Shown piece by piece: positions 1 to 64,000 of a DNA stretch of 64,000 bases. Source of the DNA: Niabella sp. (lineage in GTDB: Bacteria; Bacteroidota; Bacteroidia; Chitinophagales; Chitinophagaceae); NCBI GenBank assembly GCA_027493055.1, contig JAPUDO010000012.1:55669-119668 (forward strand), written 5' to 3'. Below the pieces are notes generated by a model. It worked only from the letters and a program-made list of their open reading frames with translations, ran no database searches and was not told the DNA's origin. Position 1 is the stretch's first letter; each line of letters begins with the position of its first letter. The translations under genes and the position numbers were made by a program.

Positions 1-22
1 GGGCCAAATCTTCTTTTATCAT
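1..22 (-). CDS. Start of a gene running off the left edge
   Basis: After the sigma factor stop, the minus strand opens a new frame reading MIKEDLA and leaves the window. An alternative ATG four bases upstream starts a different frame (MNDKRRFG). The 14-base gap to the sigma gene suggests co-transcription, as is usual for the gene following an ECF sigma factor. Too little is visible to name it. Confidence 0.3.
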
Positions 23-36
23 TCATAATATTATTT

Positions 37-609
37 TTAATAAGTTATCAATTCGTTGTATAAATATTGTAAGCGCTTGCGCAAATGCAGTACGGCATAG
101 CGTTTCCGGCTGATGATCGTTTTAATGCTTTCCCCTTTTTTATCCGCGATCTGCTGCAGTGTTACATCTTCCATTTCATTCAATATGAACACTTCCCGCT
201 GCGCTTCAGGCAATTCATCGAGGGCCTGGAACAGCTCTTCCCAAAAAAGCTCTTTAAAATCTTCCAGCTCAGGGTTGTCTTTTATAGCCAGCAACATTTC
301 CCTGAACTGCACTTCGCCGTCTTCATTCTCATACTGGTAATCATCCAGCAGCTCGGGTTTTTTCTTGCGGTATTTATCAGTGATCTTGTTGCGCGCCACT
401 CTAAACAGCCAGCCGCTCACTTCTTCAATGGTTTGCGTGGAAGACACATTGGTAAACTGGTACCACACATCCTGCAGAATATCTTCCGCATCAGCATCGG
501 TATTCACCTTGCCCCGGATAAAGCCAAAAAGCCGCTTACTGTAATCTCTTACAGTATCTATAATATTTTGCTTCCTGTCATCGGCCATTATTGCTATACC
601 ATCGCTCAT
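37..609 (-). CDS. ECF-type RNA polymerase sigma factor
   Basis: A 190-residue sigma-70 family protein of extracytoplasmic-function size that would direct RNA polymerase to a small regulon. Region 2 lies at about residues 20-85, with the core-binding stretch DADAEDILQDVWYQF. Region 4 lies at about 120-180, with the helix-turn-helix VTLQQIADKKGESIKTIISRKR. There is no C-terminal extension. An internal Met at residue 8 is another possible start. No anti-sigma gene is visible inside the window; the gene that begins right after it at the left edge could be one. The stimulus is unknown. Confidence 0.9.
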   Translation of the reverse strand: MSDGIAIMADDRKQNIIDTVRDYSKRLFGFIRGKVNTDADAEDILQDVWYQFTNVSSTQTIEEVSGWLFRVARNKITDKYRKKKPELLDDYQYENEDGEVQFREMLLAIKDNPELEDFKELFWEELFQALDELPEAQREVFILNEMEDVTLQQIADKKGESIKTIISRKRYAVLHLRKRLQYLYNELITY

Positions 610-950
610 TATAATAAGGGAAACGACGGAAGGAGAAAATTACTTTAAATTATTGGAACTATATTTCCGGGAAGACAATAATTATTGGGCCAGCAGCTGA
701 ACATTGCTCATCGAAATTGCGACGCTCCGTTTTTTTGTGGAATATGGGCCGGGCAGATAATGCTATTGTCATTTCGGAGTTCCGATGACTATCGGAAAAG
801 AAAGCTCAACGTTTAGTTGAATTGCGATAATAACAGGCTTTTCGTTGAGGCTTCCCCTTCTTGCTCAGATCTCCTGACTACTACTGATCGAAACCTAAAA
901 ACATGTTTTAATCAAGCCTGAAAGCCCGCCTGCCGGACGGGCAGGGCTAA

Positions 951-1066
951 TATTATTATAAAAAAAGCATATACACCGATTACAAACCCCGAAGGGATAG
1001 CATAATATCCTGTGTCACCCCTTCGGGGTTTTCGTCCAAAATCCAAACGATTTTTCTATAATAATA
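951..1066. repeat. Nested palindromic element (MITE-like)
   Basis: Outer arms at 951-966 and 1051-1066 pair at 15 of 16 positions (core TTATTATAnAAAAA). Inside them, AACCCCGAAGGG (985-996) pairs perfectly with 1019-1030. The symmetric two-tier layout resembles a small non-autonomous element. It occupies part of the 740-base gap between the sigma factor and hisS, where I see no gene. A weakly coding 69-codon frame over it is best read as repeat DNA. Confidence 0.55.
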
Positions 1067-1105
1067 ACATCTCTTCGAGATTTTTCTAAGGTTTCGAACA
1101 CTTAA

Positions 1106-1312
1106 GGCCGGGAGGCCAGCGCGAGGAGAGAATTGCGATGGTAACAGGCATTTCGTTAAGACATCTCTCCCCGATCGATGTGACGACACTTATATATCCT
1201 CGCCCTTCTTGCTCAAATCTCCTCCGGACCTGACCTGGGCATACCCGTTACTAAACCAATGAGATTTATACTAAGTAACCTTAACGCACTGGCCGGGAGG
1301 CCAGCGCGAGGA
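1106..1312. repeat. Direct repeat pair GGCCGGGAGGCCAGCGCGAG...
   Basis: An identical 22-bp word occurs at 1106-1127 and 1291-1312. A core copy (15 of 16) lies at 54239-54254. The first copy is followed by AATTGCGATGGTAACAGGCA-type sequence (1130-1160) that is also present at 819-850. Both of those copies lie upstream of a CTTCTTGCTCAnATCTCCT word (about 855-875 and 1204-1222). This composite repeat fills the rest of the sigma-hisS gap. Its function is unknown. Confidence 0.6.
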
Positions 1313-1321
1313 TACATAATA

Positions 1322-1352
1322 AACCAGTCAAACCGGGGCGGTCAGACTGGTT
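1322..1352 (-). terminator. Hairpin at the 3' end of hisS
   Basis: AACCAGTC (1322-1329) pairs with GACTGGTT (1345-1352), and the arm touches the hisS stop codon. The tract after the stem on the minus strand is only weakly T-rich, so a terminator role is tentative. Confidence 0.4.
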
Positions 1353-2715
1353 AAAATCCTGCTTCAGCCAGTTGCTCAAAAGTTACCTGCTGCTGCTCAC
1401 CGCTTGCAAGGTTTTTAATATTCACAATACCCTGCTCCAATTCCCTGCTGCCCAAAATAGCCACATAAGGAATGGCCTTTTTTTCAGCGTATTTAAACTG
1501 CTTGTCAAATTTTGCATTTTCGTGAAAAACCTCGCAGCTGATATTTTTACTTCTTAATTGTTGTGCCAACTCCATCGCTTTAGCTGCTTCGGCTTCTCCA
1601 AGATTAAAAAACAGGATCTTTGTACCGGCAGCTGTTTCCCCGGGAAAAAGATCCAGTTCGCTCATGACGTCATAAATTCTATCCACACCAAAAGAAATGC
1701 CCACCCCCGGCACATCCGGCACTCCAAACAAACCGGTAAGATCATCATAGCGGCCACCGCCGCCAATACTGCCGATCTGCACCCCCAGGGCTTTCACTTC
1801 AAAAATGGTTCCGGTATAATAATTCAGTCCGCGGGCAAGGGTCACATCGAGGGACAGCTGACAGTTGGCAGTTGACAGATGACAGTTATCTACAATATAT
1901 TTCAGCTCTTCCACGCCTTTTAAGCCGGTTTCGTTTCCCGTAAAAATGGCTTTTAGCTGTGTAAGCTTTTCTTCATTGCTTCCTGTAATATTTAAAAAAG
2001 ATTCAATGATCTGTACCTGCGTATCATCCAGTCCCCTACCCCGCAACTCTTCTTTTACTTTCTCTATCCCGATCTTATCCAGCTTATCAATAGCAATGGT
2101 TATATCCGTCAGCTTTTCTGCACCACCACATCTATCAGCTAAAGCAGCCAATATCTTACGGTTGTTGATCCTTATTTCTACCGGAATATGCAGCTTTTGA
2201 AAAACCGTGGCATACATATTAACCAGTTCCAGCTCATTCAGTAAAGACCTGCTTCCCACCACATCCGCATCACACTGGTAAAATTCGCGGTAGCGGCCTT
2301 TCTGCGGCCTGTCGGCCCGCCATACCGGCTGTACCTGGTACCGTTTAAAAGGCATAGCTAATTGCTGATGGTTCATGGCTACATAACGTGCAAAAGGAAT
2401 GGTAAGGTCATAGCGCAGGGCCCGTTCCGTAATATCCTTGCTGGATTTCCCCCCCATTATTTTTTCAAATCCGGCTTTGGTTTTTTCAAACTTGGCTTCA
2501 TTGTCCAGCCCATTATTCAGGATCTTGAAAATGAGCTTATCCCCTTCTTCACCATATTTGCCCATGAGAGTATCCAGGTTTTCCATGGCCGGTGTTTCCA
2601 GCGGCTGAAAACCGTACAGCTCAAAAACGGTTCTTATGGTATTAAATATATAACTGCGCTTACGCACTACTTCCGGGCCAAAATCACGTGTGCCCTGTGG
2701 TATGGTTGGTTTCAT
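1351..2715 (-). CDS. hisS: Histidyl-tRNA synthetase
   Basis: Class II aminoacyl-tRNA synthetase that charges tRNA-His in the cytoplasm. It begins MKPTIPQGTRDFGPE (motif 1 region), has motif 2 around RYQVQPVWRADRPQKGRYREF, the HisRS signature LARGLNYYTG, and a C-terminal anticodon-binding domain of about 90 residues. The frame is open to 2769, but those 18 extra codons are made of repeat DNA, so I place the start at the ATG at 2715, giving 454 residues. Codons at 1852-1890 (DNCHLSTANCQLS) are built from a dispersed GACAGTTGACAG-type repeat, just before the signature. Confidence 0.95.
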   Translation of the reverse strand: MKPTIPQGTRDFGPEVVRKRSYIFNTIRTVFELYGFQPLETPAMENLDTLMGKYGEEGDKLIFKILNNGLDNEAKFEKTKAGFEKIMGGKSSKDITERALRYDLTIPFARYVAMNHQQLAMPFKRYQVQPVWRADRPQKGRYREFYQCDADVVGSRSLLNELELVNMYATVFQKLHIPVEIRINNRKILAALADRCGGAEKLTDITIAIDKLDKIGIEKVKEELRGRGLDDTQVQIIESFLNITGSNEEKLTQLKAIFTGNETGLKGVEELKYIVDNCHLSTANCQLSLDVTLARGLNYYTGTIFEVKALGVQIGSIGGGGRYDDLTGLFGVPDVPGVGISFGVDRIYDVMSELDLFPGETAAGTKILFFNLGEAEAAKAMELAQQLRSKNISCEVFHENAKFDKQFKYAEKKAIPYVAILGSRELEQGIVNIKNLASGEQQQVTFEQLAEAGF

Positions 2716-2787
2716 TATTTTCTGTTCATAGTTCATGGCCTGTCGTTCATGGTGTTGTCTATGGACCATAAACTATTGACTATGGGC

Positions 2788-3243
2788 TTATTTATATTTA
2801 TCAATTATTGCATCACATGCTTTGTCTATCATATCATATACTTCGTGGTAACCCGGCTCGGGGCCATACCAGGGATCAGGCACATCCCTGTTTTTACCCG
2901 GGTAGACTTCGTTCATGAGCAGGTCCACTTTGGATGCGTCAAACTTTTCCCCGGCGATCCATTTCATCTCATCTATCACATCATCTGCCATGGCGTATAT
3001 TTTATCGAAGCGGTCAAAGTCAGCTGCTGCAAAACGGCGGGCGCATTGTCCGCTGATGTCCAGCCCTTTTGCCCTGGCCACTTTTTGCGAAAGCCGGTGC
3101 GGTGCCTCACCTACATGATAGCCGTTGGTTCCGGCGCTGTCCACCTTCCAGTCCAGTCCTGCTTCTTTTATTTTATGCTGCAAAATACCTTCAGCCAGCG
3201 GGCTCCGGCAAATATTTCCCAGGCATACCATCAAAATATTCAT
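2788..3243 (-). CDS. Low-molecular-weight protein-tyrosine phosphatase
   Basis: A 151-residue phosphatase with the N-terminal P-loop CLGNICRS (Cys7, Arg13) and the general-acid Asp in VPDPWYG near residue 121. The family dephosphorylates phosphotyrosine in proteins and, in bacteria, often acts on capsule-related tyrosine kinases, but no such kinase is nearby. It is transcribed ahead of hisS with a 72-base gap filled by dispersed repeat words. A perfect TAnnTTTG element lies 5 bases before the ATG, implying a very short leader. Confidence 0.93.
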   Translation of the reverse strand: MNILMVCLGNICRSPLAEGILQHKIKEAGLDWKVDSAGTNGYHVGEAPHRLSQKVARAKGLDISGQCARRFAAADFDRFDKIYAMADDVIDEMKWIAGEKFDASKVDLLMNEVYPGKNRDVPDPWYGPEPGYHEVYDMIDKACDAIIDKYK

Positions 3244-3248
3244 GCGCG

Positions 3249-3256
3249 CAAAGATA
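3249..3256 (-). promoter_or_regulatory. -7 element TATCTTTG of the phosphatase gene
   Basis: Perfect match to the Bacteroidota -7 consensus TAnnTTTG, read on the minus strand, 5 bases before the ATG at 3243. No clear TTTG -33 box was found. Confidence 0.45.
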
Positions 3257-3260
3257 AGCG

Positions 3261-3415
3261 CATTTCAGATTGGGGGTAGGAAATTAGGCAAGAAGGGTGT
3301 AGGACAAATCTCCTTTTTTTGTGAGCTTTTGTCTATCGCCAGTTCGAGGCGAGGACACCTCGAACAACTTTTAGTAAGCACATTTCAGATTTGGGGCGGG
3401 GAATCCGGTAAGAAG
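3261..3415. repeat. Imperfect direct repeats in a 300-base gap
   Basis: CATTTCAGATTGGGGGTAGG-type sequence at 3261-3295 recurs at 3379-3413 with the same AAGAAG end. The rest of the gap to 3557 includes a CCACGGATGCATAGATG word related to the inverted repeat at 20292-20338. No gene is seen in 3257-3557. Confidence 0.45.
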
Positions 3416-3557
3416 CAGGAGTATTGAATGCCACGGATGCATAGATGAGTACAGAAAGATGTTTTTGAAAAAGCTGAAGCATCTGAAGACTTACGGGGTT
3501 TAACAAATAAATCCTGCGTGGAGTTCGACCCGATGGATGGCGAGGTGTATAGTTTTT

Positions 3558-4055
3558 CTATACTGCATTTTCATCAAATGATAAAGCAATATTGCCTATG
3601 CTGGTCTCTACCCGCCTGATACTGACACCGGCCTTTTCAAGCATTTTCCGGGAAGCTACAAAACTGTTATCATCAGCATATTTATCAGACAGGAAAATAA
3701 CTTCGCAGATACCAGCCTGTATAATGGCTTTGGTGCATTCATTGCAGGGAAAAAGGGCGGTATATATTTTACATCCCTGTAAACTGATACCAATATTGTT
3801 GAGTATGGCATTTAACTCTGCATGGCATACATAAGGATACTTGGTCTCTAAAAAATCCCCCCGCTTTTGCCAGGGAAACTCATCATCGCTGCAGCCTATG
3901 GGCAGCCCATTATATCCTACACCAACAATTTTATTCTGAGGATTTACTATACACGCTCCTACCTGGGTGGAGGGATCTTTGCTACGCTTGCCAGAAAGCA
4001 GCGCCACGCCCATAAAGTACTCGTCCCAGCTTATATAGTTTTCCCTTTTACCCAT
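3558..4055 (-). CDS. dCMP deaminase family protein
   Basis: A 165-residue cytidine/deoxycytidylate deaminase fold protein, predicted to turn dCMP into dUMP for thymidylate synthesis. Zinc ligands and the catalytic Glu are visible: H78 and E80 in CHAEL, C104 and C107 in PCNEC. The substrate-binding stretch STQVGACIV and the NGLP-G loop are typical of the dCMP (ComEB-like) branch. It stands alone between repeat-filled gaps. Confidence 0.92.
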   Translation of the reverse strand: MGKRENYISWDEYFMGVALLSGKRSKDPSTQVGACIVNPQNKIVGVGYNGLPIGCSDDEFPWQKRGDFLETKYPYVCHAELNAILNNIGISLQGCKIYTALFPCNECTKAIIQAGICEVIFLSDKYADDNSFVASRKMLEKAGVSIRRVETSIGNIALSFDENAV

Positions 4056-4175
4056 ATCGGCTATTTTAAAATATATGCATGCAAAAGTATTGTAACAAAA
4101 TTAATGGGGGTATAACATTTTTACATGTAGAATGGTAACAGCGATAAGGCGAAGCATGGATACCCCTCAGGGGCC

Positions 4176-4812
4176 TATCGTGTGAATACATTTCTGATTT
4201 CCTATTTTTCTGAGATTATACATATCCTCCCCTGGGGGAGGTGGCCGCAGGCCGGAGGGAGACTATAGCTGTTTCATCTTCTGATCAATCCAGTCCGAAA
4301 GAAAAGCGTGAACATTGCTGATGTTATTCAATATTTGACCGTCATCAAACCGCAACACAGTAAAACCAGCCGATTCCAGCTCTTTTTCACGGATATCATC
4401 TTTTTTTAAAGCCTCTTCCGAATGATGTGTAATACCATCAACCTCTATTATCAGCATCAGCTTTTTACACATGAAATTGGCTATGTACTTCATCACAGGT
4501 CTTTGCCGTTTAAATGAATATCCTTTTAGCTGCCTGGCTCGTAAAATGTATTTCCACAGGCAGGCTTCAGCTTTGGTCATTTCCTTTCTAAGGCGGCTGG
4601 CATAGGGCTGAAGAGCCTTGTTGTAATGGTGATTTTCAAACTGGTTTTTCATAACTGTGAAGTTAGCAATTTCCTATCCTCCCCCTTCATCTGCTGTCTA
4701 AATAATAAGCATTCCGACAGCCCCTCTGAAGGGGACATCCTTTCGATTGTCCCTGCTTTCCTCCATTCACCTTCAGTTGGTGTGTGATACCCAGAAATGT
4801 GCCCACACGATA
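4176..4812. mobile_element. DUF559 cassette bounded by terminal inverted repeats
   Basis: TATCGTGTG-N3-ACATTTCTG at 4176-4196 recurs inverted at 4792-4812, with 18 of 21 positions identical and all differences in the central triplet. Between the arms lie only the DUF559 gene and GC-rich palindromic blocks (4229-4260 and 4717-4735). I infer a small mobile or REP-like unit. No target-site duplication could be recognised. Confidence 0.6.
4263..4652 (-). CDS. DUF559 (Vsr-like) endonuclease-domain protein
   Basis: A 129-residue protein with the DUF559 pattern: LRKEMTKAEACLW near residue 21, FKRQRPV at 47, then YIANF and LIIEVDG. The family has a PD-(D/E)XK nuclease-like fold related to very-short-patch repair enzymes. 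Its usual YI-x-DF aspartate is Asn59 here, while E70 and D72 are kept, so catalysis may be lost or altered. The gene sits alone between inverted repeats. A 69-codon frame abutting its start (4649-4858) is repeat DNA and is not listed. Confidence 0.85.
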   Translation of the reverse strand: MKNQFENHHYNKALQPYASRLRKEMTKAEACLWKYILRARQLKGYSFKRQRPVMKYIANFMCKKLMLIIEVDGITHHSEEALKKDDIREKELESAGFTVLRFDDGQILNNISNVHAFLSDWIDQKMKQL

Positions 4813-4953
4813 ACTCAAAGGCGGGAGACATTTTGTTTTCAAAAAATATTGAGGACAAAATGTTCAGCTTCTACTTTAAATAACTTTCTGTTAAAGTGAT
4901 GGCGCCCTGTATGGAGTAAAAATAAAACTGCATCTCAACTTAATAAAAAAGGT

Positions 4954-5718
4954 ATGCAAAAAATACTGTTCTTTTTCCTGATCGCTTATGGAGGATGTGG
5001 CGCTACAGAACATAACACCAGCCAACTTCCTTTTACCAGTTCTTTGCCTGCTTCGCCGGTTTATCATACCATTGGCGCTATACCTGTCCCCGAAGGGTTT
5101 GTGCGCGTAAAAAGCGGAACCGGTTCCTTCGGCTATTGGCTCCGGAATATAAAGCTGAAAAAAGACAATACTGTGTATTTGTATAATGGTAAGACTAAAC
5201 CTAACCAGTCTGCACAGTATGCAGTGGCAGACATACCTGTTGGCAAAAAAGACCTGCAACAATGTGCTGATGCGGTGATGCGGCTGCGCGCGGAATACCT
5301 CTTTGACCAGAAACGGTTTTCTGAGATCGTGTTCAGCGATAATTCAGGTAAAAAATATAGCTGGAAAGGCGGCGCTGATCCCTTCTCCTTCCCTCAATAC
5401 CTGGAGCGTGTATTTGGCATGTGCGGTACGGCCTCTTTAGAAAAACAACTGAAGCCACTATCTGTAAAAAATATAAAACCCGGCGATGTGTTTATAAAAG
5501 GCGGATTTCCCGGCCATGCCATGATGGTTGCTGATGTTGCCAAAAACAAAAACGGCAAAACCGTATATATGCTGATCCAAAGCTATATGCCTGCCCAGGA
5601 CATACATATTGTAAAAAATCCTGCAATACCTGGCAGTCCCTGGTTCGAGGTTAATGAAGGGACTGAAGTTGTAACGCCGGAATGGACATTTTTAAGCTCC
5701 CAGCTAAGAGAATGGTGA
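4954..5718 (+). CDS. DUF4846 exported protein
   Basis: A 254-residue protein resembling the DUF4846 family, whose function is not established. It has a short hydrophobic N-terminus with a possible but poor lipobox before Cys15. The core includes GSFGYWLRNIKLK, a conserved QCADAVMRLRAEYL helix and a GGFPGHAMMVADV segment with His and Asp residues that could form a site. It is probably periplasmic or attached to the membrane. It is followed by a small plus-strand gene 108 bases later and has no close functional neighbours. Confidence 0.8.
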   Translation: MQKILFFFLIAYGGCGATEHNTSQLPFTSSLPASPVYHTIGAIPVPEGFVRVKSGTGSFGYWLRNIKLKKDNTVYLYNGKTKPNQSAQYAVADIPVGKKDLQQCADAVMRLRAEYLFDQKRFSEIVFSDNSGKKYSWKGGADPFSFPQYLERVFGMCGTASLEKQLKPLSVKNIKPGDVFIKGGFPGHAMMVADVAKNKNGKTVYMLIQSYMPAQDIHIVKNPAIPGSPWFEVNEGTEVVTPEWTFLSSQLREW

Positions 5719-5825
5719 AGCCCAATAGCTTAAAATGGCCGGGGTGATAACAATCATTTAGTAATTTGAGTTTAGTCATAACTAATAATAGCCGATACTG
5801 ATAGTTTTACACCACCTTGGCTAAA

Positions 5826-6176
5826 ATGGAACTATATATATCGGAGAATACCCGACCTGAAGATGTGAAACGATATTTCTCATCCTGCTATCCATTTCTG
5901 AAAATTGAGCTGTACAGAATGTGGGATAAGAATGAAATGCCGCAAAAGAAGCATATACCTGTTACCTATAAGTTTGCCGGCCTGCTAAGAGAGGGCCCTG
6001 TGGATATTAACAGCGACATAACCGTAGCGGAACTGGGCAATAGTTTTGCTGGTTTTGGCCTGAGAATTGAAGTTTTCAGGAAAAGCGGCAATGTTTGGGT
6101 AGAAACTTTTTTAACTGAAAGCTGGACCCTGCAACAACAAAACAAAGCCGGAGAAGAAATTTCCACTCCGGCCTGA
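5826..6176 (+). CDS. Small hypothetical protein
   Basis: A 116-residue cytoplasmic protein with no signal peptide, starting MELYISENTRPEDVKRYFSS. The frame can extend three codons to a TTG at 5817, but the ATG at 5826 is the simpler start. I do not recognise a domain. The middle (ITVAELGNSFAGFGLRIEVFRKSGNVWVE) looks like alternating beta strands. It ends 9 bases from the convergent response-regulator gene, so both probably share the short space between them for termination. Confidence 0.6.
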   Translation: MELYISENTRPEDVKRYFSSCYPFLKIELYRMWDKNEMPQKKHIPVTYKFAGLLREGPVDINSDITVAELGNSFAGFGLRIEVFRKSGNVWVETFLTESWTLQQQNKAGEEISTPA

Positions 6177-6185
6177 AGCAGGCCC

Positions 6186-7259
6186 TTAATAAGGAAGGTT
6201 TCGTAATTTGCTTTCGTTCAATATAATAATACTTCCGCCTTTTATATCAATCAGTTTCTCGGCTTTAAAATCAGATAAGGTTCTTATCAGGGATTCGGTT
6301 GCAATACCGGTTGCCTGCGCCAGGTTATCCCTGGATAGCCGTATTTCTTTTGTGTCGCCCGATTCACTTTTAAACTTTTCAAGCATTACAACCAGCTGGA
6401 AAGCTACTTTTTTCCTGAGCGAGTTATAGGCTATATTTAAAAGGCTTTCTTCTTTTTCTAATACATTGTGTGTAATGAGACTGATAAACTGCCTGGCCAC
6501 CTGCATATCGGCCGACATGAGCACCAGGAAATCTTCTTTGGGGATGGTCATAATTTCTGCATCTTCCAGCACTTCCGCATTTTCTTTGTATACAATGTTT
6601 TCAAGTACATAAGTGTACCCCAGAAAATCGCCTTTGCCCAAGATATTTGTAATAAGCTCCTTACCATCATCATTTGATTTGAAAGTTTTTACTTTACCGC
6701 TTTTGATGTAGTAAACTGCTTTAGGCCTTTGATCTTCGGCATATATCTGCTGCTTTTTCTTGTAGCTGTACACTTCCCTTTCATCAGAAAGCAATGGAAT
6801 ATGGCTTACACTTTTTACATTATCTAAAAAGTTGCTTAGCTGGTCTCCGTCAGGGTTATGATTGGATGCAGCCAGCTGCTGCTTAATAGTTTCGGCTTTA
6901 TTTAACCTCATTTCTACCGCTTTTAAAAGATCCACCCCCTCAAATGGTTTAGTAATATAATCATCAGCGCCCAGCTCCATCCCTTTCCTGAAGTCGGATT
7001 TTTCCGATTTTGCTGTAAGGAATATAAACGGAATGCTGTTGGCTTTAGGATGCTGGTTCAGCAGGTACACTACACCATACCCGTCCAGCACCGGCATCAT
7101 AATATCGCAAATGATCAGGTCGGGCATTTGCTCTATTGCTATTTCAGTTCCTATTTTTCCGTTTGGCGCTGTTATAACATCATAGTTGGAGAGTTCCAGG
7201 ATCTCTGCGATGTTATCCCTTACCTCATCGTTATCTTCTATTACCAAAATTTTTTTCAC
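6186..7259 (-). CDS. Response regulator with cNMP-binding and Crp-type HTH domains
   Basis: A 357-residue fusion. The receiver domain is residues 1-125, with phospho-acceptor D52 (LIICDIMMP), T82 and K104. A cyclic-nucleotide-binding fold follows at about 160-270, with the segment KGDFLGYTYVLENIVYKENAE. A Crp-like helix-turn-helix lies near 310 (LSRDNLAQATGIATESLIRTL). Most regulators have either a receiver or a Crp sensor. It lies 74 bases downstream of a soluble PAS histidine kinase, its likely partner. Whether it binds a nucleotide cannot be read from sequence. Confidence 0.9.
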   Translation of the reverse strand: MKKILVIEDNDEVRDNIAEILELSNYDVITAPNGKIGTEIAIEQMPDLIICDIMMPVLDGYGVVYLLNQHPKANSIPFIFLTAKSEKSDFRKGMELGADDYITKPFEGVDLLKAVEMRLNKAETIKQQLAASNHNPDGDQLSNFLDNVKSVSHIPLLSDEREVYSYKKKQQIYAEDQRPKAVYYIKSGKVKTFKSNDDGKELITNILGKGDFLGYTYVLENIVYKENAEVLEDAEIMTIPKEDFLVLMSADMQVARQFISLITHNVLEKEESLLNIAYNSLRKKVAFQLVVMLEKFKSESGDTKEIRLSRDNLAQATGIATESLIRTLSDFKAEKLIDIKGGSIIILNESKLRNLPY

Positions 7260-7333
7260 CTGTAATTTTTTTATGGTTTTAGTGGCCGGATGGAACTTTT
7301 CTGATATAAACGTTTACTTCCCCGGTTTATAAT

Positions 7334-8593
7334 TTATTGTGGAATGCGGACCGTAAAAACAGAACCGCTGTCTAAATTGCTTTCAAATTCTATGCTTCCG
7401 TTCATTAGCTGAACATACCTTACCACGATGTTCAAACCCAGCCCTGTTCCCTGTATGTTTACTGCGTTCTGAGCACGGAAGAATCTTTCAAACAGGTGTT
7501 TCTGATCCTCCTCCGAAATACCAATACCATTGTCCCTGATCGAAAGTACAACCTCTGATGGATTAATAGTGCAACTAATTTTAATTACACCATATTCCGG
7601 TGAAAATTTTATTGCGTTGGAGAGCAGGTTGATACAAATATTTTTGAGCAAACGCTCATCTACAAAAATGACACCGGTTCCCTGGTAATTGGTTTCTATA
7701 GTTTGCCCCTCTTTACGGTGCGCTGCCATTTCCTGCACTACATCGTTCAGCTCTTCAAAACATTTTTCAGCGCTGATATAAATGGGCTTGGTCTGCACAA
7801 TTCCCTCGTCCAGCTTATCCGAAGAAAGGAAATCGTCCAGTATCATTTTCATATCGTTGACCGCATGTTTGATACGGTTAATATGTTTAATACGTTTGGC
7901 AGGCTCGTTGAGGTCATTGTATTTTTCCAGCAAAAACGAAGAGGAGAGAATAGTGCTTAAAGGGGTTTTAAACTCATGGGAAGCCATGGATACAAATTTT
8001 GATTTCATATCGCCCAGGTCTTTCTCCTCTTTTAATGCATCGCTTAGCTCCAGCTTTGACTGTTCAAGGGCAGATAAGGTTTCCCTCAGCATTTTGGTAC
8101 GGTCGTCTATTTTCTTTTCCAGGGATACATTCATTTGTTTAATTTCCCTGGTAACCTTTTCCAGCTCCATTTTCTGCTCCAGCACTATTTGCTCGTGCTG
8201 CTTACGTACCGTAATATTAATTATAAAAGCAATTACAAACAGCTCACCGTCCAGGATATAATTGCTCAGGCTTACTTCAACAGGAAAGACACTACCGTCC
8301 TTCTTTTCCGCGTACAGATCTCTTCCATGCCCCATTGCCCGGGGGCCGGGATTTTTATAGAACCCATCGCGGTAGCTTATGTGATGTCCTTTTATGGAAG
8401 GAGGCAGCAGTATTTCCATTGGCCTATTCATTACCTCATCTCTTGTATATCCAAAATCCTTTTCTGCCTGCTTATTAAAATTGATGATCAGCCCCTGCAT
8501 ATTTGTTACCACAATGCCTATAGTGGCATGACTGAACAATGCTTCGAACATATTGGGCTGACCCGGGGTATCGTTTATTTCCTTAATGTTCAT
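7334..8593 (-). CDS. Soluble PAS-domain sensor histidine kinase
   Basis: A 419-residue kinase without a membrane segment. A PAS domain is at about residues 12-132 (EALFSHATIGIVVTN to VIAFIINITVRK), with a sequence resembling FixL-type or redox PAS domains. A coiled coil follows at 135-200, then a HisKA domain with the phospho-accepting His in MASHEFKTPLS, and a HATPase with N box (NLLSNAIKF), DNGIGI and GTGLGLNIV. It likely phosphorylates the REC-cNMP-HTH regulator encoded next. The signal is probably cytoplasmic; ligand unknown. Confidence 0.92.
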   Translation of the reverse strand: MNIKEINDTPGQPNMFEALFSHATIGIVVTNMQGLIINFNKQAEKDFGYTRDEVMNRPMEILLPPSIKGHHISYRDGFYKNPGPRAMGHGRDLYAEKKDGSVFPVEVSLSNYILDGELFVIAFIINITVRKQHEQIVLEQKMELEKVTREIKQMNVSLEKKIDDRTKMLRETLSALEQSKLELSDALKEEKDLGDMKSKFVSMASHEFKTPLSTILSSSFLLEKYNDLNEPAKRIKHINRIKHAVNDMKMILDDFLSSDKLDEGIVQTKPIYISAEKCFEELNDVVQEMAAHRKEGQTIETNYQGTGVIFVDERLLKNICINLLSNAIKFSPEYGVIKISCTINPSEVVLSIRDNGIGISEEDQKHLFERFFRAQNAVNIQGTGLGLNIVVRYVQLMNGSIEFESNLDSGSVFTVRIPQ

Positions 8594-8673
8594 GTATAGC
8601 TAAAATGCTGATGACAGTTTTATAAACTGCAAAAATAGAGTGATATCAACAAAAATCACCTATCCGCGGCTTT

Positions 8674-9351
8674 TTAATCTCCAAGCAGATCGGGCCTTCT
8701 TTCTTTAGTGCGTTGCAGGGACTGCTCATACCGCCATTCTTCAATTTTTCTGTGGTCTCCGCTCATAAGTACATCTGGTACGTGCATACCTTTAAAATCT
8801 ACCGGGCGGGTGTAAACGGGCGGCGCCAGCAGGTTGTCCTGGAAGGAATCCGTAAGCGCCGAAGTTTCATCGTTCAGCACTCCGGGCAAGAGTCTGCCGA
8901 TAGCATCTGTGAGAACTGCTGCAGCCAGTTCGCCACCGCTTAATACATAATCACCAATGGATATCTCTTTTGTTACATATTGCCGGCGGATGCGTTCATC
9001 AATTCCTTTATAATGCCCGCATATCATAAGCAGGTTGCCTTTCAGCGAAAGCGAATTGGCTATTTTCTGGGTCAGCCTTTCCCCGTCAGGGGTCAGGTAG
9101 ATGATCTCATCATATTTCCTTTCACGGGATAATGCGTCAATGGCATTGGCCAGCGGCTCGCACATCATCACCATCCCGGCGCCGCCACCATACTGGTAAT
9201 CGTCAACCTGGCCATACTCATTTACTGCCCATTTACGCAGGTGATGCAACTGTACGGTAAGCAGGCCTTTTTCCTGCGCACGTTTCATGATGCTGTGCTC
9301 AAAGGGGCTGGTCAGTAATTCAGGAAGAACGGTGAGTATATCGATGTGCAT
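8674..9351 (-). CDS. trmD: tRNA (guanine37-N1)-methyltransferase
   Basis: A 225-residue SPOUT methyltransferase that methylates G37 beside the anticodon and prevents +1 frameshifting. It starts [13 protein letters not shown] and has the conserved YGGGAGMVM, the [12 protein letters not shown] loop and the trefoil-knot AdoMet site around [15 protein letters not shown]. Length fits the family. It is not in the rpsP-rimM-rplS cluster usual elsewhere. A -7 element TACATTTG sits 5 bases before its ATG, and word-type repeats lie just upstream. Confidence 0.95.
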
Positions 9352-9355
9352 TGGG

Positions 9356-9363
9356 CAAATGTA
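9356..9363 (-). promoter_or_regulatory. -7 element TACATTTG of trmD
   Basis: Perfect TAnnTTTG on the minus strand, close to the trmD ATG. The upstream sequence is a GTACGATGTACG-type repeat, so any -33 box would have to lie within repeat DNA. Confidence 0.4.
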
Positions 9364-9482
9364 CGAAATACGAGGTACGGTGTACGATGTACGGCGTACG
9401 AGGTGAAAGCGAAAGGCTGAAAGCCGGAGGCTAAAGACAGGGCACGATGCACAACCAGAAACCCGAAACCAGCAATTACGGT

Positions 9483-9872
9483 TTATTCACTTTCCATAAA
9501 ATCATCCAGGTCCCGGCGTTCTTTTTTAGTAGGGCGGCCGATTTTGCTGAGGCGCTTACCGCTAAAAAATGAAGCGGCCTGCACTTTGGCTTTTTCCAGC
9601 TCTTCGGGCGGGGTCAGGTCAACATAGTTTTTGATGGCCTCTTCGTACTTCACGCGGGTATGCAATAAACCTACAACTTTTATTACCCATTTTCGGCCTT
9701 CGGTACGTACATCGTAAATATCACCCAGGTGCACGTTTTTGCCGGGCTTGGCGGGCTCGTCCTGGTACTTCACTTTATTGTCGTTGCAGGCATCGGTAGC
9801 CAGCCGCCGGGTTTTGAACAGGCGGATAGACCATAAATATTTATCAAGGCGTAATTTTTCTGTATCTGCCAT
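9483..9872 (-). CDS. S4-domain RNA-binding protein (Hsp15-like)
   Basis: A 129-residue protein with an S4 RNA-binding domain at residues 6-65 ([22 protein letters not shown]) and a basic tail ([21 protein letters not shown]). It resembles Hsp15/HslR, which binds stalled 50S subunits that still carry peptidyl-tRNA. Its ATG overlaps the stop codon of the upstream AbiEii-like gene by one base (TGATG), which suggests translational coupling. A housekeeping gene coupled to a toxin-like gene is an odd arrangement. Confidence 0.88.
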
Positions 9873-10498
9873 CAGCTTAGTTTATAGTCATTCACAGCTT
9901 TTAATATTGCTTCCTTCAACTTTTCCCAATCGGGAAATGGCTGAATACAAACAGGAGACTCTTCGTTATTGGCATCCTCAAAGTATTGTAAGCTCTTTAG
10001 CGCCATCCATGAATTATCCGACATATATTTTTCATCATAAAAATTCAACAGCTCTCTTAAAGAAAACATCTTCAGTAAAGCGTAAATATCGTAAAAATCT
10101 TTTTTGCTTCCCCTCCCACATATCGCATTTAGCTTCATGGCAGCAATATCTTCCACCGAATACAAATGAATGTCGTCAATACGTTGTGTGGGACGTATTG
10201 TCTTTACATTAGCGTAATTCACAAAATCGCATTTAATGCCATTAATATGGCAAAAAATAAAAACTTTTGTTGTTCTCCTTATTGTTATTCCAGGGTAATC
10301 ATTTTGTAAAAGCAAAGCGGTTTCTTCCATGTCAGCCTGCGTGAACGCAAACATATCGGCATCTATACTTTGACGATGGCCAATTTGCAAGGCCAGTGAA
10401 GTACCTCTCGCTAAAGCAAAATTTCTAAGATAATCAGCTGCTGAAAATTGCTCCAGGAGCCTGTTCATTTTTTCGTCAATAGTATTGAGATGGAGCAT
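9872..10498 (-). CDS. AbiEii-like nucleotidyltransferase (putative toxin)
   Basis: A 208-residue protein of the AbiEii/AbiGii family, nucleotidyltransferases that act as toxins or abortive-infection effectors by modifying tRNA. The signature region reads ALARGTSLALQIGHRQSIDADMF. The usual GGT-x-LAL begins RGT here, while the S-x-DxDxF acidic pair is kept. The later VEDIAAMKLNAICGRGSKKDFYDIYAL segment is also typical. It overlaps the upstream 95-codon gene by 23 bases, like an antitoxin-toxin pair. Confidence 0.85.
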   Translation of the reverse strand: MLHLNTIDEKMNRLLEQFSAADYLRNFALARGTSLALQIGHRQSIDADMFAFTQADMEETALLLQNDYPGITIRRTTKVFIFCHINGIKCDFVNYANVKTIRPTQRIDDIHLYSVEDIAAMKLNAICGRGSKKDFYDIYALLKMFSLRELLNFYDEKYMSDNSWMALKSLQYFEDANNEESPVCIQPFPDWEKLKEAILKAVNDYKLS

Positions 10499-10748
10499 GC
10501 ATTTCTGATTTGGGAATCTGGAAATAATTGGAACAAAAGTTATGTGTAACTACATCCAGATCCCGGCTTTCTTTTATAGACATAACAATTTGGGATGTAG
10601 TGTACTGCTTAAGTATTTGCTGTACATCCCGCATTCCACCCCGTACCAAAACCCGCTCAATAATAAAACGCCGGTTCCTTTCCCAATCCAGCTTTTGGGG
10701 GTCTACATCCCAGAAAAGGCTTTTATGAAATGCTTCTGATACTTTCAT
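10476..10748 (-). CDS. Small DUF6922-like protein, putative antitoxin
   Basis: About 90 residues from the ATG at 10748 (MKVSEAFHKSLFWDVDPQKL); five more codons reach 10763. The pattern LFWDVDPQKLDWERNRRFIIERVLVRG is characteristic of small proteins commonly encoded just before AbiEii-like genes in Bacteroidota. I call it an antitoxin from position and overlap, not from a DNA-binding motif that I can see. Confidence 0.7.
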   Translation of the reverse strand: MKVSEAFHKSLFWDVDPQKLDWERNRRFIIERVLVRGGMRDVQQILKQYTTSQIVMSIKESRDLDVVTHNFCSNYFQIPKSEMHAPSQYY

Positions 10749-10834
10749 ACTATAAAGATACAAATGATTTAAGGAAAGAAAATGCCCGGGGTTCTACGGG
10801 TGCCTTAATATTTTTGATTCAAAACCTCGAAGAG

Positions 10835-10930
10835 GTCAAACATTTATAGAAAAAAGACGTACGTAGCGGATACGACCCCTTTGGGGTCGAACAATACCGT
10901 CGTCTGTTTATCAATCTATAAATATATGAC
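10835..10930. repeat. Nested palindromic element (MITE-like)
   Basis: Arms at 10835-10850 and 10915-10930 pair at 13 of 16 positions (GTCAnAnATTTATAGA type). The centre holds a perfect CGACCCC-TTT-GGGGTCG hairpin at 10873-10889. It has the same plan as the element at 951-1066. The 364-base gap 10749-11112 otherwise holds only the metalloprotease promoter. Confidence 0.55.
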
Positions 10931-11054
10931 TCCTCCGGATTCATCAAACCTCAAAAAATGTTAGGCGCCCGGTTCCACCGTATAAATGCCTTTTACGCCC
11001 AAAGCAACCTATTCCTGGCTTTTCCCCGATGGCTTTTTCATCAAATATTACAAA

Positions 11055-11071
11055 TTTCCGCATTTCGTAAA
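11055..11071 (+). promoter_or_regulatory. 17-bp dyad operator candidate, copy 1
   Basis: TTTCCGCATTTCGTAAA, an imperfect dyad (TTTnCG-N5-CGnAAA; 6 of 8 pairs match). The identical word lies at 13102-13118 and related copies lie before hmuR. It starts exactly 37 bases upstream of the -7 element TACCTTCG (11092-11099), so it covers the -33 position. Confidence 0.7.
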
Positions 11072-11091
11072 AGTGTAGTGCCTACTTAATT

Positions 11092-11099
11092 TACCTTCG
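11092..11099 (+). promoter_or_regulatory. -7 element TACCTTCG of the metalloprotease gene
   Basis: Seven of eight to TAnnTTTG. It lies 13 bases before the TTG start at 11113 and at the same 37-base offset from the dyad element as at the TonB receptor and haem receptor promoters. Confidence 0.55.
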
Positions 11100-11112
11100 T
11101 AAAAAGTAGCCG

Positions 11113-13059
11113 TTGAGAAGAATTGCTTTATTTATATTTTTAGTAATTGATTTTTTGAGTGTGAACGCTCAAACAGGCATTTGCGGCTTTGATCCGATAC
11201 ACAGGCAGCAAATTGCTTCTCCCGAAAACCGTAGTATAGTACATCAAATCAACAGTGCTATTGCAGTTAAACAAAATAACTTACGTTTACGCAGATCCGT
11301 CATTTCAGGTAAATCCGCAGTTTATGAGATACCGGTTGTTGTACATGTGGTTCACTCCGGTGAAGCCATCGGAACCCCATACAATCCATCCGATGCTACA
11401 ATCAGGCAAATGATTGATTTTGTAAACAGGGCTTACAGCGGTGAGGTTGGTGGCAACGGGGTGAATATTCCTATAAGGTTTAAACTGGCGCAGCGGGCTC
11501 CTGATTGCAGTCCTACAACAGGTATAATAAGGGTAGATGGCAGTGTAATTGCCGGTTATGCTGAAAATGGTTTAGTTTATTCCGGAAATGCTACCGGTGC
11601 ATCAGATTTGGCTCTTAAAAATTTGAGCCGGTGGCCTAATACGGAATACTATAACATCTGGATAGTTAAAGATATTAAAGCTATAGGAGTGCCTGATGGC
11701 GCATACATAGCGGCCTATGCTTACTTTCCCGGCGGCAGTGCCAGCAGGGATGGAACCGTAATGCGTTTCAATACTGTTAATTCTACATCTGCTACATTGC
11801 CACATGAGCTAGGCCATGCGTTTGCACTGTATCATACTTTTGACGACGGAAAAGATGAAGAAACCTGTGCAGAAAATACAGACTGTGCCAGGCAGGGAGA
11901 TATGGTTTGTGATACAGATCCTCATCTATCCATGCTGGGAACCTGTCCTAATCCGGCCAACATCAACCCTTGTACAGGAACACCATTCGGCACACTCCCT
12001 TTCAATATCATGAACTATGGTACCTGCAGAAACCAGTTTACACAGGGGCAGGCCGACAGGGCCTTAGCAGCACTATTGACCAGCAGGGAAAGCTTAATTT
12101 ATTCACAGGGAGGAAATGCCCCCCTCAGCAGCGTAGCGAAACCTTCCTGCACAGCATCTGTAGAAGTAGTACAATCCAGGAATGCGGCTGATATTGGCCC
12201 TAAAGTTATTGAAATTGTTGGACAGCTTTACAATAGCTCCAATGGTTACAGTAAAGATGGATATATCGGCTATATAGATAATAGCTGCAAAAAAGAAGCT
12301 AAAATGGACGTGAGCAACAGCTATATATTGAACGTGTCTACCTCACCCAACCGCCAGAGGGTTAAAGTTTGGATAGACTGGGATAACAGCGGATCATTTG
12401 ATGCCACAGAGCTGGTCATGAACAGTATGTCGCCTTCAGGAACTTATGTTCATACGGATACTTTAAAGCCAGCTATGATGTCAAAGGCTATTATTAATAC
12501 GCCATTGAGAATGAGAGTAGCCTCCGATTTTTATGACAGTCCGGATTATGATGCCTGTTCTCAACTGCAGTTTGGGCAGATGGAGGATTATACCGTAGTC
12601 TTAAGCTCTACGATTCCTGTCCGGTTTGGCAGCATCACTGCTTCCAAAACCAATAATAACCACCTGGATATTAACTGGACCACGATATCTGAAATTAATA
12701 CGGGTTATTTTGAGCTACAGGTTTCTAACGATGGCGCTACTTTTAAAACTATCGAAAAGGTCTACTCAAAAGGAGCTACTGGCAGCTCTAATGAAGTTTT
12801 ATCCTATTCTAATTCAATTAATTATACAAACACAGGTGTTCTGGGCCTGTTAATCATCGGATTATCGGGCATGGCCTTATTTAAAAGAAAGAAGTGGGGA
12901 TATATGGGCTTATTCTGCTTTGGTATTCTTTACCTGGCATGTAATAAAAAAGAGCATACTGACCTTCCGGAAAAGGATGTTTTTTTAAGAATTGCCCATG
13001 TTGATACCCATCAAACCATTACCTATTCACCCGTTATTAAGGTAGATAACCAGAAATAA
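11113..13059 (+). CDS. Secreted M43-type zinc metalloprotease
   Basis: A 648-residue exported protein starting at TTG; the signal peptide ends near VNAQ (residue 20). The metzincin zinc site is H231-E-L-G-H235 with H241, followed by the Met-turn region FNIMNYGTC, as in pappalysin/cytophagalysin (M43) enzymes. A GEVED-type domain lies near 385-500 (VWIDWDNSGSFDATEL to MEDYTVVL). The C-terminus lacks a clear sorting domain; instead there are two hydrophobic segments and LYLACNKK. It shares a promoter element with the metal-uptake operon that follows and with hmuR, so I infer co-regulation. Confidence 0.88.
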   Translation: MRRIALFIFLVIDFLSVNAQTGICGFDPIHRQQIASPENRSIVHQINSAIAVKQNNLRLRRSVISGKSAVYEIPVVVHVVHSGEAIGTPYNPSDATIRQMIDFVNRAYSGEVGGNGVNIPIRFKLAQRAPDCSPTTGIIRVDGSVIAGYAENGLVYSGNATGASDLALKNLSRWPNTEYYNIWIVKDIKAIGVPDGAYIAAYAYFPGGSASRDGTVMRFNTVNSTSATLPHELGHAFALYHTFDDGKDEETCAENTDCARQGDMVCDTDPHLSMLGTCPNPANINPCTGTPFGTLPFNIMNYGTCRNQFTQGQADRALAALLTSRESLIYSQGGNAPLSSVAKPSCTASVEVVQSRNAADIGPKVIEIVGQLYNSSNGYSKDGYIGYIDNSCKKEAKMDVSNSYILNVSTSPNRQRVKVWIDWDNSGSFDATELVMNSMSPSGTYVHTDTLKPAMMSKAIINTPLRMRVASDFYDSPDYDACSQLQFGQMEDYTVVLSSTIPVRFGSITASKTNNNHLDINWTTISEINTGYFELQVSNDGATFKTIEKVYSKGATGSSNEVLSYSNSINYTNTGVLGLLIIGLSGMALFKRKKWGYMGLFCFGILYLACNKKEHTDLPEKDVFLRIAHVDTHQTITYSPVIKVDNQK

Positions 13060-13101
13060 GGCGCTTGTCCCGTATGTTCATAATACAGTTTTGCCTCATA
13101 T

Positions 13102-13118
13102 TTTCCGCATTTCGTAAA
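13102..13118 (+). promoter_or_regulatory. 17-bp dyad operator candidate, copy 2
   Basis: Identical to the word at 11055-11071 and exactly 37 bases upstream of the perfect -7 element TAATTTTG at 13139-13146. The flanking sequence differs from copy 1, which argues against simple duplication of a large block. Confidence 0.7.
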
Positions 13119-13138
13119 TACATTTTACACCCATAAGG

Positions 13139-13146
13139 TAATTTTG
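13139..13146 (+). promoter_or_regulatory. -7 element TAATTTTG of the TonB receptor operon
   Basis: Perfect TAnnTTTG. It overlaps the first possible TTG start of the receptor frame (13144), so translation should begin further downstream, most likely at the TTG at 13165. Confidence 0.6.
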
Positions 13147-13164
13147 CCATTTGAAAAATCAGCT

Positions 13165-16131
13165 TTGGGAAGAAATGCATGGCTTTATGGGTTAAAATTT
13201 GTTTTGATTGTGGCATTGCAACAAATAGCCATACTTTCTAATGCCCAGTTTTCAATAAGCGGGAAAATATTGAATCAAAAAAACAAACAGCCGCTCAGCG
13301 ATGTTTCTATCACTATTGCTGAAACTGATTTGTGGGCAGTAACCAATCATAACGGCATATTTAAGATAGATAATATCCCATCCGGAAAAAACATAATCAG
13401 AATGAGCAGATTGGGTTTTTCAGCCATTTCTTTTGAAGTTGTTATAGATAAAAATATAACCGACACTGCTTTTTTCCTGAAAGAAAGTAATCTGACTTTA
13501 GACGATGTTTCTGTTACTGCTATATTAAATAAAACCACTTCCACCACTTTTACCATTGACAGAACAGCATTGGATCATATACAAATGACCAGCGTAGCTG
13601 ATGCCATGCAGCTTTTGCCTGGCGGAAAAACTAACAAAACCCTGCACCTGGCAACATCTGGTGCCCAAAATATTGCTGTTATCGGGCGTAGTGGAGAAGA
13701 TGGCAACCCTTTATTTGGTGCGGGAATTGAAGTAGACGGCGTAAGACTTTCTCCTAATGCTATACCAGGCACCACTGCTGTGGATATCAGAAACATAGCA
13801 TCTGCCAATATTGAAAGTATTGACGTAGTAAAGGGTATTGCGTCTGTGGAGTATGGCGACATGACCAATGGAATATTAAAAATCAATACACGAAAAGGCC
13901 CTACAAAGTATATATTGGAGTTATTAACGAAGCCTAATACCAAGCAGGTGGCATTGAGCAAAGGTTTTGATCTGGGCGCACGAAAGGGCATATTAAATGC
14001 AAGCCTGGAGCATACAAAATCTATTTCCAATATTGCGGCTCCCAATACCTCTTACGACAGGAACAGCTTAACACTGAAATACTCCAACACGTTTAATCAA
14101 AAAACAAAGAAGCCTATATTATTAGAAATAGGTTTAACAGGTAACATAGGAGGTTATGACACGAAATCTGATCCGGATAAATTCGTCAATACATATACAC
14201 AGTCAAAGGATAACGTACTGAGAAGTAACATTTCAGCAAAATGGCTGTTGCATAAGAAATGGGTCACGAATCTTGAAGCATCGGCCTCTGTGAATTACAA
14301 TAATCAGCAGTCGGAAAGCAGCATTAATAAATCGGCATCAGCATCTGTTGCGGCGTTACATGCTATAGAAACAGGTTATTTTGTAGGACAAACTTATGAA
14401 CAAAACCCTAATGCAGAGGTGCTTTTAGTGGCACCCGGATATTGGTATGAAAAGTCTTTCAACGATAGCAGGGCGTTAAACTACAATGCAAAAATTAAAG
14501 CCAACTGGACTAAAAAAATGGGTGCTGTGTTTAACGGTTTACAGTTAGGCAGTGAATATACAGGCAGTAAAAATAAAGGAAGAGGATCCTATTACGAAGA
14601 TATGCGGTATGCGCCTACCTGGCGGCCCTATGCGTATAGCCAGGAACCATCTATTAACAATTATTCTGTGTGGGCCGAGGATAAATTAAGAATACCCATT
14701 CGTCAAACATATTTGCAATTAGTGGGCGGGTTACGTTCTGATTTTACAAGCGTTAACGGATCAGAATATGGTACAGTATCAAGTGTATCGCCCCGTTTTA
14801 CTGCCAGGTACACTATTCGTCAAAACAGGAAAGATGCGGTATTAAGTGATTTAAGTGTATGGGGAGGATGGGGCAAGTCGGTGAAACTCCCCTCTTTTAA
14901 TATTTTGTATAAAACACCGGCGTACAGGGACATCTTAACTTTTGCTCCGGGCACTACATCAACAGGAGAAACCTTCTATGCCTATTATAGCACCCCTTAT
15001 ACCAAGATCTACAACCCTGATTTAAAATGGCAAAACAATATTCAGTCGGAAATAGGAGTGGAATTTAAGATATCAGGAACCTCCATTACTATTATAGCAT
15101 CGCAATCAAAAACCCGCGATCCTTATAGTGGCCAGAATGTATATAACCCATTTACTTATAAGTTTACCGATCAATCGAACCTGGAGAACAGTCAAATACC
15201 GATCGCCAACCGCATTTATGCTGTAGACAGGAATACCGGTGTGGTAACGGTAACAGATAAAACAGGGGTATTAGCCAGTGAAACGCTGGGATACAGGGAA
15301 TACATAAGAGCTAATTCCAGCACCAAACCCATTAACGGCGCTCCTGCATTGAGAAAAGAGCTGAGCTGGATCGTGCAATTTAAAAGGATCCAATCACTAA
15401 GAACTTCACTGCGCTTAGATGGTTCCTATTATAGTTACAGATCTGTTGATCCGATAGAAAGGGCTAATATGCCGGGTAGCACAACATTTATGCCCGATGG
15501 TAATTATTATAAGTATATTGGGTTCTACTCCGGTGGTGCAGTATCTGCAAATGGTAAAAAAACAAAGAACCTGGATATGAACGTTGTAGCTACCACACAT
15601 ATCCCGGCCATAAGGCTAATCATCTCTGCAAGACTGGAAACAGCTATATATACAATGTCTCAAAACCTGAGCGAAGCAAACGGTACGCAAAGAGGCTTTG
15701 TGCTGGATAATGTAAACGACTACTTACCATCAACAACAAAAACCGATATATACGGCAGAGAGCGGTTTGTAGGCTTATACCCTGATTATTATATAAGCTT
15801 AGATGACTTAAATGCCCGCGTTCCTTTCTACGAAAAATTTATATGGGCAAAGAGTAACGACCCCGCTTTATATAATGAGCTGGCAAAGCTTGTAGTAAGA
15901 AGTAATACTAACTATTATTTCAATCCCAACAGAACCTCATTTTATTATTCGGCTAATATAAATGTAACCAAAGAGATTAAAGATTTCGCTTCTATTACAT
16001 TTAGCGCTACTAATTTTTTGAATAATATGAGCAGGGTGCACTCGAGTTGGTCAAACTCAGATTTCACTTTGTACGAAAGCTCTTATATCCCTGCTTTCTA
16101 TTATGGACTTTCTTTAAGATTAAAATTTTAA
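13165..16131 (+). CDS. TonB-dependent outer-membrane receptor
   Basis: About 988 residues. The signal peptide ends near ILSNAQ, then a carboxypeptidase-regulatory-like domain (FSISGKILNQKNKQPLSDVSI), a plug with DGVRLSPNAIPGTTAVDIRNIASANIESIDVVKG, and a large beta-barrel ending in LSLRLKF. There is no SusD partner. It is followed by a DUF4876-like lipoprotein, a barrel protein and a cytochrome c peroxidase, a gene order met in several Bacteroidota and thought to concern metal or metal-complex uptake; the substrate is not known. The frame is open to 13144, but that start lies inside the -7 element. Confidence 0.9.
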   Translation: MGRNAWLYGLKFVLIVALQQIAILSNAQFSISGKILNQKNKQPLSDVSITIAETDLWAVTNHNGIFKIDNIPSGKNIIRMSRLGFSAISFEVVIDKNITDTAFFLKESNLTLDDVSVTAILNKTTSTTFTIDRTALDHIQMTSVADAMQLLPGGKTNKTLHLATSGAQNIAVIGRSGEDGNPLFGAGIEVDGVRLSPNAIPGTTAVDIRNIASANIESIDVVKGIASVEYGDMTNGILKINTRKGPTKYILELLTKPNTKQVALSKGFDLGARKGILNASLEHTKSISNIAAPNTSYDRNSLTLKYSNTFNQKTKKPILLEIGLTGNIGGYDTKSDPDKFVNTYTQSKDNVLRSNISAKWLLHKKWVTNLEASASVNYNNQQSESSINKSASASVAALHAIETGYFVGQTYEQNPNAEVLLVAPGYWYEKSFNDSRALNYNAKIKANWTKKMGAVFNGLQLGSEYTGSKNKGRGSYYEDMRYAPTWRPYAYSQEPSINNYSVWAEDKLRIPIRQTYLQLVGGLRSDFTSVNGSEYGTVSSVSPRFTARYTIRQNRKDAVLSDLSVWGGWGKSVKLPSFNILYKTPAYRDILTFAPGTTSTGETFYAYYSTPYTKIYNPDLKWQNNIQSEIGVEFKISGTSITIIASQSKTRDPYSGQNVYNPFTYKFTDQSNLENSQIPIANRIYAVDRNTGVVTVTDKTGVLASETLGYREYIRANSSTKPINGAPALRKELSWIVQFKRIQSLRTSLRLDGSYYSYRSVDPIERANMPGSTTFMPDGNYYKYIGFYSGGAVSANGKKTKNLDMNVVATTHIPAIRLIISARLETAIYTMSQNLSEANGTQRGFVLDNVNDYLPSTTKTDIYGRERFVGLYPDYYISLDDLNARVPFYEKFIWAKSNDPALYNELAKLVVRSNTNYYFNPNRTSFYYSANINVTKEIKDFASITFSATNFLNNMSRVHSSWSNSDFTLYESSYIPAFYYGLSLRLKF

Positions 16132-16163
16132 AATATCAAATGGCAATACAAAAAACAACAAAT

Positions 16164-17504
16164 ATGAAAAATGTAATTTACCTGAGTATTTTTTCTTTGT
16201 TAATACTCTTTTCGTGTAAGAAAGATAAGGAGGACAGCTATCCTACTTACAAAGTATCCGTACAGTTAACAGATACTTTAAATAATAATTTTACTGACGT
16301 AACCGGTGTGAGTGTAAAACTATCCAACAACACTACCGGAGATGTATATAATGCTACATCCGATGCCAACGGTTTAGCCGTATTTCAAGTACCGGTAGGC
16401 ATTTATAAAGCATCGGCCAGCACTACCCAAACTGATGGGGCGCAAAAGATAGTATACAATGGTAATTATGATAAAGATATTACAGTTACCAACACTTGGA
16501 CCGGAACCGACATCGCAAAGATAAAACTTGTAAAAGCTCAACTATCCCAGGTTATTATAAAGGAGGTTTTTGTGGGAGGATCCCCAAAAGATGATGGATC
16601 GGGAGTAAATGATTATGATGGTTATATTATTTTATATAATAACTCAGATGCTTCAGCAACTTTAAATAACCTATGCATTGCAACCCCTCATCCAATTACA
16701 TCAACCGGAACAAATAATTATATTGATCCAAACGGAAAACTAAGTTTTGAAGATGAAAAATGGTTTCCAGCTCTTTGGGGATTTTGGTTTTCAAAAAGCT
16801 CAATAACACTTCCGCCCGGCAAACAAATTGTGATAGCTACAGGAAAGGCCATTAACAATACTGTTACTTACAGTAAATCTATTAATTTCGACAACCCGGA
16901 GTATTATGCTTTATACGATTTAACGTCTGGATTTACCGATGACAGATATTATGTTGCTCCAGCTGCTTCTATTCCAAGTAGTCATTTTTTTAAGGGAATT
17001 AAATTTCCCGGTGTAACAACTACTGCATGGCTGCCAGGCGCTATCACAAGCCCAGCTGTTTATATTTTTGTTCCTAAAAACACTACGCCCGAATCATTTG
17101 GTGCCGATGCATTAAATATGGATATGATAACCGGACATCCAAGCTCTACTAGTAAGAAGGTTCCTTTTGATTGGATTTTGGACGGTGTTGAAGGGTTCAG
17201 TTCGGGGAGCGCCAACAACAAAAAGAGATTTCCTTCAATAATTGATGTAGGCAATGTCCCTTTTAAACAAAGGGAAGGCTATTCAATTTACCGCAATGTG
17301 GATAAAGCAGCAACAGAGGCTATTGCTGGTAATGCAGGAAAATTAGTATACAATTATTCATTAGAAACACTGGATACAGATGACAAAAGTAATATTGATG
17401 CAGAGACCTCTATTAAAAACGGGGCTCGTATTGTTTATATGGATAATAACAACTCTACTTTGGATTTTCATGTACGCAGTAAGGCTTCTTTAAGAACCAA
17501 TTAG
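16164..17504 (+). CDS. DUF4876-like surface lipoprotein
   Basis: A 446-residue lipoprotein with lipobox LLILFSC. An N-terminal Ig-like or carboxypeptidase-regulatory domain (YKVSVQLTDTLNNNFTDVTGVSVKLSNN) is followed by a large domain with YDGYIILYNNSDASATLNNLCIA, which has a lamin-tail-like look. The longer frame from 16047 would overlap the receptor by 85 bases; the ATG at 16164 gives a clean signal peptide. It probably acts with the receptor encoded just before it as a surface substrate-binding partner. Family assignment rests on pattern and gene order. Confidence 0.8.
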   Translation: MKNVIYLSIFSLLILFSCKKDKEDSYPTYKVSVQLTDTLNNNFTDVTGVSVKLSNNTTGDVYNATSDANGLAVFQVPVGIYKASASTTQTDGAQKIVYNGNYDKDITVTNTWTGTDIAKIKLVKAQLSQVIIKEVFVGGSPKDDGSGVNDYDGYIILYNNSDASATLNNLCIATPHPITSTGTNNYIDPNGKLSFEDEKWFPALWGFWFSKSSITLPPGKQIVIATGKAINNTVTYSKSINFDNPEYYALYDLTSGFTDDRYYVAPAASIPSSHFFKGIKFPGVTTTAWLPGAITSPAVYIFVPKNTTPESFGADALNMDMITGHPSSTSKKVPFDWILDGVEGFSSGSANNKKRFPSIIDVGNVPFKQREGYSIYRNVDKAATEAIAGNAGKLVYNYSLETLDTDDKSNIDAETSIKNGARIVYMDNNNSTLDFHVRSKASLRTN

Positions 17505-17513
17505 CAGTTATAT

Positions 17514-19124
17514 ATGTGTTTTAACAAACAGACATTAAAATACATCTTCATTCCTGGCGGGGCTTTTTGCTTCGCCATGAATGTTTTTGCACAGCAGGCA
17601 GATACCGTTTTATATGATCTGAACTATATCAAAAACAGCAACGTTTGGCTGGGCAGTAAAAATGCTGCGGGATTACAGTTTGTTCCTGTTAAGAAAGTAT
17701 CAACGGCCACATTGGGTTTTCAGAAATCTGATGGCGGATTTAAAAATTATTCACAGTCGGATAATAGTTATCAATGGGGCGCCAATACAGAATCATTCTA
17801 CCGGTTAAATAAAAATGTAATGTTGTACGGCCTGGTTAACTATGATAACTATAAAGGAAAAGATATGCAGGGATCTGCCTTGGTAGATCCCTCAAAACAC
17901 CCGCTGAGTTTTGAGGATAATGCGGATACTACTTTTGGTGATAAAAAACTGGAACAGTATCACCTTACCGGTGGTGTAAGTGCTCAGCTAAGTAAAAGAT
18001 TCATATTAGGAGGTAACGTTAATTACAAAGCCGGTGATTATGCCAAACTCAAAGATTTAAGATATCAAAACCGGCTTTTTGATTTAGAGGCTTCATTGGG
18101 AGGGTTATACAAAGTGAGTAATAGTATGGAGCTTGGTATAAATTACAGCTATAATAAACGCGTAGAAAGTCTGAAATTTGAAATACATGGTAATACAGAT
18201 AAACAGTATTTGGTTTTTATAAATTACGGTGATTTTTATGGTACTACAGAACTCTTTGGTGAAGAAGGTTATACAAAAGACAAAAGGCCCTTTGTAAACA
18301 ACACAAACGAAATTTCTTTACAGGCGAATATAAAAATATCCCCTGAGGTTGAGTTTCTAAATGAGTTCTCCTTTGGCACAGGAAAGGGATATTTTGGGAA
18401 AAAAGGCACTACTGCTATTATGTTTACAGAGCATGATGCCAATAACTATGGATATACCGGCACATTGCAGTTAAGAAAACCCGGCAACTTACATCAGTTT
18501 AAATTAAATGGCACATACAAATCATTAATTAATAATTTAAATGTTTATCGTAGGGAAACCACTACAGGCGGCGTGTCAACCATTGTTTATTATGGGCAAA
18601 ATGAGGTTTTTACACAGGACCTTACGAATGCCTCTTTAGGATATTGGGGCTACTTAGGACTAATAAATAATATTGCCCAATGGGTCATTAATTCGAGTAT
18701 TGATTATACAAATAGAAATCAAAAAACAACAATATATCCGTTCTATAGAAAACAGGATTTATCTTTTTGGAAAATCGACGGTATGGCAACGAGAAACATT
18801 ATTCAGGCAGATCACATGTGGAGCTTTTCATTTGGCTTAGCCGCAGCTTCCGGCAGTGGTGGTAGATACACTGATGCGTTATACCAAACACCGTCTGCGG
18901 ATCAAAGAGCGCCGGCATCGAGAGAGACTTACCTGAACCAGGAATATGAGTTTTTAACTAAACCGAGGGTAACAGTTGAACCGGCAATACAATATAGTAA
19001 GCTGGTTAATAATAATATGGCGGCTTATATTAAGCTGGGCACCAGGTATACACGGGCTTTTGACGTTTCTTATTTAGGCAGGTCTTATAACAATGCAAGC
19101 CTTTCAATAGGTTGTTTCTTTTAA
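17514..19124 (+). CDS. DUF6850-like outer-membrane beta-barrel protein
   Basis: A 536-residue protein with a signal peptide ending at NVFAQ and alternating amphipathic strands to a C-terminal Phe (SLSIGCFF), as expected for an outer-membrane barrel. It starts 9 bases after the DUF4876-like gene and ends 17 bases before the peroxidase, so the four genes read as one operon. I do not know its activity. Gene order suggests a second pore or an assembly partner of the receptor. Confidence 0.8.
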   Translation: MCFNKQTLKYIFIPGGAFCFAMNVFAQQADTVLYDLNYIKNSNVWLGSKNAAGLQFVPVKKVSTATLGFQKSDGGFKNYSQSDNSYQWGANTESFYRLNKNVMLYGLVNYDNYKGKDMQGSALVDPSKHPLSFEDNADTTFGDKKLEQYHLTGGVSAQLSKRFILGGNVNYKAGDYAKLKDLRYQNRLFDLEASLGGLYKVSNSMELGINYSYNKRVESLKFEIHGNTDKQYLVFINYGDFYGTTELFGEEGYTKDKRPFVNNTNEISLQANIKISPEVEFLNEFSFGTGKGYFGKKGTTAIMFTEHDANNYGYTGTLQLRKPGNLHQFKLNGTYKSLINNLNVYRRETTTGGVSTIVYYGQNEVFTQDLTNASLGYWGYLGLINNIAQWVINSSIDYTNRNQKTTIYPFYRKQDLSFWKIDGMATRNIIQADHMWSFSFGLAAASGSGGRYTDALYQTPSADQRAPASRETYLNQEYEFLTKPRVTVEPAIQYSKLVNNNMAAYIKLGTRYTRAFDVSYLGRSYNNASLSIGCFF

Positions 19125-19141
19125 ACGTATTTTTGTAACCC

Positions 19142-20281
19142 ATGCGTAAAACTTATCTGGCTGTAGGAGCGATCATTGTATTAGGTATGATGTCTTTTTC
19201 ATACACTAATTATTCGGCGCAGGTATTTAAAAGCTATACTGATTCACTACGAAGCTTATACAGCCGTTCCATCAGCCAATGGCCGCAACCAACTATTGAT
19301 TCAGGCGCTGTCTGGTCTGAAATGGCAGCCATTCCTAAAGACGATACTTCCTGGTCAAAATCTGATAAAGACCCGGTAACACGTCTGGGCATGTTCCTGT
19401 TCTTTGATCCCAAACTATCCGGCTCCAACCAGATCTCCTGCAGCAGCTGTCATGATCCGGACCTGGCATGGCAGGACGGACGGGTGATTGCATTAGGTAA
19501 TGATCACTTACAGGGCAACCGCAATACACAAAGCCTCCTGAATGTATTTATCTATCCCAAACTGTTTTGGGATGGCAGGGCCACCAGCTTTGAATCGCAA
19601 ATGGTAGAGCCGCTTAGCGCGCACCACGAAATGAATATGGACGTACCAACATTGGGTGAAAAGCTGGCTAAAATAAAAGGATATCAGGCACTATTTGAAA
19701 AAGCCTATGGCAGCCCTGAAATAGATTTTGATAAGATAGCAAAAGCGCTTACAGCTTTTCAAACAACTATTAAAAGCCGCAGCACACGCTTTGATAAATT
19801 TATGAGCGGCGATCACGATGAATTTACCGATGATGAAGTGGCTGGCCTGCATTTATTCCGCACCAAAGCCCGTTGCATGAACTGCCATAGCGGACCTTAT
19901 CTTACAGATACCTCTTTCCATAATATTGGCCTTACTTATTATAAAAGAAAGTTTGAAGATCTGGGCCGCTATAACATAACCAAAAAGAACGAAGATGTAG
20001 GCAGGTTCAGAACGCCTTCCTTACGCGAGCTGGAAAGAACCCGCCCCTGGATGCACAACGGGCTATTTGATAACCTGGAGGGCGTGGTAAATATGTATAA
20101 CAGCGGTATGCCGCAAAAGCCCAAAACAGAAGAGCAAAAGAACGACCCGATGTTTCCTCAGACAGACCGGTTATTAAAACCACTGAACCTCACCCAACAG
20201 GAAAAAAAGCAGCTGGTAGCATTTTTAAATACCTTAACCGGCGTGCCTTACCGGATGCGCAGGCCGGAGATTCCAAAGTAA
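19142..20281 (+). CDS. Di-haem cytochrome c peroxidase
   Basis: A 379-residue exported protein of the bacterial cytochrome c peroxidase/MauG family. Two c-type haem sites are visible: C100-S-S-C-H104 and C245-M-N-C-H249. The N-terminus is hydrophobic. The family reduces hydrogen peroxide with electrons from a small cytochrome, or oxidises protein residues as MauG does. Its place at the end of a metal-uptake operon suggests either protection from peroxide during metal import or redox change of the imported metal; this is inference. Confidence 0.92.
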   Translation: MRKTYLAVGAIIVLGMMSFSYTNYSAQVFKSYTDSLRSLYSRSISQWPQPTIDSGAVWSEMAAIPKDDTSWSKSDKDPVTRLGMFLFFDPKLSGSNQISCSSCHDPDLAWQDGRVIALGNDHLQGNRNTQSLLNVFIYPKLFWDGRATSFESQMVEPLSAHHEMNMDVPTLGEKLAKIKGYQALFEKAYGSPEIDFDKIAKALTAFQTTIKSRSTRFDKFMSGDHDEFTDDEVAGLHLFRTKARCMNCHSGPYLTDTSFHNIGLTYYKRKFEDLGRYNITKKNEDVGRFRTPSLRELERTRPWMHNGLFDNLEGVVNMYNSGMPQKPKTEEQKNDPMFPQTDRLLKPLNLTQQEKKQLVAFLNTLTGVPYRMRRPEIPK

Positions 20282-20291
20282 AAATAATTAG

Positions 20292-20338
20292 CCACAGATG
20301 CACGGATAGAAGTATAGAAATTATCTGTGCATCCGTGG
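20292..20338. repeat. Inverted repeat after the peroxidase gene
   Basis: CCACAGATGCACGGATA (20292-20308) pairs with 20322-20338 at 15 of 17 positions. A related word is at 3431-3447. It may help end the operon, but no T-tract follows. The rest of the gap to 20554 resembles dispersed TTTCGTAGCGAAGCGGAGAA-type repeats. Confidence 0.5.
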
Positions 20339-20554
20339 TATTATAATAAATGCAGCAATGACAGGTACAGCTGTCGCCATTTCGTAGCGAAGCGGAGAAA
20401 TCTCAACATAAAGCATTTACTGAGTTCGTTGCAAGTTATGGATTTCATTGAGTTCCCTCTCTTCGATCGGGAAGACGACACTTTTCGTAAACATTAACAG
20501 GCAATTCCTTTACCCGGCATACCATTACCTATCATCTCTATTCGTGGCACTATC

Positions 20555-21919
20555 TTATTCCGCAAAGTACTTATGAAAATACGGTATGGTCTCTATCCCT
20601 TTATAATAATTCTCTATATTATACTTTTCATTGGGGCTATGTAAACCATCATTATCCAGCCCAAAGCCCATAAAGATGATCTTAATGCCCAATTCACTTT
20701 CCAGGGTATGGCAAATAGGAATACTGCCGCCACCTTTAACAGGAATAGGCGTTTTACCAAACGTAGTTTCCAGTGCTTTGCTGGCTGCCTGGTAGCCTTT
20801 GCTGTCAATTGGGGTACCGTAAGGCTCGCCGCCATGATGTTCAAAAGCATTTACTGTAACACAGGAAGGAGCTATCTTTCTGAAATGATCTAATAATAAT
20901 TTTGTCATCTTTTCGCTGGACTGGTTGGGCACCAGCCTCGCCGAAATTTTTGCAGTAGCTTTAGCCGGGAGTACAGTTTTGGCTCCTTCGCCGGTGTACC
21001 CACCCCAAATACCATTCAACTCCAATGTAGGCCTGATGCCGGTTCTTTCATAAGTACTGTATCCTTTTTCACCCCATAATTCTTTAATGCCTATTTCATC
21101 TTTGTATTCCTGCTCATCAAAAGGCGCCTGGTTGATCAATGCCCTTTCTTCATCGGAAAGCGTTTGAACATCATCATAAAAACCCGGAATGGTAATATGG
21201 TTATTTTCATCATGACAGCTGGCAATCATCTTCGACAGTACCACCACTGGATTGGCTACAGCACCGCCGTAAGTACCGCTATGCAAATCACGCGCAGCGG
21301 CCGTTACTTCTACCTCAATATAGCTCAGCCCACGCACGCCGGTATCCAGTGACGGATTTTCCATACTTAGCAAAGAGCTGTCGCTTATTAAGATCACATC
21401 GGCTTTTAGCAAGTCTTTGTGCGCTGCAACAAATGCACCCAGGTTAGGTGATCCCACTTCTTCCTCACCTTCTATAATAAACTTCATATTGGTAGTCATG
21501 GTGTTGGTTTTCACCATTGTTTCCAGGGCTTTCACATGCATATAAAATTGCCCTTTATCATCCGCGCTGCCGCGTGCAAACACTTTATCATCAATAATTG
21601 TAGGTTCAAACGGCGGGGTTTTCCAAAGCTCCAGGGGCTCTACCGGCTGCACATCGTAGTGGCCGTACACCAATACCGTGGGCATTGCAGGATCAATGAT
21701 CTTTTCTCCATATACTACCGGATGGCCGCCTGTGTCCATTACTTCCGCTTTATCACAACCACTTGCCAGCAGCAACGCTTTCACTGCTTCGGCGCAGGTG
21801 GTCATATCTTCTTTGTTCTCGCTTTTGGCGCTAATAGAAGGGATGCGTAACAGATCCATCATTTCATTTAAGAATCTTTCCTTGTTTTGTTCCTGGTATT
21901 CTTTCCAAACCTGGCTCAT
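20555..21919 (-). CDS. M20-family dipeptidase
   Basis: A 454-residue cytoplasmic metallopeptidase. Zinc-site motifs are visible: VYGHYDVQP, RGSADDKGQ, and IEGEEEVGSPN with the catalytic Glu pair. A dimerisation domain lies in the middle and a late His-containing site in FGLDNDGLHSPNEKY. There is no signal peptide. The family hydrolyses dipeptides such as carnosine-like or general dipeptides. A TACCTTCG -7-like element lies before the start. It is a single gene. Confidence 0.92.
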   Translation of the reverse strand: MSQVWKEYQEQNKERFLNEMMDLLRIPSISAKSENKEDMTTCAEAVKALLLASGCDKAEVMDTGGHPVVYGEKIIDPAMPTVLVYGHYDVQPVEPLELWKTPPFEPTIIDDKVFARGSADDKGQFYMHVKALETMVKTNTMTTNMKFIIEGEEEVGSPNLGAFVAAHKDLLKADVILISDSSLLSMENPSLDTGVRGLSYIEVEVTAAARDLHSGTYGGAVANPVVVLSKMIASCHDENNHITIPGFYDDVQTLSDEERALINQAPFDEQEYKDEIGIKELWGEKGYSTYERTGIRPTLELNGIWGGYTGEGAKTVLPAKATAKISARLVPNQSSEKMTKLLLDHFRKIAPSCVTVNAFEHHGGEPYGTPIDSKGYQAASKALETTFGKTPIPVKGGGSIPICHTLESELGIKIIFMGFGLDNDGLHSPNEKYNIENYYKGIETIPYFHKYFAE

Positions 21920-22250
21920 AATAAATTTGTTTTGAACGAAGGTAACAGAAAATTGATTTAAGTCCGAAAGTCAGAAAAGCCGGGAAGTCAGAAAGACCGG
22001 GGATATGTGAACGGATACGGGTTACTGGATGTACTTAAATGCTGGTTCCTGCTAATAGTTCATGGCCAATGCTTGATACTTGATATTGGTTGCTGGTTAA
22101 CCGCCGTTGCGGGTGCCTTAATATTCTACATTTTACATCCTCTATCAACTTTTAAACCTATCAACCTTTCAACTTTCCACCCTGTCAACTGTCATCTGTC
22201 CTCCGCCCACTTGCATATCGTACACCGTACATCTTACATCTAATATCACA
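21920..22250. repeat. Gap filled with word-type dispersed repeats
   Basis: No gene is seen in this 331-base stretch. It holds permuted short words shared with other gaps: AAGTCAGAAAG, GATACTTGATATTGG, ACTTTTAAACCTATCAACC, CTGTCAACTGTCATCTGTC and CGTACACCGTACATCTTACA. The CTGTCAACTGTCATCTGTC word is the same type found inside the hisS coding sequence. Confidence 0.6.
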
Positions 22251-23417
22251 TCAGCTAATTGGCTCATTCCTTAATCCGGCCACTTTATCCGTTACTTCTT
22301 TTATTGCAAAATCAATTTCATCTATGCGGGTAAACCGCCCGATACTAAAGCGCAGCGCAGCTTTGGCGAGAGCTGGCTCTATGCCCATAGCAGTTAAAAC
22401 ATAAGATGGATCAAGGCTGCCGCTGGTACAGGCAGAACCCGATGACAAGGCAATCGTTTTATTAAGAGCCGAAAGTAACAGGCTGCTGTTCAAATCCGTA
22501 AAAGACAGGTTGAGCACATGTGGCAGGCACATTTCTGCATGGCCGTTTAAAAACGTGCCGGGGATGCTTAATAATCCATCCCTTAGCTTATTTCTGAGGG
22601 CCGCTAATTGTTGAATTTCCCCGGGCATCTGCTTCATACATAATTCGCATGACTTACCAAAACCAACAATGCCCGGTACGTTCAGCGTGCCGCTTCTTAT
22701 ATTCCGCTCCTGCCCGCCACCTGTTAGCTGCGGCGTAATTGTTACACGGGGATTCCGGCTCCTGATGTACAATGCACCCACGCCTTTAGGACCATACATC
22801 TTATGTGCGCTAAAGCTCATCAGGTCCATTCCCGCTTCATTTACATCAACAGGTATTTTTCCTGCTGCCTGTGTTGCATCGCAAAAAAATAATACCTGCT
22901 GCTGCTTACAGATAGCACCTATTTCTTTTACAGGCTGGATAACGCCCGTTTCATTATTGGCAAACATCACGCTCACCAGAATGGTGGAGGGTGTTATTGC
23001 TGCAGACAGCTCTTCAAGGTCTGTAATACCCTCTTTATTTACTTTAAGAAAGGTTATGGCGGCTCCTTTTTTCTCAAGCGCTTTACAGGTATCTAAAACA
23101 GCCTTATGCTCAGTAGCCGAAGTGATGATATGATTGCCTTTTACAGCATACCTGTTAAAAATGCCCCTTAACGCCAGGTTGCAGGCTTCTGTAGCGCCGG
23201 ATGTAAAAATAATTTCTTCCGGCCGGGCATTCACCAGCGCTGCGGCCCTTTGGCGGGCCTGTTCTACGGCAGCCTCTGCGCTCCAGCCAAAACTATGTAC
23301 ACGGCTTGATGCGTTGCCAAAATGTGTGGTAAAATAAGGCAGCATTTCCGCTACCACCCGCTCATCGCAGGGAGTGGTGGCGCTATAATCCATATAAACA
23401 GGGGTATCTGCCGGCAT
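22251..23417 (-). CDS. Cysteine desulfurase (IscS/NifS family)
   Basis: A 388-residue pyridoxal-phosphate enzyme that takes sulfur from cysteine for iron-sulfur clusters and thio-modified tRNA. The PLP lysine is in FSAHKMYGPKG and the catalytic Cys is in the loop SSGSACTSGSLDPSYVL, as in group I enzymes. The N-terminus (VYMDYSATTPCD) is typical. The C-terminus lacks the IscU-docking end seen in proteobacterial IscS. No scaffold gene is next to it, so the exact partner is unknown. Confidence 0.92.
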   Translation of the reverse strand: MPADTPVYMDYSATTPCDERVVAEMLPYFTTHFGNASSRVHSFGWSAEAAVEQARQRAAALVNARPEEIIFTSGATEACNLALRGIFNRYAVKGNHIITSATEHKAVLDTCKALEKKGAAITFLKVNKEGITDLEELSAAITPSTILVSVMFANNETGVIQPVKEIGAICKQQQVLFFCDATQAAGKIPVDVNEAGMDLMSFSAHKMYGPKGVGALYIRSRNPRVTITPQLTGGGQERNIRSGTLNVPGIVGFGKSCELCMKQMPGEIQQLAALRNKLRDGLLSIPGTFLNGHAEMCLPHVLNLSFTDLNSSLLLSALNKTIALSSGSACTSGSLDPSYVLTAMGIEPALAKAALRFSIGRFTRIDEIDFAIKEVTDKVAGLRNEPIS

Positions 23418-23659
23418 GGGCTAAAGGTAAAAAATACACATGAATTCCGGCAGGTAAAATGTGCCGTTCCGAGTTATCAGTTTGCAGATATTGATTACCT
23501 AACTCTTGTTCAATATGTTATTGACATAAATATCGGAACACAGATATTTTCTAAGAATGAATAAAAATTTGGATAGTGTATCCGCAAAAACCTGTGCCGA
23601 AAGCTTATTGGTCCTGATGAATGATACCAGGATGCCAGTTAAAAGCAAGCCCTATGTAG

Positions 23660-24385
23660 CTATTGCAGGCTGTGGCCATTAAACCCTAATGAGTCAATAG
23701 CAGTGTTAGCAGCAATTTGAGAAGCATCTTTTTTATTGAAAGCAGTGCCCTGTGCAATAGTTTGGCCATCTACTACAGCAGCTACGGTAAACAGCCGGCG
23801 TCCGTTTTCTATTCTCTCGTCAAGGGTAACAAACTCAAGCGTTTTACCGTTTCTGTTAGCCCAGCCGTACAATTTATTTTTATGGTTAATTTCCCTGAGT
23901 TCCAGTTCGTCCATAAACATGTGGGGCGTTATAATATAATCCTGTACCCAACGGTAAGTACGCTTATAACCGTAGTCAAGGTAAATAGCGCCCACCAGCG
24001 CTTCCAGTGTATTGCCAAAAATATGGCTGGTTTTGAGGCAACTGTCCAGCTTGTTGAACCGGGAAATTTTTTTTAGCCCCATTTTTACCGCTACATCGTT
24101 CAGCTGCTGGCGGTTGACCATTTTGCTTCGCATTTCTGTAAGGAAGCCTTCTCCGTGGTAGGGATAACGCCGGAACAGGTAGTCGGCTATTATAGCGCTG
24201 AGAATAGCATCTCCCAGGTATTCCAGCCGTTCATTATTTTCATCTACACCTTCACTAACAGAACGGTGTGTAAGCGCAGTTTTATAGAGGGCAAAATTAT
24301 CGGGTACAAAACCCAATATATTTTTCAGCTCCTTTTTGAGAGAAGCATTCGTATTCCTGGTAAATAAGTCCCTGATGAACCCCAC
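23660..24385 (-). CDS. rnc: Ribonuclease III
   Basis: A 241-residue double-strand RNA endonuclease used in rRNA and mRNA processing. The signature NERLEYLGDAILSAIIADYLF is present, with the second metal-site helix near NTLEALVGAIYLDYG. A C-terminal double-stranded-RNA-binding domain spans about residues 170-235 (KNKLYGWANRNGKTLEF to SQIAANTAIDSL). It follows fabF by three bases in the classic acpP-fabF-rnc order. Confidence 0.95.
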   Translation of the reverse strand: MGFIRDLFTRNTNASLKKELKNILGFVPDNFALYKTALTHRSVSEGVDENNERLEYLGDAILSAIIADYLFRRYPYHGEGFLTEMRSKMVNRQQLNDVAVKMGLKKISRFNKLDSCLKTSHIFGNTLEALVGAIYLDYGYKRTYRWVQDYIITPHMFMDELELREINHKNKLYGWANRNGKTLEFVTLDERIENGRRLFTVAAVVDGQTIAQGTAFNKKDASQIAANTAIDSLGFNGHSLQ

Positions 24386-24388
24386 AAA

Positions 24389-25639
24389 TTATGTGTATTT
24401 CTTTACAATTACGCAGGCATTATGCCCGCCAAAACCGAAAGTATTACTTAAAGCAACATTTACCACACGGTTTTGCGCTTTATTAAAGGTAAAATTTAAT
24501 TTCGGATCAAGCTCCGGATCATCAGTAAAATGGTTGATAGTGGGCGGCACTATATCGTGTATCACACTCTTTATACAGGCTATCGCTTCTATTACACCTG
24601 CAGCGCCCAGGCAATGGCCCGTCATACTTTTGGTAGAGCTTATATTGAGCTTATAAGCATGCTCTCCGAAAACATCCAGAATTGCTTTTGTTTCTGCTAT
24701 ATCACCCAATGGTGTGGCAGTACCGTGGGTATTGATATAATCAACATCGGTTATACCCAGTCCGGCATCATTCAATGCGGCCAGCATAACATTTTTAGCG
24801 CCAAGGCCCTGAGGATGCGGGGCCGTAATATGGTAAGCATCGGCGCTTGCACCACCGCCTACTACTTCACAGTAAATTTTAGCGCCCCGGGCTTTTGCAT
24901 GCTCTAATTCTTCAAGCACCAAAATACCGGCAGCTTCTCCTATTACAAATCCATCGCGGTCCTTATCGTAAGGCCTGCTGGCTGTAGCGGGATCGTCATT
25001 GCGCTCGCTCATGGCTTTCATGGCATTAAATCCGCCAATCCCGGCTTCGCTGATTACTGCTTCACTACCCCCTGTCACCATAATATCAGCTTTTCCCAGC
25101 CTTATCAGGTTCAGCGCATCAATCATTGCATTAGTACTGCTGGCACAGGCACTTGTAACCGCATAATTAGGACCCCGTAAATTATGCCTCATACTTACCT
25201 GACCGGCTGCAATATCAAGGATCATTTTAGGAATAAAAAACGGGTTAAAGCGTGGGGTGCCATCGCCTTTGGCAAATTCCATCACTTCGTGCTGAAAGGT
25301 GGTCAATCCGCCAATGCCACTGCCCAGCACCACACCGGTCCTGTCAGGGTTTACATTTTCTTTGTTTAACCCCGCATCAGCCATGGCCTGATCACTAGCA
25401 AGCAGTGCAAATTGAGCGAAACGGTCTATTTTACGCGCCTCTTTTTTGTCAAGAAAATTTGTAGGCTCAAAGTTCTTTACTTCGCAGGCGAACCTGGTTC
25501 TGAACTTTGATGCATCAAATAAGGTGATAGGAGCTGCGCCCGAAACACCATTGATCAGCCCGTTCCAATAATCATCTACTGAATTGCCCAGTGGTGTCAA
25601 TGCACCCATGCCGGTTATAACAACCCTTTTTAATTCCAT
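24389..25639 (-). CDS. fabF: 3-oxoacyl-[ACP] synthase II
   Basis: A 416-residue condensing enzyme of fatty-acid elongation. The Cys-His-His triad is visible: VTSACASS, NTHGTATPLGD and GHCLGAAGVIEA. It joins malonyl-ACP with acyl-ACP. The upstream gene is acpP, its substrate carrier, and a hairpin with a T-tract lies between them. Confidence 0.96.
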   Translation of the reverse strand: MELKRVVITGMGALTPLGNSVDDYWNGLINGVSGAAPITLFDASKFRTRFACEVKNFEPTNFLDKKEARKIDRFAQFALLASDQAMADAGLNKENVNPDRTGVVLGSGIGGLTTFQHEVMEFAKGDGTPRFNPFFIPKMILDIAAGQVSMRHNLRGPNYAVTSACASSTNAMIDALNLIRLGKADIMVTGGSEAVISEAGIGGFNAMKAMSERNDDPATASRPYDKDRDGFVIGEAAGILVLEELEHAKARGAKIYCEVVGGGASADAYHITAPHPQGLGAKNVMLAALNDAGLGITDVDYINTHGTATPLGDIAETKAILDVFGEHAYKLNISSTKSMTGHCLGAAGVIEAIACIKSVIHDIVPPTINHFTDDPELDPKLNFTFNKAQNRVVNVALSNTFGFGGHNACVIVKKYT

Positions 25640-25667
25640 AAGCGGTGAAGCTCTACGTTAATAAAAA

Positions 25668-25700
25668 CCGCCTTTGCAGGGGTAACCACTTCAAAGGCGG
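25668..25700 (-). terminator. Internal terminator between acpP and fabF
   Basis: CCGCCTTTG pairs perfectly with CAAAGGCGG, and on the minus strand the stem is followed by TTTTTATT. It would let acpP be transcribed in excess over fabF and rnc by partial termination. Confidence 0.75.
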
Positions 25701-25766
25701 ATATAAAATTCGCTAATTTTTTGCCAGCTTATTCATCCGGCAACTGAAGCATTTGTTTTAAAATTA

Positions 25767-26003
25767 TTACTTAGCGTGCTCTTCCAAGTATGATACAGCC
25801 TGGCCAACAGTGGTAATTGTCTCAGCCTGCTCATCAGGAATAGAAATATTGAATTCTTTTTCAAATTCCATAATCAACTCAACGGTATCCAGAGAATCCG
25901 CGCCCAAATCGTTGGTAAAAGATGCTTCGGTGGTTACTTCTGCTTCGTCAACACCTAATTTGTCAACGATGATTTTTTTTACTCTTGATGCAATGTCTGA
26001 CAT
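25767..26003 (-). CDS. acpP: Acyl carrier protein
   Basis: A 78-residue acidic protein that carries growing fatty-acyl chains on a phosphopantetheine arm. The attachment Ser37 lies in [11 protein letters not shown]. It is first in the acpP-fabF-rnc cluster, with a perfect -7 element upstream and a terminator-like hairpin downstream. Confidence 0.97.
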
Positions 26004-26029
26004 ATCTGATTGTTTTTGTTTGTTGAGTG

Positions 26030-26037
26030 CAAAAATA
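26030..26037 (-). promoter_or_regulatory. -7 element TATTTTTG of acpP
   Basis: Perfect TAnnTTTG on the minus strand, 26 bases before the ATG. A TTG lies 21 bases further upstream, close to the usual -33 spacing. Confidence 0.6.
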
Positions 26038-26179
26038 GAGTTTTTGACTAAATAAGCACAAGAAACAAAAAAAAATGTAAAAATGTTACAAACAATAAAT
26101 TTATTAATTTTAAGCCAATAAAATTTACTATTTTACGGCGCCCCCGTTTCATCAAAATTATATGAGAACTTAACCCGCT

Positions 26180-26605
26180 ATGGCTTTAAAAATTATAGAT
26201 TACGGTACCATAGAATATCAGCAAATGGTTGAACTGCGCAATGATATCCTGCGTAAACCCCTGGGTATGGTACTTGAAGCAACAGATATTGAAGCTGATG
26301 AAGAGAATATACTGATAGGGGCTTTTGAAGATGAAAAAATGCTGGGCTGCTGTATGCTGGTAAGAAAAGATGGCAATATATTGCTGCGGCAAATGGCGGT
26401 AAGAAACCAGCTACAGGGAAAGGGAATAGGCCGTGCGCTGATGGAATTTGCCGAAAACATTGCAAGGGACATTGGCTATAAGGAAATTGCCATGCACGCG
26501 CGCTCCTCTTCTACCGGGTTTTATGAAAAACTGGGGTACAGGATCAGTGGCGATGAATTTGAAAAGCTATCCATACCACATATACTGATGAAAAAGCGTA
26601 TTTAG
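26180..26605 (+). CDS. GNAT-family acetyltransferase
   Basis: A 141-residue acetyltransferase. Motif A, the acetyl-CoA loop, is seen as RQMAVRNQLQGKGIGRALMEF (residues 70-90), followed by KEIAMHARSSSTGFYEKLGY. There is no signal peptide. The substrate is not predictable. It is a single plus-strand gene divergent from acpP, ending 12 bases from the convergent YcxB-like gene. Confidence 0.9.
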   Translation: MALKIIDYGTIEYQQMVELRNDILRKPLGMVLEATDIEADEENILIGAFEDEKMLGCCMLVRKDGNILLRQMAVRNQLQGKGIGRALMEFAENIARDIGYKEIAMHARSSSTGFYEKLGYRISGDEFEKLSIPHILMKKRI

Positions 26606-26617
26606 CGCCCGCCCCCT

Positions 26618-27088
26618 CTACATTTTGCTTTTCAACAGTTCCCTGGCACGCTGCATATCTTCCAGGTCTTTAAACGCCTCTTTAGGCACTAATAAGAAAG
26701 ATCTTGTATCGAAATACAGGTGGAAAAAATTGGGTGTTTCTTTAAAGTTCTGCAAGGCGCTGTAAGGCCAGCTCCTTTTTCCGCGCTCATGTTCCAGCGT
26801 AAAATCATGCTCATTAAAGTACATCGAAAACCGGTGCCTGAAAGTTTGGGCACGGTTATATACAACAGCAGGTAAAATAAACCATACGCTAGCCATCAAT
26901 ATAATCCACAAAAAAGAATAAGTGAGGAACGCTACCGGGGTGATCTTTCCCATTGAATATAATATCAGGGACAGGATAGCAAAGGCATTCACCAGTACGA
27001 TCATTATTTTTAGTTCTGTTTTAGATATAAAATGATAGCGTAGCGCCTGTATTACCTGCTTTTTATTATAGCTGAAAGATATAGTCAT
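26618..27088 (-). CDS. YcxB-like membrane protein
   Basis: About 156 residues from the ATG at 27088 (MTISFSYNKKQVIQALRYHF). Two transmembrane segments lie near residues 30-75, then a soluble tail (RHRFSMYFNEHDFTLEHERGKRSWPYSAL) of the YcxB C-terminal type. The frame is open to 27214, but those 42 codons are purely the tandem repeat upstream (HHTSYIVHH-like), so I exclude them. Function unknown. Confidence 0.75.
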   Translation of the reverse strand: MTISFSYNKKQVIQALRYHFISKTELKIMIVLVNAFAILSLILYSMGKITPVAFLTYSFLWIILMASVWFILPAVVYNRAQTFRHRFSMYFNEHDFTLEHERGKRSWPYSALQNFKETPNFFHLYFDTRSFLLVPKEAFKDLEDMQRARELLKSKM

Positions 27089-27092
27089 TTTT

Positions 27093-27185
27093 ATGTACGA
27101 TGTATGGTGTACGATGTACGATATGTGATGTACGATGTGTGATGTACGATATGTGATGTATGATGTGTGATGTATGACGTACCCT
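27093..27185. repeat. Tandem 8-10-bp repeat (GTACGATGT family)
   Basis: About ten degenerate units of GTACGATGT/GTGTGATGT. It abuts the start of the YcxB-like gene. Related words occur at 9361-9405, 22214-22240 and 50440-50458. There are no spacers, so it is not a CRISPR array. Units are divisible by neither 3 nor a constant length, so it does not read as coding. Confidence 0.7.
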
Positions 27186-27215
27186 GTATTATATTGAGCT
27201 GTATTGATAAACAAA

Positions 27216-27245
27216 AAGCGAAGCGGTGTTTTATTCGCTTCGCTT
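27216..27245 (-). terminator. Intrinsic terminator of ileS-dksA transcript
   Basis: AAGCGAAGCG pairs perfectly with CGCTTCGCTT around a 10-base loop, and the minus strand continues TTTTTGTTTA. It lies 33 bases past the stop of the DksA-like gene. Confidence 0.8.
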
Positions 27246-27277
27246 TAGTTTCTTAGTGGCTGCCAAGCGGCATGAAC

Positions 27278-28165
27278 TTATTTGTTCATCGTGGTTTTAG
27301 CTTCCATGCTTAGTGTTGCATGGGGAACTGCACGCAGGCGCGCCTTATCAATAAGGTTACCGGTTACACGGCAAATACCATAAGTTTTATTTTCTACGCG
27401 CATCAGGGCCTTTTCCAGGTGATCAATAAAAGTGATCTGGCGGCTGGCCAGCTGGCTCAGCTGCTCACGTTCCATACTTACGCTTCCATCTTCCATGGTC
27501 ATATAGCGGCCCTCGTCCATATCACCGCCTTCATCACGGCGGGTAATTAATCCCTGCAGGTAGGTTAATTCTTTTTTAGCCGCATCTAACTTCCTCAGGA
27601 TAATTTCTTTGAACTCCTGTAAATCACTATCTGAATATCTAACTACTGGTTTCACGTGTTCGTTTTTAGGGGTGTCTAATATACTTTTAGTAAAATCCGG
27701 CTGGTACTTTACTGCACTTTTGGTAGAAAGCTTAGGTACTACAGGCGGTTTTAAAGACTGCTCTTTTTTAGGGGGTGCTACTTTGGCGGCGGCTTTTTTT
27801 CCAGCTTTAACCGGTGCAGCGGCAGGCGCTTTTTCTGCTGTCTTAACAGATGCTGCTTTCTTTTTAGGCGGCGCTGCGGCAGCTTTAGTGGCAACTGACT
27901 TTCCTACAGCGGCAGGTGCAGCTTTTGCAGCTTTAGCTTTAACCGGTGCAGCTTTAGCCAACGGACGGGCCGTTTTCTTAGGCGCTGCTTTAACAGCAGC
28001 TTTTCCTGACGGACGAGCGGGTTTAGATGCTGCTTTAACGGTTACAGCTTTCCCGCCAGCGGAACTTTTAGGTTTAGGAGCCGCTTTCTTGGCTGCTACG
28101 GCAGGTTTACCTTGCTTTTTAACCGGCGCTGCTTTTTTAGCCGGTGCGCTTTTTTTTGTAGCCAT
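27278..28165 (-). CDS. DksA/TraR-like protein with a histone-H1-like tail
   Basis: A 295-residue protein. Residues 1 to about 150 are almost only Ala, Lys, Pro and Val (AAPKKTARPLAKAAPVKAKA style), like histone H1 or AlgP tails, and are probably disordered and DNA-binding. Residues 175-295 form a DksA-type coiled coil and finger region ending CRVTGNLIDKARLRAVPHA. Only one of the four zinc Cys positions is kept. It sits 5 bases after ileS and shares its transcript. I infer a nucleoid-linked transcription factor rather than a classical zinc DksA. Confidence 0.88.
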   Translation of the reverse strand: MATKKSAPAKKAAPVKKQGKPAVAAKKAAPKPKSSAGGKAVTVKAASKPARPSGKAAVKAAPKKTARPLAKAAPVKAKAAKAAPAAVGKSVATKAAAAPPKKKAASVKTAEKAPAAAPVKAGKKAAAKVAPPKKEQSLKPPVVPKLSTKSAVKYQPDFTKSILDTPKNEHVKPVVRYSDSDLQEFKEIILRKLDAAKKELTYLQGLITRRDEGGDMDEGRYMTMEDGSVSMEREQLSQLASRQITFIDHLEKALMRVENKTYGICRVTGNLIDKARLRAVPHATLSMEAKTTMNK

Positions 28166-28170
28166 GTATT

Positions 28171-31100
28171 TTACCCTTTTTTAGATACAATCGTTTGTAC
28201 AATGTGTTCATTTATATCAATTTCTATACCACTGCCATTTGTTATAGGCTGAAAGTTTATATTTTCAGCCAGAATTTCCGCGCAAATATAGTCTTTATAG
28301 GTAGTTAATGAGCTTTTTAATGTCTCATTTGTGTCAATTACCACATTTATTTTATCCGTAAGTTCAAATCCACTGTCTTTCCTGATTTTCTGAATACGGT
28401 TTACAAACTCGCGTGCATCGCCTTCCTGCTGCAACCCGGGTGTAACAGTGATATCCAGGGCTACGGTAAGGGAACCTTTGGACGCTACTGTCCAGCCGGG
28501 GATATCTTCGCTCGTGATCTCTGTTTCATCTGTGCTGATGGTAATTACTTCATCGGCTATAGTGAGCGGATAACTTCCTTCACGCTCTAACCGGCTGATG
28601 TCTTCCTGTGTAAATTGTGCCAGTACAGCAGAAACAGCCTTCATTTTGGGTCCCAGCTTTTTACCGAGGGCTACAAAATTGGGCTTGATCTTCTTTTTAA
28701 TAAATCCTTCTGTTTCAGTTAAATAAGATATTTCCTTTACGTTTACTTCAGATTTAATCAGTTCCTCAATCTTTTGCAATTGCTCTTTCATAGCCACGCT
28801 CAGCACTGGTATCAAAACCTTTTGCAGCGGCTGGCGCACCTTAATGTTTACTTTTTTTCTTAAAGAAAGAATGAGGGAGCTGGCATCCTGGGCCAGTTGC
28901 ATTCTTTCTTCCAAAGATTTGTCAATCAGTGCCTCATCAGCTTTGGGAAAGAAAGCATGATGCACGGATTCCACTGTATGACGGCCGGTAACTTTATTCA
29001 GGTTCCGGTACACCGCATCGCTAAAGAAGGGAGCAACAGGGGCCATCAGACAACAGATAGTTTCCAGGCATTCGTATAATGTTTGATAAGCCGAAACTTT
29101 ATCCGCCTCATACTCACCCTTCCAGAAACGGCGGCGGCACAGGCGCACATACCAGTTGCTCAGATGCTCATCCACAAAATCTTCTATTAACCTGCCGGCT
29201 TGCGTAGGCTCATAATCATCCATTGCGATAGTCACATTTTTCACCAGCGAATGCAGGGACGATATGATCCAGCGGTCAATTTCGGGCCTTTCGCTCATAG
29301 GCATATAAGGCTCTTTAAACGTAAAGCCATCTACATTGGCATACAGGGCAAAGAACTGGTAGGTATTGTACAGGGTACCAAAGAATTTGCGCTGTACTTC
29401 TTTGATACCATCAATATCAAATTTAAGGTTATCCCAGGGAGAAGCATTGGTGATAAGGTACCAACGGGTAGCATCGGCGCCAAATGTATCGATAGTGCCG
29501 AATGGGTCTACCACGTTGCCCAGCCGCTTGCTCATTTTGTTACCGTTCTTATCCAGCACCAGGCCGTTGCTCACTACAGTTTTAAAGGCAACATTTTCGT
29601 ACAATAAAGAAGCTATAGCATGCAGCGTATAAAACCAGCCACGCGTCTGGTCCACACCCTCACAAATAAAGTCTGCCGGGAAATTAGTTTCAAAAGGCTG
29701 GTTAAATGGCTGTGGGTCTCCCGCTTTCAGCTTGTCATAATTCAGCCCCCATTGGGCATAGGGCATGGCGCCACTGTCAAACCAAACGTCAATAAGGTCG
29801 GGCTCGCGGCGCATTGGCTTGCCGCTATCACTTACCAGTACAATTTCATCTACATAGGGTTTATGAAGATCCTGGATGCCCTCAGTAATGATCTTTTTAT
29901 TGGTATCTCCACCTAAAGCAGCTGCCGCTTTCTCAATTTCCACATTCAACTCTTCAATAGAGCCGATGCACTTTATCTCTTCCCCATCTTCGGTACTCCA
30001 TACCGGTAATGGCGTTCCCCAGAAACGGCTGCGGCTCAGGTTCCAGTCTACCATATTTTCCAGCCAGTTGCCAAAACGGCCTTCACCGGTTGATTTAGGT
30101 TTCCAGTGGATGGTTTTATTAAGCTCCACCATTTTCTCGCGCAGCGCAGTGGTTTTGATGAACCAGGCATCCAGCGGATAATAAAGGATCGGCTTATCGG
30201 TACGCCAGCAATGCGGGTAGCTGTGCTCGTACTTTTCTACTTTAAAGGCAAGGCCTTTTAATTTCAGGTCAACCGAAATATCCACGTTCACATCCACATA
30301 AGCCGGATCATCTTTATAGTTTTTTACGTAACGGCCGCTGTATTCCCCTACTCCATCAATAAACTTACCTTCACGGTCTACCAGTGTAACAATACCCAGG
30401 TTGTTTTTCTGTCCTGCCTTATAGTCATCAGCACCAAATGCAGGCGCTGTATGCACAATACCGGTACCATCTTCGGTAGTAACAAAATCACCAACCACTA
30501 TTTTAAACGGATCGGCACCAGGAGTAATGGCCTGCACAGCAGCTGCACTATTGGCTTCAAAAGGCATTAATTGTTTATAACGCACGCCTTCCAGGTCCTT
30601 CCCTTTGATGGTGGTCAGTATTCTCCAGGGAGCCCCTCCGCCCCCCGGAGGGGGGAGTTTAGAACCCTCTGCCGGAGGATTCTTCAATTTTTCAATGTAT
30701 GCTACAAAATCAGCATTTTCCGACTCCGCTTTAAAATATTTATGTAACAGCGCAGTTGCTATTACTACATTTTGCAGTTCGTGCGTGTAAGGGTTGAAAG
30801 ACTGTATCAGGCTGTATTCAATATTGGGCCCAACTGTTAAACCCAGGTTGGATGGTAATGTCCAGGGTGTGGTGGTCCAGGCCATAAGGAAAGCGCCACC
30901 GGTCTCCGAAAGGGGAAATTGAGAAGCATCAATAGCTTCAAAGATTTTTTTTGCGGCCAGATGATCTGCATTAGCCCCTCCTTCGGAGGGGTTGGGGAGG
31001 CGGAATAATACCGTAGCGCTGGTATCTTTTACATCTTTGTAAGTACCGGGCTGGTTGAGCTCGTGCGAGCTTAAACCGGTGCCTGCAGCAGGAGAATAAG

Positions 31101-31644
31101 GCTGTATGCTGACACTTTTATAAAGCAATCCTTTGTTGAATAATTGTTTCAGCAGGTACCAAAGCGTTTCTATGTATTCATTCCTGAAAGTGATATAAGG
31201 ATCGTTCAGATCTACCCAATAACCCATTTTGCGGGTAAGGTCGTCCCACTGGCTTTTAAAGCGCAGTACAGCCTCGCGGCATTTCCGGTTGTATTCTTCA
31301 ACAGTGATCTTTTTTCCTATATCTTCTTTGGTAATGCCCAATTCTTTTTCTACGCCCAGCTCTACCGGCAGGCCATGCGTATCCCAGCCGCCTTTCCGTT
31401 TTACCTGGAAGCCCTGCATGGTTTTGTAGCGGCAAACCAGGTCTTTAAGCGTACGTGAAATGACATGGTGAATACCGGGCATTCCATTGGCACTGGGCGG
31501 CCCTTCGTAAAAAACAAACGGCGTAGCGCCTTCCCTTAATGAAACACTTTTTTCAAACGCTTCACTTTTAGTCCACTCCTGTAGGATCTCTTTCTCTATA
31601 GCGGGCAAATTTAAGCCCTGGAATTCCTGGTATTTTACACTCAT
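28171..31644 (-). CDS. ileS: Isoleucyl-tRNA synthetase
   Basis: A 1157-residue class I synthetase of the eukaryote-like branch. The HIGH-type site is PGIHHVIS with preceding FYEGPPSANGMPG, and the KMSKR loop is KMSKRLGNVVDPF. The editing domain holds TTTPWTLPSN. Two in-frame blocks match GC-rich dispersed palindromes: residues 217-225 (PNPSEGGAN, bases 30971-31002) and about 322-340 (NPPAEGSKLPPPGGGGAPW, bases 30625-30681). Both lie in variable loops of the editing half, so activity is probably kept. A TACCTTTG -7 element lies 20 bases upstream. Confidence 0.96.
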   Translation of the reverse strand: MSVKYQEFQGLNLPAIEKEILQEWTKSEAFEKSVSLREGATPFVFYEGPPSANGMPGIHHVISRTLKDLVCRYKTMQGFQVKRKGGWDTHGLPVELGVEKELGITKEDIGKKITVEEYNRKCREAVLRFKSQWDDLTRKMGYWVDLNDPYITFRNEYIETLWYLLKQLFNKGLLYKSVSIQPYSPAAGTGLSSHELNQPGTYKDVKDTSATVLFRLPNPSEGGANADHLAAKKIFEAIDASQFPLSETGGAFLMAWTTTPWTLPSNLGLTVGPNIEYSLIQSFNPYTHELQNVVIATALLHKYFKAESENADFVAYIEKLKNPPAEGSKLPPPGGGGAPWRILTTIKGKDLEGVRYKQLMPFEANSAAAVQAITPGADPFKIVVGDFVTTEDGTGIVHTAPAFGADDYKAGQKNNLGIVTLVDREGKFIDGVGEYSGRYVKNYKDDPAYVDVNVDISVDLKLKGLAFKVEKYEHSYPHCWRTDKPILYYPLDAWFIKTTALREKMVELNKTIHWKPKSTGEGRFGNWLENMVDWNLSRSRFWGTPLPVWSTEDGEEIKCIGSIEELNVEIEKAAAALGGDTNKKIITEGIQDLHKPYVDEIVLVSDSGKPMRREPDLIDVWFDSGAMPYAQWGLNYDKLKAGDPQPFNQPFETNFPADFICEGVDQTRGWFYTLHAIASLLYENVAFKTVVSNGLVLDKNGNKMSKRLGNVVDPFGTIDTFGADATRWYLITNASPWDNLKFDIDGIKEVQRKFFGTLYNTYQFFALYANVDGFTFKEPYMPMSERPEIDRWIISSLHSLVKNVTIAMDDYEPTQAGRLIEDFVDEHLSNWYVRLCRRRFWKGEYEADKVSAYQTLYECLETICCLMAPVAPFFSDAVYRNLNKVTGRHTVESVHHAFFPKADEALIDKSLEERMQLAQDASSLILSLRKKVNIKVRQPLQKVLIPVLSVAMKEQLQKIEELIKSEVNVKEISYLTETEGFIKKKIKPNFVALGKKLGPKMKAVSAVLAQFTQEDISRLEREGSYPLTIADEVITISTDETEITSEDIPGWTVASKGSLTVALDITVTPGLQQEGDAREFVNRIQKIRKDSGFELTDKINVVIDTNETLKSSLTTYKDYICAEILAENINFQPITNGSGIEIDINEHIVQTIVSKKG

Positions 31645-31664
31645 ATTCTGCTAAAAAATGAGTG

Positions 31665-31672
31665 CAAAGGTA
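31665..31672 (-). promoter_or_regulatory. -7 element TACCTTTG of ileS
   Basis: Perfect TAnnTTTG on the minus strand, 20 bases before the ATG. No strong -33 box. Further upstream (31774-31798) is a 10-bp hairpin ATTGTTGGTG/CATCAACAAT of unknown role in the divergent gap. Confidence 0.5.
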
Positions 31673-31914
31673 AGGAATATAGGAGGTTTTATGCTAACGG
31701 ATACGGTCCGGGGTACATAAATGTTTTCGTAATTTGGGTGTTAGTCAAAAGACACAACAGCGGCGGCACAGCCATTGTTGGTGTTTTTCATCAACAATTC
31801 TGCAAAAAAGGTCTCATCCGCCTACGGCCCGTTGAAAAATACAGCGGTAAAATCGTTAACTTTCAGAATTATACAAAAACGATTTTTCTTATTAGTACTA
31901 AACCAGTTTAAATA

Positions 31915-34548
31915 ATGCCAGTCAAAAAGGGATCCCTCCTATCAGTCCTATTCTGCCTTTGTTTTTTTATACAAAGCCTAAAAGCTCAAACCAAGGTGGA
32001 GCATTTAAGCTGTGAATATATGACCTTCCCACCGGGTATTGACGCACCGGAACCACGGCTGAGCTGGCAGATAACATCAGCAACCGCCCAAAAACAAACT
32101 GCATACAGGGTGTTGGTTGCTACAAGCAGACAGCTATTATTGAACAATAAGGGAGATGTGTGGGATAGTAAAAGAACCCCTGGCGAGGAACAGATGGTTT
32201 ACTTGAAAGGGAATAAATTAATCCCGCACACTCAATACTGGTGGCAGGTGGAGGTTTGGTCAGGAGCAAAAAGATTGAAATCGCGACCTGCGTGGTTTGA
32301 AACAGCAAAATTACAGCCGTCAGATTGGGAAGCCCAATGGATAACGGACAGGCACAATACAGATTACGAGCCATCGCCTTTGTTTCGAAAAGAATTTACA
32401 TCAGCAAAAAAAGTAAGATCGGCAAAATGTTATATCAGCGGACTGGGCTATTACCAGCTGTATATAAACGGTACATGCATCAATCCCAACACCCTGGATC
32501 CGGGTTTTACTGATTTCAGCAAGCGGGTGCTTTATCTTACCCACGATGTTTCTTCTTATATACAGAAGGGTGATAATAGTCTTGGCATCCAGTTGGGGAA
32601 TGGCTGGTTCAATGAGCAAACTCCCACCGTGTGGAACTTTCATAAAGCACCCTGGCGTAAGCGTCCACAAGTGATCTGCGAACTGCATATCAGCTATGCC
32701 GATGGCACCAAGCAGGTGATAAAAACCGATGAAAGCTGGAAATGCAGCACCGGCCCCTGGAGATTTGATAATATTCACGTGGGAGCCACTTATGATGCGA
32801 ACATGGAACAGGAAAGCTGGTCACAGCACTCTTTTGACGATAGCAATTGGGAATGGATAAAACCGGCAACCGCTCCCGCCCCTGTTCTTGAAGCACAAAC
32901 GATGCCCTCAATTACGGCAACCGGAACAATTGATCCCGTATCCGTAAAAAAGCTGAATGACAGTTGCTATGTGTTTGATATGGGGATCAATTTTGCAGGA
33001 GTGCCCCAACTTAAAGTGAAAGGACAAAAGGGCACTGCTATCACTTTACGTCATGCGGAAATGATGGGCCCCGATGGGCATATTGACCAGAGGAATATCA
33101 ATATGCACCTGCGACCCAGGAATGCAAGAGAAATGATTCAAACTGATATTTATATACTGAAAGGCCTGGGTAAGGAAACATTTGTACCAGCGTTTACCTA
33201 TCATGGGTTCAGGTATATCGAATTAAAAGCCGACAGACCAATAGCCCGGGAGCAAATTGAGCTGCAGGCATTGCGGTTACACAGTAATGTGCCTGTAGCC
33301 GGAAATTTCCGTTGTTCCAATAACCTGCTTAACGATATATTCTCCATTTGCAAAAATTCTTACCTGAGTAATTTATTCGGCATACCTACTGATTGCCCCA
33401 CCCGCGAAAAGAACGGTTGGATGGCAGACGGGTTTATGGTGCAGGAAGCGGGTATGCTGAGCTATCATTCGGCAAGTGTATATGCCAAATGGGTAAAAGA
33501 TATGATTGACGCGCAGGATGCCAGTGGCAATGTGCCCGGTATTGTACCTACTTCGTGGGAATGGGACTCAGAGTGGGCAGGCCCTGTGTGGGATGCTGCT
33601 ATTTTTATTGTTCCATCGCTGCTGCATCAATATCAGAACGATCTGGAAAGCATTAAGCATATATATCCCACCTGCCAGCGATATTTAAAATATGTTGCGT
33701 CTATTGAAAATGATAAAGGCTTATTGACTGAAGGACTTGGCGATTGGCTATACTACAAAGCCATAACTCCTAAAGACTTTATGTCGAGCTGCTATTACTA
33801 CTGGGATAATATGCTGATGGCCCGCATGGCAAAACTGTTGGGTAAGCAGGCAGATGAACAGCAATACAGCGCTAAAGCCGCACAACTGAGATCACTGATC
33901 AATCAATATTATTTTGATAAAGAAAATTTAGTTTATGCCAACGGCACCCAACTATCTTACGCCTTGCCGTTGTATATGAACATTGCCCCGGCTGAGCAGC
34001 AGCAGGCATTGGCCCGGAAGCTGAACGATGTAGTAGCTGCCAATAATTACAGCCTTGATTTTGGGTTCATAGGCAGTCTCATTGTGCCGGAAGTATTGTC
34101 TCATTTTGGATATGCCGCATCGGTTTATAAAATGGTCACCAAAGAAACCCTGCCCTCCTGGGGCTATTGGATCAAAAACTATGATGCCACCAGCCTTTTT
34201 GAAACCTGGGATGTGGGCCGTAATATTGGTGATGCCTCACGCAATCACCCATCTATGGGCGCTATTGCTGCCTGGATGTATAAAACGCTGGCCGGTATTA
34301 ATATGGACCCCTCTGTTACTGCTTTTAAAAAAATTATTATAAAACCAGCGTTTATAAAGGACCTGGATTTTGTTGAAGCCTGCCACGAATCATTTTATGG
34401 CACTATAAAATCAGCATGGAAACGCAAAGGAAATGCGGTAACACTTGATATAGAGATACCTGCCACCTGTTCAGCTACCGTAATGCTTCCCGGTGGTGTT
34501 GTCAAAGAAGTAAAAGGAGGCATACACCGTTTTACATTTACAGAATAA
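31915..34548 (+). CDS. Alpha-L-rhamnosidase (GH78)
   Basis: An 877-residue exported glycoside hydrolase that removes terminal alpha-L-rhamnose from plant or microbial polysaccharides and glycosides. The signal peptide ends at SLKAQ. N-terminal Ig-like and beta-sandwich domains (HLSCEYMTFPPGIDAPEPRLSW) lead to the (alpha/alpha)6 barrel, where the catalytic block DCPTREKNGWMADG carries the expected acidic residues, and a C-terminal sandwich. It is not in a SusC/D locus, so it appears to act alone, probably in the periplasm. Confidence 0.95.
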   Translation: MPVKKGSLLSVLFCLCFFIQSLKAQTKVEHLSCEYMTFPPGIDAPEPRLSWQITSATAQKQTAYRVLVATSRQLLLNNKGDVWDSKRTPGEEQMVYLKGNKLIPHTQYWWQVEVWSGAKRLKSRPAWFETAKLQPSDWEAQWITDRHNTDYEPSPLFRKEFTSAKKVRSAKCYISGLGYYQLYINGTCINPNTLDPGFTDFSKRVLYLTHDVSSYIQKGDNSLGIQLGNGWFNEQTPTVWNFHKAPWRKRPQVICELHISYADGTKQVIKTDESWKCSTGPWRFDNIHVGATYDANMEQESWSQHSFDDSNWEWIKPATAPAPVLEAQTMPSITATGTIDPVSVKKLNDSCYVFDMGINFAGVPQLKVKGQKGTAITLRHAEMMGPDGHIDQRNINMHLRPRNAREMIQTDIYILKGLGKETFVPAFTYHGFRYIELKADRPIAREQIELQALRLHSNVPVAGNFRCSNNLLNDIFSICKNSYLSNLFGIPTDCPTREKNGWMADGFMVQEAGMLSYHSASVYAKWVKDMIDAQDASGNVPGIVPTSWEWDSEWAGPVWDAAIFIVPSLLHQYQNDLESIKHIYPTCQRYLKYVASIENDKGLLTEGLGDWLYYKAITPKDFMSSCYYYWDNMLMARMAKLLGKQADEQQYSAKAAQLRSLINQYYFDKENLVYANGTQLSYALPLYMNIAPAEQQQALARKLNDVVAANNYSLDFGFIGSLIVPEVLSHFGYAASVYKMVTKETLPSWGYWIKNYDATSLFETWDVGRNIGDASRNHPSMGAIAAWMYKTLAGINMDPSVTAFKKIIIKPAFIKDLDFVEACHESFYGTIKSAWKRKGNAVTLDIEIPATCSATVMLPGGVVKEVKGGIHRFTFTE

Positions 34549-34552
34549 AAAA

Positions 34553-34574
34553 GCCACGCCAGAAATGGCGCGGC
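34553..34574 (-). terminator. Hairpin after the rhamnosidase gene
   Basis: GCCACGCCA-GAAA-TGGCGCGGC pairs at 8 of 9 positions. The T-tract (TTTTTTATT) follows on the minus strand, so it would stop transcription coming from the haem operon side; as a plain hairpin it may also end the rhamnosidase mRNA. Confidence 0.55.
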
Positions 34575-34683
34575 GAGATATCCACTATTAGAAAAAATCC
34601 TACCCCAGCCGGAGGTGACCAAAAAGTAATGTCAGCCTGAGGCATAGATAATTGCGAATCAAGTTCTTTACAATGACAAAACG

Positions 34684-34753
34684 AATGTCTTGCTGAGCTT
34701 GTCGAAGCATAGTTCGATAGTAAAATACCCTTCGTCAGGCTCAGGGTGACATT
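34684..34753. repeat. REP-like inverted pair
   Basis: Arms at 34684-34707 and 34730-34753 (AATGTCnnnCTGAGCnTGnCGAAG type) face each other across 22 bases. More decayed copies of the same word follow to about 34865. No gene is seen in 34575-34939. Confidence 0.55.
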
Positions 34754-34939
34754 GATTTTCAAACTTTTAGCATACTTGTCATTAACAGCTTGCCGAAGGC
34801 TAACTCCTTGTTTGTTTATATTTCGTCAGGCTCTCCGAAGGAGTCCCTTGGACAATATGACAATCAAAGAGCCTTTTGGGTCAGCCCCAGGTAGCGGCTG
34901 CAATCAGCCAGAGATTTTACAGGCGCCAGGCATAATAAA

Positions 34940-35833
34940 TTATTGAATATGTTTAGCTAAAACACCTGCTAACGTAGTATTTACATTGCCGGCGGTAAGC
35001 GTTTTAGCCTTCCAGTCATCTGCCAGCTTAAAAAGTGTATTCATCAGTTCATTATCGTTCACCAGCTTAATGGTTGATTTGGCGCTTAACACTTTATCCC
35101 ATTCCTGCTGCACAACGGTCCAGAAGCCTTTATGCTCTTCCCAGTATTTTGCTGCCGCTTCACAATCAGCCTCATCTGCTTTTTCGTAAAGGTTCAGGCC
35201 TTTTTCCTCTGCAATTATCTTATCAGAACCATTAGCCCGAAGCACTTTTTTATTGTCCTGAATATGATCGTAGCCATCGTTTTTAACAACTATCCTGTTC
35301 GTACGGTTCAGGATATTATAATCCGAGCGATGGGTGTATTCTCTGCGTGGAAGCGGGGCGTCCGCGGTATTTTCCCATATAGTATGACCATTCACCAACT
35401 GCCAGGGGGCAGAACCCTGGTAGCGCGGCGCATCGGTTACTTCCCATACGGATTGCGACCATTTACCTTTTACATCGTTCTTGTTCAGGTTTACTTTTTC
35501 CCATACTTTATCACCTTTATAGTTCCATTGTACAGGATTTTCGTAAGACCAGTCCTCGCGCCAGTGTTTTACCACCATGCCATTACCCACCACCAGCAGG
35601 TGCTGTATCACCACTCTTTTGCTGGTATTGACAATAGGCAGCGCCAGCTCGGTGGCTCCCTGTATTTTTTCCCTGTCGTGAAACTTATAGTCCTTATCCG
35701 GTGAAAAAGTTTCAGCGTACTTAAAAGTCACTTCAAAGCAGCCGCAGAGCTTATCGATATTTTCTTTACCTGTTTGAGCGGTTGCAGAAGCAGACAATGC
35801 AGCGGCTACCGCTATACTAAAAATCCTCTTCAT
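34940..35833 (-). CDS. DUF6607 exported protein
   Basis: A 297-residue protein with a signal peptide ending at ATAQ, resembling DUF6607. The core holds KHWREDWSYENPVQWNYKGD and PLPRREYTHRSDYNIL. It is the third gene behind hmuR and hmuY with a 29-base gap, a known arrangement in Bacteroidota haem loci. The function is not established; a periplasmic role in haem handling is inference from context. Confidence 0.82.
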   Translation of the reverse strand: MKRIFSIAVAAALSASATAQTGKENIDKLCGCFEVTFKYAETFSPDKDYKFHDREKIQGATELALPIVNTSKRVVIQHLLVVGNGMVVKHWREDWSYENPVQWNYKGDKVWEKVNLNKNDVKGKWSQSVWEVTDAPRYQGSAPWQLVNGHTIWENTADAPLPRREYTHRSDYNILNRTNRIVVKNDGYDHIQDNKKVLRANGSDKIIAEEKGLNLYEKADEADCEAAAKYWEEHKGFWTVVQQEWDKVLSAKSTIKLVNDNELMNTLFKLADDWKAKTLTAGNVNTTLAGVLAKHIQ

Positions 35834-35862
35834 TTTTGATAGTTTGAGATTATGTTTTAAAA

Positions 35863-36936
35863 TTACTTGATTAACTCATATTGTATTTGGGGTTTGCCAC
35901 GCGTACCGCCGTCAGCTGCAATAAAACTGATAAATTTTAGCTTATATAAATTTCCAGCGGCATCTTTTACTACATAAAACCTGCTTTTTCTGATACCCGC
36001 AGGCTCACCACCACTGGCAACTGTTAGTCGCCAATTGCTGCCTATTGTCATTCGGTCATTAGAGAAGCTATATTTTGCTACACTATCCTTATTGAATTTT
36101 GTATATGCGTCCGCTGCGACTTCTGCGGAAGCATAAACCCTTTCAAATGCAGTAGTACCTCCCAAATTATTGGTGAGCACTATATCTGAAAAACCATATG
36201 GGATATAGCCAGTCTCGGTAGAAAATGTTTGATAAACATTCCAGCTCCAGGTAATATCCCAGGTTTCTTTTTGCGGTTCTACATTCACCAGGGCTCCTGT
36301 AAATAAAGAAACAAATTGAAAGTTATAGTCGCTATTTTTGCTAATATCTAATGATTTAAAAGTAGACTCTTTCAATTTAGCATATTGTAACGAGTAGCCG
36401 GTTCCTTTCCTTAACACTCTTATCTTGAAAACACTATCTACAGGTACAGGTACATAATTTGTAAGTCCCTTAGCATTTATTATATAAACTTTATTATTAG
36501 CGTCTGTTGCTGATACTTCAGCTATCACTGTTTTAGTTAATATATTGGCTTCTCTTGGATCGTCAATTATTGTAAAAGAGCCTGCACCCTGCCCTATTTT
36601 TAACACATTCAGGTCTACATCTGCTTCCGTTACTGCATTAAGATCGGTTTTATTAACCACCGTTGCAGTAACAGCCTTTGTACTGTTTAAAACTATTTTG
36701 AAATTATCCCCGCAATAAAACCCTAAATCCCAGCTATTCCGCAAAACGCTTGTTTGTTTATCTGTACTAAAATCTACAAATACCGAGTTTTCTGCATTAG
36801 CTCCTGCATTGGTGGTGGTTCCGTTCAACTCCATCGTTGAGCCATTAGACGGCGGTACAATAATCACAGGGTCTTTATCTTTACTGCAGGATACCAAAGC
36901 AGCAACTGTCACTGATAATAATAATAACTTCTTCAT
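35863..36936 (-). CDS. HmuY-family haem-binding lipoprotein
   Basis: A 357-residue lipoprotein with lipobox AALVSC. The HmuY-like core is seen in the SWDLGFYCGDNFKIVLNSTK and WDITWSWNVYQTF segments. HmuY proteins bind haem at the cell surface and pass it to HmuR, encoded five bases upstream. The haem ligands of the Porphyromonas protein cannot be placed with certainty from this sequence, and many HmuY relatives use other ligands. Confidence 0.88.
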   Translation of the reverse strand: MKKLLLLSVTVAALVSCSKDKDPVIIVPPSNGSTMELNGTTTNAGANAENSVFVDFSTDKQTSVLRNSWDLGFYCGDNFKIVLNSTKAVTATVVNKTDLNAVTEADVDLNVLKIGQGAGSFTIIDDPREANILTKTVIAEVSATDANNKVYIINAKGLTNYVPVPVDSVFKIRVLRKGTGYSLQYAKLKESTFKSLDISKNSDYNFQFVSLFTGALVNVEPQKETWDITWSWNVYQTFSTETGYIPYGFSDIVLTNNLGGTTAFERVYASAEVAADAYTKFNKDSVAKYSFSNDRMTIGSNWRLTVASGGEPAGIRKSRFYVVKDAAGNLYKLKFISFIAADGGTRGKPQIQYELIK

Positions 36937-36941
36937 GGTTT

Positions 36942-38993
36942 CTATTTTGAATTTTTATTTTTACTAAACTGATAGGCGATCCCTAAAAAATAAGAGCGGC
37001 CATAGCTGATAGGCGCAGGCCCCCCGGTGCTGTGCGCGCCACCGCTGCCAGCGGTATTATTAATACTGCTTATATCGAAAATATTTTTAACCCCCGCCTG
37101 GAGTGTAACGGTGCTAAACAATATTTTGGAAACGGAAAAATCGGCCCAGTTAAAGCTGCTGAGCCCCTTAAGTTCCACATCAGTAGGGCTGTTGTTCACC
37201 ATCTGATATGCTTTCCTTGCGCCGGAGTATTTATACATCAAAGCCAGGCTGGTCTTTATTTTGCTGATGCTGTAAAAAATATTGGCGTTCACTTCGGGCG
37301 ACCAGTTAAATGCCGGTACTTCCCTGCTGAGTCCTTCTTCATTGCTTAAATCATTATAGCGACCTACCAACAGAGCGCCTATACTTAATTGCAATTGTTT
37401 GTACATAAAGCCCTGCTCAAAAGAAATACCCGTGGTTTTAAATTTCGATACATTGAACAACCGGGTTGTTGTATTATCAGCAGGATCAAGCGCATAATCT
37501 ATCAGATCATTGAACACACTATAAAAACCGCTTAATGTGCTCATGGCTTTAATACCATTTTGATTATAGCTCCAGGCCAGCGAGCCATTAAAGCTGTTGG
37601 AAGTTTCAGCTTTCAGGTCTTTATTACCTAATATGGCATGGTTGGCATCAATAAAATCGAAGTACAGCTCTCTTAACGCCGGGGCCCGGTATCCTTTTGC
37701 ATACGATAATCTTACATCCATATTATCCGACAACCTGATCTTCGTATTGAGCGCAGGAACAATGGGAGGCGCATCATACAGGGAGTTTTTTATCAGCCTG
37801 AATCCCGGGCGAATATTAATATTGTTCACCGGCTTCCACTCGGCAGAAGCAAATAACGCAAAATCGTTGATCACCGGTGAACCTTCAATCCTGGCACCGG
37901 AAGCAGCATTATGATTGAACTCTATACCGGGCTGAAAAGATAATTTTTCGTTTACCGTATAATGTCCCTGTGTTCTGAAAAACAGGGTAGTGAATATCGC
38001 GGTATCCTGCTCTCCTGCACCAGTAGTCAGCTCATCGGTGTTGTTTGTAAAATTGTGTCGCGTGCTCCTGGTGCGGCGACTGTAATCAGTATAAGATGCT
38101 GATGTGTTTAAGTGAAACCGGGAGTTGATATGCCAGTCATCCTGCACCTGGTGCATCCAGCGGCGGGTAATATAGCGCTGATCAAAAGCTTTGAAGGATC
38201 CCATGTTAATGGCCCCTTTTGATGTAATGGTTTCGTCTAACCCGTCAAGCCTGTAGTACACTGTATTTTTTTCACCGCGATGACCTAATGTAATGCTTCC
38301 TAAATATTGCTCCTTGGGTTTCCATGCTTTAGCCCTGCCGTAATCATCGCCGCCAAATCCCCTGAAATCATTGTGCGTAAAACCGCCGTTCACAAAAAAT
38401 GAACGCTGCGCATAAGAAGCATTCACCGATTGCAGGTGCAGACCCTTGTTGCCAAAAGGATCGTATTCTTTCCCTGCTGTTTCTTCCTGCACGCGCGCAC
38501 CTGCGCTGAACCATGCATTATTATCTTTTTTAGTAATAATATTAATAACACCAGCTAAAGCGTCAGAGCCATAAATAACGCTCATAGGCCCTTCTACTAT
38601 TTCTATTCTTTCCACGCTTTGCAGATCGATCTGGTTCAGACTTTCGCGGGTATCATTGCGGTCAGTAACCGGAACACCATCCAGCAGGATCTTGATGCTG
38701 CGCCCGCTCATACCCATCAGCTGCACATCGGTAACACCCAGCGCATTATCATTGCTGAAACGGAAGCCTAATTCAGTGTTGAGCACCTGTGTCATATTAA
38801 GCGCCGCTTTTGCCTTGATCTGTTCGGCGGTAATTACTTTTATTTTATACACAGAGTTCTTTAAAGACTGTGGCTGGTACTGGCCGGTAGTAACGGTTAC
38901 TTCTTCCAGCACAGCCGATGTATCGGTTTGGGCTGATAGCTGCAGGACAGCGCCTGATATTGTAACAGAGATAAGTAGAAGTTTACACAACAT
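36942..38993 (-). CDS. HmuR-like TonB-dependent haem receptor
   Basis: A 683-residue outer-membrane receptor. The signal peptide ends at LQLSAQ; the plug carries VTVTTGQYQPQSLKNSVYKI and ILLDGVPVTDRNDTRESLNQ, then a barrel ending at LGIAYQF. It lacks the N-terminal extension of SusC-type receptors. The frame extends to a TTG at 39047, but the ATG at 38993 gives the better signal peptide and lies 29 bases past the -7 element. The partner genes are hmuY and DUF6607. Two dyad operator copies sit upstream. Confidence 0.9.
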   Translation of the reverse strand: MLCKLLLISVTISGAVLQLSAQTDTSAVLEEVTVTTGQYQPQSLKNSVYKIKVITAEQIKAKAALNMTQVLNTELGFRFSNDNALGVTDVQLMGMSGRSIKILLDGVPVTDRNDTRESLNQIDLQSVERIEIVEGPMSVIYGSDALAGVINIITKKDNNAWFSAGARVQEETAGKEYDPFGNKGLHLQSVNASYAQRSFFVNGGFTHNDFRGFGGDDYGRAKAWKPKEQYLGSITLGHRGEKNTVYYRLDGLDETITSKGAINMGSFKAFDQRYITRRWMHQVQDDWHINSRFHLNTSASYTDYSRRTRSTRHNFTNNTDELTTGAGEQDTAIFTTLFFRTQGHYTVNEKLSFQPGIEFNHNAASGARIEGSPVINDFALFASAEWKPVNNINIRPGFRLIKNSLYDAPPIVPALNTKIRLSDNMDVRLSYAKGYRAPALRELYFDFIDANHAILGNKDLKAETSNSFNGSLAWSYNQNGIKAMSTLSGFYSVFNDLIDYALDPADNTTTRLFNVSKFKTTGISFEQGFMYKQLQLSIGALLVGRYNDLSNEEGLSREVPAFNWSPEVNANIFYSISKIKTSLALMYKYSGARKAYQMVNNSPTDVELKGLSSFNWADFSVSKILFSTVTLQAGVKNIFDISSINNTAGSGGAHSTGGPAPISYGRSYFLGIAYQFSKNKNSK

Positions 38994-39022
38994 GCTTTCA
39001 TGCACTTTTCTTGGTAGAAGTG

Positions 39023-39030
39023 CAAAATTC
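39023..39030 (-). promoter_or_regulatory. -7 element GAATTTTG of hmuR
   Basis: Seven of eight to TAnnTTTG on the minus strand. It lies exactly 37 bases downstream of the start of the proximal dyad element, the same offset as at 13102/13139 and 11055/11092. Confidence 0.5.
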
Positions 39031-39050
39031 TGTTTAACGGTCCGCAATGA

Positions 39051-39089
39051 TTTGTGAGATCGGGAAAAACTATTTACGAGATCGGGAAT
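39051..39089 (-). promoter_or_regulatory. Two dyad operator copies upstream of hmuR
   Basis: On the hmuR sense strand, TTTCCCGATCTCACAAA (39067-39051) and ATTCCCGATCTCGTAAA (39089-39073) match TTTCCGCATTTCGTAAA at 12 and 13 of 17 positions. They are spaced 22 bases apart, two helical turns. They also lie upstream of the divergent lipoprotein gene at 39178. Confidence 0.65.
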
Positions 39090-39177
39090 AATTTTATTTT
39101 TACCATCGGCAAAGCAAAAAACGGTAGTAGTTGTTGCGAACCTTACAGCATTCCCGTCATTAAGAAAAAGTTGTTAT

Positions 39178-39618
39178 ATGAAACCGGTTATTTTTATTAT
39201 ACTATCCTGTTTATTAATTGTAAGTGTTTCCTGTAAAAGATCCGCCATTCATATACCAGATGATGATACCCCCTGCGGTGCGGCCGTAATTATTAATAAT
39301 GAAGTTTATAACGGAACAAAGACAAACCCCAATATTATTAAAAATGTAACACTATCAGGTAATTGCCTTACGGTTACCGTTACCGCAAGCGGTTGCAGCG
39401 GAGAAAGCTGGGTGGTGAAACTGATGGATGCCGGCGCTATTGCCAAATCCCTGCCTCCTCAAAGAAGCCTTAAAGTTTCGCTTGACAATAAGGAGCTTTG
39501 CCTGGCCGTATTTACCAGGTCTTACAGCTTCGATATCTCGGCACTAAAAGTTTATGGCTACAATAAACTGACCCTCAACATAAATGGGTATAAGCAGGCG
39601 CTGACCTATTCCTATTAA
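39178..39618 (+). CDS. Small hypothetical lipoprotein
   Basis: A 146-residue lipoprotein (lipobox VSVSC) with several Cys residues (DDTPCGAAVII, SGNCLTV, ASGCSGESWVVK, NKELCLAVF). I do not recognise a family. It is divergent from hmuR and shares the control region that holds the two dyad copies, and is followed 10 bases later by a small barrel-like gene. I infer a surface protein possibly co-regulated with haem uptake. Confidence 0.75.
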   Translation: MKPVIFIILSCLLIVSVSCKRSAIHIPDDDTPCGAAVIINNEVYNGTKTNPNIIKNVTLSGNCLTVTVTASGCSGESWVVKLMDAGAIAKSLPPQRSLKVSLDNKELCLAVFTRSYSFDISALKVYGYNKLTLNINGYKQALTYSY

Positions 39619-39628
39619 CTATTGAACC

Positions 39629-40147
39629 ATGCGATCAAAAAAATATGGTATAAGCATCCTGCTACAGCTCTTATGCATAGGTGCCGTTCAGGCGCAGTAT
39701 TCAGCAAAACTTGAAACAGGGTATTGGGTATATAATTACAGGATGATTAGAGTAGATCCCGGTCCAAACTGGAAGGGATATTACCTGCACGGCAAGCCTG
39801 ATGGCGCAGATGTTAACCTGGTAAACGGGCTGGCTTTTGCCGAAAAAAGAATGTTTGCGGGAGTTGGTATAGGCTATTTAAATTTTGCAGGCATCAGCGG
39901 CGTTTCTTTTTATGCCGATGTGGAGTATTTACCTTTAAGAAAGAAGCTGACACCTTTGCTTAATCTGAAAATAGGGCGAAGCCATATCTGGAATCAGTAC
40001 GATGGAGGAACAGCAACTGCGCTTACAGAACTTACCGGGGGTCTTAATTATAAGCCAGGTAATAAACTGGGTTTATTTTTAAAATCAGGCATAGCTTTTA
40101 CGCAGCAGTCCATGTTCATTCCCGTTCGACTTGGTTTGCGGCTGTAG
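39629..40147 (+). CDS. Small outer-membrane beta-barrel protein
   Basis: A 172-residue protein with a signal peptide ending at AVQAQ and alternating hydrophobic strands (GVGIGYLNFAGISGVSFYADVEYL) up to PVRLGLRL, which suggests a small barrel. No family recognised. It forms a two-gene unit with the lipoprotein just upstream. Confidence 0.75.
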   Translation: MRSKKYGISILLQLLCIGAVQAQYSAKLETGYWVYNYRMIRVDPGPNWKGYYLHGKPDGADVNLVNGLAFAEKRMFAGVGIGYLNFAGISGVSFYADVEYLPLRKKLTPLLNLKIGRSHIWNQYDGGTATALTELTGGLNYKPGNKLGLFLKSGIAFTQQSMFIPVRLGLRL

Positions 40148-40171
40148 CCGGCTTACGCAGCATGGAGGAAG

Positions 40172-41467
40172 CTATCTTCTCTTATCCACAAATTTCACCG
40201 GCTTTCTTACACCATCGGGAAACTGCATTTTCTGCATTGTTTCCGCATCAATATATTTAATATGCGGGGTAACGCGCAACCTGGCCTGCAGGTATGCTTT
40301 TATTTTATTTTGTGTTTCTTCCAGGCTGTCTGCGGGTGTAATGTATAGCAAAACTTCATCTGTGCCTATTTCATTACTATACACTTCTACAATATATTCC
40401 TTTATTGCTTCAATGCGGTGAATGATCTCAAAAAGTGCAGGTGCGAATAGCGTAGTGCCTTTGTATTTGATCATTTGTTTTTTACGGCCAATCACCGGCG
40501 ACAGGCGCAGGGTATGCCGTCCGCAGCTGCATGGCCCGGTATAGGCTTTGCAAACATCGCCTGTTTTATATCTTAACAATGGCATCCCTTCTACTCCTAA
40601 AGTAGTAATGGTTACCTCACCGGGCTGCCCGTCAGGAACAGGTTGCCCGTTGTCATCCAGCAACTCTACAATTAATAATTCGGGGTTTAAATGGCCTCCC
40701 TTTCCAGCCTCACATTCAGTAAATGCGGTTTGCATTTCTGTAGAAGCATACGTAGAAAACAGCTGGATATTCCATTTACCTGTTATTTTTTGTGCCAGGA
40801 TGTTAGGCTCCAGGTTTTCGCTTCTGATATTTTCGCCAATACAAACTGCCTTCTTCACCGAAGTCCGGTTAATATCTATGCCATTCTCTTCTGCATACTG
40901 GATCAGCTTGATAATAAACGAAGGCACTGCTACAATGGCCGTAGGTTTCAGCCTGTCGATGGTTTCCCATTGCAGCGAGGGTACGCCCGGCCCCACACGC
41001 ACTATCCCTGCGCCCAGCTTGCGAATACCACTGTAATAGGCCATTCCTGCCATAAATTGCCGGTCCAGTGTAAGCATGAGCTGGTAAATATCTTCTGAAG
41101 TACCGTTAGCGCAAACAAAAGAGCAGTACTCATTATACGCCAGCCGTTGCAGGTCATTTTCTGTAAGAGCAATGGTTACAGGGCTACCCACAGTACCCGA
41201 AGTAGCCGTATATTCAATGATCTTATTTTTGGGTACGCATAAAAAATCCCCGTTCCTTAGCTGAAGGTGTTCTTTTTCCGTTGGTGGTATTTTTACCAGG
41301 TCTCCGATGGTCCTGATCCCACCCGGATGAATAGCATGCTCGGCAAACAGCGCTTTATAGTAGCCGGAATGAGCATTGAGATAAACGAGCAGATCGGCCA
41401 GCTTTTTCTCCTGGTATTGCCTGATAACGGACGCCTTTTGAAAGGAAATGGATGGTAACTCATTCAT
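40172..41467 (-). CDS. PaaK-like phenylacetate-CoA ligase family protein
   Basis: A 431-residue adenylate-forming enzyme. The phosphate-binding loop is YTATSGTVGSP; later motifs are STYASTEMQTAF, LRYKTGDVC and the hinge region GRKKQMIKYKGTTLF. Cys residues in GPCSCGRH may bind zinc, as in some PaaK relatives. It would activate a carboxylic acid as acyl-AMP or acyl-CoA. No phenylacetate pathway genes are nearby, so the substrate is open. Single gene. Confidence 0.85.
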   Translation of the reverse strand: MNELPSISFQKASVIRQYQEKKLADLLVYLNAHSGYYKALFAEHAIHPGGIRTIGDLVKIPPTEKEHLQLRNGDFLCVPKNKIIEYTATSGTVGSPVTIALTENDLQRLAYNEYCSFVCANGTSEDIYQLMLTLDRQFMAGMAYYSGIRKLGAGIVRVGPGVPSLQWETIDRLKPTAIVAVPSFIIKLIQYAEENGIDINRTSVKKAVCIGENIRSENLEPNILAQKITGKWNIQLFSTYASTEMQTAFTECEAGKGGHLNPELLIVELLDDNGQPVPDGQPGEVTITTLGVEGMPLLRYKTGDVCKAYTGPCSCGRHTLRLSPVIGRKKQMIKYKGTTLFAPALFEIIHRIEAIKEYIVEVYSNEIGTDEVLLYITPADSLEETQNKIKAYLQARLRVTPHIKYIDAETMQKMQFPDGVRKPVKFVDKRR

Positions 41468-42104
41468 GGGTCAAACCTACGGAAATATTTTTCTCATTGC
41501 TTCGCAGCGGCTGATCCCGTGTATAAATTCACCATTTCAGATAAAGCTGAGTGATACAGACTGTTGCCTTCAAAATAAAACGCAGCATTGGAGTTATTGT
41601 CTGTTAAAGAACAACTCACGACAAAAACCACATGGCATAATAATCCCAGTAAAGCGGGTTGAGTATTTTAATAATTCTTTTTTTCCCGGTCTTTTTCTTT
41701 TTGATAATTCTTAGCAATTGCCGGCCTGCGGATGTTGAATTAATTAAGTTCATAAGTGCATTTTCGGTGTTTTTAAATATAGTTTAGAAATCAGCCTTGT
41801 AAAGATGCAGCCATCAAACGCAAAAACCAAATTTAGAAGAAGAAAAAAACACAATATCCCTATTTCCCGGTACTATGACTTATTAATATATTAAATATGT
41901 TTAATGTGCTTTATTTCCTTCAAAAACTCTTCTTCGCTCCCATTTCCAAACATGCTAAGGATATAAAGAGCCTAATAATCGCCTCTTATATACATTCTAT
42001 ATAATTTTATGTATAATATTTTACAAAAAGAAGATACGAACAGGGTTTGTTTTTATTGTTTATTTTATATATATTTCATTTTTAAAGCAAAATGAATCGT
42101 GCTT
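41468..42104. other. 637-base AT-rich gap
   Basis: No gene supported. The last 60 bases carry a possible promoter for the ATP-grasp gene: TTTG at 42046-42049, 20 bases, then TATATTTC at 42070-42077, close to the TTTG-N19-TAnnTTTG rule. The remainder is AT-rich without clear repeats. Confidence 0.4.
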
Positions 42105-43553
42105 ATGACATTACCGGGAATTTTAGCATCTTATTTTATACAGCCCGAAGTATGGGATGAGTTAATGAGCCACACAGGGGTTAGAGGAAGCTATCATCAT
42201 TTGGTTAAAGCCATTGAAGGTTTTACGCCTGATGAACTGGGCAACAAAGATGAACTGGCCAAAAAGCTCTTCATGACCCAGGGCATTACTTTTACAGTAT
42301 ATAGTGATAATGAAGGGGTAGAGAAAATATTCCCGTTTGATATTATTCCCCGTATTATAGAAGCCAAAGAATGGGCTATTATAGAAGCCGGTATAAAGCA
42401 GCGCCTTAAAGCGCTTAATATTTTTTTAAAAGATGTGTACCACCAGCAATTTATTATTAAAGACGGCATGGTTCCGGCAAAGCTCATTTACTCCTGCCCC
42501 CTGTTCCTGAGGGAAATGATGAATGTAAACGTGCCTTTTGATATCTATTCTCATATTTCCGGCATTGATCTTATCAGGGATGCAGATGGCAGTTTTTATG
42601 TGCTGGAAGATAACCTCAGAACTCCTTCCGGCGTTTCGTATATGCTCGAAAACAGGAGCATCACTTTCAGGATATTTCCTGACATCATCCCGCGCAATAA
42701 TGTGCGGAGCGTCATTGAGTACCCTTCCCTGCTGCTTAAAAACCTGCTGGGACTGGCCAACAGGCAGGCCAGCAATCCTACCGTTGTGCTGCTGACTCCG
42801 GGTGTTTATAATTCTGCTTATTTTGAACATACCACTTTAGCCCGGCTTATGGGTATAGAATTGGTGGAAGGCCGCGACCTGGTAGTGGAAAACCATCATG
42901 TATATATGAAAACCACCAGCGGCCTGCAAAAAGTAGATGTTATTTACCGCCGGGTAGATGATGACTTTATTGATCCGCTCACTTTCAGGCCGGACAGTGT
43001 GCTGGGCGTTCCCGGTATTTACTGGGCTTACCGTAAAGGAAATGTAGCCATAGTAAACGCTATGGGAAATGGGGTGGCAGATGATAAGGCCGTGTATTCT
43101 TATGTGCCGGAAATGATACGCTATTACCTGAACGAGGAGCCGATCCTTAAAAATGTACCTACTTACGAGCTGGACGTTCCGGAAAACCGCTCCATGGTTT
43201 TTGCAAATATGAACAAGATGGTTGTCAAAAAAACAAATGAGTCCGGCGGATATGGTATGCTGATGGGTAATAAAGCAACTGAGGAGGAAATGGAGGAATA
43301 TAAAAAAGCCATCCTGGAAGATCCGCGGAATTTTATTGCGCAACCCATTATTAACCTCTCTTCATCGCCCTGCTATATCAACGGGAAGCTGCAGCCCCGG
43401 CGGGTAGATTTAAGGCCCTTTGCGCTTTACGGCCCTGACGGGATAGATATTGTGCCTGGAGGGCTTACAAGGGTAGCTTTGAGAGAAGGCTCACTGGTGG
43501 TTAACTCATCCCAGGGCGGGGGCAGCAAAGATACCTGGGTGCTGGGGGAATAA
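42105..43553 (+). CDS. Circularly permuted ATP-grasp protein
   Basis: A 482-residue protein of the circularly permuted ATP-grasp type 2 family (formerly DUF404/DUF407). Features include RDADGSFYVLEDNLRTPSGVSYMLENR, DVIYRRVDDDFIDP, NAMGNGVADDKAVYSYVPEM and VVKKTNESGGYGMLMG, which carry the nucleotide site. The frame is open to a GTG two codons upstream. It heads a three-gene unit with an alpha-E protein and a transglutaminase. Earlier comparative work predicts an amide-ligase role in peptide synthesis or modification; the product is unknown. Confidence 0.93.
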   Translation: MTLPGILASYFIQPEVWDELMSHTGVRGSYHHLVKAIEGFTPDELGNKDELAKKLFMTQGITFTVYSDNEGVEKIFPFDIIPRIIEAKEWAIIEAGIKQRLKALNIFLKDVYHQQFIIKDGMVPAKLIYSCPLFLREMMNVNVPFDIYSHISGIDLIRDADGSFYVLEDNLRTPSGVSYMLENRSITFRIFPDIIPRNNVRSVIEYPSLLLKNLLGLANRQASNPTVVLLTPGVYNSAYFEHTTLARLMGIELVEGRDLVVENHHVYMKTTSGLQKVDVIYRRVDDDFIDPLTFRPDSVLGVPGIYWAYRKGNVAIVNAMGNGVADDKAVYSYVPEMIRYYLNEEPILKNVPTYELDVPENRSMVFANMNKMVVKKTNESGGYGMLMGNKATEEEMEEYKKAILEDPRNFIAQPIINLSSSPCYINGKLQPRRVDLRPFALYGPDGIDIVPGGLTRVALREGSLVVNSSQGGGSKDTWVLGE

Positions 43554-43647
43554 AGAATGTAAAATATTAAATGTTGAATGTAAAATTTAGAATAAAAGGG
43601 TTGAACCAGTAACCAGAAACCGGCAACCTGAAATTTAAAATAATTAT

Positions 43648-44580
43648 ATGTTAAGTCGTGTTGCAGAATCCGTGTTTTGGCTGGCCCGTTATATGGAAAG
43701 AACAAACGGGTTGTTAAGGGTGTTACGAACCAACTACCTGGCTTCACAGGATGAAATGCGTGAATATAACTGGAAATCGGTATTACAAACCTATGGTTAT
43801 TTATTTGACGAAGAGATAGCGCCTATCCAGTACAACTCCCGCGCCGTATTGGAGTATGTTATGCTAAACAGGAACAATAACGCATCGCTCATCAACAATA
43901 TTACCCGCTCCCGCGAAAATGCCAAAGCCGTGCAGGATCATATTACCAAAGAAATGTGGCATAACCTTAATGCCTATTACCATCTCATCAGGGAGCTCAA
44001 TATAGAGCAACCCATAAAATATGGCGATCCCATAGCTGCCCTGGATGCCCTGATAAAACACGGTTTGTTCCTGTACGGAACTATTGATGTAACCATGCCG
44101 CGTGGCGAGGCATATAACTTTTTAAACATAGGCCGGTTTATGGAGCGCGCTATTATTACAACCGATGTTACAGATATTAAGCTGAAGGAAATAGAGTACA
44201 ACCTGCAGGAAACAGCCACACCGGCATTGAGATATCTGCTGTATTCGCTTTCGGGCTATGAAGCTTACCTGAAAACATCCCGTGGTATAGTAGAGCCGGA
44301 TACTATTATGAAGCAGGTGCTGTATGACGAAGGCTTTGTACATTCTGTGCTGTATTGTATGGAACATATCAGCCGGTACTTTAAAAGATTGCGCGGCCAA
44401 AGCATACCGGAAAGCTACGAACATCTCGATTTCCTGATAGGTAAAGGCCTGAGCAATTTAAAATACAGCAGCAGCAATTTAAAAGACGGGCTAAGTATTA
44501 AAGAGCTGCTGGCACAAACCCGCCAGGACCTGCACCATATTTCAGCAGCATTTAATAAGCATTATTTTGGATATAATTAA
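43648..44580 (+). CDS. Alpha-E domain protein
   Basis: A 310-residue all-helical protein (formerly DUF403), starting MLSRVAESVFWLARYMERTNGLLRVL, which is the family signature. It always travels with the ATP-grasp partner encoded 94 bases upstream; the gap holds only word-type repeats. Its biochemical role is not known. It may form a complex with the ATP-grasp ligase. Confidence 0.93.
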   Translation: MLSRVAESVFWLARYMERTNGLLRVLRTNYLASQDEMREYNWKSVLQTYGYLFDEEIAPIQYNSRAVLEYVMLNRNNNASLINNITRSRENAKAVQDHITKEMWHNLNAYYHLIRELNIEQPIKYGDPIAALDALIKHGLFLYGTIDVTMPRGEAYNFLNIGRFMERAIITTDVTDIKLKEIEYNLQETATPALRYLLYSLSGYEAYLKTSRGIVEPDTIMKQVLYDEGFVHSVLYCMEHISRYFKRLRGQSIPESYEHLDFLIGKGLSNLKYSSSNLKDGLSIKELLAQTRQDLHHISAAFNKHYFGYN

Positions 44581-44639
44581 TACAGCCGTACAAAACAGGT
44601 TACAACTTCAATCACCCGGAAACATTTCAAATAATAAGG

Positions 44640-45605
44640 ATGCCATCATTTAAGATCAGACATATTACCCGTTACCGTTACAGCAGCCCTGCTGTTGAAT
44701 GCACCAACCAGATCCTGTTGTATCCGCTGCAGGATGCCAGTCAGCACCTGGTGGATCATAAAATAACTATTACCAATAATCCCAATGTAGAGATCTTTAC
44801 AGACTATTTTGGTAACAAGCTGGGCATGTTCTCCATTGTAGAGCCGCATACTGAGCTACTGATCTCTTCAGAGGCGGAAGTGGTAACCCAGGCTATTATC
44901 ATGCCTGAAGAAAACCGCCCGGCAAAAGAGCAATGGGAGCAACTGGTTACCGTAAGGGAACAGTTTCCCTATGTTGATTTTATGCAGCAGGAAGCTTTTG
45001 AAAGTGCCGAAGACCTGAAGCTTGTGCTCAATGCTATTTTTGACGGCAGCAAAACGCCTTTTGAAAATGCACAGCTGTTTTCAGCATATATTTTTGAAAA
45101 CTTTGAATACAAAAAAGGCATTACCAGTGTAGAAACCAGCATTAATGAAATATGGAACCTGAAAGCCGGTGTATGCCAGGACTTTGCCCATACAATGCTC
45201 CTGATGTTGCGAAGGGCAGGCATCCCTGCAAGATATGTAAGCGGATATATTTGCCCTAAAAATCATGAATTCAGAGGTGAAGGAGCCACGCATGCCTGGG
45301 TGGAAGCCTACCTGCCTGAATATGGATGGATGGGATTGGACCCCACCAATAATTGTATAGCCAGTGATCGCCATATAAGGTTAGCTGTTGGAAGAAATTT
45401 CTCTGACTGCACACCCGTAAAAGGCACTTATAAAGGTTCTTCGCATCACGTGCTGGAAGTGCTGGTCTCTATTAATAATAATGAGGCTACGCCTGTAATA
45501 GAAACCACAAACGCACCCTCATTTACTCTAATAGCCGATAATCCGTCACAAAGTATCAACACCAATTCCTACAGGTTTTATATGGAACAAATGCAGCAGC
45601 AGTAG
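44640..45605 (+). CDS. Transglutaminase-like cysteine protease family protein
   Basis: A 321-residue protein with an N-terminal beta-domain (FKIRHITRYRYSSPAVEC) and a transglutaminase-like core. The Cys-His-Asp triad is visible in AGVCQDFAHTM, GATHAWVEAYLPEYGWMGLDPTNN. The third gene of the triad, 59 bases after the alpha-E gene. It may cleave or transfer the amide bond made by the ATP-grasp enzyme; this is inference from gene order conserved in many bacteria. Confidence 0.93.
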   Translation: MPSFKIRHITRYRYSSPAVECTNQILLYPLQDASQHLVDHKITITNNPNVEIFTDYFGNKLGMFSIVEPHTELLISSEAEVVTQAIIMPEENRPAKEQWEQLVTVREQFPYVDFMQQEAFESAEDLKLVLNAIFDGSKTPFENAQLFSAYIFENFEYKKGITSVETSINEIWNLKAGVCQDFAHTMLLMLRRAGIPARYVSGYICPKNHEFRGEGATHAWVEAYLPEYGWMGLDPTNNCIASDRHIRLAVGRNFSDCTPVKGTYKGSSHHVLEVLVSINNNEATPVIETTNAPSFTLIADNPSQSINTNSYRFYMEQMQQQ

Positions 45606-45637
45606 CTCCGCTCTTCGGGACTTGCAGTTCCGAAGCT

Positions 45638-45740
45638 CTATGTTGTAGCCTTCGGCTACTTTTAAATGTAGCCAAAGGCTACAACATAGTCCTGCGAAAC
45701 AAAATGTTTCACAGAGCATCAAAATGTTTTGCAGAGTATC
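45638..45740. repeat. Inverted repeat and 20-bp tandem duplication
   Basis: Arms at 45638-45659 and 45668-45689 (CTATGTTGTAGCC...) pair at 21 of 22 positions. Directly after it, 45701-45720 and 45721-45740 are adjacent copies of AAAATGTTTnnCAGAGnATC, identical at 17 of 20. Confidence 0.65.
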
Positions 45741-45747
45741 GATGGTA

Positions 45748-45768
45748 CGTTACCAGTAACGCTTTTTA
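45748..45768 (+). terminator. Possible terminator after the transglutaminase gene
   Basis: CGTTACCAGTAACG is a short palindrome followed by CTTTTTAG. The stem is only 5-6 bp, so the call is weak. Confidence 0.35.
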
Positions 45769-45789
45769 GAAAACATTATGAGGGGCTAC

Positions 45790-48054
45790 CTACACATCCG
45801 TCTCCCCGGTTTCCTTTTTATAGGCCTTTATAAAAATAGCGCCGAGGTTTTTATACGGAGGAATATAATCTTCAAATCCTGCAACATTGGCACGTCCTTT
45901 AAACTCTTTCCAGAAAGGGATCCAGTCAATATCTTTCCCTGTTCTTAATTTTTCTGTTAATAAATGAAAGAAAGGTTTATTAATGGCGGTCCTTCCAATT
46001 TGTTTTGAGGCAATAATATGGGCGTCTTCCGATTTTCTAAGAATGGAATCAATAAGATTAAATCCGCCGCAGGAACCCATAAACACTATTTTAGAGGTGG
46101 GCGCCATATAACCTATTGTAGCTTCGGCATAATAGCTATGCCCACGATGTATGGTAACCGTAGGGTGCAGATTATTTTCATCCAGGTAAGCGTTCAGCGC
46201 CTGTTGCGCCTTATCATCCAGGCCTTTATTTTCATCCAGCGGCCGGTTGGCATAAATAGAAACCGGTTGGCCCTTTGTAGACCTTATAACCACCCATTGC
46301 TTATTGCTTCCATCAATTTTCCAGTTGCCGCCGCCAAACATATTCAGGAAACCGTTGAAAATATTACGGCCGTCACGGTCCCCATAAAAAAATACCTGGG
46401 AAATAACCTCTCCCTTTTCATTGGTAAGCGAAGAAAAAGGCAGGTTGTACACCGGCGGTATATCCAGCTTGCTGGTCAGGTCAATATGGTTTGCAGAATC
46501 GGCAGACAGAAACAGGTTGTAGAGAATATCATAAATAGCTATACCTTTTTTATTGCCGTCATTGTGGTTCCTGTCCAGGTTGGCCTTTACATTTACCAGC
46601 ATGTCTTTTGCAAGGTCCGGCAGGATCTCCGCAATGCTTGCATAGGAATCTGCCACATCCACTCCATCTTCAAGTCCATTGCTTTTCTCCAGCCCGGTAA
46701 CAAAAGCTTTCATGAGATCGTTAGCATCTGCCGTATTGGAAAAGCTTCCCAGGAAGTTCTTCAGGGTGTTGTAAGAGGCGGCCTGGCTTAAAAACTTCCG
46801 GTAATGATCAAAATGTAATTTCTTCAGCAATTCATCTCCTTTATTGCCCGACTTGCGCATCATGAGCGGATAAACACCTGCCGTATAGCTGCTGGTATAA
46901 ATAAGCCCGTTGGTTAATACAGCCACATAATAAAGCTCCTCTGCATTTAAGGGCTGCAGGCAGCGGAACCTTACAGCATCTGACATTTCATGCAGTCCGT
47001 TGATCTTTGCCACAAAATCATCTTTGGCCTTCTGCTCCAGTTTTTTCAGCAGGCTCTTATATTCCATAGCAGTATCCCCGTTAATAGCGCGACTTGTGTA
47101 ATCTATCTGGGTTTGCACCAAAAGCCTGAAATATTTAACAGGATCATTTTTTGCCTTGTCAATGTCATCCATCGTTATTTTTCCCTTTACGATATTATCA
47201 AGAAAAGGGAAATAAAACTGTCCGCTTTTGTTAGGATTGCGGGCCATAGATACTACTGTAACAATAAGCGGATCATCTTCTATATTCTGTATCCTGTAAC
47301 TGAACTTATTATTGGCCTGGGCATAGTCGTATATCAGGTGGGGATATTGATGCCCTATGCTCCGGATAAGACTGTCTGCCACCTGCGCCTCGGGGTAGGC
47401 TTTCAGCGCTGCAAAGGTTTTTTCGGGATACCTTTCAGCAAGTTTCAGCAGCATAATATCACGTACCTCGTTATACCCCACATTATCTTTAAATACTTCA
47501 GGCTGTAAAGCAGTATTAGCAATATCATAAGGAAGCGGCCGTATAATATCCGCTATGGACCGGTTCTGTGCATTCGCTTCCATCACTTGCTTATAGGTAG
47601 CCATAACCTGGGGTAAATAGTGTATTGCCGACTGGCTGCTACGACTGTAGGTTTTAACATAACGCAATATGGTTGCCAGGCCATCAAGGTAGTTGGCTTT
47701 AAGCCTCTGGTCTATAGTTGGGCTGGTTTCAATCTCATATTGCAGCCAGTCTACCCTTTTAGTTGCCGCATCAGTAACAGCAGCGTTAAGCTGCGCATCG
47801 GTGGAAATTACCAGGAAGCGGTCTGCCTTGCCATCAATAGCAAGCAAAGCAGCCTGTTCTTTTTCTACCTTTTCGTGCATCATTTGCCTGTTGATGGCAA
47901 CAGTATAGGCAGGTATTGTATCTACAACCACTACAGGAGGTGCTTCTTTCTGCCTTTTCTTTTTTCTTCTCTGGGCATCCGCGTTCACTGTAAAAAACAG
48001 CAGCACCAGGAAAGGAATAAGCCTTTTCAGGTTAATGTTGTATAAAACTTTCAT
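45790..48054 (-). CDS. Large exported protein with a caspase-like C-terminal motif
   Basis: A 754-residue protein with a signal peptide ending at VNADAQ, then a basic stretch (RRKKKRQK) and a Pro-Val run. The middle 500 residues are mostly helical with no domain I recognise. The last 125 residues hold THRGH-like sequence (H636, H639: TIHRGHSYYAEATIGYM), then a hydrophobic strand ending in SCGG (C662: IVFMGSCGGFNLI) and IGRTAINKPFF. A His-Gly-His then strand-Ser-Cys-Gly pattern is what clan CD peptidases (caspase, gingipain, CHAT) show. Peptidase activity is inference. It is a single gene. Confidence 0.75.
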   Translation of the reverse strand: MKVLYNINLKRLIPFLVLLFFTVNADAQRRKKKRQKEAPPVVVVDTIPAYTVAINRQMMHEKVEKEQAALLAIDGKADRFLVISTDAQLNAAVTDAATKRVDWLQYEIETSPTIDQRLKANYLDGLATILRYVKTYSRSSQSAIHYLPQVMATYKQVMEANAQNRSIADIIRPLPYDIANTALQPEVFKDNVGYNEVRDIMLLKLAERYPEKTFAALKAYPEAQVADSLIRSIGHQYPHLIYDYAQANNKFSYRIQNIEDDPLIVTVVSMARNPNKSGQFYFPFLDNIVKGKITMDDIDKAKNDPVKYFRLLVQTQIDYTSRAINGDTAMEYKSLLKKLEQKAKDDFVAKINGLHEMSDAVRFRCLQPLNAEELYYVAVLTNGLIYTSSYTAGVYPLMMRKSGNKGDELLKKLHFDHYRKFLSQAASYNTLKNFLGSFSNTADANDLMKAFVTGLEKSNGLEDGVDVADSYASIAEILPDLAKDMLVNVKANLDRNHNDGNKKGIAIYDILYNLFLSADSANHIDLTSKLDIPPVYNLPFSSLTNEKGEVISQVFFYGDRDGRNIFNGFLNMFGGGNWKIDGSNKQWVVIRSTKGQPVSIYANRPLDENKGLDDKAQQALNAYLDENNLHPTVTIHRGHSYYAEATIGYMAPTSKIVFMGSCGGFNLIDSILRKSEDAHIIASKQIGRTAINKPFFHLLTEKLRTGKDIDWIPFWKEFKGRANVAGFEDYIPPYKNLGAIFIKAYKKETGETDV

Positions 48055-48382
48055 AGTATATTAAGGTAATGACAAATATAACAGTATTTAAAATACGCAA
48101 ATAAGCAATAATTAAGCCGGTTTTAGCCAGTTCCACAACAAATGGCACCGCTGTATAAAGCGTCCTTGCTTCACACTTTCTATTCTATCGGCTTTGCCGG
48201 TTTAAAAGCATAATTTTGTCATAGGGTTCAATACAATATTGTTGTTTTTGCCCTCATTAAAGCTCACGGCTATTCAAATTCAGCCTGTGCAATATTAAAT
48301 TTACATTAAGTATGGCGCCGTGCACCCCCACTTTTTCTATATGAAACAAATTACTGTTACGTTTGCTTTAAATTATTATTAA
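48055..48382. other. Divergent control region, 328 bases
   Basis: No gene is seen between the exported protein and the response regulator. A perfect -7 element (TACGTTTG) for the regulator lies at 48358-48365; the rest shows no clear repeat. Confidence 0.4.
48358..48365 (+). promoter_or_regulatory. -7 element TACGTTTG of the response regulator gene
   Basis: Perfect TAnnTTTG, 17 bases before the ATG at 48383. The -33 position shows only a T-run (48332-48336). Confidence 0.5.
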
Positions 48383-49057
48383 ATGGAGAAAGGATATAAA
48401 GTTTTAATTGCTGATGATGAGCCTGATATTTTAGAGATCCTGTCCTATAATCTTGAGAAAGAAGGGTATGAAGTAATTACTGCTAAAGACGGGGATGAAG
48501 CAATTGATAAAGCATATCAGCATAAACCTAATTTAATAATACTGGATATGATGATGCCCAAAAAAACCGGCGTGCAGGTATGCCAGGTTTTGCGCGGGCA
48601 AACAGCTTTTAAGGATACGCTGATTATGTTCTTAACCGCTCTTAATGATGAAATAACACAGGTAAGGGGCCTGGAAACAGGAGCCGATGATTATGTAAGC
48701 AAACCTGTTAGCCCCAAAGTTTTACTGAGCAGGGTAGCCGCGCTTTTAAGAAGGGTACAGAAAGAAAATTCCACGGCTATCAAAGTAGGCAACATTACTA
48801 TCGACCCTGAGAAGTTCCTGGTACAGGTAGATGATAAAGATATTGTGCTGGCTAAAAAGGAATTTGAGCTGCTGTACCTGCTGGCCCTTAAGCCCGGCCG
48901 TGTATTTTTAAGAAATGAAATTTTAAATGCCATATGGGGCAACGAGGTTATTGTGGGCGACAGGACCATAGATGTGCATATCCGGAAAATAAGGCAGAAA
49001 CTGGATATGGACTGCATTACCACTGTTAAAGGAGTGGGCTATAAATTCGAGATTTAA
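48383..49057 (+). CDS. OmpR/PhoB-family response regulator
   Basis: A 224-residue regulator: receiver domain with D55 (LIILDMMMPK) and the conserved Lys in DDYVSKPVSPK, then a winged-helix output domain at about 130-224 (LLALKPGRVFLRNEIL, GDRTIDVHIRKIRQKL). It is followed 111 bases later by a PhoR-like kinase, so the two form a two-component system. The stimulus is not shown by sequence; phosphate control is one option but no pst genes are present. Confidence 0.94.
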   Translation: MEKGYKVLIADDEPDILEILSYNLEKEGYEVITAKDGDEAIDKAYQHKPNLIILDMMMPKKTGVQVCQVLRGQTAFKDTLIMFLTALNDEITQVRGLETGADDYVSKPVSPKVLLSRVAALLRRVQKENSTAIKVGNITIDPEKFLVQVDDKDIVLAKKEFELLYLLALKPGRVFLRNEILNAIWGNEVIVGDRTIDVHIRKIRQKLDMDCITTVKGVGYKFEI

Positions 49058-49168
49058 TGATAATGTTCCCGGCAGTGAATATATGGCGGCGAAATTGCTC
49101 CAATAGCAATCCAAGCGCCCTGCAATTGCACTGCATAGATCATCCTTCAAATTCGTACCTTTCGGTAT

Positions 49169-50215
49169 ATGAACCCTAAAAACCTCTCTCCCAGACAACT
49201 CTCATTTTACACAGCGCTGGCGTTGGCCATACCAGTAAGTCTCTTATTATATATTGTTGACAGAAGATGGCTGTTTAGCGTGGTGGCGTTTGTAGTATTG
49301 CTGATAGGGGCCTATATTTTAATATCCTTTATGCTGGATAACTTCATTTACCGTAAAATAAAGCTTATTTATAAGTTTATTTACCAAACCAAAGCCACAA
49401 AGAGAGAAGAAACCTATTACAAGTATATACTGCCTAAAAAAAGCATCAAAGAAGTTACCGAGGACGTGGAAGCCTGGGCCCAGCAGAACCAGAAGCAGAT
49501 GGAACAGCTAAAAGCCAATGAACAGTTCAGGAGAGAATTTTTACAAAACCTTGCCCACGAGTTCAAAACCCCCATATTTACTATTCAGAGCTATGTAGAC
49601 ACACTGTTACAGGATGAGCCTGAAGATCCTGAGCTGAGAAAAAAATTTCTGAAAAAAACCTCCAGGAACGTTGAGCGCCTGACCAACCTGCTGAACGACC
49701 TGGATGAAATTTCAAGCCTGGAACGAGGAGAGCTGGTGCTGGTAAAAACCAACTTTGTGATTCAGGACCTGCTGAAAGACAGCTTTGAAAGCATTTCCAT
49801 AAAAGCAGAACCTAAAAACATCAGCTTTAGCATTAAAAAAGGGTGTGAAGCCCCGATTGCAGTACATGCCGACAAGGAAAAGATACGGCAGGTGGTGCTC
49901 AATCTTCTTGAAAATGCCATTAAATACGGCAGGCCCAACGGCACTGTCAAGGCAGGGATTTACCGTACCGATGATAAAAGGATCTTAATCGAAATAAGCG
50001 ATGACGGGGTAGGTATTGACGCAAAATTCCTTCCGCGTATATTTGAACGTTTTTACCGTACGGATACAGGGCGCAGGATGGATGCCACAGGCAGTGGCCT
50101 TGGGCTGGCTATTTGCAAGCACATTATTGAGGCCCATGGTCAAACCATTCACATCAGAAGTACGCAGGATGTAGGTACCAGCGCAGGTTTTACATTAAGG
50201 GCCAAAAAGGATTAA
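49169..50215 (+). CDS. Membrane sensor histidine kinase (PhoR-like)
   Basis: A 348-residue kinase with two transmembrane segments near residues 12-58 and almost no periplasmic loop, so it likely senses in or at the membrane. HisKA His130 is in LAHEFKTPIF; the ATPase has NLLENAIKYG, DDGVGID and GSGLGLAICKHI. It is the likely partner of the OmpR-type regulator upstream. Confidence 0.94.
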   Translation: MNPKNLSPRQLSFYTALALAIPVSLLLYIVDRRWLFSVVAFVVLLIGAYILISFMLDNFIYRKIKLIYKFIYQTKATKREETYYKYILPKKSIKEVTEDVEAWAQQNQKQMEQLKANEQFRREFLQNLAHEFKTPIFTIQSYVDTLLQDEPEDPELRKKFLKKTSRNVERLTNLLNDLDEISSLERGELVLVKTNFVIQDLLKDSFESISIKAEPKNISFSIKKGCEAPIAVHADKEKIRQVVLNLLENAIKYGRPNGTVKAGIYRTDDKRILIEISDDGVGIDAKFLPRIFERFYRTDTGRRMDATGSGLGLAICKHIIEAHGQTIHIRSTQDVGTSAGFTLRAKKD

Positions 50216-50504
50216 GTACTAAGATCACAGAGGGCGGATGACGGCTGACAGGGAATAGAGAATGTAAAATATAGAATGCCCGAAATAATTGTCACTGAGC
50301 ATTGATTGTTGAACATTGGATATTGAGTGTTCGGATATTCTATACAACAGGCGAAAAATATTCAATTATCAATTTTCAATATATCAATATTCAATGCTTA
50401 AATATAAAGCAAGTAACCAATATCCAGCATCATATACCATGTAAGGTGTACGATGTACAAAAAGCAACCAGCATTCTGCCTTTAGCCTCCGGCCTTTTAA
50501 CACC
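50216..50504. repeat. Gap filled with word-type dispersed repeats
   Basis: Permuted short words such as AATGTAAAATATAGAATG, GAACATTGGATATTGAG, TCAATATATCAATATTCAA and GGTGTACGATGTACA. They resemble those at 43556-43640 and 22010-22250. No gene seen. Confidence 0.55.
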
Positions 50505-51548
50505 TTATCCTTTATTAGCCAGCTGTCCGCAGGCTGCGTCAATATCTTTACCCCGGCTGCGGCGCAGGCGTACATTCACTTTGTTCTTTTCCAAGTACCG
50601 CATAAATGCTTCTACTTTTTCTTCTGATGGCTTGGTGAATTTTGCAAAATCAATAGGATTATACTCTATCAGGTTGATAAGATCAGCAGGCACCTGCCTG
50701 TACACTTTGATCAGCTCATCGGCATCTTCCAGCGAATCATTAAAATTATTGAACAGGATATATTCAAAAGTAATTTCGTTTTTGGTTTGCTTATAAAAAT
50801 AGTTCAGCGCTTCAATCAGTGATTTAATATTATTACTGTCGTTGATGGGCATAATTTCATGCCGCTTTTTATCTGTGGCAGCATGAAGTGATAACGCCAG
50901 CTTAAACTTTACTTTATCATCGCCCAGCTGCCGGATCATTTTGGCAACACCCGCAGTGGATACGGTAATCCGGCGCGGGCTCATGGCCAGCCCCTCGGGC
51001 GAAGTAATGCGTTCAATAGCTTTCAGTACGTTCTTATAGTTCAGCAGGGGCTCGCCCATGCCCATAAAAACAATATTGGTGAGCTTTTTATCGTACACCT
51101 CTAAAGATTGCTTATTAATCAGCGCTACTTCGTCAAATATCTCTTCAAAATCCAGGTTGCGCTTACGCTCTATGTAACCGGTAGCACAAAACTTACAGCT
51201 CAGGCTGCACCCAATCTGCGAGCTTACACATGCCGTTTTGCGTTCTTCAGTAGGAATAAGCACGCCTTCGGTTAAGTGGCCCTCCACCGTTCTGAACCTG
51301 GATTTAATAGTGCCGTCTTCCGAATGCTGGGTAGTATCTATAGTAATGGCAGGAAATGAAAAGCGCCGGCTTAATTTTTCGCGCAGGTCTTTACTGATAT
51401 TGGTCATAGCATCAAAGCTTTGCACTGGCTTTATCCAAAGCCACTCATACACCTGCTTCGCCCTGAATTTTTTTTCACGAATAGATAAAAAGTACTCTTC
51501 AAGCTCTGCGAGAGTCAGATGCCTGATATTCTGTTTTCCTGCGCTCAT
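50505..51548 (-). CDS. rlmN: 23S rRNA (adenine2503-C2)-methyltransferase
   Basis: A 347-residue radical-SAM enzyme that methylates A2503 of 23S rRNA and A37 of some tRNAs. The radical-SAM cluster Cys residues are in SLSCKFCATGY. Other conserved blocks are NIVFMGMGEPLLNYKNV and ALSLHAATDKKRHEIMPIN. The C-terminal region holds the family Cys in DIDAACGQL. Length is normal. A perfect -7 element lies just before the ATG. Confidence 0.96.
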   Translation of the reverse strand: MSAGKQNIRHLTLAELEEYFLSIREKKFRAKQVYEWLWIKPVQSFDAMTNISKDLREKLSRRFSFPAITIDTTQHSEDGTIKSRFRTVEGHLTEGVLIPTEERKTACVSSQIGCSLSCKFCATGYIERKRNLDFEEIFDEVALINKQSLEVYDKKLTNIVFMGMGEPLLNYKNVLKAIERITSPEGLAMSPRRITVSTAGVAKMIRQLGDDKVKFKLALSLHAATDKKRHEIMPINDSNNIKSLIEALNYFYKQTKNEITFEYILFNNFNDSLEDADELIKVYRQVPADLINLIEYNPIDFAKFTKPSEEKVEAFMRYLEKNKVNVRLRRSRGKDIDAACGQLANKG

Positions 51549-51552
51549 AGTG

Positions 51553-51560
51553 CAAAGATA
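51553..51560 (-). promoter_or_regulatory. -7 element TATCTTTG of rlmN
   Basis: Perfect TAnnTTTG on the minus strand, 4 bases before the ATG, implying an almost leaderless transcript if used. Confidence 0.45.
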
Positions 51561-51568
51561 AACAAGGT

Positions 51569-52162
51569 TTATGGAATGTTCCCCGCTGATGAAGTAAAAA
51601 ACCGGTCATCCTTCCAGTTTAAAGGATTGTTAATAATGTATTGCGTAATGCGATGATATGCTGCGTTATTACGGATAATATGGTCGTAATAATTCCGTTG
51701 CCATATTTTTTGATCCTGCTGATACCCGTTTTCATAACGAAACCATTTGGTAACACCAATTTTAAAACCACGAATGATGGAACCTATAGATTGTGGAATA
51801 ATCTGTTGAAATTTGTTTTCGGTTATTACCTGTGATGGGTCAAAATGTAGGGGGTCAAAATTTTGAACCCCTACATTTTGACCCCCTGCGGATGATAATG
51901 ATTGTAATTCAATAATACCATGAACATGGTTGGGCATTACAATATAATCATGTAATACGGCGTTGGAGAAATGGACAGGTATATCCTGCCGGCATTTTGC
52001 CGTTATCCTGCCGGCATTATTTACCACCGCTGCGCCATTCATTACAGAACCAAATAAATGTTCGCGATTATGTGTGCAGATAGTTATAAAATACAACCCT
52101 GCCTGCGCATAATTGTATCCTTTAAGACGAATAGACTGGCGGTTGTTTTTACGAAAAGGCAT
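51569..52162 (-). CDS. RAYT (REP-associated tyrosine transposase, IS200-like)
   Basis: About 197 residues from the ATG at 52162 (MPFRKNNRQSIRLKGYNYA). The Y1-transposase HUH motif is MPNHVHGI, and the Bacteroidota RAYT pattern SIIRGFKIGVTKWFR and QRNYYDHIIRNNAAY follows, with the candidate nucleophile Tyr in that block. RAYT proteins cut and join single-stranded DNA at REP-type hairpins. A near-perfect 48-bp palindrome lies inside the frame (GGQNVGVQNFDPLHFDPSQ). There are no flanking ends, so it is likely a domesticated gene. The longer frame to 52228 is not needed. Confidence 0.88.
   Translation of the reverse strand: MPFRKNNRQSIRLKGYNYAQAGLYFITICTHNREHLFGSVMNGAAVVNNAGRITAKCRQDIPVHFSNAVLHDYIVMPNHVHGIIELQSLSSAGGQNVGVQNFDPLHFDPSQVITENKFQQIIPQSIGSIIRGFKIGVTKWFRYENGYQQDQKIWQRNYYDHIIRNNAAYHRITQYIINNPLNWKDDRFFTSSAGNIP
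51837..51884. repeat. 48-bp palindrome inside the RAYT gene
   Basis: The arms meet at 51860/51861 and 23 of 24 pairs match (GGGTCAAAATGTAGGG...). It is translated in frame as a loop between the HUH motif and the Tyr region. Confidence 0.8.
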
Positions 52163-52329
52163 AGCAACTTGTTGTTTTAAAGATACTAAAATCATATAAT
52201 CTACGCAACTGTACTGTATTACAGGCACACCCGGTAAAAAATTTTTAGTCTATGTATAAAACAGATAACTTAAGATATTTGCGTAATCAAATAACTACAT
52301 TTACATTTCTACTACAAAACTCTATTAGA

Positions 52330-52911
52330 ATGAACCCAAAAGTTAACCGGTTTTTAGACAAAGCAACCCGATGGAAAGATGAAATGACCCTGTTGCGCGA
52401 AATAGTTCTTGACCTCAACCAGCTTGAGGAAGATTATAAATGGATGCATCCCTGTTATACTTTTAACGGTAAAAATGTGGTGCTCATTCACGGGTTTAAA
52501 GAATATTGCGCGTTATTGTTTCATAAAGGTGCGTTGCTGAAAGATCCCAAAGGCATCCTGATCCGGCAAACAGAAAATGTTCAGTCGGCCCGCCAGTTAA
52601 GGTTTACAGATATCAACCAGATCCAAAAACAAAAAAACACCATCAAAAGCTATATCAAAGAAGCTATAGAAATTGAAAGATCGGGGGCAAAAATCACTTT
52701 AAAGCAAACCTCAGACTATACGGTTCCGGAAGAGCTTCAAAAAGTACTGGACAAAAACCCGGCTGTAAAAAAAGCCTTCCATTCTTTAACACCGGGCAGG
52801 CAAAGAGCCTACCTGTTCTATTTTTCCCAGGCCAAACAATCTGCAACGCGGCAATCAAGAATAGAAAAATATATCCCTCAAATTTTAGAAGGAAAAGGAA
52901 TGGACGACTAA
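52330..52911 (+). CDS. DUF1801/YdeI-family protein
   Basis: About 193 residues from the ATG at 52330 (MNPKVNRFLDKATRWKDE); 26 more codons reach 52252. Residues 40-110 resemble DUF1801 (YKWMHPCYTFNGKNVVLIHGFKEYCALLFHKGALL), and the C-terminal TPGRQRAYLFYFSQAKQSATRQSRIEKYIPQIL is typical of the YdeI/OmpD-associated family. The function is unclear. It is likely co-transcribed with the GNAT gene 49 bases downstream. Confidence 0.88.
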   Translation: MNPKVNRFLDKATRWKDEMTLLREIVLDLNQLEEDYKWMHPCYTFNGKNVVLIHGFKEYCALLFHKGALLKDPKGILIRQTENVQSARQLRFTDINQIQKQKNTIKSYIKEAIEIERSGAKITLKQTSDYTVPEELQKVLDKNPAVKKAFHSLTPGRQRAYLFYFSQAKQSATRQSRIEKYIPQILEGKGMDD

Positions 52912-52960
52912 CTCCGGCCCTGCTAGTTTTCATTATACATAAAAAAGATCCTTTATCACC

Positions 52961-53476
52961 ATGATCATTAAAAACAGTACGCCGGAGGACTTACATGATA
53001 TTTTAAGGCTTTATGAATTTGCAAGAACGCTTCAAAAAATAAAAGGAGCTGTTCTATGGCCGGAATTTGACAAAGCGCTGATTGAAAAAGAAATTGCAGA
53101 AAAACGGCAATGGAACATTCAAATAGATGGACGGTTTGCCTGTGTTTGGGCCATCACTTTTAACGATCCCCAAATATGGGAGGAACGGAACAGCGACCCC
53201 GCAGTGTATATCCACAGAATAGCTACCCACCCGGCTTTCAGAGGCAGAAACCTTGTGGCTGAAATGGTTACATGGGTCAGGCATTATGCCGCTGAAAATA
53301 ACAAAGCCTACATCCGCATGGATACCGTTGGTGAAAACAGGGGGCTTATTGATTACTATCAAAAATGCGGATTTAATTTTTTGGGGCTTGTAAAGCTGAA
53401 GGATACAGAAAATTTGCCGGCACATTATCACAATGCAACAGTAAGCCTGTTTGAGATATCGTTAAACCCACACTAA
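52961..53476 (+). CDS. GNAT-family N-acetyltransferase
   Basis: A 171-residue acetyltransferase with motif A in YIHRIATHPAFRGRNLVAEM (R94-G-R) and motif B near AYIRMDTVGENRGLIDYYQKCGF. No signal peptide. Substrate unknown. It ends 53 bases from the convergent XRE regulator, with TTCAGGATTTTGAATCCTG, a small palindrome, between them that may serve as terminator for either gene. Confidence 0.88.
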   Translation: MIIKNSTPEDLHDILRLYEFARTLQKIKGAVLWPEFDKALIEKEIAEKRQWNIQIDGRFACVWAITFNDPQIWEERNSDPAVYIHRIATHPAFRGRNLVAEMVTWVRHYAAENNKAYIRMDTVGENRGLIDYYQKCGFNFLGLVKLKDTENLPAHYHNATVSLFEISLNPH

Positions 53477-53529
53477 CATCTGAAGCTGGGAGTGAACAAA
53501 TAAAGCAGGATTCAGGATTTTGAATCCTG

Positions 53530-53772
53530 CTACTCGGCAAACTCAAATTCAAAATCCAGCAGTTTTTTAGGACTGATATCCAGCCCTTTTGCAAGTTCAT
53601 ATACGGTGGACAGCTTAATATTAAACCTGCCATGTTCTATTTTTGAAATTTTACTTTCATCAACTGAACAATTATAGGACAATTGTAAGAGAGAAATTTT
53701 TTTAGAATTCCTGATTTTTTGAAGATTTTCACCAAAAGCCTTGTTTAGTTTTTTAATTTCTTCTGTTATCAT
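53530..53772 (-). CDS. Small XRE-family DNA-binding protein
   Basis: An 80-residue protein made of one Cro/C1-type helix-turn-helix (LQKIRNSKKISLLQLSYNCSVDESKISKIEHG, residues 18-49). No toxin partner is next to it. Such single-domain regulators are common in mobile or accessory regions of Bacteroidota. Target unknown. Confidence 0.88.
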   Translation of the reverse strand: MITEEIKKLNKAFGENLQKIRNSKKISLLQLSYNCSVDESKISKIEHGRFNIKLSTVYELAKGLDISPKKLLDFEFEFAE

Positions 53773-53950
53773 TTCACCTTGTTATTTTATAAAGTCAAGG
53801 TGTTTATTATTTAGAAAATATTCACGGTCATATAAGACCGTATTAAAATATTATTTTTTATCTTAGAATTCTTAAACTAATCAAATGATAATATAAATAT
53901 TATTTTAGCGGCTACTTCATAAAAATATTTGAAGCATTCGCTTTGAGTCT

Positions 53951-54059
53951 CGCATTAGAAAACTGGTAATTTTTGAACACACGAGATGATGAGTAGAATG
54001 CCCACGTTACGGCGTGGGCTCTCTTATACGTGTGTAGGTGTACCAGTACCTCTAATGCG
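53951..54059. ncRNA. Structured element with three nested stems
   Basis: Three co-axial stems: CGCATTAGA (53951-53959) with 54051-54059 and ACTGGTA (53962-53968) with 54041-54047 as a bulged outer stem; CACACG (53978-53983) with 54029-54034; and the tip GCCCACG-TTACGG-CGTGGGC (54000-54019), extended by AGA/TCT. All arms are perfect. Sense strand is unknown, so it is given without strand. A GTAG lies three bases before the tip hairpin, as in REP elements. RNA or transposase target are both possible. Confidence 0.55.
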
Positions 54060-54332
54060 GTAAGTTGAGTTCCACGCTTTCATTTTGCTATAAAGCGCCA
54101 CTCATACTACCTCCGGGACTCATCTAAAAACCAAAGCAAGATGAGCAAACCAACACCATATTTCCATCTTTTTTCACATATCATAGCATTTAAGGTATTG
54201 TATGCCTGTAAACCAAAAAAGCCTGTTTAGCAACGGCCGCCGGGAGGCCACCGCATTTTTTCTCATGGGTGTGGTGTGCCTAACCCGGCAATGGTATGCT
54301 TCCTAATTACAAAAATTTAATGCAAATGCAAT
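54060..54332. other. Leader region before the TlpA-SusC-SusD unit
   Basis: Two overlapping micro-frames are present, 54141-54230 (29 codons, MSKPTPYFHLF...) and 54202-54306 (34 codons, MPVNQKSLFSNGRREATAFF). The second contains a copy of the GCCGGGAGGCCA repeat. Neither has support beyond being open. They may be chance frames. Confidence 0.3.
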
Positions 54333-55625
54333 ATGAAAAAAACAACGCTGCTGGGCGTAATAGCAGGGTTATGCCTGTTAGCAAATGCACAGCAACCAAC
54401 CACACAACCACTGACCATTGGAGATACGGTACCGGACATAACATTTACTAACCTTATAAACTATTCAAACAAAACAGTAAAGCTATCAGACTTTGAAGGG
54501 AAACTGGTTATACTGGATTTTTGGGCCACCTGGTGCGGGAGTTGTATGGCTGCTTTTCCTAAAATGGATTCGCTACAACAGCATTTTAAAGACAGGTTGC
54601 AGATCATTATGGTAAATAGTGCCACTACAGGTGACACAGAATCCTCCATTTTAGTTTTTTTAAAAAAGCGTGCCTTACACTCAAAACCATTATCTATACC
54701 GTTTATTGCAGAAGACAAAAAAGCCAATCGGTTATTTCCGCATAACTCATTGCCCCATTATGTTTGGATAAAGGATCGTAAAGTAATAGCTATAACTTCC
54801 TCGACAGATGTAACCCCAGAAAACATAATAACTGCATTTAATAAACAGGAGCTTAGGTTACAAGTCAAGAAAGATATTAATCGTCAGCAGTTATTATACA
54901 TTGACAGTGCGGCTCCGATCAACCAAATCGCTTACTATACTGTCATCTTCAAGGGGCTGTTATACAACCTGAATGGCGGAGGCTCATCGTTTTCAATCAG
55001 AAAAAGCGGGAATGTTATCCAGGGCGTTTTGTTTGCCAACACAAACCTGCGGTCCATTTATAAAAGATTGGCAAGCGAACTCCTGCCGGGATTTGATAAT
55101 GATGAAGCCAGATTAATAGTGCCCACTGATGATGCAGCTTTAAAAAACACCTGGGAAATTGATAAGCCTCTTATTCCACAGTGGCGCAAAGAAAATGCTT
55201 ATACAATAGATATATACACCCAGGGGAAAACACGAAAAGAATTATTCAAAGAATTACTGCATCAGCTTAATTTACAAACCGACTACCTGGCAACTATTGA
55301 AAAAAAATATACCAAATGCCTTGTATTAACTATTACAGACCGCTCCCAAAAAACAGGACGGGACACAACAGCAGCATTGCACAATAGTGGGGAGCAAGCC
55401 TTCAGCAGCATTGCATCAGTAAAAGAATGGATAAGAAGCAACGGGAACAATAAATACCCTCTAATAGACAGCACTAATTATAACCGTCCTGTTCAAATTT
55501 TAATCAATGAAAACACTACGGGTATCAAAGCAATAAACGATGAATTAGCCAAAAATAATCTTACGCTAACAGAAACTAACCTGAAAATACCAATGATGGT
55601 AATCACCTCAAAAAAGAACCTTTAA
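54333..55625 (+). CDS. TlpA-like thioredoxin with a long C-terminal extension
   Basis: A 430-residue exported protein. The signal peptide ends at ANAQ. A thioredoxin-fold domain (residues 25-175) has the active site WCGSC (C68, C71). The last 250 residues have no domain that I recognise. The periplasmic domain would reduce or exchange disulfides. It is encoded 4-10 bases before a SusC gene, a pairing seen often in Chitinophagaceae, and may process or fold the substrate taken up or secreted by that locus. Confidence 0.88.
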   Translation: MKKTTLLGVIAGLCLLANAQQPTTQPLTIGDTVPDITFTNLINYSNKTVKLSDFEGKLVILDFWATWCGSCMAAFPKMDSLQQHFKDRLQIIMVNSATTGDTESSILVFLKKRALHSKPLSIPFIAEDKKANRLFPHNSLPHYVWIKDRKVIAITSSTDVTPENIITAFNKQELRLQVKKDINRQQLLYIDSAAPINQIAYYTVIFKGLLYNLNGGGSSFSIRKSGNVIQGVLFANTNLRSIYKRLASELLPGFDNDEARLIVPTDDAALKNTWEIDKPLIPQWRKENAYTIDIYTQGKTRKELFKELLHQLNLQTDYLATIEKKYTKCLVLTITDRSQKTGRDTTAALHNSGEQAFSSIASVKEWIRSNGNNKYPLIDSTNYNRPVQILINENTTGIKAINDELAKNNLTLTETNLKIPMMVITSKKNL

Positions 55626-55635
55626 AATTTTGCAT

Positions 55636-58600
55636 ATGATATTTTTGTACCAAATAAAAAAAAACTTACTGCTTCATTTAATAGCATTATTTTTTATCCT
55701 GTTAAGTTCCGAAAAAGCCTTAGCGGGTAAAAATGATTACCAGTTGCCAAGCGATACATTTATAGAAGGAATTGTAATTGACTCCGCAGGAAAGCCCATA
55801 AGCGGCGCCAATATAGTTAACATACATAACTACCATTCAACACGCACAAATGACAAGGGAACTTTTAAACTGATCGCTACTGCAGGTAATATACTGGAGG
55901 TTTCGCATATTAATTATGAAACTTATTCTTTTAAAGTAAAGAATATAAATGCTCCCGTTATCATTAAGCTGGCCCTCAAAGAAAACGAAGAAGAGGACGT
56001 TATTGTTAACAGTGGATACCATACGACATCTAAAAGCAGGTCGGCAGGTTCTTTTAATAAAATTGACAATGCTTTGCTCAATGAACAACTAAGTCCCAAT
56101 ATTCTTAACCGCTTAAAGGACGTTTCAAATATATATTTTGATCCCAAACAAGTAATTAACAGAAAGGGGTTAAATCTAACTGTTAGAGGGCTAAGTTCCA
56201 TAGACGGATACACAGATCCTCTTATAGTCTTAGACAACTTCCCTTATACCGGCAATATTGACAATATCAATCCCAATGACATTGAAAGCGTTACAATACT
56301 TAAAGATGCCGCTGCGGCATCTATATGGGGAGCAAAAGCAGGGAACGGGGTTATCGTAATCACAACAAAAAAGAGCCGGTACAACCAAGCCTTTAATTTG
56401 AACCTCAACGCTAGCATTACGATAGGTCAGTTACCAGATCTTGCCAGACTACCGGAAATCTCAACCAGGGATTTCATTTACGTTGAAAATTATTTATTTA
56501 ACAATAACTATGGGCTGGCAGATACAAATAATATCAACCGTCCTGCATTAACGCCTGTTTATGAAATGTTACTTAAGAGAAGAAAAGGAATAATCAGCTC
56601 ACAGGATTCTGCTGCCTATATTAATGCCTTATTAAAGGTAGATCCTCATCAACAATATTTAAATGCTTTTTATCAACAACCAATCACGCAGCAATATAAT
56701 GCTTCGGTGAGCGGAGGCAACAATCGGTACGCATGGCAAGTTGCTATGTCTTACAATCAGTTGCAAGGACAACAAAAGGGTAATGAAGGAAATAAAAAAA
56801 ATATCAGGCTGGAAAATAAATTCAAACCACTGAATAATCTTGAAATAGTACTGAATGCATTCTACACTTACAACCTATCTCAGAATCATGTAATCCCCGC
56901 CTATAATAATGTAACCATCGGAAGTAAGCGTGTGCCCTATCTTAGTTTCGCTGACGAAAATGGGCAAGCTATTGCTATAGATCAACATTACAGGGGAATT
57001 TATACGGATACGGCAGGTGCAGGTCGTCTGCTGAACTGGAAGTACTACCCTTTAACAGAACACCAATACCGGAACCAGAAAAATGTGGCTCAAAATCTGC
57101 TGGCTAACATTGCCGTCAACTATGACTTTTTAAATAGCTTACGGCTGTCACTCAATTTTCAACAGGAACAGCAGTGGAATACAACGGAGGCCCTGTCTGC
57201 TATTGAAAGCTTTTATACCCGCGACCTTATTAACACCTACACGGTAAGGAACACTTATAAACTAAATATTCCACTGGGAGATATTTTGACTATTGGCAAT
57301 GGTCGTGCTACTGCTCAAAACGGCAGAGCACAGCTCAACTATACGAAACGATTTAGTAAAATGTCTGTTATAGCATTTGCCGGTGCGGAGTTTAGAGAAA
57401 CTAAGCGTAAAAATCCTGATAGTCAAACTATGTACGGCTACTATGAAGATCCGCTATCATTTGCGGTCACAGACTACTCAAGTACGTTTCCAACCTATAT
57501 CAACGGCAGCTCCAAAGCTATTCCAGGTTCACCACTCGTGGGTAACATTAATATCCAAAGATTTTTAAGCACTTATTTTAATAGCGAAATTTCCTATGAT
57601 CAGCGCTATACAATAAATATAAGTGCGAGAAAAGATGGCTCAAATACCTTTGGACTAAAAACCAATGACAAATGGAATCCCTTTTGGTCCGCTGGTGCTG
57701 TATGGAATATTACTAAAGAAAAATTCTTCAACATTAGTTCCTTAACACTTTTAAAGTTAAGATCTACAATTGGTATAGGAGGAAGTCTTGACCCGGCCCG
57801 TACAGCACTGCCTGTTTCAACAAGCTTAAGCAATACTATCTCCAATCTGCCGATCAGGAAAATCAGCACTCTTAACAATCCCTCTCTCCGGTGGGAGCAA
57901 ACCCGGCAAATTAATATAGCAGTAGATTTTGAAGCCTTTAACCACAGGATAAACGGATCTATTGATTATTATTTTAAAAAATCAACCGATCTTTACGGCC
58001 CCTCACCTCTCGATTATACTACCTGGGGAGTATCCAACGCTATTGTTAAAAATGTAGCCTCTATGAGAGGTCGTGGTCTTGAAATTTCCTTAATATCTCA
58101 AAACCTCATAAAACCGGTACATTGGACAAGTCATGTGATTTTCAATTACAACGTCAGTAAGGTTGCGGATTACTTTTCACCCGAGTCGGAAACCATTGCA
58201 TCTTTTGTAGGAACAGGTGGAACTTCTGTTACGCCGGTCAAAGGCAAACCTTTATTTGCCATCGCAGCCTTCCGATGGGGAGGACTAAATGAAAAAGGAG
58301 ACCCTCAGGGGTATTTCGGTGGTGAGCTGACTACTGATTATCAAAAAATCAGGGAACAAACGGTCTTTGATGAAGGCAACCACAGTTCTGTTTACTTTAT
58401 TGGGTCTGCTGATCCCAAAATCTTTGGCTCATTTATCAATACCATACAATACAAAGGATTCAGTTTAAGCGCAAACCTTACTTATAAATTCGGCCACTAC
58501 TTTGTAAGGCCTTCGCTGCAATACGGAGCACTATATATTGGCGGAACGGGCAACAAAGAGTTCGCAAATCGCTGGCAGCAACCAGGCGATGAAAAAGTTA

Positions 58601-58902
58601 CAAATGTACCCGCCATGGTCTTCAGTAACTATACTCAATTTACAAACCGGGATGTATTCTATCGTTTTTCAGATATCAATGTACTAAAGGCAGATCATAT
58701 AAGATTGGCTTACGTGAACCTCGGTTATACATTTAAGTTTAGCAAAAAAGAAAAGTCAGCCCTCAGGCAATTAACACTTTTTGTCAATATGTCGAACCCG
58801 GGGCTGATATGGACCCATAATAAAGAAGGTATAGATCCGGACTATGCCGGCATGATAGTTCCTGCCCAACAATTTTCTTTTGGTGTACGCAGTAATTTTT
58901 AA
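55636..58902 (+). CDS. SusC/RagA-family TonB-linked outer-membrane protein
   Basis: A 1088-residue receptor. The signal peptide is followed by a carboxypeptidase-regulatory-like domain (FIEGIVIDSAGKPISGANIV) and a plug carrying DNFPYTGNIDNINPNDIESV and ILKDAAAASIWGAKAGNGVI, then a large barrel ending FSFGVRSNF. The segment GSFNKIDNALLNEQLSPNILNRL marks the subtype often found with TlpA-like proteins. It imports a substrate together with the SusD partner encoded 27 bases downstream. The nearest possible start is a TTG at 55630; the ATG at 55636 is preferred. Confidence 0.93.
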   Translation: MIFLYQIKKNLLLHLIALFFILLSSEKALAGKNDYQLPSDTFIEGIVIDSAGKPISGANIVNIHNYHSTRTNDKGTFKLIATAGNILEVSHINYETYSFKVKNINAPVIIKLALKENEEEDVIVNSGYHTTSKSRSAGSFNKIDNALLNEQLSPNILNRLKDVSNIYFDPKQVINRKGLNLTVRGLSSIDGYTDPLIVLDNFPYTGNIDNINPNDIESVTILKDAAAASIWGAKAGNGVIVITTKKSRYNQAFNLNLNASITIGQLPDLARLPEISTRDFIYVENYLFNNNYGLADTNNINRPALTPVYEMLLKRRKGIISSQDSAAYINALLKVDPHQQYLNAFYQQPITQQYNASVSGGNNRYAWQVAMSYNQLQGQQKGNEGNKKNIRLENKFKPLNNLEIVLNAFYTYNLSQNHVIPAYNNVTIGSKRVPYLSFADENGQAIAIDQHYRGIYTDTAGAGRLLNWKYYPLTEHQYRNQKNVAQNLLANIAVNYDFLNSLRLSLNFQQEQQWNTTEALSAIESFYTRDLINTYTVRNTYKLNIPLGDILTIGNGRATAQNGRAQLNYTKRFSKMSVIAFAGAEFRETKRKNPDSQTMYGYYEDPLSFAVTDYSSTFPTYINGSSKAIPGSPLVGNINIQRFLSTYFNSEISYDQRYTINISARKDGSNTFGLKTNDKWNPFWSAGAVWNITKEKFFNISSLTLLKLRSTIGIGGSLDPARTALPVSTSLSNTISNLPIRKISTLNNPSLRWEQTRQINIAVDFEAFNHRINGSIDYYFKKSTDLYGPSPLDYTTWGVSNAIVKNVASMRGRGLEISLISQNLIKPVHWTSHVIFNYNVSKVADYFSPESETIASFVGTGGTSVTPVKGKPLFAIAAFRWGGLNEKGDPQGYFGGELTTDYQKIREQTVFDEGNHSSVYFIGSADPKIFGSFINTIQYKGFSLSANLTYKFGHYFVRPSLQYGALYIGGTGNKEFANRWQQPGDEKVTNVPAMVFSNYTQFTNRDVFYRFSDINVLKADHIRLAYVNLGYTFKFSKKEKSALRQLTLFVNMSNPGLIWTHNKEGIDPDYAGMIVPAQQFSFGVRSNF

Positions 58903-58929
58903 CCAGTTTTATCCAAAAAAGTTAACACA

Positions 58930-60276
58930 ATGAAGTACTTTAAAATACTCCTCACATATTTAACAATATTCGCTATCGGGCATACCCTGTCCTGTAATAA
59001 ATACCTGGACAAAAAATCTTCAAATGGGACAGTTACACCCACTTCGCTTGCAGATTTACAAGGCCTGCTGGATGATGCAAACAATGTAATGAACAGAGGG
59101 GTTACCCCTATTCTTGGCGAAGCATCCTCAGACGATTTTTTTATCTTACAGTCGGTTTATGACTCACGAAAAACTACTGAGCAAGACTTTTACATATGGA
59201 AAAGAACACCTTATCAATTTCCCAATGACTGGTCAAAAAGTTACGCCCCTGTATTTTCTGCCAACTTCAGTTTGGAGTACCTGACTAAAATTGAAAGAAC
59301 TGCTGCCAATAGCAGCGCCTGGGATCAGGTAAAAGGTTCGGCATTCTTTTACAGAGCCTATAATTTTTTAAACCTCCTTTGGAACCATTCAAAAGCCTAT
59401 GATACAGAAACCTCCAAAACTGATTTGGGTATTGCACTCAGGCTGGGAGCTGACTTTAACGATCCGTCGCAAAGGTCCAGCGTTGAAGAAGGCTACCAAC
59501 GTGTTATTGCTGATACAAAAGCTGCAATACCTCTGTTACCCATCAAGCCCACGCATCCCTTTCGTCCTTCCCAATGGGCTGCCTATGCACTACTGGCAAG
59601 AGCATATTTATCAATGAGAATCTATGATAGTGCAAGCCATTATGCTTCGCTGGCTTTAGAGATCAGCGATTCGCTCATTGACTTTAAAGGGCTGTCTGCA
59701 AACAGTGCAAAGCCAATCATTGAATTTAACACTGAAACCATTTTTTATACAGACATGTACACTTATGTATCAACGCTGGGGCGGGGTTTGATTGATACCA
59801 CGCTATACAGCTCCTACCATGACGATGATTTAAGGAAGGTAATATATTTCAGAGTAAACGGTAATTATTATTCCTTTAAAGGGTCATATTCGATTACCGG
59901 GTTTTTCTCTGGCCTGGCTACAGATGAGATATTCTTAATCCAGGCAGAGTGCCTGGCCAGACAGGGAAATACTTCCGGGGCGCTTGCCAGCTTAAACAAG
60001 CTGCTAAAAACACGCTGGAACACTAAATTTACTCCCTTACAGGCAGAGAGCTCTCAAGAGGCACTTGTGCTAATATTAAAGGAAAGGAGAAAAGAACTAA
60101 TCTTTCGGGGCCTGCGTTGGATTGATATCAAACGGCTCAACAAAGAAGGTTCGGGCATTGATCTGAAAAGATATATCAACAGTACAGAATTTATTCTGAA
60201 AGCTAATGATGACTACTTCGCTTTACCATTACCTACCGATATCATACAACAAACCTCAATGCCGCAAAATCCCTAA
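58930..60276 (+). CDS. SusD/RagB-family lipoprotein
   Basis: A 448-residue surface lipoprotein (lipobox HTLSC, then NKYLDKKSSNGTV). Helical TPR-like repeats such as WAAYALLARAYLSMRIYDSASHYA and the C-terminal RRKELIFRGLRWIDIKRLN motif are typical. It binds the substrate as a lid on the SusC channel. No glycoside hydrolase is present, so the substrate may be a peptide rather than a glycan; that is inference from the TlpA neighbour. Confidence 0.92.
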   Translation: MKYFKILLTYLTIFAIGHTLSCNKYLDKKSSNGTVTPTSLADLQGLLDDANNVMNRGVTPILGEASSDDFFILQSVYDSRKTTEQDFYIWKRTPYQFPNDWSKSYAPVFSANFSLEYLTKIERTAANSSAWDQVKGSAFFYRAYNFLNLLWNHSKAYDTETSKTDLGIALRLGADFNDPSQRSSVEEGYQRVIADTKAAIPLLPIKPTHPFRPSQWAAYALLARAYLSMRIYDSASHYASLALEISDSLIDFKGLSANSAKPIIEFNTETIFYTDMYTYVSTLGRGLIDTTLYSSYHDDDLRKVIYFRVNGNYYSFKGSYSITGFFSGLATDEIFLIQAECLARQGNTSGALASLNKLLKTRWNTKFTPLQAESSQEALVLILKERRKELIFRGLRWIDIKRLNKEGSGIDLKRYINSTEFILKANDDYFALPLPTDIIQQTSMPQNP

Positions 60277-60414
60277 ATATTTTCGACAAAAAAACTGGAT
60301 GCCATGAAACTATATTATTTCGTTATGATATGATTGCTTTTATCGGTAGTAAAATTTATGAGAAAAAAAGACAGTCTAAAAGACACACTAGGTAAGGTTC
60401 CATCTGGGACCTGA

Positions 60415-60459
60415 AAAATGAAGAAGCTGTCTATACTTTTTGGACAGCTTCTTCATTTT
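60415..60459. terminator. Strong bidirectional terminator
   Basis: A perfect 17-bp stem (AAAATGAAGAAGCTGTC with its complement at 60443-60459) with an 11-base loop, between the convergent SusD and DUF6520 genes. A- and T-tracts flank the stem on both sides, so it can stop transcription in either direction. Confidence 0.85.
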
Positions 60460-60491
60460 CTCTGTAATTAATAATTAGAAAAGCAGATATT

Positions 60492-60887
60492 TTAGGGTCT
60501 CTCTCCCTCCGTCTGATCTTCTAAAATAGAAGGAAGTTCCTCTTGCTGAAGATTAATCACGTCTGAAACCATTTTTTCAACCGGGGATCCTGATGTTTGG
60601 ATCTGGGCTTTAGAACCATCCAGTTCTCCACTTCCATTATCAAAGCCATTAGGCAGTTGAATTGTACAGGTTACTTCATTAGCAAGACCACAATTTTCGG
60701 GAGTCGGGATTGCTGAGAGTTTCCAATTAGCAGGATTGGAGACTGCAGAATGATCGAAAGAAGTACCCGTATATTTATATGTTTGACTAAGGGTTGTCGT
60801 ATTCATATTAAAGGCACTTGTGCCTGCAACAATACCTAATGCCGCTATAGCTACAATATTTGCTTTAAGAAATTGCATGTGTTTCAT
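60492..60887 (-). CDS. DUF6520-like small exported protein
   Basis: About 131 residues from the ATG at 60887 (MKHMQFLKANIVAIAALGIV), with a signal peptide ending near SAF. The mature part has YKYTGTSFDHSAVSNPANW and two Cys, C66 and C74 (PENCGLANEVTCTIQLP), the pattern of DUF6520 proteins, which usually sit next to a MauE gene as here. The frame is open to 61010 but then overlaps MauE. It may carry a disulfide made by MauE. Role unknown. Confidence 0.75.
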   Translation of the reverse strand: MKHMQFLKANIVAIAALGIVAGTSAFNMNTTTLSQTYKYTGTSFDHSAVSNPANWKLSAIPTPENCGLANEVTCTIQLPNGFDNGSGELDGSKAQIQTSGSPVEKMVSDVINLQQEELPSILEDQTEGERP

Positions 60888-60993
60888 ACGCTGGTCTTTT
60901 TTTAGTTCAAAAAAGATTACCTTAAAAACTTTAAAATTTACTTTGATGTTTAATTGGTCTGCCTTTTGGCCGGCCCGCCCACTGTGCCCCGCT

Positions 60994-61461
60994 TCACTGA
61001 AGTGGAACACTTTGCTTTTTGTGTTTTTTTAATCCATAGGCGCTTAATATTAAAAATGAACAATTAAATAAAAAATGCTGCTTCCAGGTAAGATGCTTAA
61101 TTACCGAGCCACAACTACAGGGTAATTTTTCCCAGGCCCCCAGCAAAGCCAACCCTACGTAGCCTGTAAGTAAAAGCAGCAATACAAATGATAGCCATAA
61201 TCCCAGGTATCTTGTTTTTTCGTTAATGAGCAACAAAACAGTAAGGCTTTCGGCCGCAGGCAACGTGTACACTAATACCTCCTTCAGTCCCTTAGGTAAA
61301 GGCTGGTTTATCATACCGGCTTTAAATGACTCAAAATGCAACCATTTGTCTATAACAACCGGTATCCATAATAATAATAAGAAAATGATGATTCCTGTTA
61401 GTACAGGAGTAATTAAACGATTTGATCGTTTAACAGTTGTATATTGATCCATCATTATCAT
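60994..61461 (-). CDS. MauE/DoxX-type redox-associated membrane protein
   Basis: About 155 residues with four transmembrane segments (near 18-37, 65-80, 86-108, 125-145) and a CSC pair (C115, C117) in EKLPCSCGSVIKHLTW, as in the MauE family. MauE is needed for disulfide formation in methylamine dehydrogenase; other relatives are thought to pass electrons across the membrane. It is followed by the two-Cys DUF6520 protein, its likely partner. A start at 61452 (MDQYTTVK) is equally possible. Confidence 0.85.
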   Translation of the reverse strand: MIMMDQYTTVKRSNRLITPVLTGIIIFLLLLWIPVVIDKWLHFESFKAGMINQPLPKGLKEVLVYTLPAAESLTVLLLINEKTRYLGLWLSFVLLLLLTGYVGLALLGAWEKLPCSCGSVIKHLTWKQHFLFNCSFLILSAYGLKKHKKQSVPLQ

Positions 61462-61499
61462 TTTTCATTTTTAAAGTAACACATTTCACAGGCGGAGTT

Positions 61500-61640
61500 A
61501 CCCGGATCTTATATATCTGCCTGGTACAGCATACCCTTTCTTCGTAAATGCCCCGCCCGGCCGGTATGGTTTCCGGGGGAGGGCCGCAGCGGACTGGTGG
61601 AATAATATAATAAACAAACCGGGCGCATATAATACCCTTT
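61500..61640. repeat. GC-rich repeat block
   Basis: The stretch contains GCCCCGCCCGGCCGGTATGG and GGGGGAGGGCCGCAGC, far richer in G+C than its neighbours, in the 238-base gap between MauE and the LuxR regulator. A 64-codon frame across it reads as repeat DNA. It may be a decayed palindromic element. Confidence 0.4.
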
Positions 61641-61699
61641 CAGGTTTTTCAAATATAGCCCGCTGTGATGCCGGAACCTATACCAAAAATGGTACAGGT

Positions 61700-62389
61700 T
61701 CATTGTTTTTTTCCGGGGATATCTTCTTTTTTAACAATGCCATGCTCCAGGGCAAACAATACCAGGCCCACCACATTCCCGGCGCCTGTTTTCAATAGCA
61801 GGTTATTACGGTACTTGTTTACCGTATTATTGGTGAGGCCCAGCTGGGCGGCTATCTGCCTGCTTTTATATTGCTTGCAGATGAGCACCAGTATCTCACG
61901 CTCATGAGCCGCAAAAAAATGGGGTGGCAATGGTTTGTAAGAAGATGCCAGGTAACGGTGTTGTATCATATACAGCAACCTGCTGTTGGTAATTTCACAG
62001 AAAAAGGTTTGCCCTTTCATTACGGCGTCAATAGCAGCTATAATGGCATCGGCATCAGCGTGTTTAAACAGGTAACCGTTAGCCCCTGCATTCATCATAT
62101 TCAGGATCTGCTCATCATCCGCATACTGTGTCCAGGCCAGTATTTTAATATCAGGATGTACAGCACGTATAATCCCAATAGCGTCCGCAGTGTTTATACC
62201 CGGCATACGGATATCTGTTATAATAACATCGGGCTCCAGCTGGGTGGACAACTGGATCAGCTCTTCACCATTGCCGGCCTGGCCGCATACTAAAATCCCT
62301 TCCCGGTGGGCAAGTGTCAGCTTAAGGCTTTCTATGCTGTAATATTGGTCATCTGCTATTAAAACGCGTTTAGCAGCGTTATTTCTCAT
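61700..62389 (-). CDS. LuxR/NarL-family response regulator
   Basis: A 229-residue regulator: receiver with D59 (VIITDIRMPG) and a C-terminal LuxR-type helix-turn-helix (EREILVLICKQYKSRQIAAQLGLTNNTVNKYRNNLLLKTG). It is 35 bases downstream of a NarX-type kinase, its partner. Confidence 0.93.
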   Translation of the reverse strand: MRNNAAKRVLIADDQYYSIESLKLTLAHREGILVCGQAGNGEELIQLSTQLEPDVIITDIRMPGINTADAIGIIRAVHPDIKILAWTQYADDEQILNMMNAGANGYLFKHADADAIIAAIDAVMKGQTFFCEITNSRLLYMIQHRYLASSYKPLPPHFFAAHEREILVLICKQYKSRQIAAQLGLTNNTVNKYRNNLLLKTGAGNVVGLVLFALEHGIVKKEDIPGKKQ

Positions 62390-62424
62390 GTATAAAAAAT
62401 GTGTTTTTAGGTGTTGTAAATAGG

Positions 62425-63165
62425 TTAAGACAGCGGAATCCTGATAAGAAAAGACGGCCTCTCTTCTAAATGGCTTTCCAGCAGTCCGCCCAGCAACGAT
62501 ACACGGTACTGCAGGTTTTCAAGCCCGCGGCCTTCGCTGTCCTGTAACCGGGCAGGGTTTAGCCCATTGCCATTATCTGCATAATGAAAATAGAGCATAT
62601 TATTTTCCTGTTTAAAAGTAATAAATGCCACAGACGCCCCGGAGTGCCTGATGGTATTGTTTACCAGCTCCAGCAATATCCTGTAAAGGCTAATGGCTGT
62701 TAAAGGTGATGGCTCCCGGGTAAGTTCATACCGGAACTGAAAATAAAGCTGTATAGCAAGATTGTACTGCGAAATAAACTGTTCTATGCTCTTTTTCAAT
62801 CCTGCGTTTATGATTCGCTGGTCATCCATATTGTTAGAAATCTCGCTGATACGCCCGGTAATGATCTTCAATGTACCTTTTGCTGCACAGGCAAGCTCCT
62901 GCGGGTTACCCCTGTTATCAGCCAGAGACTCCACCTGCCTGTACACCATGTTTAGCAACGGTCCCAGATCATCATGAAGATCCCTGGCAATGCGCAGGCG
63001 TTCATTTTTTAAGCCCTCCAGTTCTTTGGTACAAACCTGCTGCCGCTTTATAAAATAACGGCGTTGTGCCCTGAAAACCATCAGGCCTGAAAAAATAAAT
63101 ATAGCGCCCAGGGCTATACTGGTAAGGAGCGCCGTAAAAAATATTGAATCCTCAGTGGTATACAT
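62425..63165 (-). CDS. Sensor histidine kinase (HisKA_3 type)
   Basis: A 246-residue kinase with a single transmembrane segment near residues 10-32 and no clear sensor domain. The phospho-accepting His64 is in RIARDLHDDLGPLL, and the ATPase has LVNNTIRHSG and DNGNGL. Its first 52 bases overlap the upstream membrane-protein gene, so that protein may be its sensor subunit. Confidence 0.92.
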   Translation of the reverse strand: MYTTEDSIFFTALLTSIALGAIFIFSGLMVFRAQRRYFIKRQQVCTKELEGLKNERLRIARDLHDDLGPLLNMVYRQVESLADNRGNPQELACAAKGTLKIITGRISEISNNMDDQRIINAGLKKSIEQFISQYNLAIQLYFQFRYELTREPSPLTAISLYRILLELVNNTIRHSGASVAFITFKQENNMLYFHYADNGNGLNPARLQDSEGRGLENLQYRVSLLGGLLESHLEERPSFLIRIPLS

Positions 63166-63776
63166 AATATAGCAAACAGAAATAACAGGTTAACCAGCAG
63201 GTTAATAACTGAAAAGATGATCGGCAGATAATGAAAAAAAGGCGTTTGCAGGCTTTGGGCAAAAAATAAAAAGCACTCTGTTGTTATGGTATAAGTATAC
63301 AGTATTATAAAGCCCAAACAAATAAGTGATATGGCATCCCTGTATAAATAATCTATTGCTCCGGAAAGCCACCGCGAGATAAAACAGATGTTTATTAAAA
63401 CAATCAATGTTGAACTAATAATAACCGCATAGGAGCAAAACGCTGAAAAGCTGCCGCGCAGCAGCCATTCTGTAAGAAAAAGGAGGACTGAACAGGTAGC
63501 AACGGCATAAAAAAATGAAACCCCCAGGCTCTTTTGCTTCCACCTGTTAAGCTGATACGCAATTAAAACAGGAGATATCATTGCGAATATATTATAGCTG
63601 ACAGCATTATTGCCATAGCGGTAAATGATACAGATGCTGGTTATTTCGTTGATCAAACCCAGGGTAAGCCAGCAAATAAACGGGTAAAATGCAGGTTGAA
63701 TACGTTTATAACGGATCCAACCTACAATAGCAGGCACTCCTACAAATAAACTTACCAGTGCATTAACAGCAAACAA
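63114..63776 (-). CDS. Seven-helix membrane protein
   Basis: A 220-residue protein with about seven transmembrane segments and no recognised family. It begins at a TTG (or the ATT before it); the upstream frame is closed nine codons earlier. It overlaps the kinase start by 52 bases, so the three genes down to the LuxR regulator look like one unit. I infer a membrane sensor that feeds the kinase, by position only. Confidence 0.65.
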   Translation of the reverse strand: MFAVNALVSLFVGVPAIVGWIRYKRIQPAFYPFICWLTLGLINEITSICIIYRYGNNAVSYNIFAMISPVLIAYQLNRWKQKSLGVSFFYAVATCSVLLFLTEWLLRGSFSAFCSYAVIISSTLIVLINICFISRWLSGAIDYLYRDAISLICLGFIILYTYTITTECFLFFAQSLQTPFFHYLPIIFSVINLLVNLLFLFAILCIPLRIQYFLRRSLPV

Positions 63777-63790
63777 AATTCCATTGGCTT

Positions 63791-64000
63791 TTAAGGTTCA
63801 TTTAATGGGCTGGACGGCGGGCATAATGGCGGGCACCTGTTGGCATTTTCTGCTATGCCTTCATCTCCGCCATCATCAGTTATTGCCACAGGCAGTATAT
63901 CTGCATTGTCTTTATCCGCAGCAACCACTATGGCGTGCAGTTTCAGGTCCTCATCCATCCCATAATAAATCCGCAGGGCCGTACAGCCAGGCGGGGCCAG
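63791..64000 (-). CDS. C-terminal part of a small protein, truncated by the window
   Basis: The last 69 codons of a minus-strand gene. The peptide reads GCTALRIYYGMDEDLKLHAI, then VVAADKDNADILPVAITDDG, and ends NRCPPLCPPSSPLNEP. It resembles small Bacteroidota proteins with a Cys-Pro-Pro tail whose function is unknown. It ends 14 bases before the membrane-protein gene, so it is probably the first gene of the two-component unit. Confidence 0.6.
   Translation of the reverse strand: MAPPGCTALRIYYGMDEDLKLHAIVVAADKDNADILPVAITDDGGDEGIAENANRCPPLCPPSSPLNEP

Follow-up and report, generated by a model that had tools for sequence, protein, structure and literature searches.

The promoter of a predicted haem-uptake operon

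We analyzed a stretch of 64,000 nucleotides from Niabella sp. (hereafter, the window). It includes a predicted haem-uptake operon on the minus strand, and the promoter of this operon contains two similar words of 17 nucleotides. The features are, from the distal word to the end of the operon:

39073..39089, minus strand: distal half-site, ATTCCCGATCTCGTAAA (letters read directly)
39051..39067, minus strand: proximal half-site, TTTCCCGATCTCACAAA, 22 bp from the distal copy
39023..39030, minus strand: -7 box, GAATTTTG (consensus TAnnTTTG; aligned with 10 other sites)
36942..38993, minus strand: TonB-dependent receptor similar to HmuR, with plug and barrel (the ATG at 38993 is our own reading of the start; the listed open reading frame begins at 39047)
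35863..36936, minus strand: HmuY-family protein (PF14064)
34940..35833, minus strand: DUF6607 protein, the next gene on the same strand, which we took as the end of the haem operon

The receptor's top match in NCBIfam is TonB-hemin, at a score under that model's cut-off. Read along the minus strand from 39089 to 39023, the promoter consists of ATTCCCGATCTCGTAAA, 5 bp, TTTCCCGATCTCACAAA, 20 bp, and GAATTTTG, so the proximal half-site ends 20 bp ahead of the -7 box, inside the -33 region. TAnnTTTG is described as the -7 consensus of the phylum Bacteroidota (accessible part of PMC9723704).

An earlier note on this DNA had placed the two copies 22 bp apart, with the proximal copy starting 37 bp ahead of GAATTTTG, and both distances are exact. 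It had also compared the copies with a word at 13102-13118 (TTTCCGCATTTCGTAAA), and by base count, the distal copy is identical at 13 of 17 positions and the proximal copy at 12 of 17, as claimed. The note called the word a dyad, which is wrong: in an alignment of 11 sites, and in the 64 sites that we read in detail (see below), the conserved unit is a direct repeat. For the same reason the site is unlike a Fur-type palindrome, as the note had said. (A Fur box is an AT-rich inverted repeat, and the conserved columns do not form one.)

More broadly, the site consists of two units of about 17 bp (TTCCCGATNNCGTAAA) with a spacing of 21-22 bp, and it precedes the Bacteroidota -7 box by a fixed distance. 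Each half-site contains two sub-sites, CCCGAT and CGTAAA, about one helical turn apart. An AraC-type operator is a direct repeat of half-sites, about 21 bp apart, with two sub-sites in each, by the -35/-33 region. The site in the haem promoter has this form: a direct repeat at about 21 bp, two sub-sites in each half-site, and a position adjoining -35/-33.

A weaker site in the window

The word at 13102 lies ahead of another operon:

13102..13118, plus strand: single weak half-site, TTTCCGCATTTCGTAAA, with no second copy 22 bp upstream
13139..13146, plus strand: -7 box, TAATTTTG, 37 bp from the start of the half-site
13144..20281, plus strand: genes for a TonB receptor (Plug), DUF4876, DUF6850, and a MauG-like protein; possible weak member of the regulon

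With its start at 13144, the reading frame as listed overlaps the -7 box, so the true start is further in. The start of the half-site is 37 bp ahead of TAATTTTG (at 13139), which is the same offset that the earlier note had reported for the haem promoter. The half-site has 3 mismatches to the word that recurs in this genome, and at that level, there are 16 matches in the genome versus 10 for the reversed control. When we ran a profile of the site (R1, described below) on the window, 13102 scored E = 0.0032, and a match of neighbouring rank, in a coding region, scored E = 0.0057. By itself, the score of 13102 is at chance level; its exact geometry and the kind of operon behind it favour a site, which we consider plausible but weak. 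A relative (G135) has a strong double site before a TonB receptor and then a MauG-like gene; that receptor does not match the one at 13144 in the window.

The idea that a shared site links haem uptake to a protease and to the operon at 13144-20281 holds up only in part. The operon is weakly linked, by one half-site at the right spacing. The tie to the protease is unsupported, as the protease gene (11113-13059) is upstream of the 13102 site and ends before it. Elsewhere in the window (9872-10498, minus strand), there is a gene for an AbiEii-like nucleotidyltransferase, from a type IV toxin-antitoxin family.

Strong sites in the same genome

We searched the 5.75-Mb genome (G000) for the exact double word, TTCCCGAT-N14-TTCCCGAT, and found 3 occurrences. 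The reversed control gave 0, so chance is an unlikely source of the pair at hmuR. (If up to 3 mismatches are allowed, the search has little power, with 62 matches versus 44 for the control.) By eye, each of the three exact double words precedes a TAnnTTTG-like box at the same distance. What follows is the haem operon, a lone gene for a DUF6686 protein (L057), or a stretch with no recognisable protein gene (L058), which ends in a terminator-like hairpin. The fourth strong site has one perfect unit and a poorer second unit, and lies ahead of a siderophore-receptor operon (L059), which encodes a receptor that scores above the cut-off of TIGR01783, an esterase, and a PepSY_TM protein. At these four sites, as well as at 13102, the proximal unit is 20-21 bp from the TAnnTTTG-like box (by eye).

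The four strong sites account for 5 of the 14 matches in our first word search, with TCCCGATCTC (L002, L004, L005, L006, and L008). Another five (L001, L003, L007, L009, and L010) were rejected because, by eye, they lack a promoter-like context, and the remaining four (C89 twice, C103, and C119) were outside this reading. We also dropped a weak site (G000:C76:60544) that has no box at the fixed distance. We rejected the idea that the repeat is the end of a mobile element, because the part that is common to the regions before these unlike genes is only the site and its spacing. The DUF6686 gene that is under the operator (L057:8138-8470, minus strand) encodes a CxxC motif, and a DUF6686 gene is under the operator in G119 as well (L206).

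Spread of the site in the family

Across 195 genomes from the same family (Chitinophagaceae, judging by the names of orthologues), the exact double word has 14 matches, in 12 genomes, while the reversed control has 0 in all 195. For three of the 14 matches (L061, L062, and L069), inspection by eye showed no -7 box where one is expected; we took these to be due to chance and excluded them from the model. We used 11 aligned sites to train a profile from sequence alone (R1). Because the haem site was part of this training set, its score against R1 is no evidence in itself. The site in G113 (L070) was withheld from training as a test, and R1 recovered it with E = 4.9e-7.

R1 has matches with E ≤ 0.01 in 122 of the 195 genomes and with E ≤ 1e-4 in 77 (counted by hand; 8 of these genomes had contributed training sites), which leaves 118 genomes with no site at E ≤ 1e-4. 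As a control, we scanned a draw of 295 genomes from the class, which includes at least 7 members of the family. There, 44 genomes matched at E ≤ 0.01, and 39 of these were outside the family. All of the matches at E ≤ 1e-4 were within the family (G000, G014, G034, and G004), and the best match outside it had E = 2.4e-4. We scored 15 candidates per genome in this draw, versus 24 in the scan of the family. Given the class-draw matches outside the family at E ≤ 0.01, and that none of these reached E ≤ 1e-4, we trust only matches with E ≤ 1e-4.

We read 64 sites that were not used for training: 62 of the 63 such sites with E below 1e-6 (excluding G113), as well as the sites from G193 and G014. The spacing of the repeats is 21 bp in 34 sites, 22 bp in 27, 23 bp in two, and 20 bp in one. 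In 49 of the 64 sites, TTTG lies 32 bp past the second TTCCCGAT, a spacing that is partly built into the profile. The half-site consensus over the 64 sites is TTCCCGATTGCGTAAAY. One genome (G018) has two R1 matches just 0.4 kb apart.

Most of these sites precede genes for receptors. For 60 of the 64 sites, an open reading frame of at least 100 codons starts within 400 bp downstream. The 60 proteins include 43 with the Plug domain of TonB receptors, 5 with PepSY_TM, and 2 with DUF4856, along with one each of HmuY, DUF6686, ABM, and a pyridine-nucleotide oxidoreductase. One of the 60 reading frames is probably spurious (L222) and another encodes a tRNA synthetase (L182).

An AraC-family gene next to the site

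In G113, an AraC-family gene lies directly ahead of an exact double-word site. Its counterpart in our genome is G000:C24:67243-68067 (L107), which is 40% identical over residues 60-335 of the query; the next matches in the genome span only the C-terminal part. Across the family, 194 of the 195 genomes have a match to this AraC protein at E ≤ 0.001. In five genomes (G045, G083, G193, G014, and G113), the site follows the AraC match on the same strand, at 8-22 bp from its end, with the site in G193 reaching only E = 1.4e-4. In G045, G083, and G193, the order is gyrB (on the opposite strand), AraC, site, and TonB receptor. PepSY_TM is the next gene after the receptor in G083, and an ileS-like gene for a class I tRNA synthetase lies further along in G193. 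In G014 and G113, an ileS-like gene follows the site and there is no receptor. A more distant AraC gene, in G017 (35% identity), has a site within about 14 bp; this site has E = 8e-6 in a 55-kb search and E = 2.8e-4 genome-wide.

We also collected 80 named AraC loci. (The nearest named orthologues of L107 are from Niabella, and at least three of the 80 loci, L327, L275, and L295, are on contigs that are also in the 195-genome set.) Most of the 80 loci have no R1 match. Among the 14 matches with E ≤ 1, 10 are on the AraC strand, 18-610 bp behind the reading frame (P = 6e-13, binomial test, with the matches treated as independent). At E ≤ 0.01, 8 of 10 matches are on the AraC strand and behind the AraC gene.

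The linkage is not universal. None of the four strong sites in our genome adjoins an AraC gene. Four other genomes (G010, G013, G019, and G021) have a strong AraC orthologue and no site even at E ≤ 0.01, with filters strict enough to lose weak matches.

L107 belongs to the AraC family: like a Niabella orthologue, it has a C-terminal HTH_18 domain with two helix-turn-helix motifs (PF12833, at C24:67249-67479). A Niabella orthologue shows 62% identity over the best-matching segment. Both sequence and fold support the DNA-binding domain. In comparisons of folds, the full-length protein gives TM-scores of about 0.3-0.4, while the DNA-binding domain alone gives 0.7-0.85. The structure model for the regulator is of moderate quality (mean pLDDT 76.4, pTM 0.52), and no claim about a metal site rests on this model.

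Overall, the conserved orthologue L107 is the most likely regulator. The earlier note had guessed that the regulator may be new, and we found no description of such an AraC regulator, or of the direct-repeat site, in the portion of the matching open-licence papers that our searches covered.

A loop with five cysteines

The N-terminal half of the orthologues contains five cysteines with the pattern C-x6-C-x(3-6)-C-x(2-3)-C-x(5-9)-C. The five cysteines are kept in 45, 45, 41, 45, and 44 of 45 aligned rows (which were pre-filtered by similarity and include some genes twice). The loop is also present in 76 of the 78 named loci that have a full reading frame (from 80). This pattern suggests a metal or iron-sulphur site, and the loop might act as a sensor. 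In seven of the genomes that have a match at E ≤ 1e-4 (G001, G026, G050, G056, G101, G140, and G171), we found only a homologue that has a very similar DNA-binding domain but no such loop (by eye, in all 7). The loop is thus dispensable for the site. A sister group of AraC proteins (L343-L355) keeps the DNA-binding domain and lacks the five cysteines.

How the site may work, and what else could read it

It is quite likely that the pair of half-sites serves an AraC-family regulator as its operator, and that this regulator governs an iron-starvation regulon within the family. The site, its geometry, the genes behind it, and its linkage to an AraC gene can be read directly from the genomes; from these, we infer binding, activation, iron as the signal, and the five-cysteine loop as its sensor. 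AraC-type monomers bind through two helix-turn-helix motifs, about one turn apart. Two monomers would sit head to tail on the DNA, at a distance of two turns, and the two motifs of one monomer would contact the CCCGAT and CGTAAA sub-sites. As the proximal monomer would reach the -33 region, we expect class II activation of the TAnnTTTG promoter. (Overlap with the -33 region is typical of class II activation, as in AraC and MarA/SoxS.) In iron shortage, the regulator would activate the genes for TonB receptors, PepSY proteins, and proteins of haem uptake, along with small RNAs. Our choice of iron as the signal comes solely from the target genes.

The regulator might instead be an AraC protein that senses a siderophore or haem, as PchR-type proteins do, and not iron itself. 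The targets are mostly receptors, and AraC-family activators of siderophore uptake are known: PchR in Pseudomonas, AlcR in Bordetella, and Btr in Bacillus. Within one genome, however, the site stands before receptor genes of different kinds, haem genes, and loci without a protein, which better suits a general iron signal, so we consider this rather unlikely.

It is improbable that Fur, or a DtxR/MntR-like repressor, binds the site and that the AraC gene is merely near members of the regulon. Our genome does encode one FUR-family protein, and a HmuY-type operon of Flavobacterium psychrophilum is iron-repressed, with Fur suspected, not shown, to be responsible (PMC9331221, in the part available). 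But the site has direct repeats at 21-22 bp and no inverted repeat, and it recurs right behind the AraC gene. Also, the Fur orthologue of Porphyromonas gingivalis, Har, is reported to play little part in iron homeostasis and to control none of the known iron-homeostasis genes except hmuY, which is down about 2-fold in the mutant (available part of PMC4222909). This leaves room for another regulator in the phylum. The earlier note, which listed Fur, DtxR/MntR-like, and Crp-like regulators for binding tests, was wrong about the kind of regulator to look at first, because the site is an AraC-type direct repeat.

Finally, a different direct-repeat binder, either a LytTR response regulator (whose sites have a fitting spacing of 21-22 bp) or another AraC paralogue (our genome has 54 matches to PF12833), is very improbable as the reader of the site, given that the L107 orthologue recurrently adjoins it, in a search that covered the L107 gene and considered other AraC genes only within the loci at hand.

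Comparison with known iron regulators

An AraC-type reader of the site would resemble PchR, AlcR, and Btr in its DNA-binding domain, in having iron receptors as targets, and in its direct-repeat operator, which the known AraC-type siderophore activators share. It would differ from them in that one regulator seems to serve many receptors as well as protein-less loci. Also, in several genomes, its gene lies at a gyrB-AraC-site-receptor locus, and most of its orthologues have the five-cysteine loop. NCBIfam models, including Btr, match these proteins only far under the cut-off. Btr gives 44.8 bits for the protein from G113 and 36.8 bits for our own protein, versus a cut-off of 900, so the models do not assign them to the known AraC-type iron regulators.

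The haem operon itself resembles HmuR/HmuY of Porphyromonas and hfpR/hfpY of F. psychrophilum, where a TonB receptor is followed by HmuY and the genes are linked to iron. The regulator of HmuR/HmuY is reported to be CdhR (PMC10434189, available part). The regulators named for these systems are CdhR, in part Har, or the suspected Fur, and the passages we cite name no AraC protein and no operator of this type (parts of PMC10434189, PMC4222909, and PMC9331221). Another iron-linked regulator, the MerR-like activator MliR, is described from a flavobacterium (PMC9478572, in part), and control by iron shortage in Bacteroidota is described as little known (PMC10434189, likewise in part).

If an AraC-type protein does read the site, this would account for the way in which these bacteria turn on iron scavenging. 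The analysis provides an operator of defined form, a single candidate regulator that has a possible sensor motif, and target promoters in dozens of genomes, together with candidate iron-linked small RNAs.

Candidate small RNAs

The protein-less locus in our genome (L058:7272-7432, minus strand, outside the window; small RNA at G000:C12:23431-23271) is about 150 nucleotides long, from the -7 box to the terminator-like hairpin. Using the sequence from the -7 box as the query, we found 7 copies in 6 of 17 genomes from the genus. Ten of the 17 genomes have no match, and in G199, only a coding stretch matches. By eye, all 7 copies have a double site upstream, including those in G200, G198, and G202 (two), whose double sites came to light only with this search. 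The 3' core (AAGCAGATAGTTTTCGAGA) and the hairpin are nearly invariant across the 7 copies; in G022, A-T replaces G-C within the hairpin. The fold of the whole locus is not unusually stable: its z-score against shuffled sequences is -0.67, and 47 of 200 shuffles are as stable. None of the five loci that we tested gave a match at the gathering score of an Rfam family. Sites with a terminator-like hairpin behind them also occur in other genera, as judged by eye: two in G106, a tandem pair in G187, and others in G096 and G014.

We view the L058 locus as a candidate iron-linked small RNA, and the regulon probably includes small RNAs. RyhB, PrrF, and FsrA are iron-responsive small RNAs; RNAs of this kind are stand-alone transcripts with a terminator, which iron limitation induces and which repress proteins that use iron. 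The candidate would resemble them in its short presumed transcript, iron-linked promoter, terminator-like end, and conserved stretch. Unlike them, it is under an AraC-type site, not Fur. Among Bacteroidota, studies of P. gingivalis have looked at small RNAs under haem conditions (PMC6231650 and PMC12119571, available parts), and some small RNAs of F. psychrophilum are said to accumulate with blood (PMC9331221, part). The portion of the open-licence literature that we covered contains no RyhB-like small RNA from Bacteroidota with a known regulator.

A bolder proposal is that the five-cysteine AraC protein, as a sensor of iron or iron-sulphur, is the master activator of the iron-starvation response in Fur's place for much of the family, and drives RyhB-like, iron-sparing small RNAs via the same promoter. 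We offer this tentatively, at somewhat short of an even chance.

The 5' part of the small RNA also has a 20-nucleotide sense match to a coding stretch that we read as nuoL (G199 and G119; L339 and L341), which we set aside as probably due to chance. In the tandem pair in G187 (L244, on G187:C22), each of the two protein-less units has its own copy of the operator and a similar 3' hairpin.
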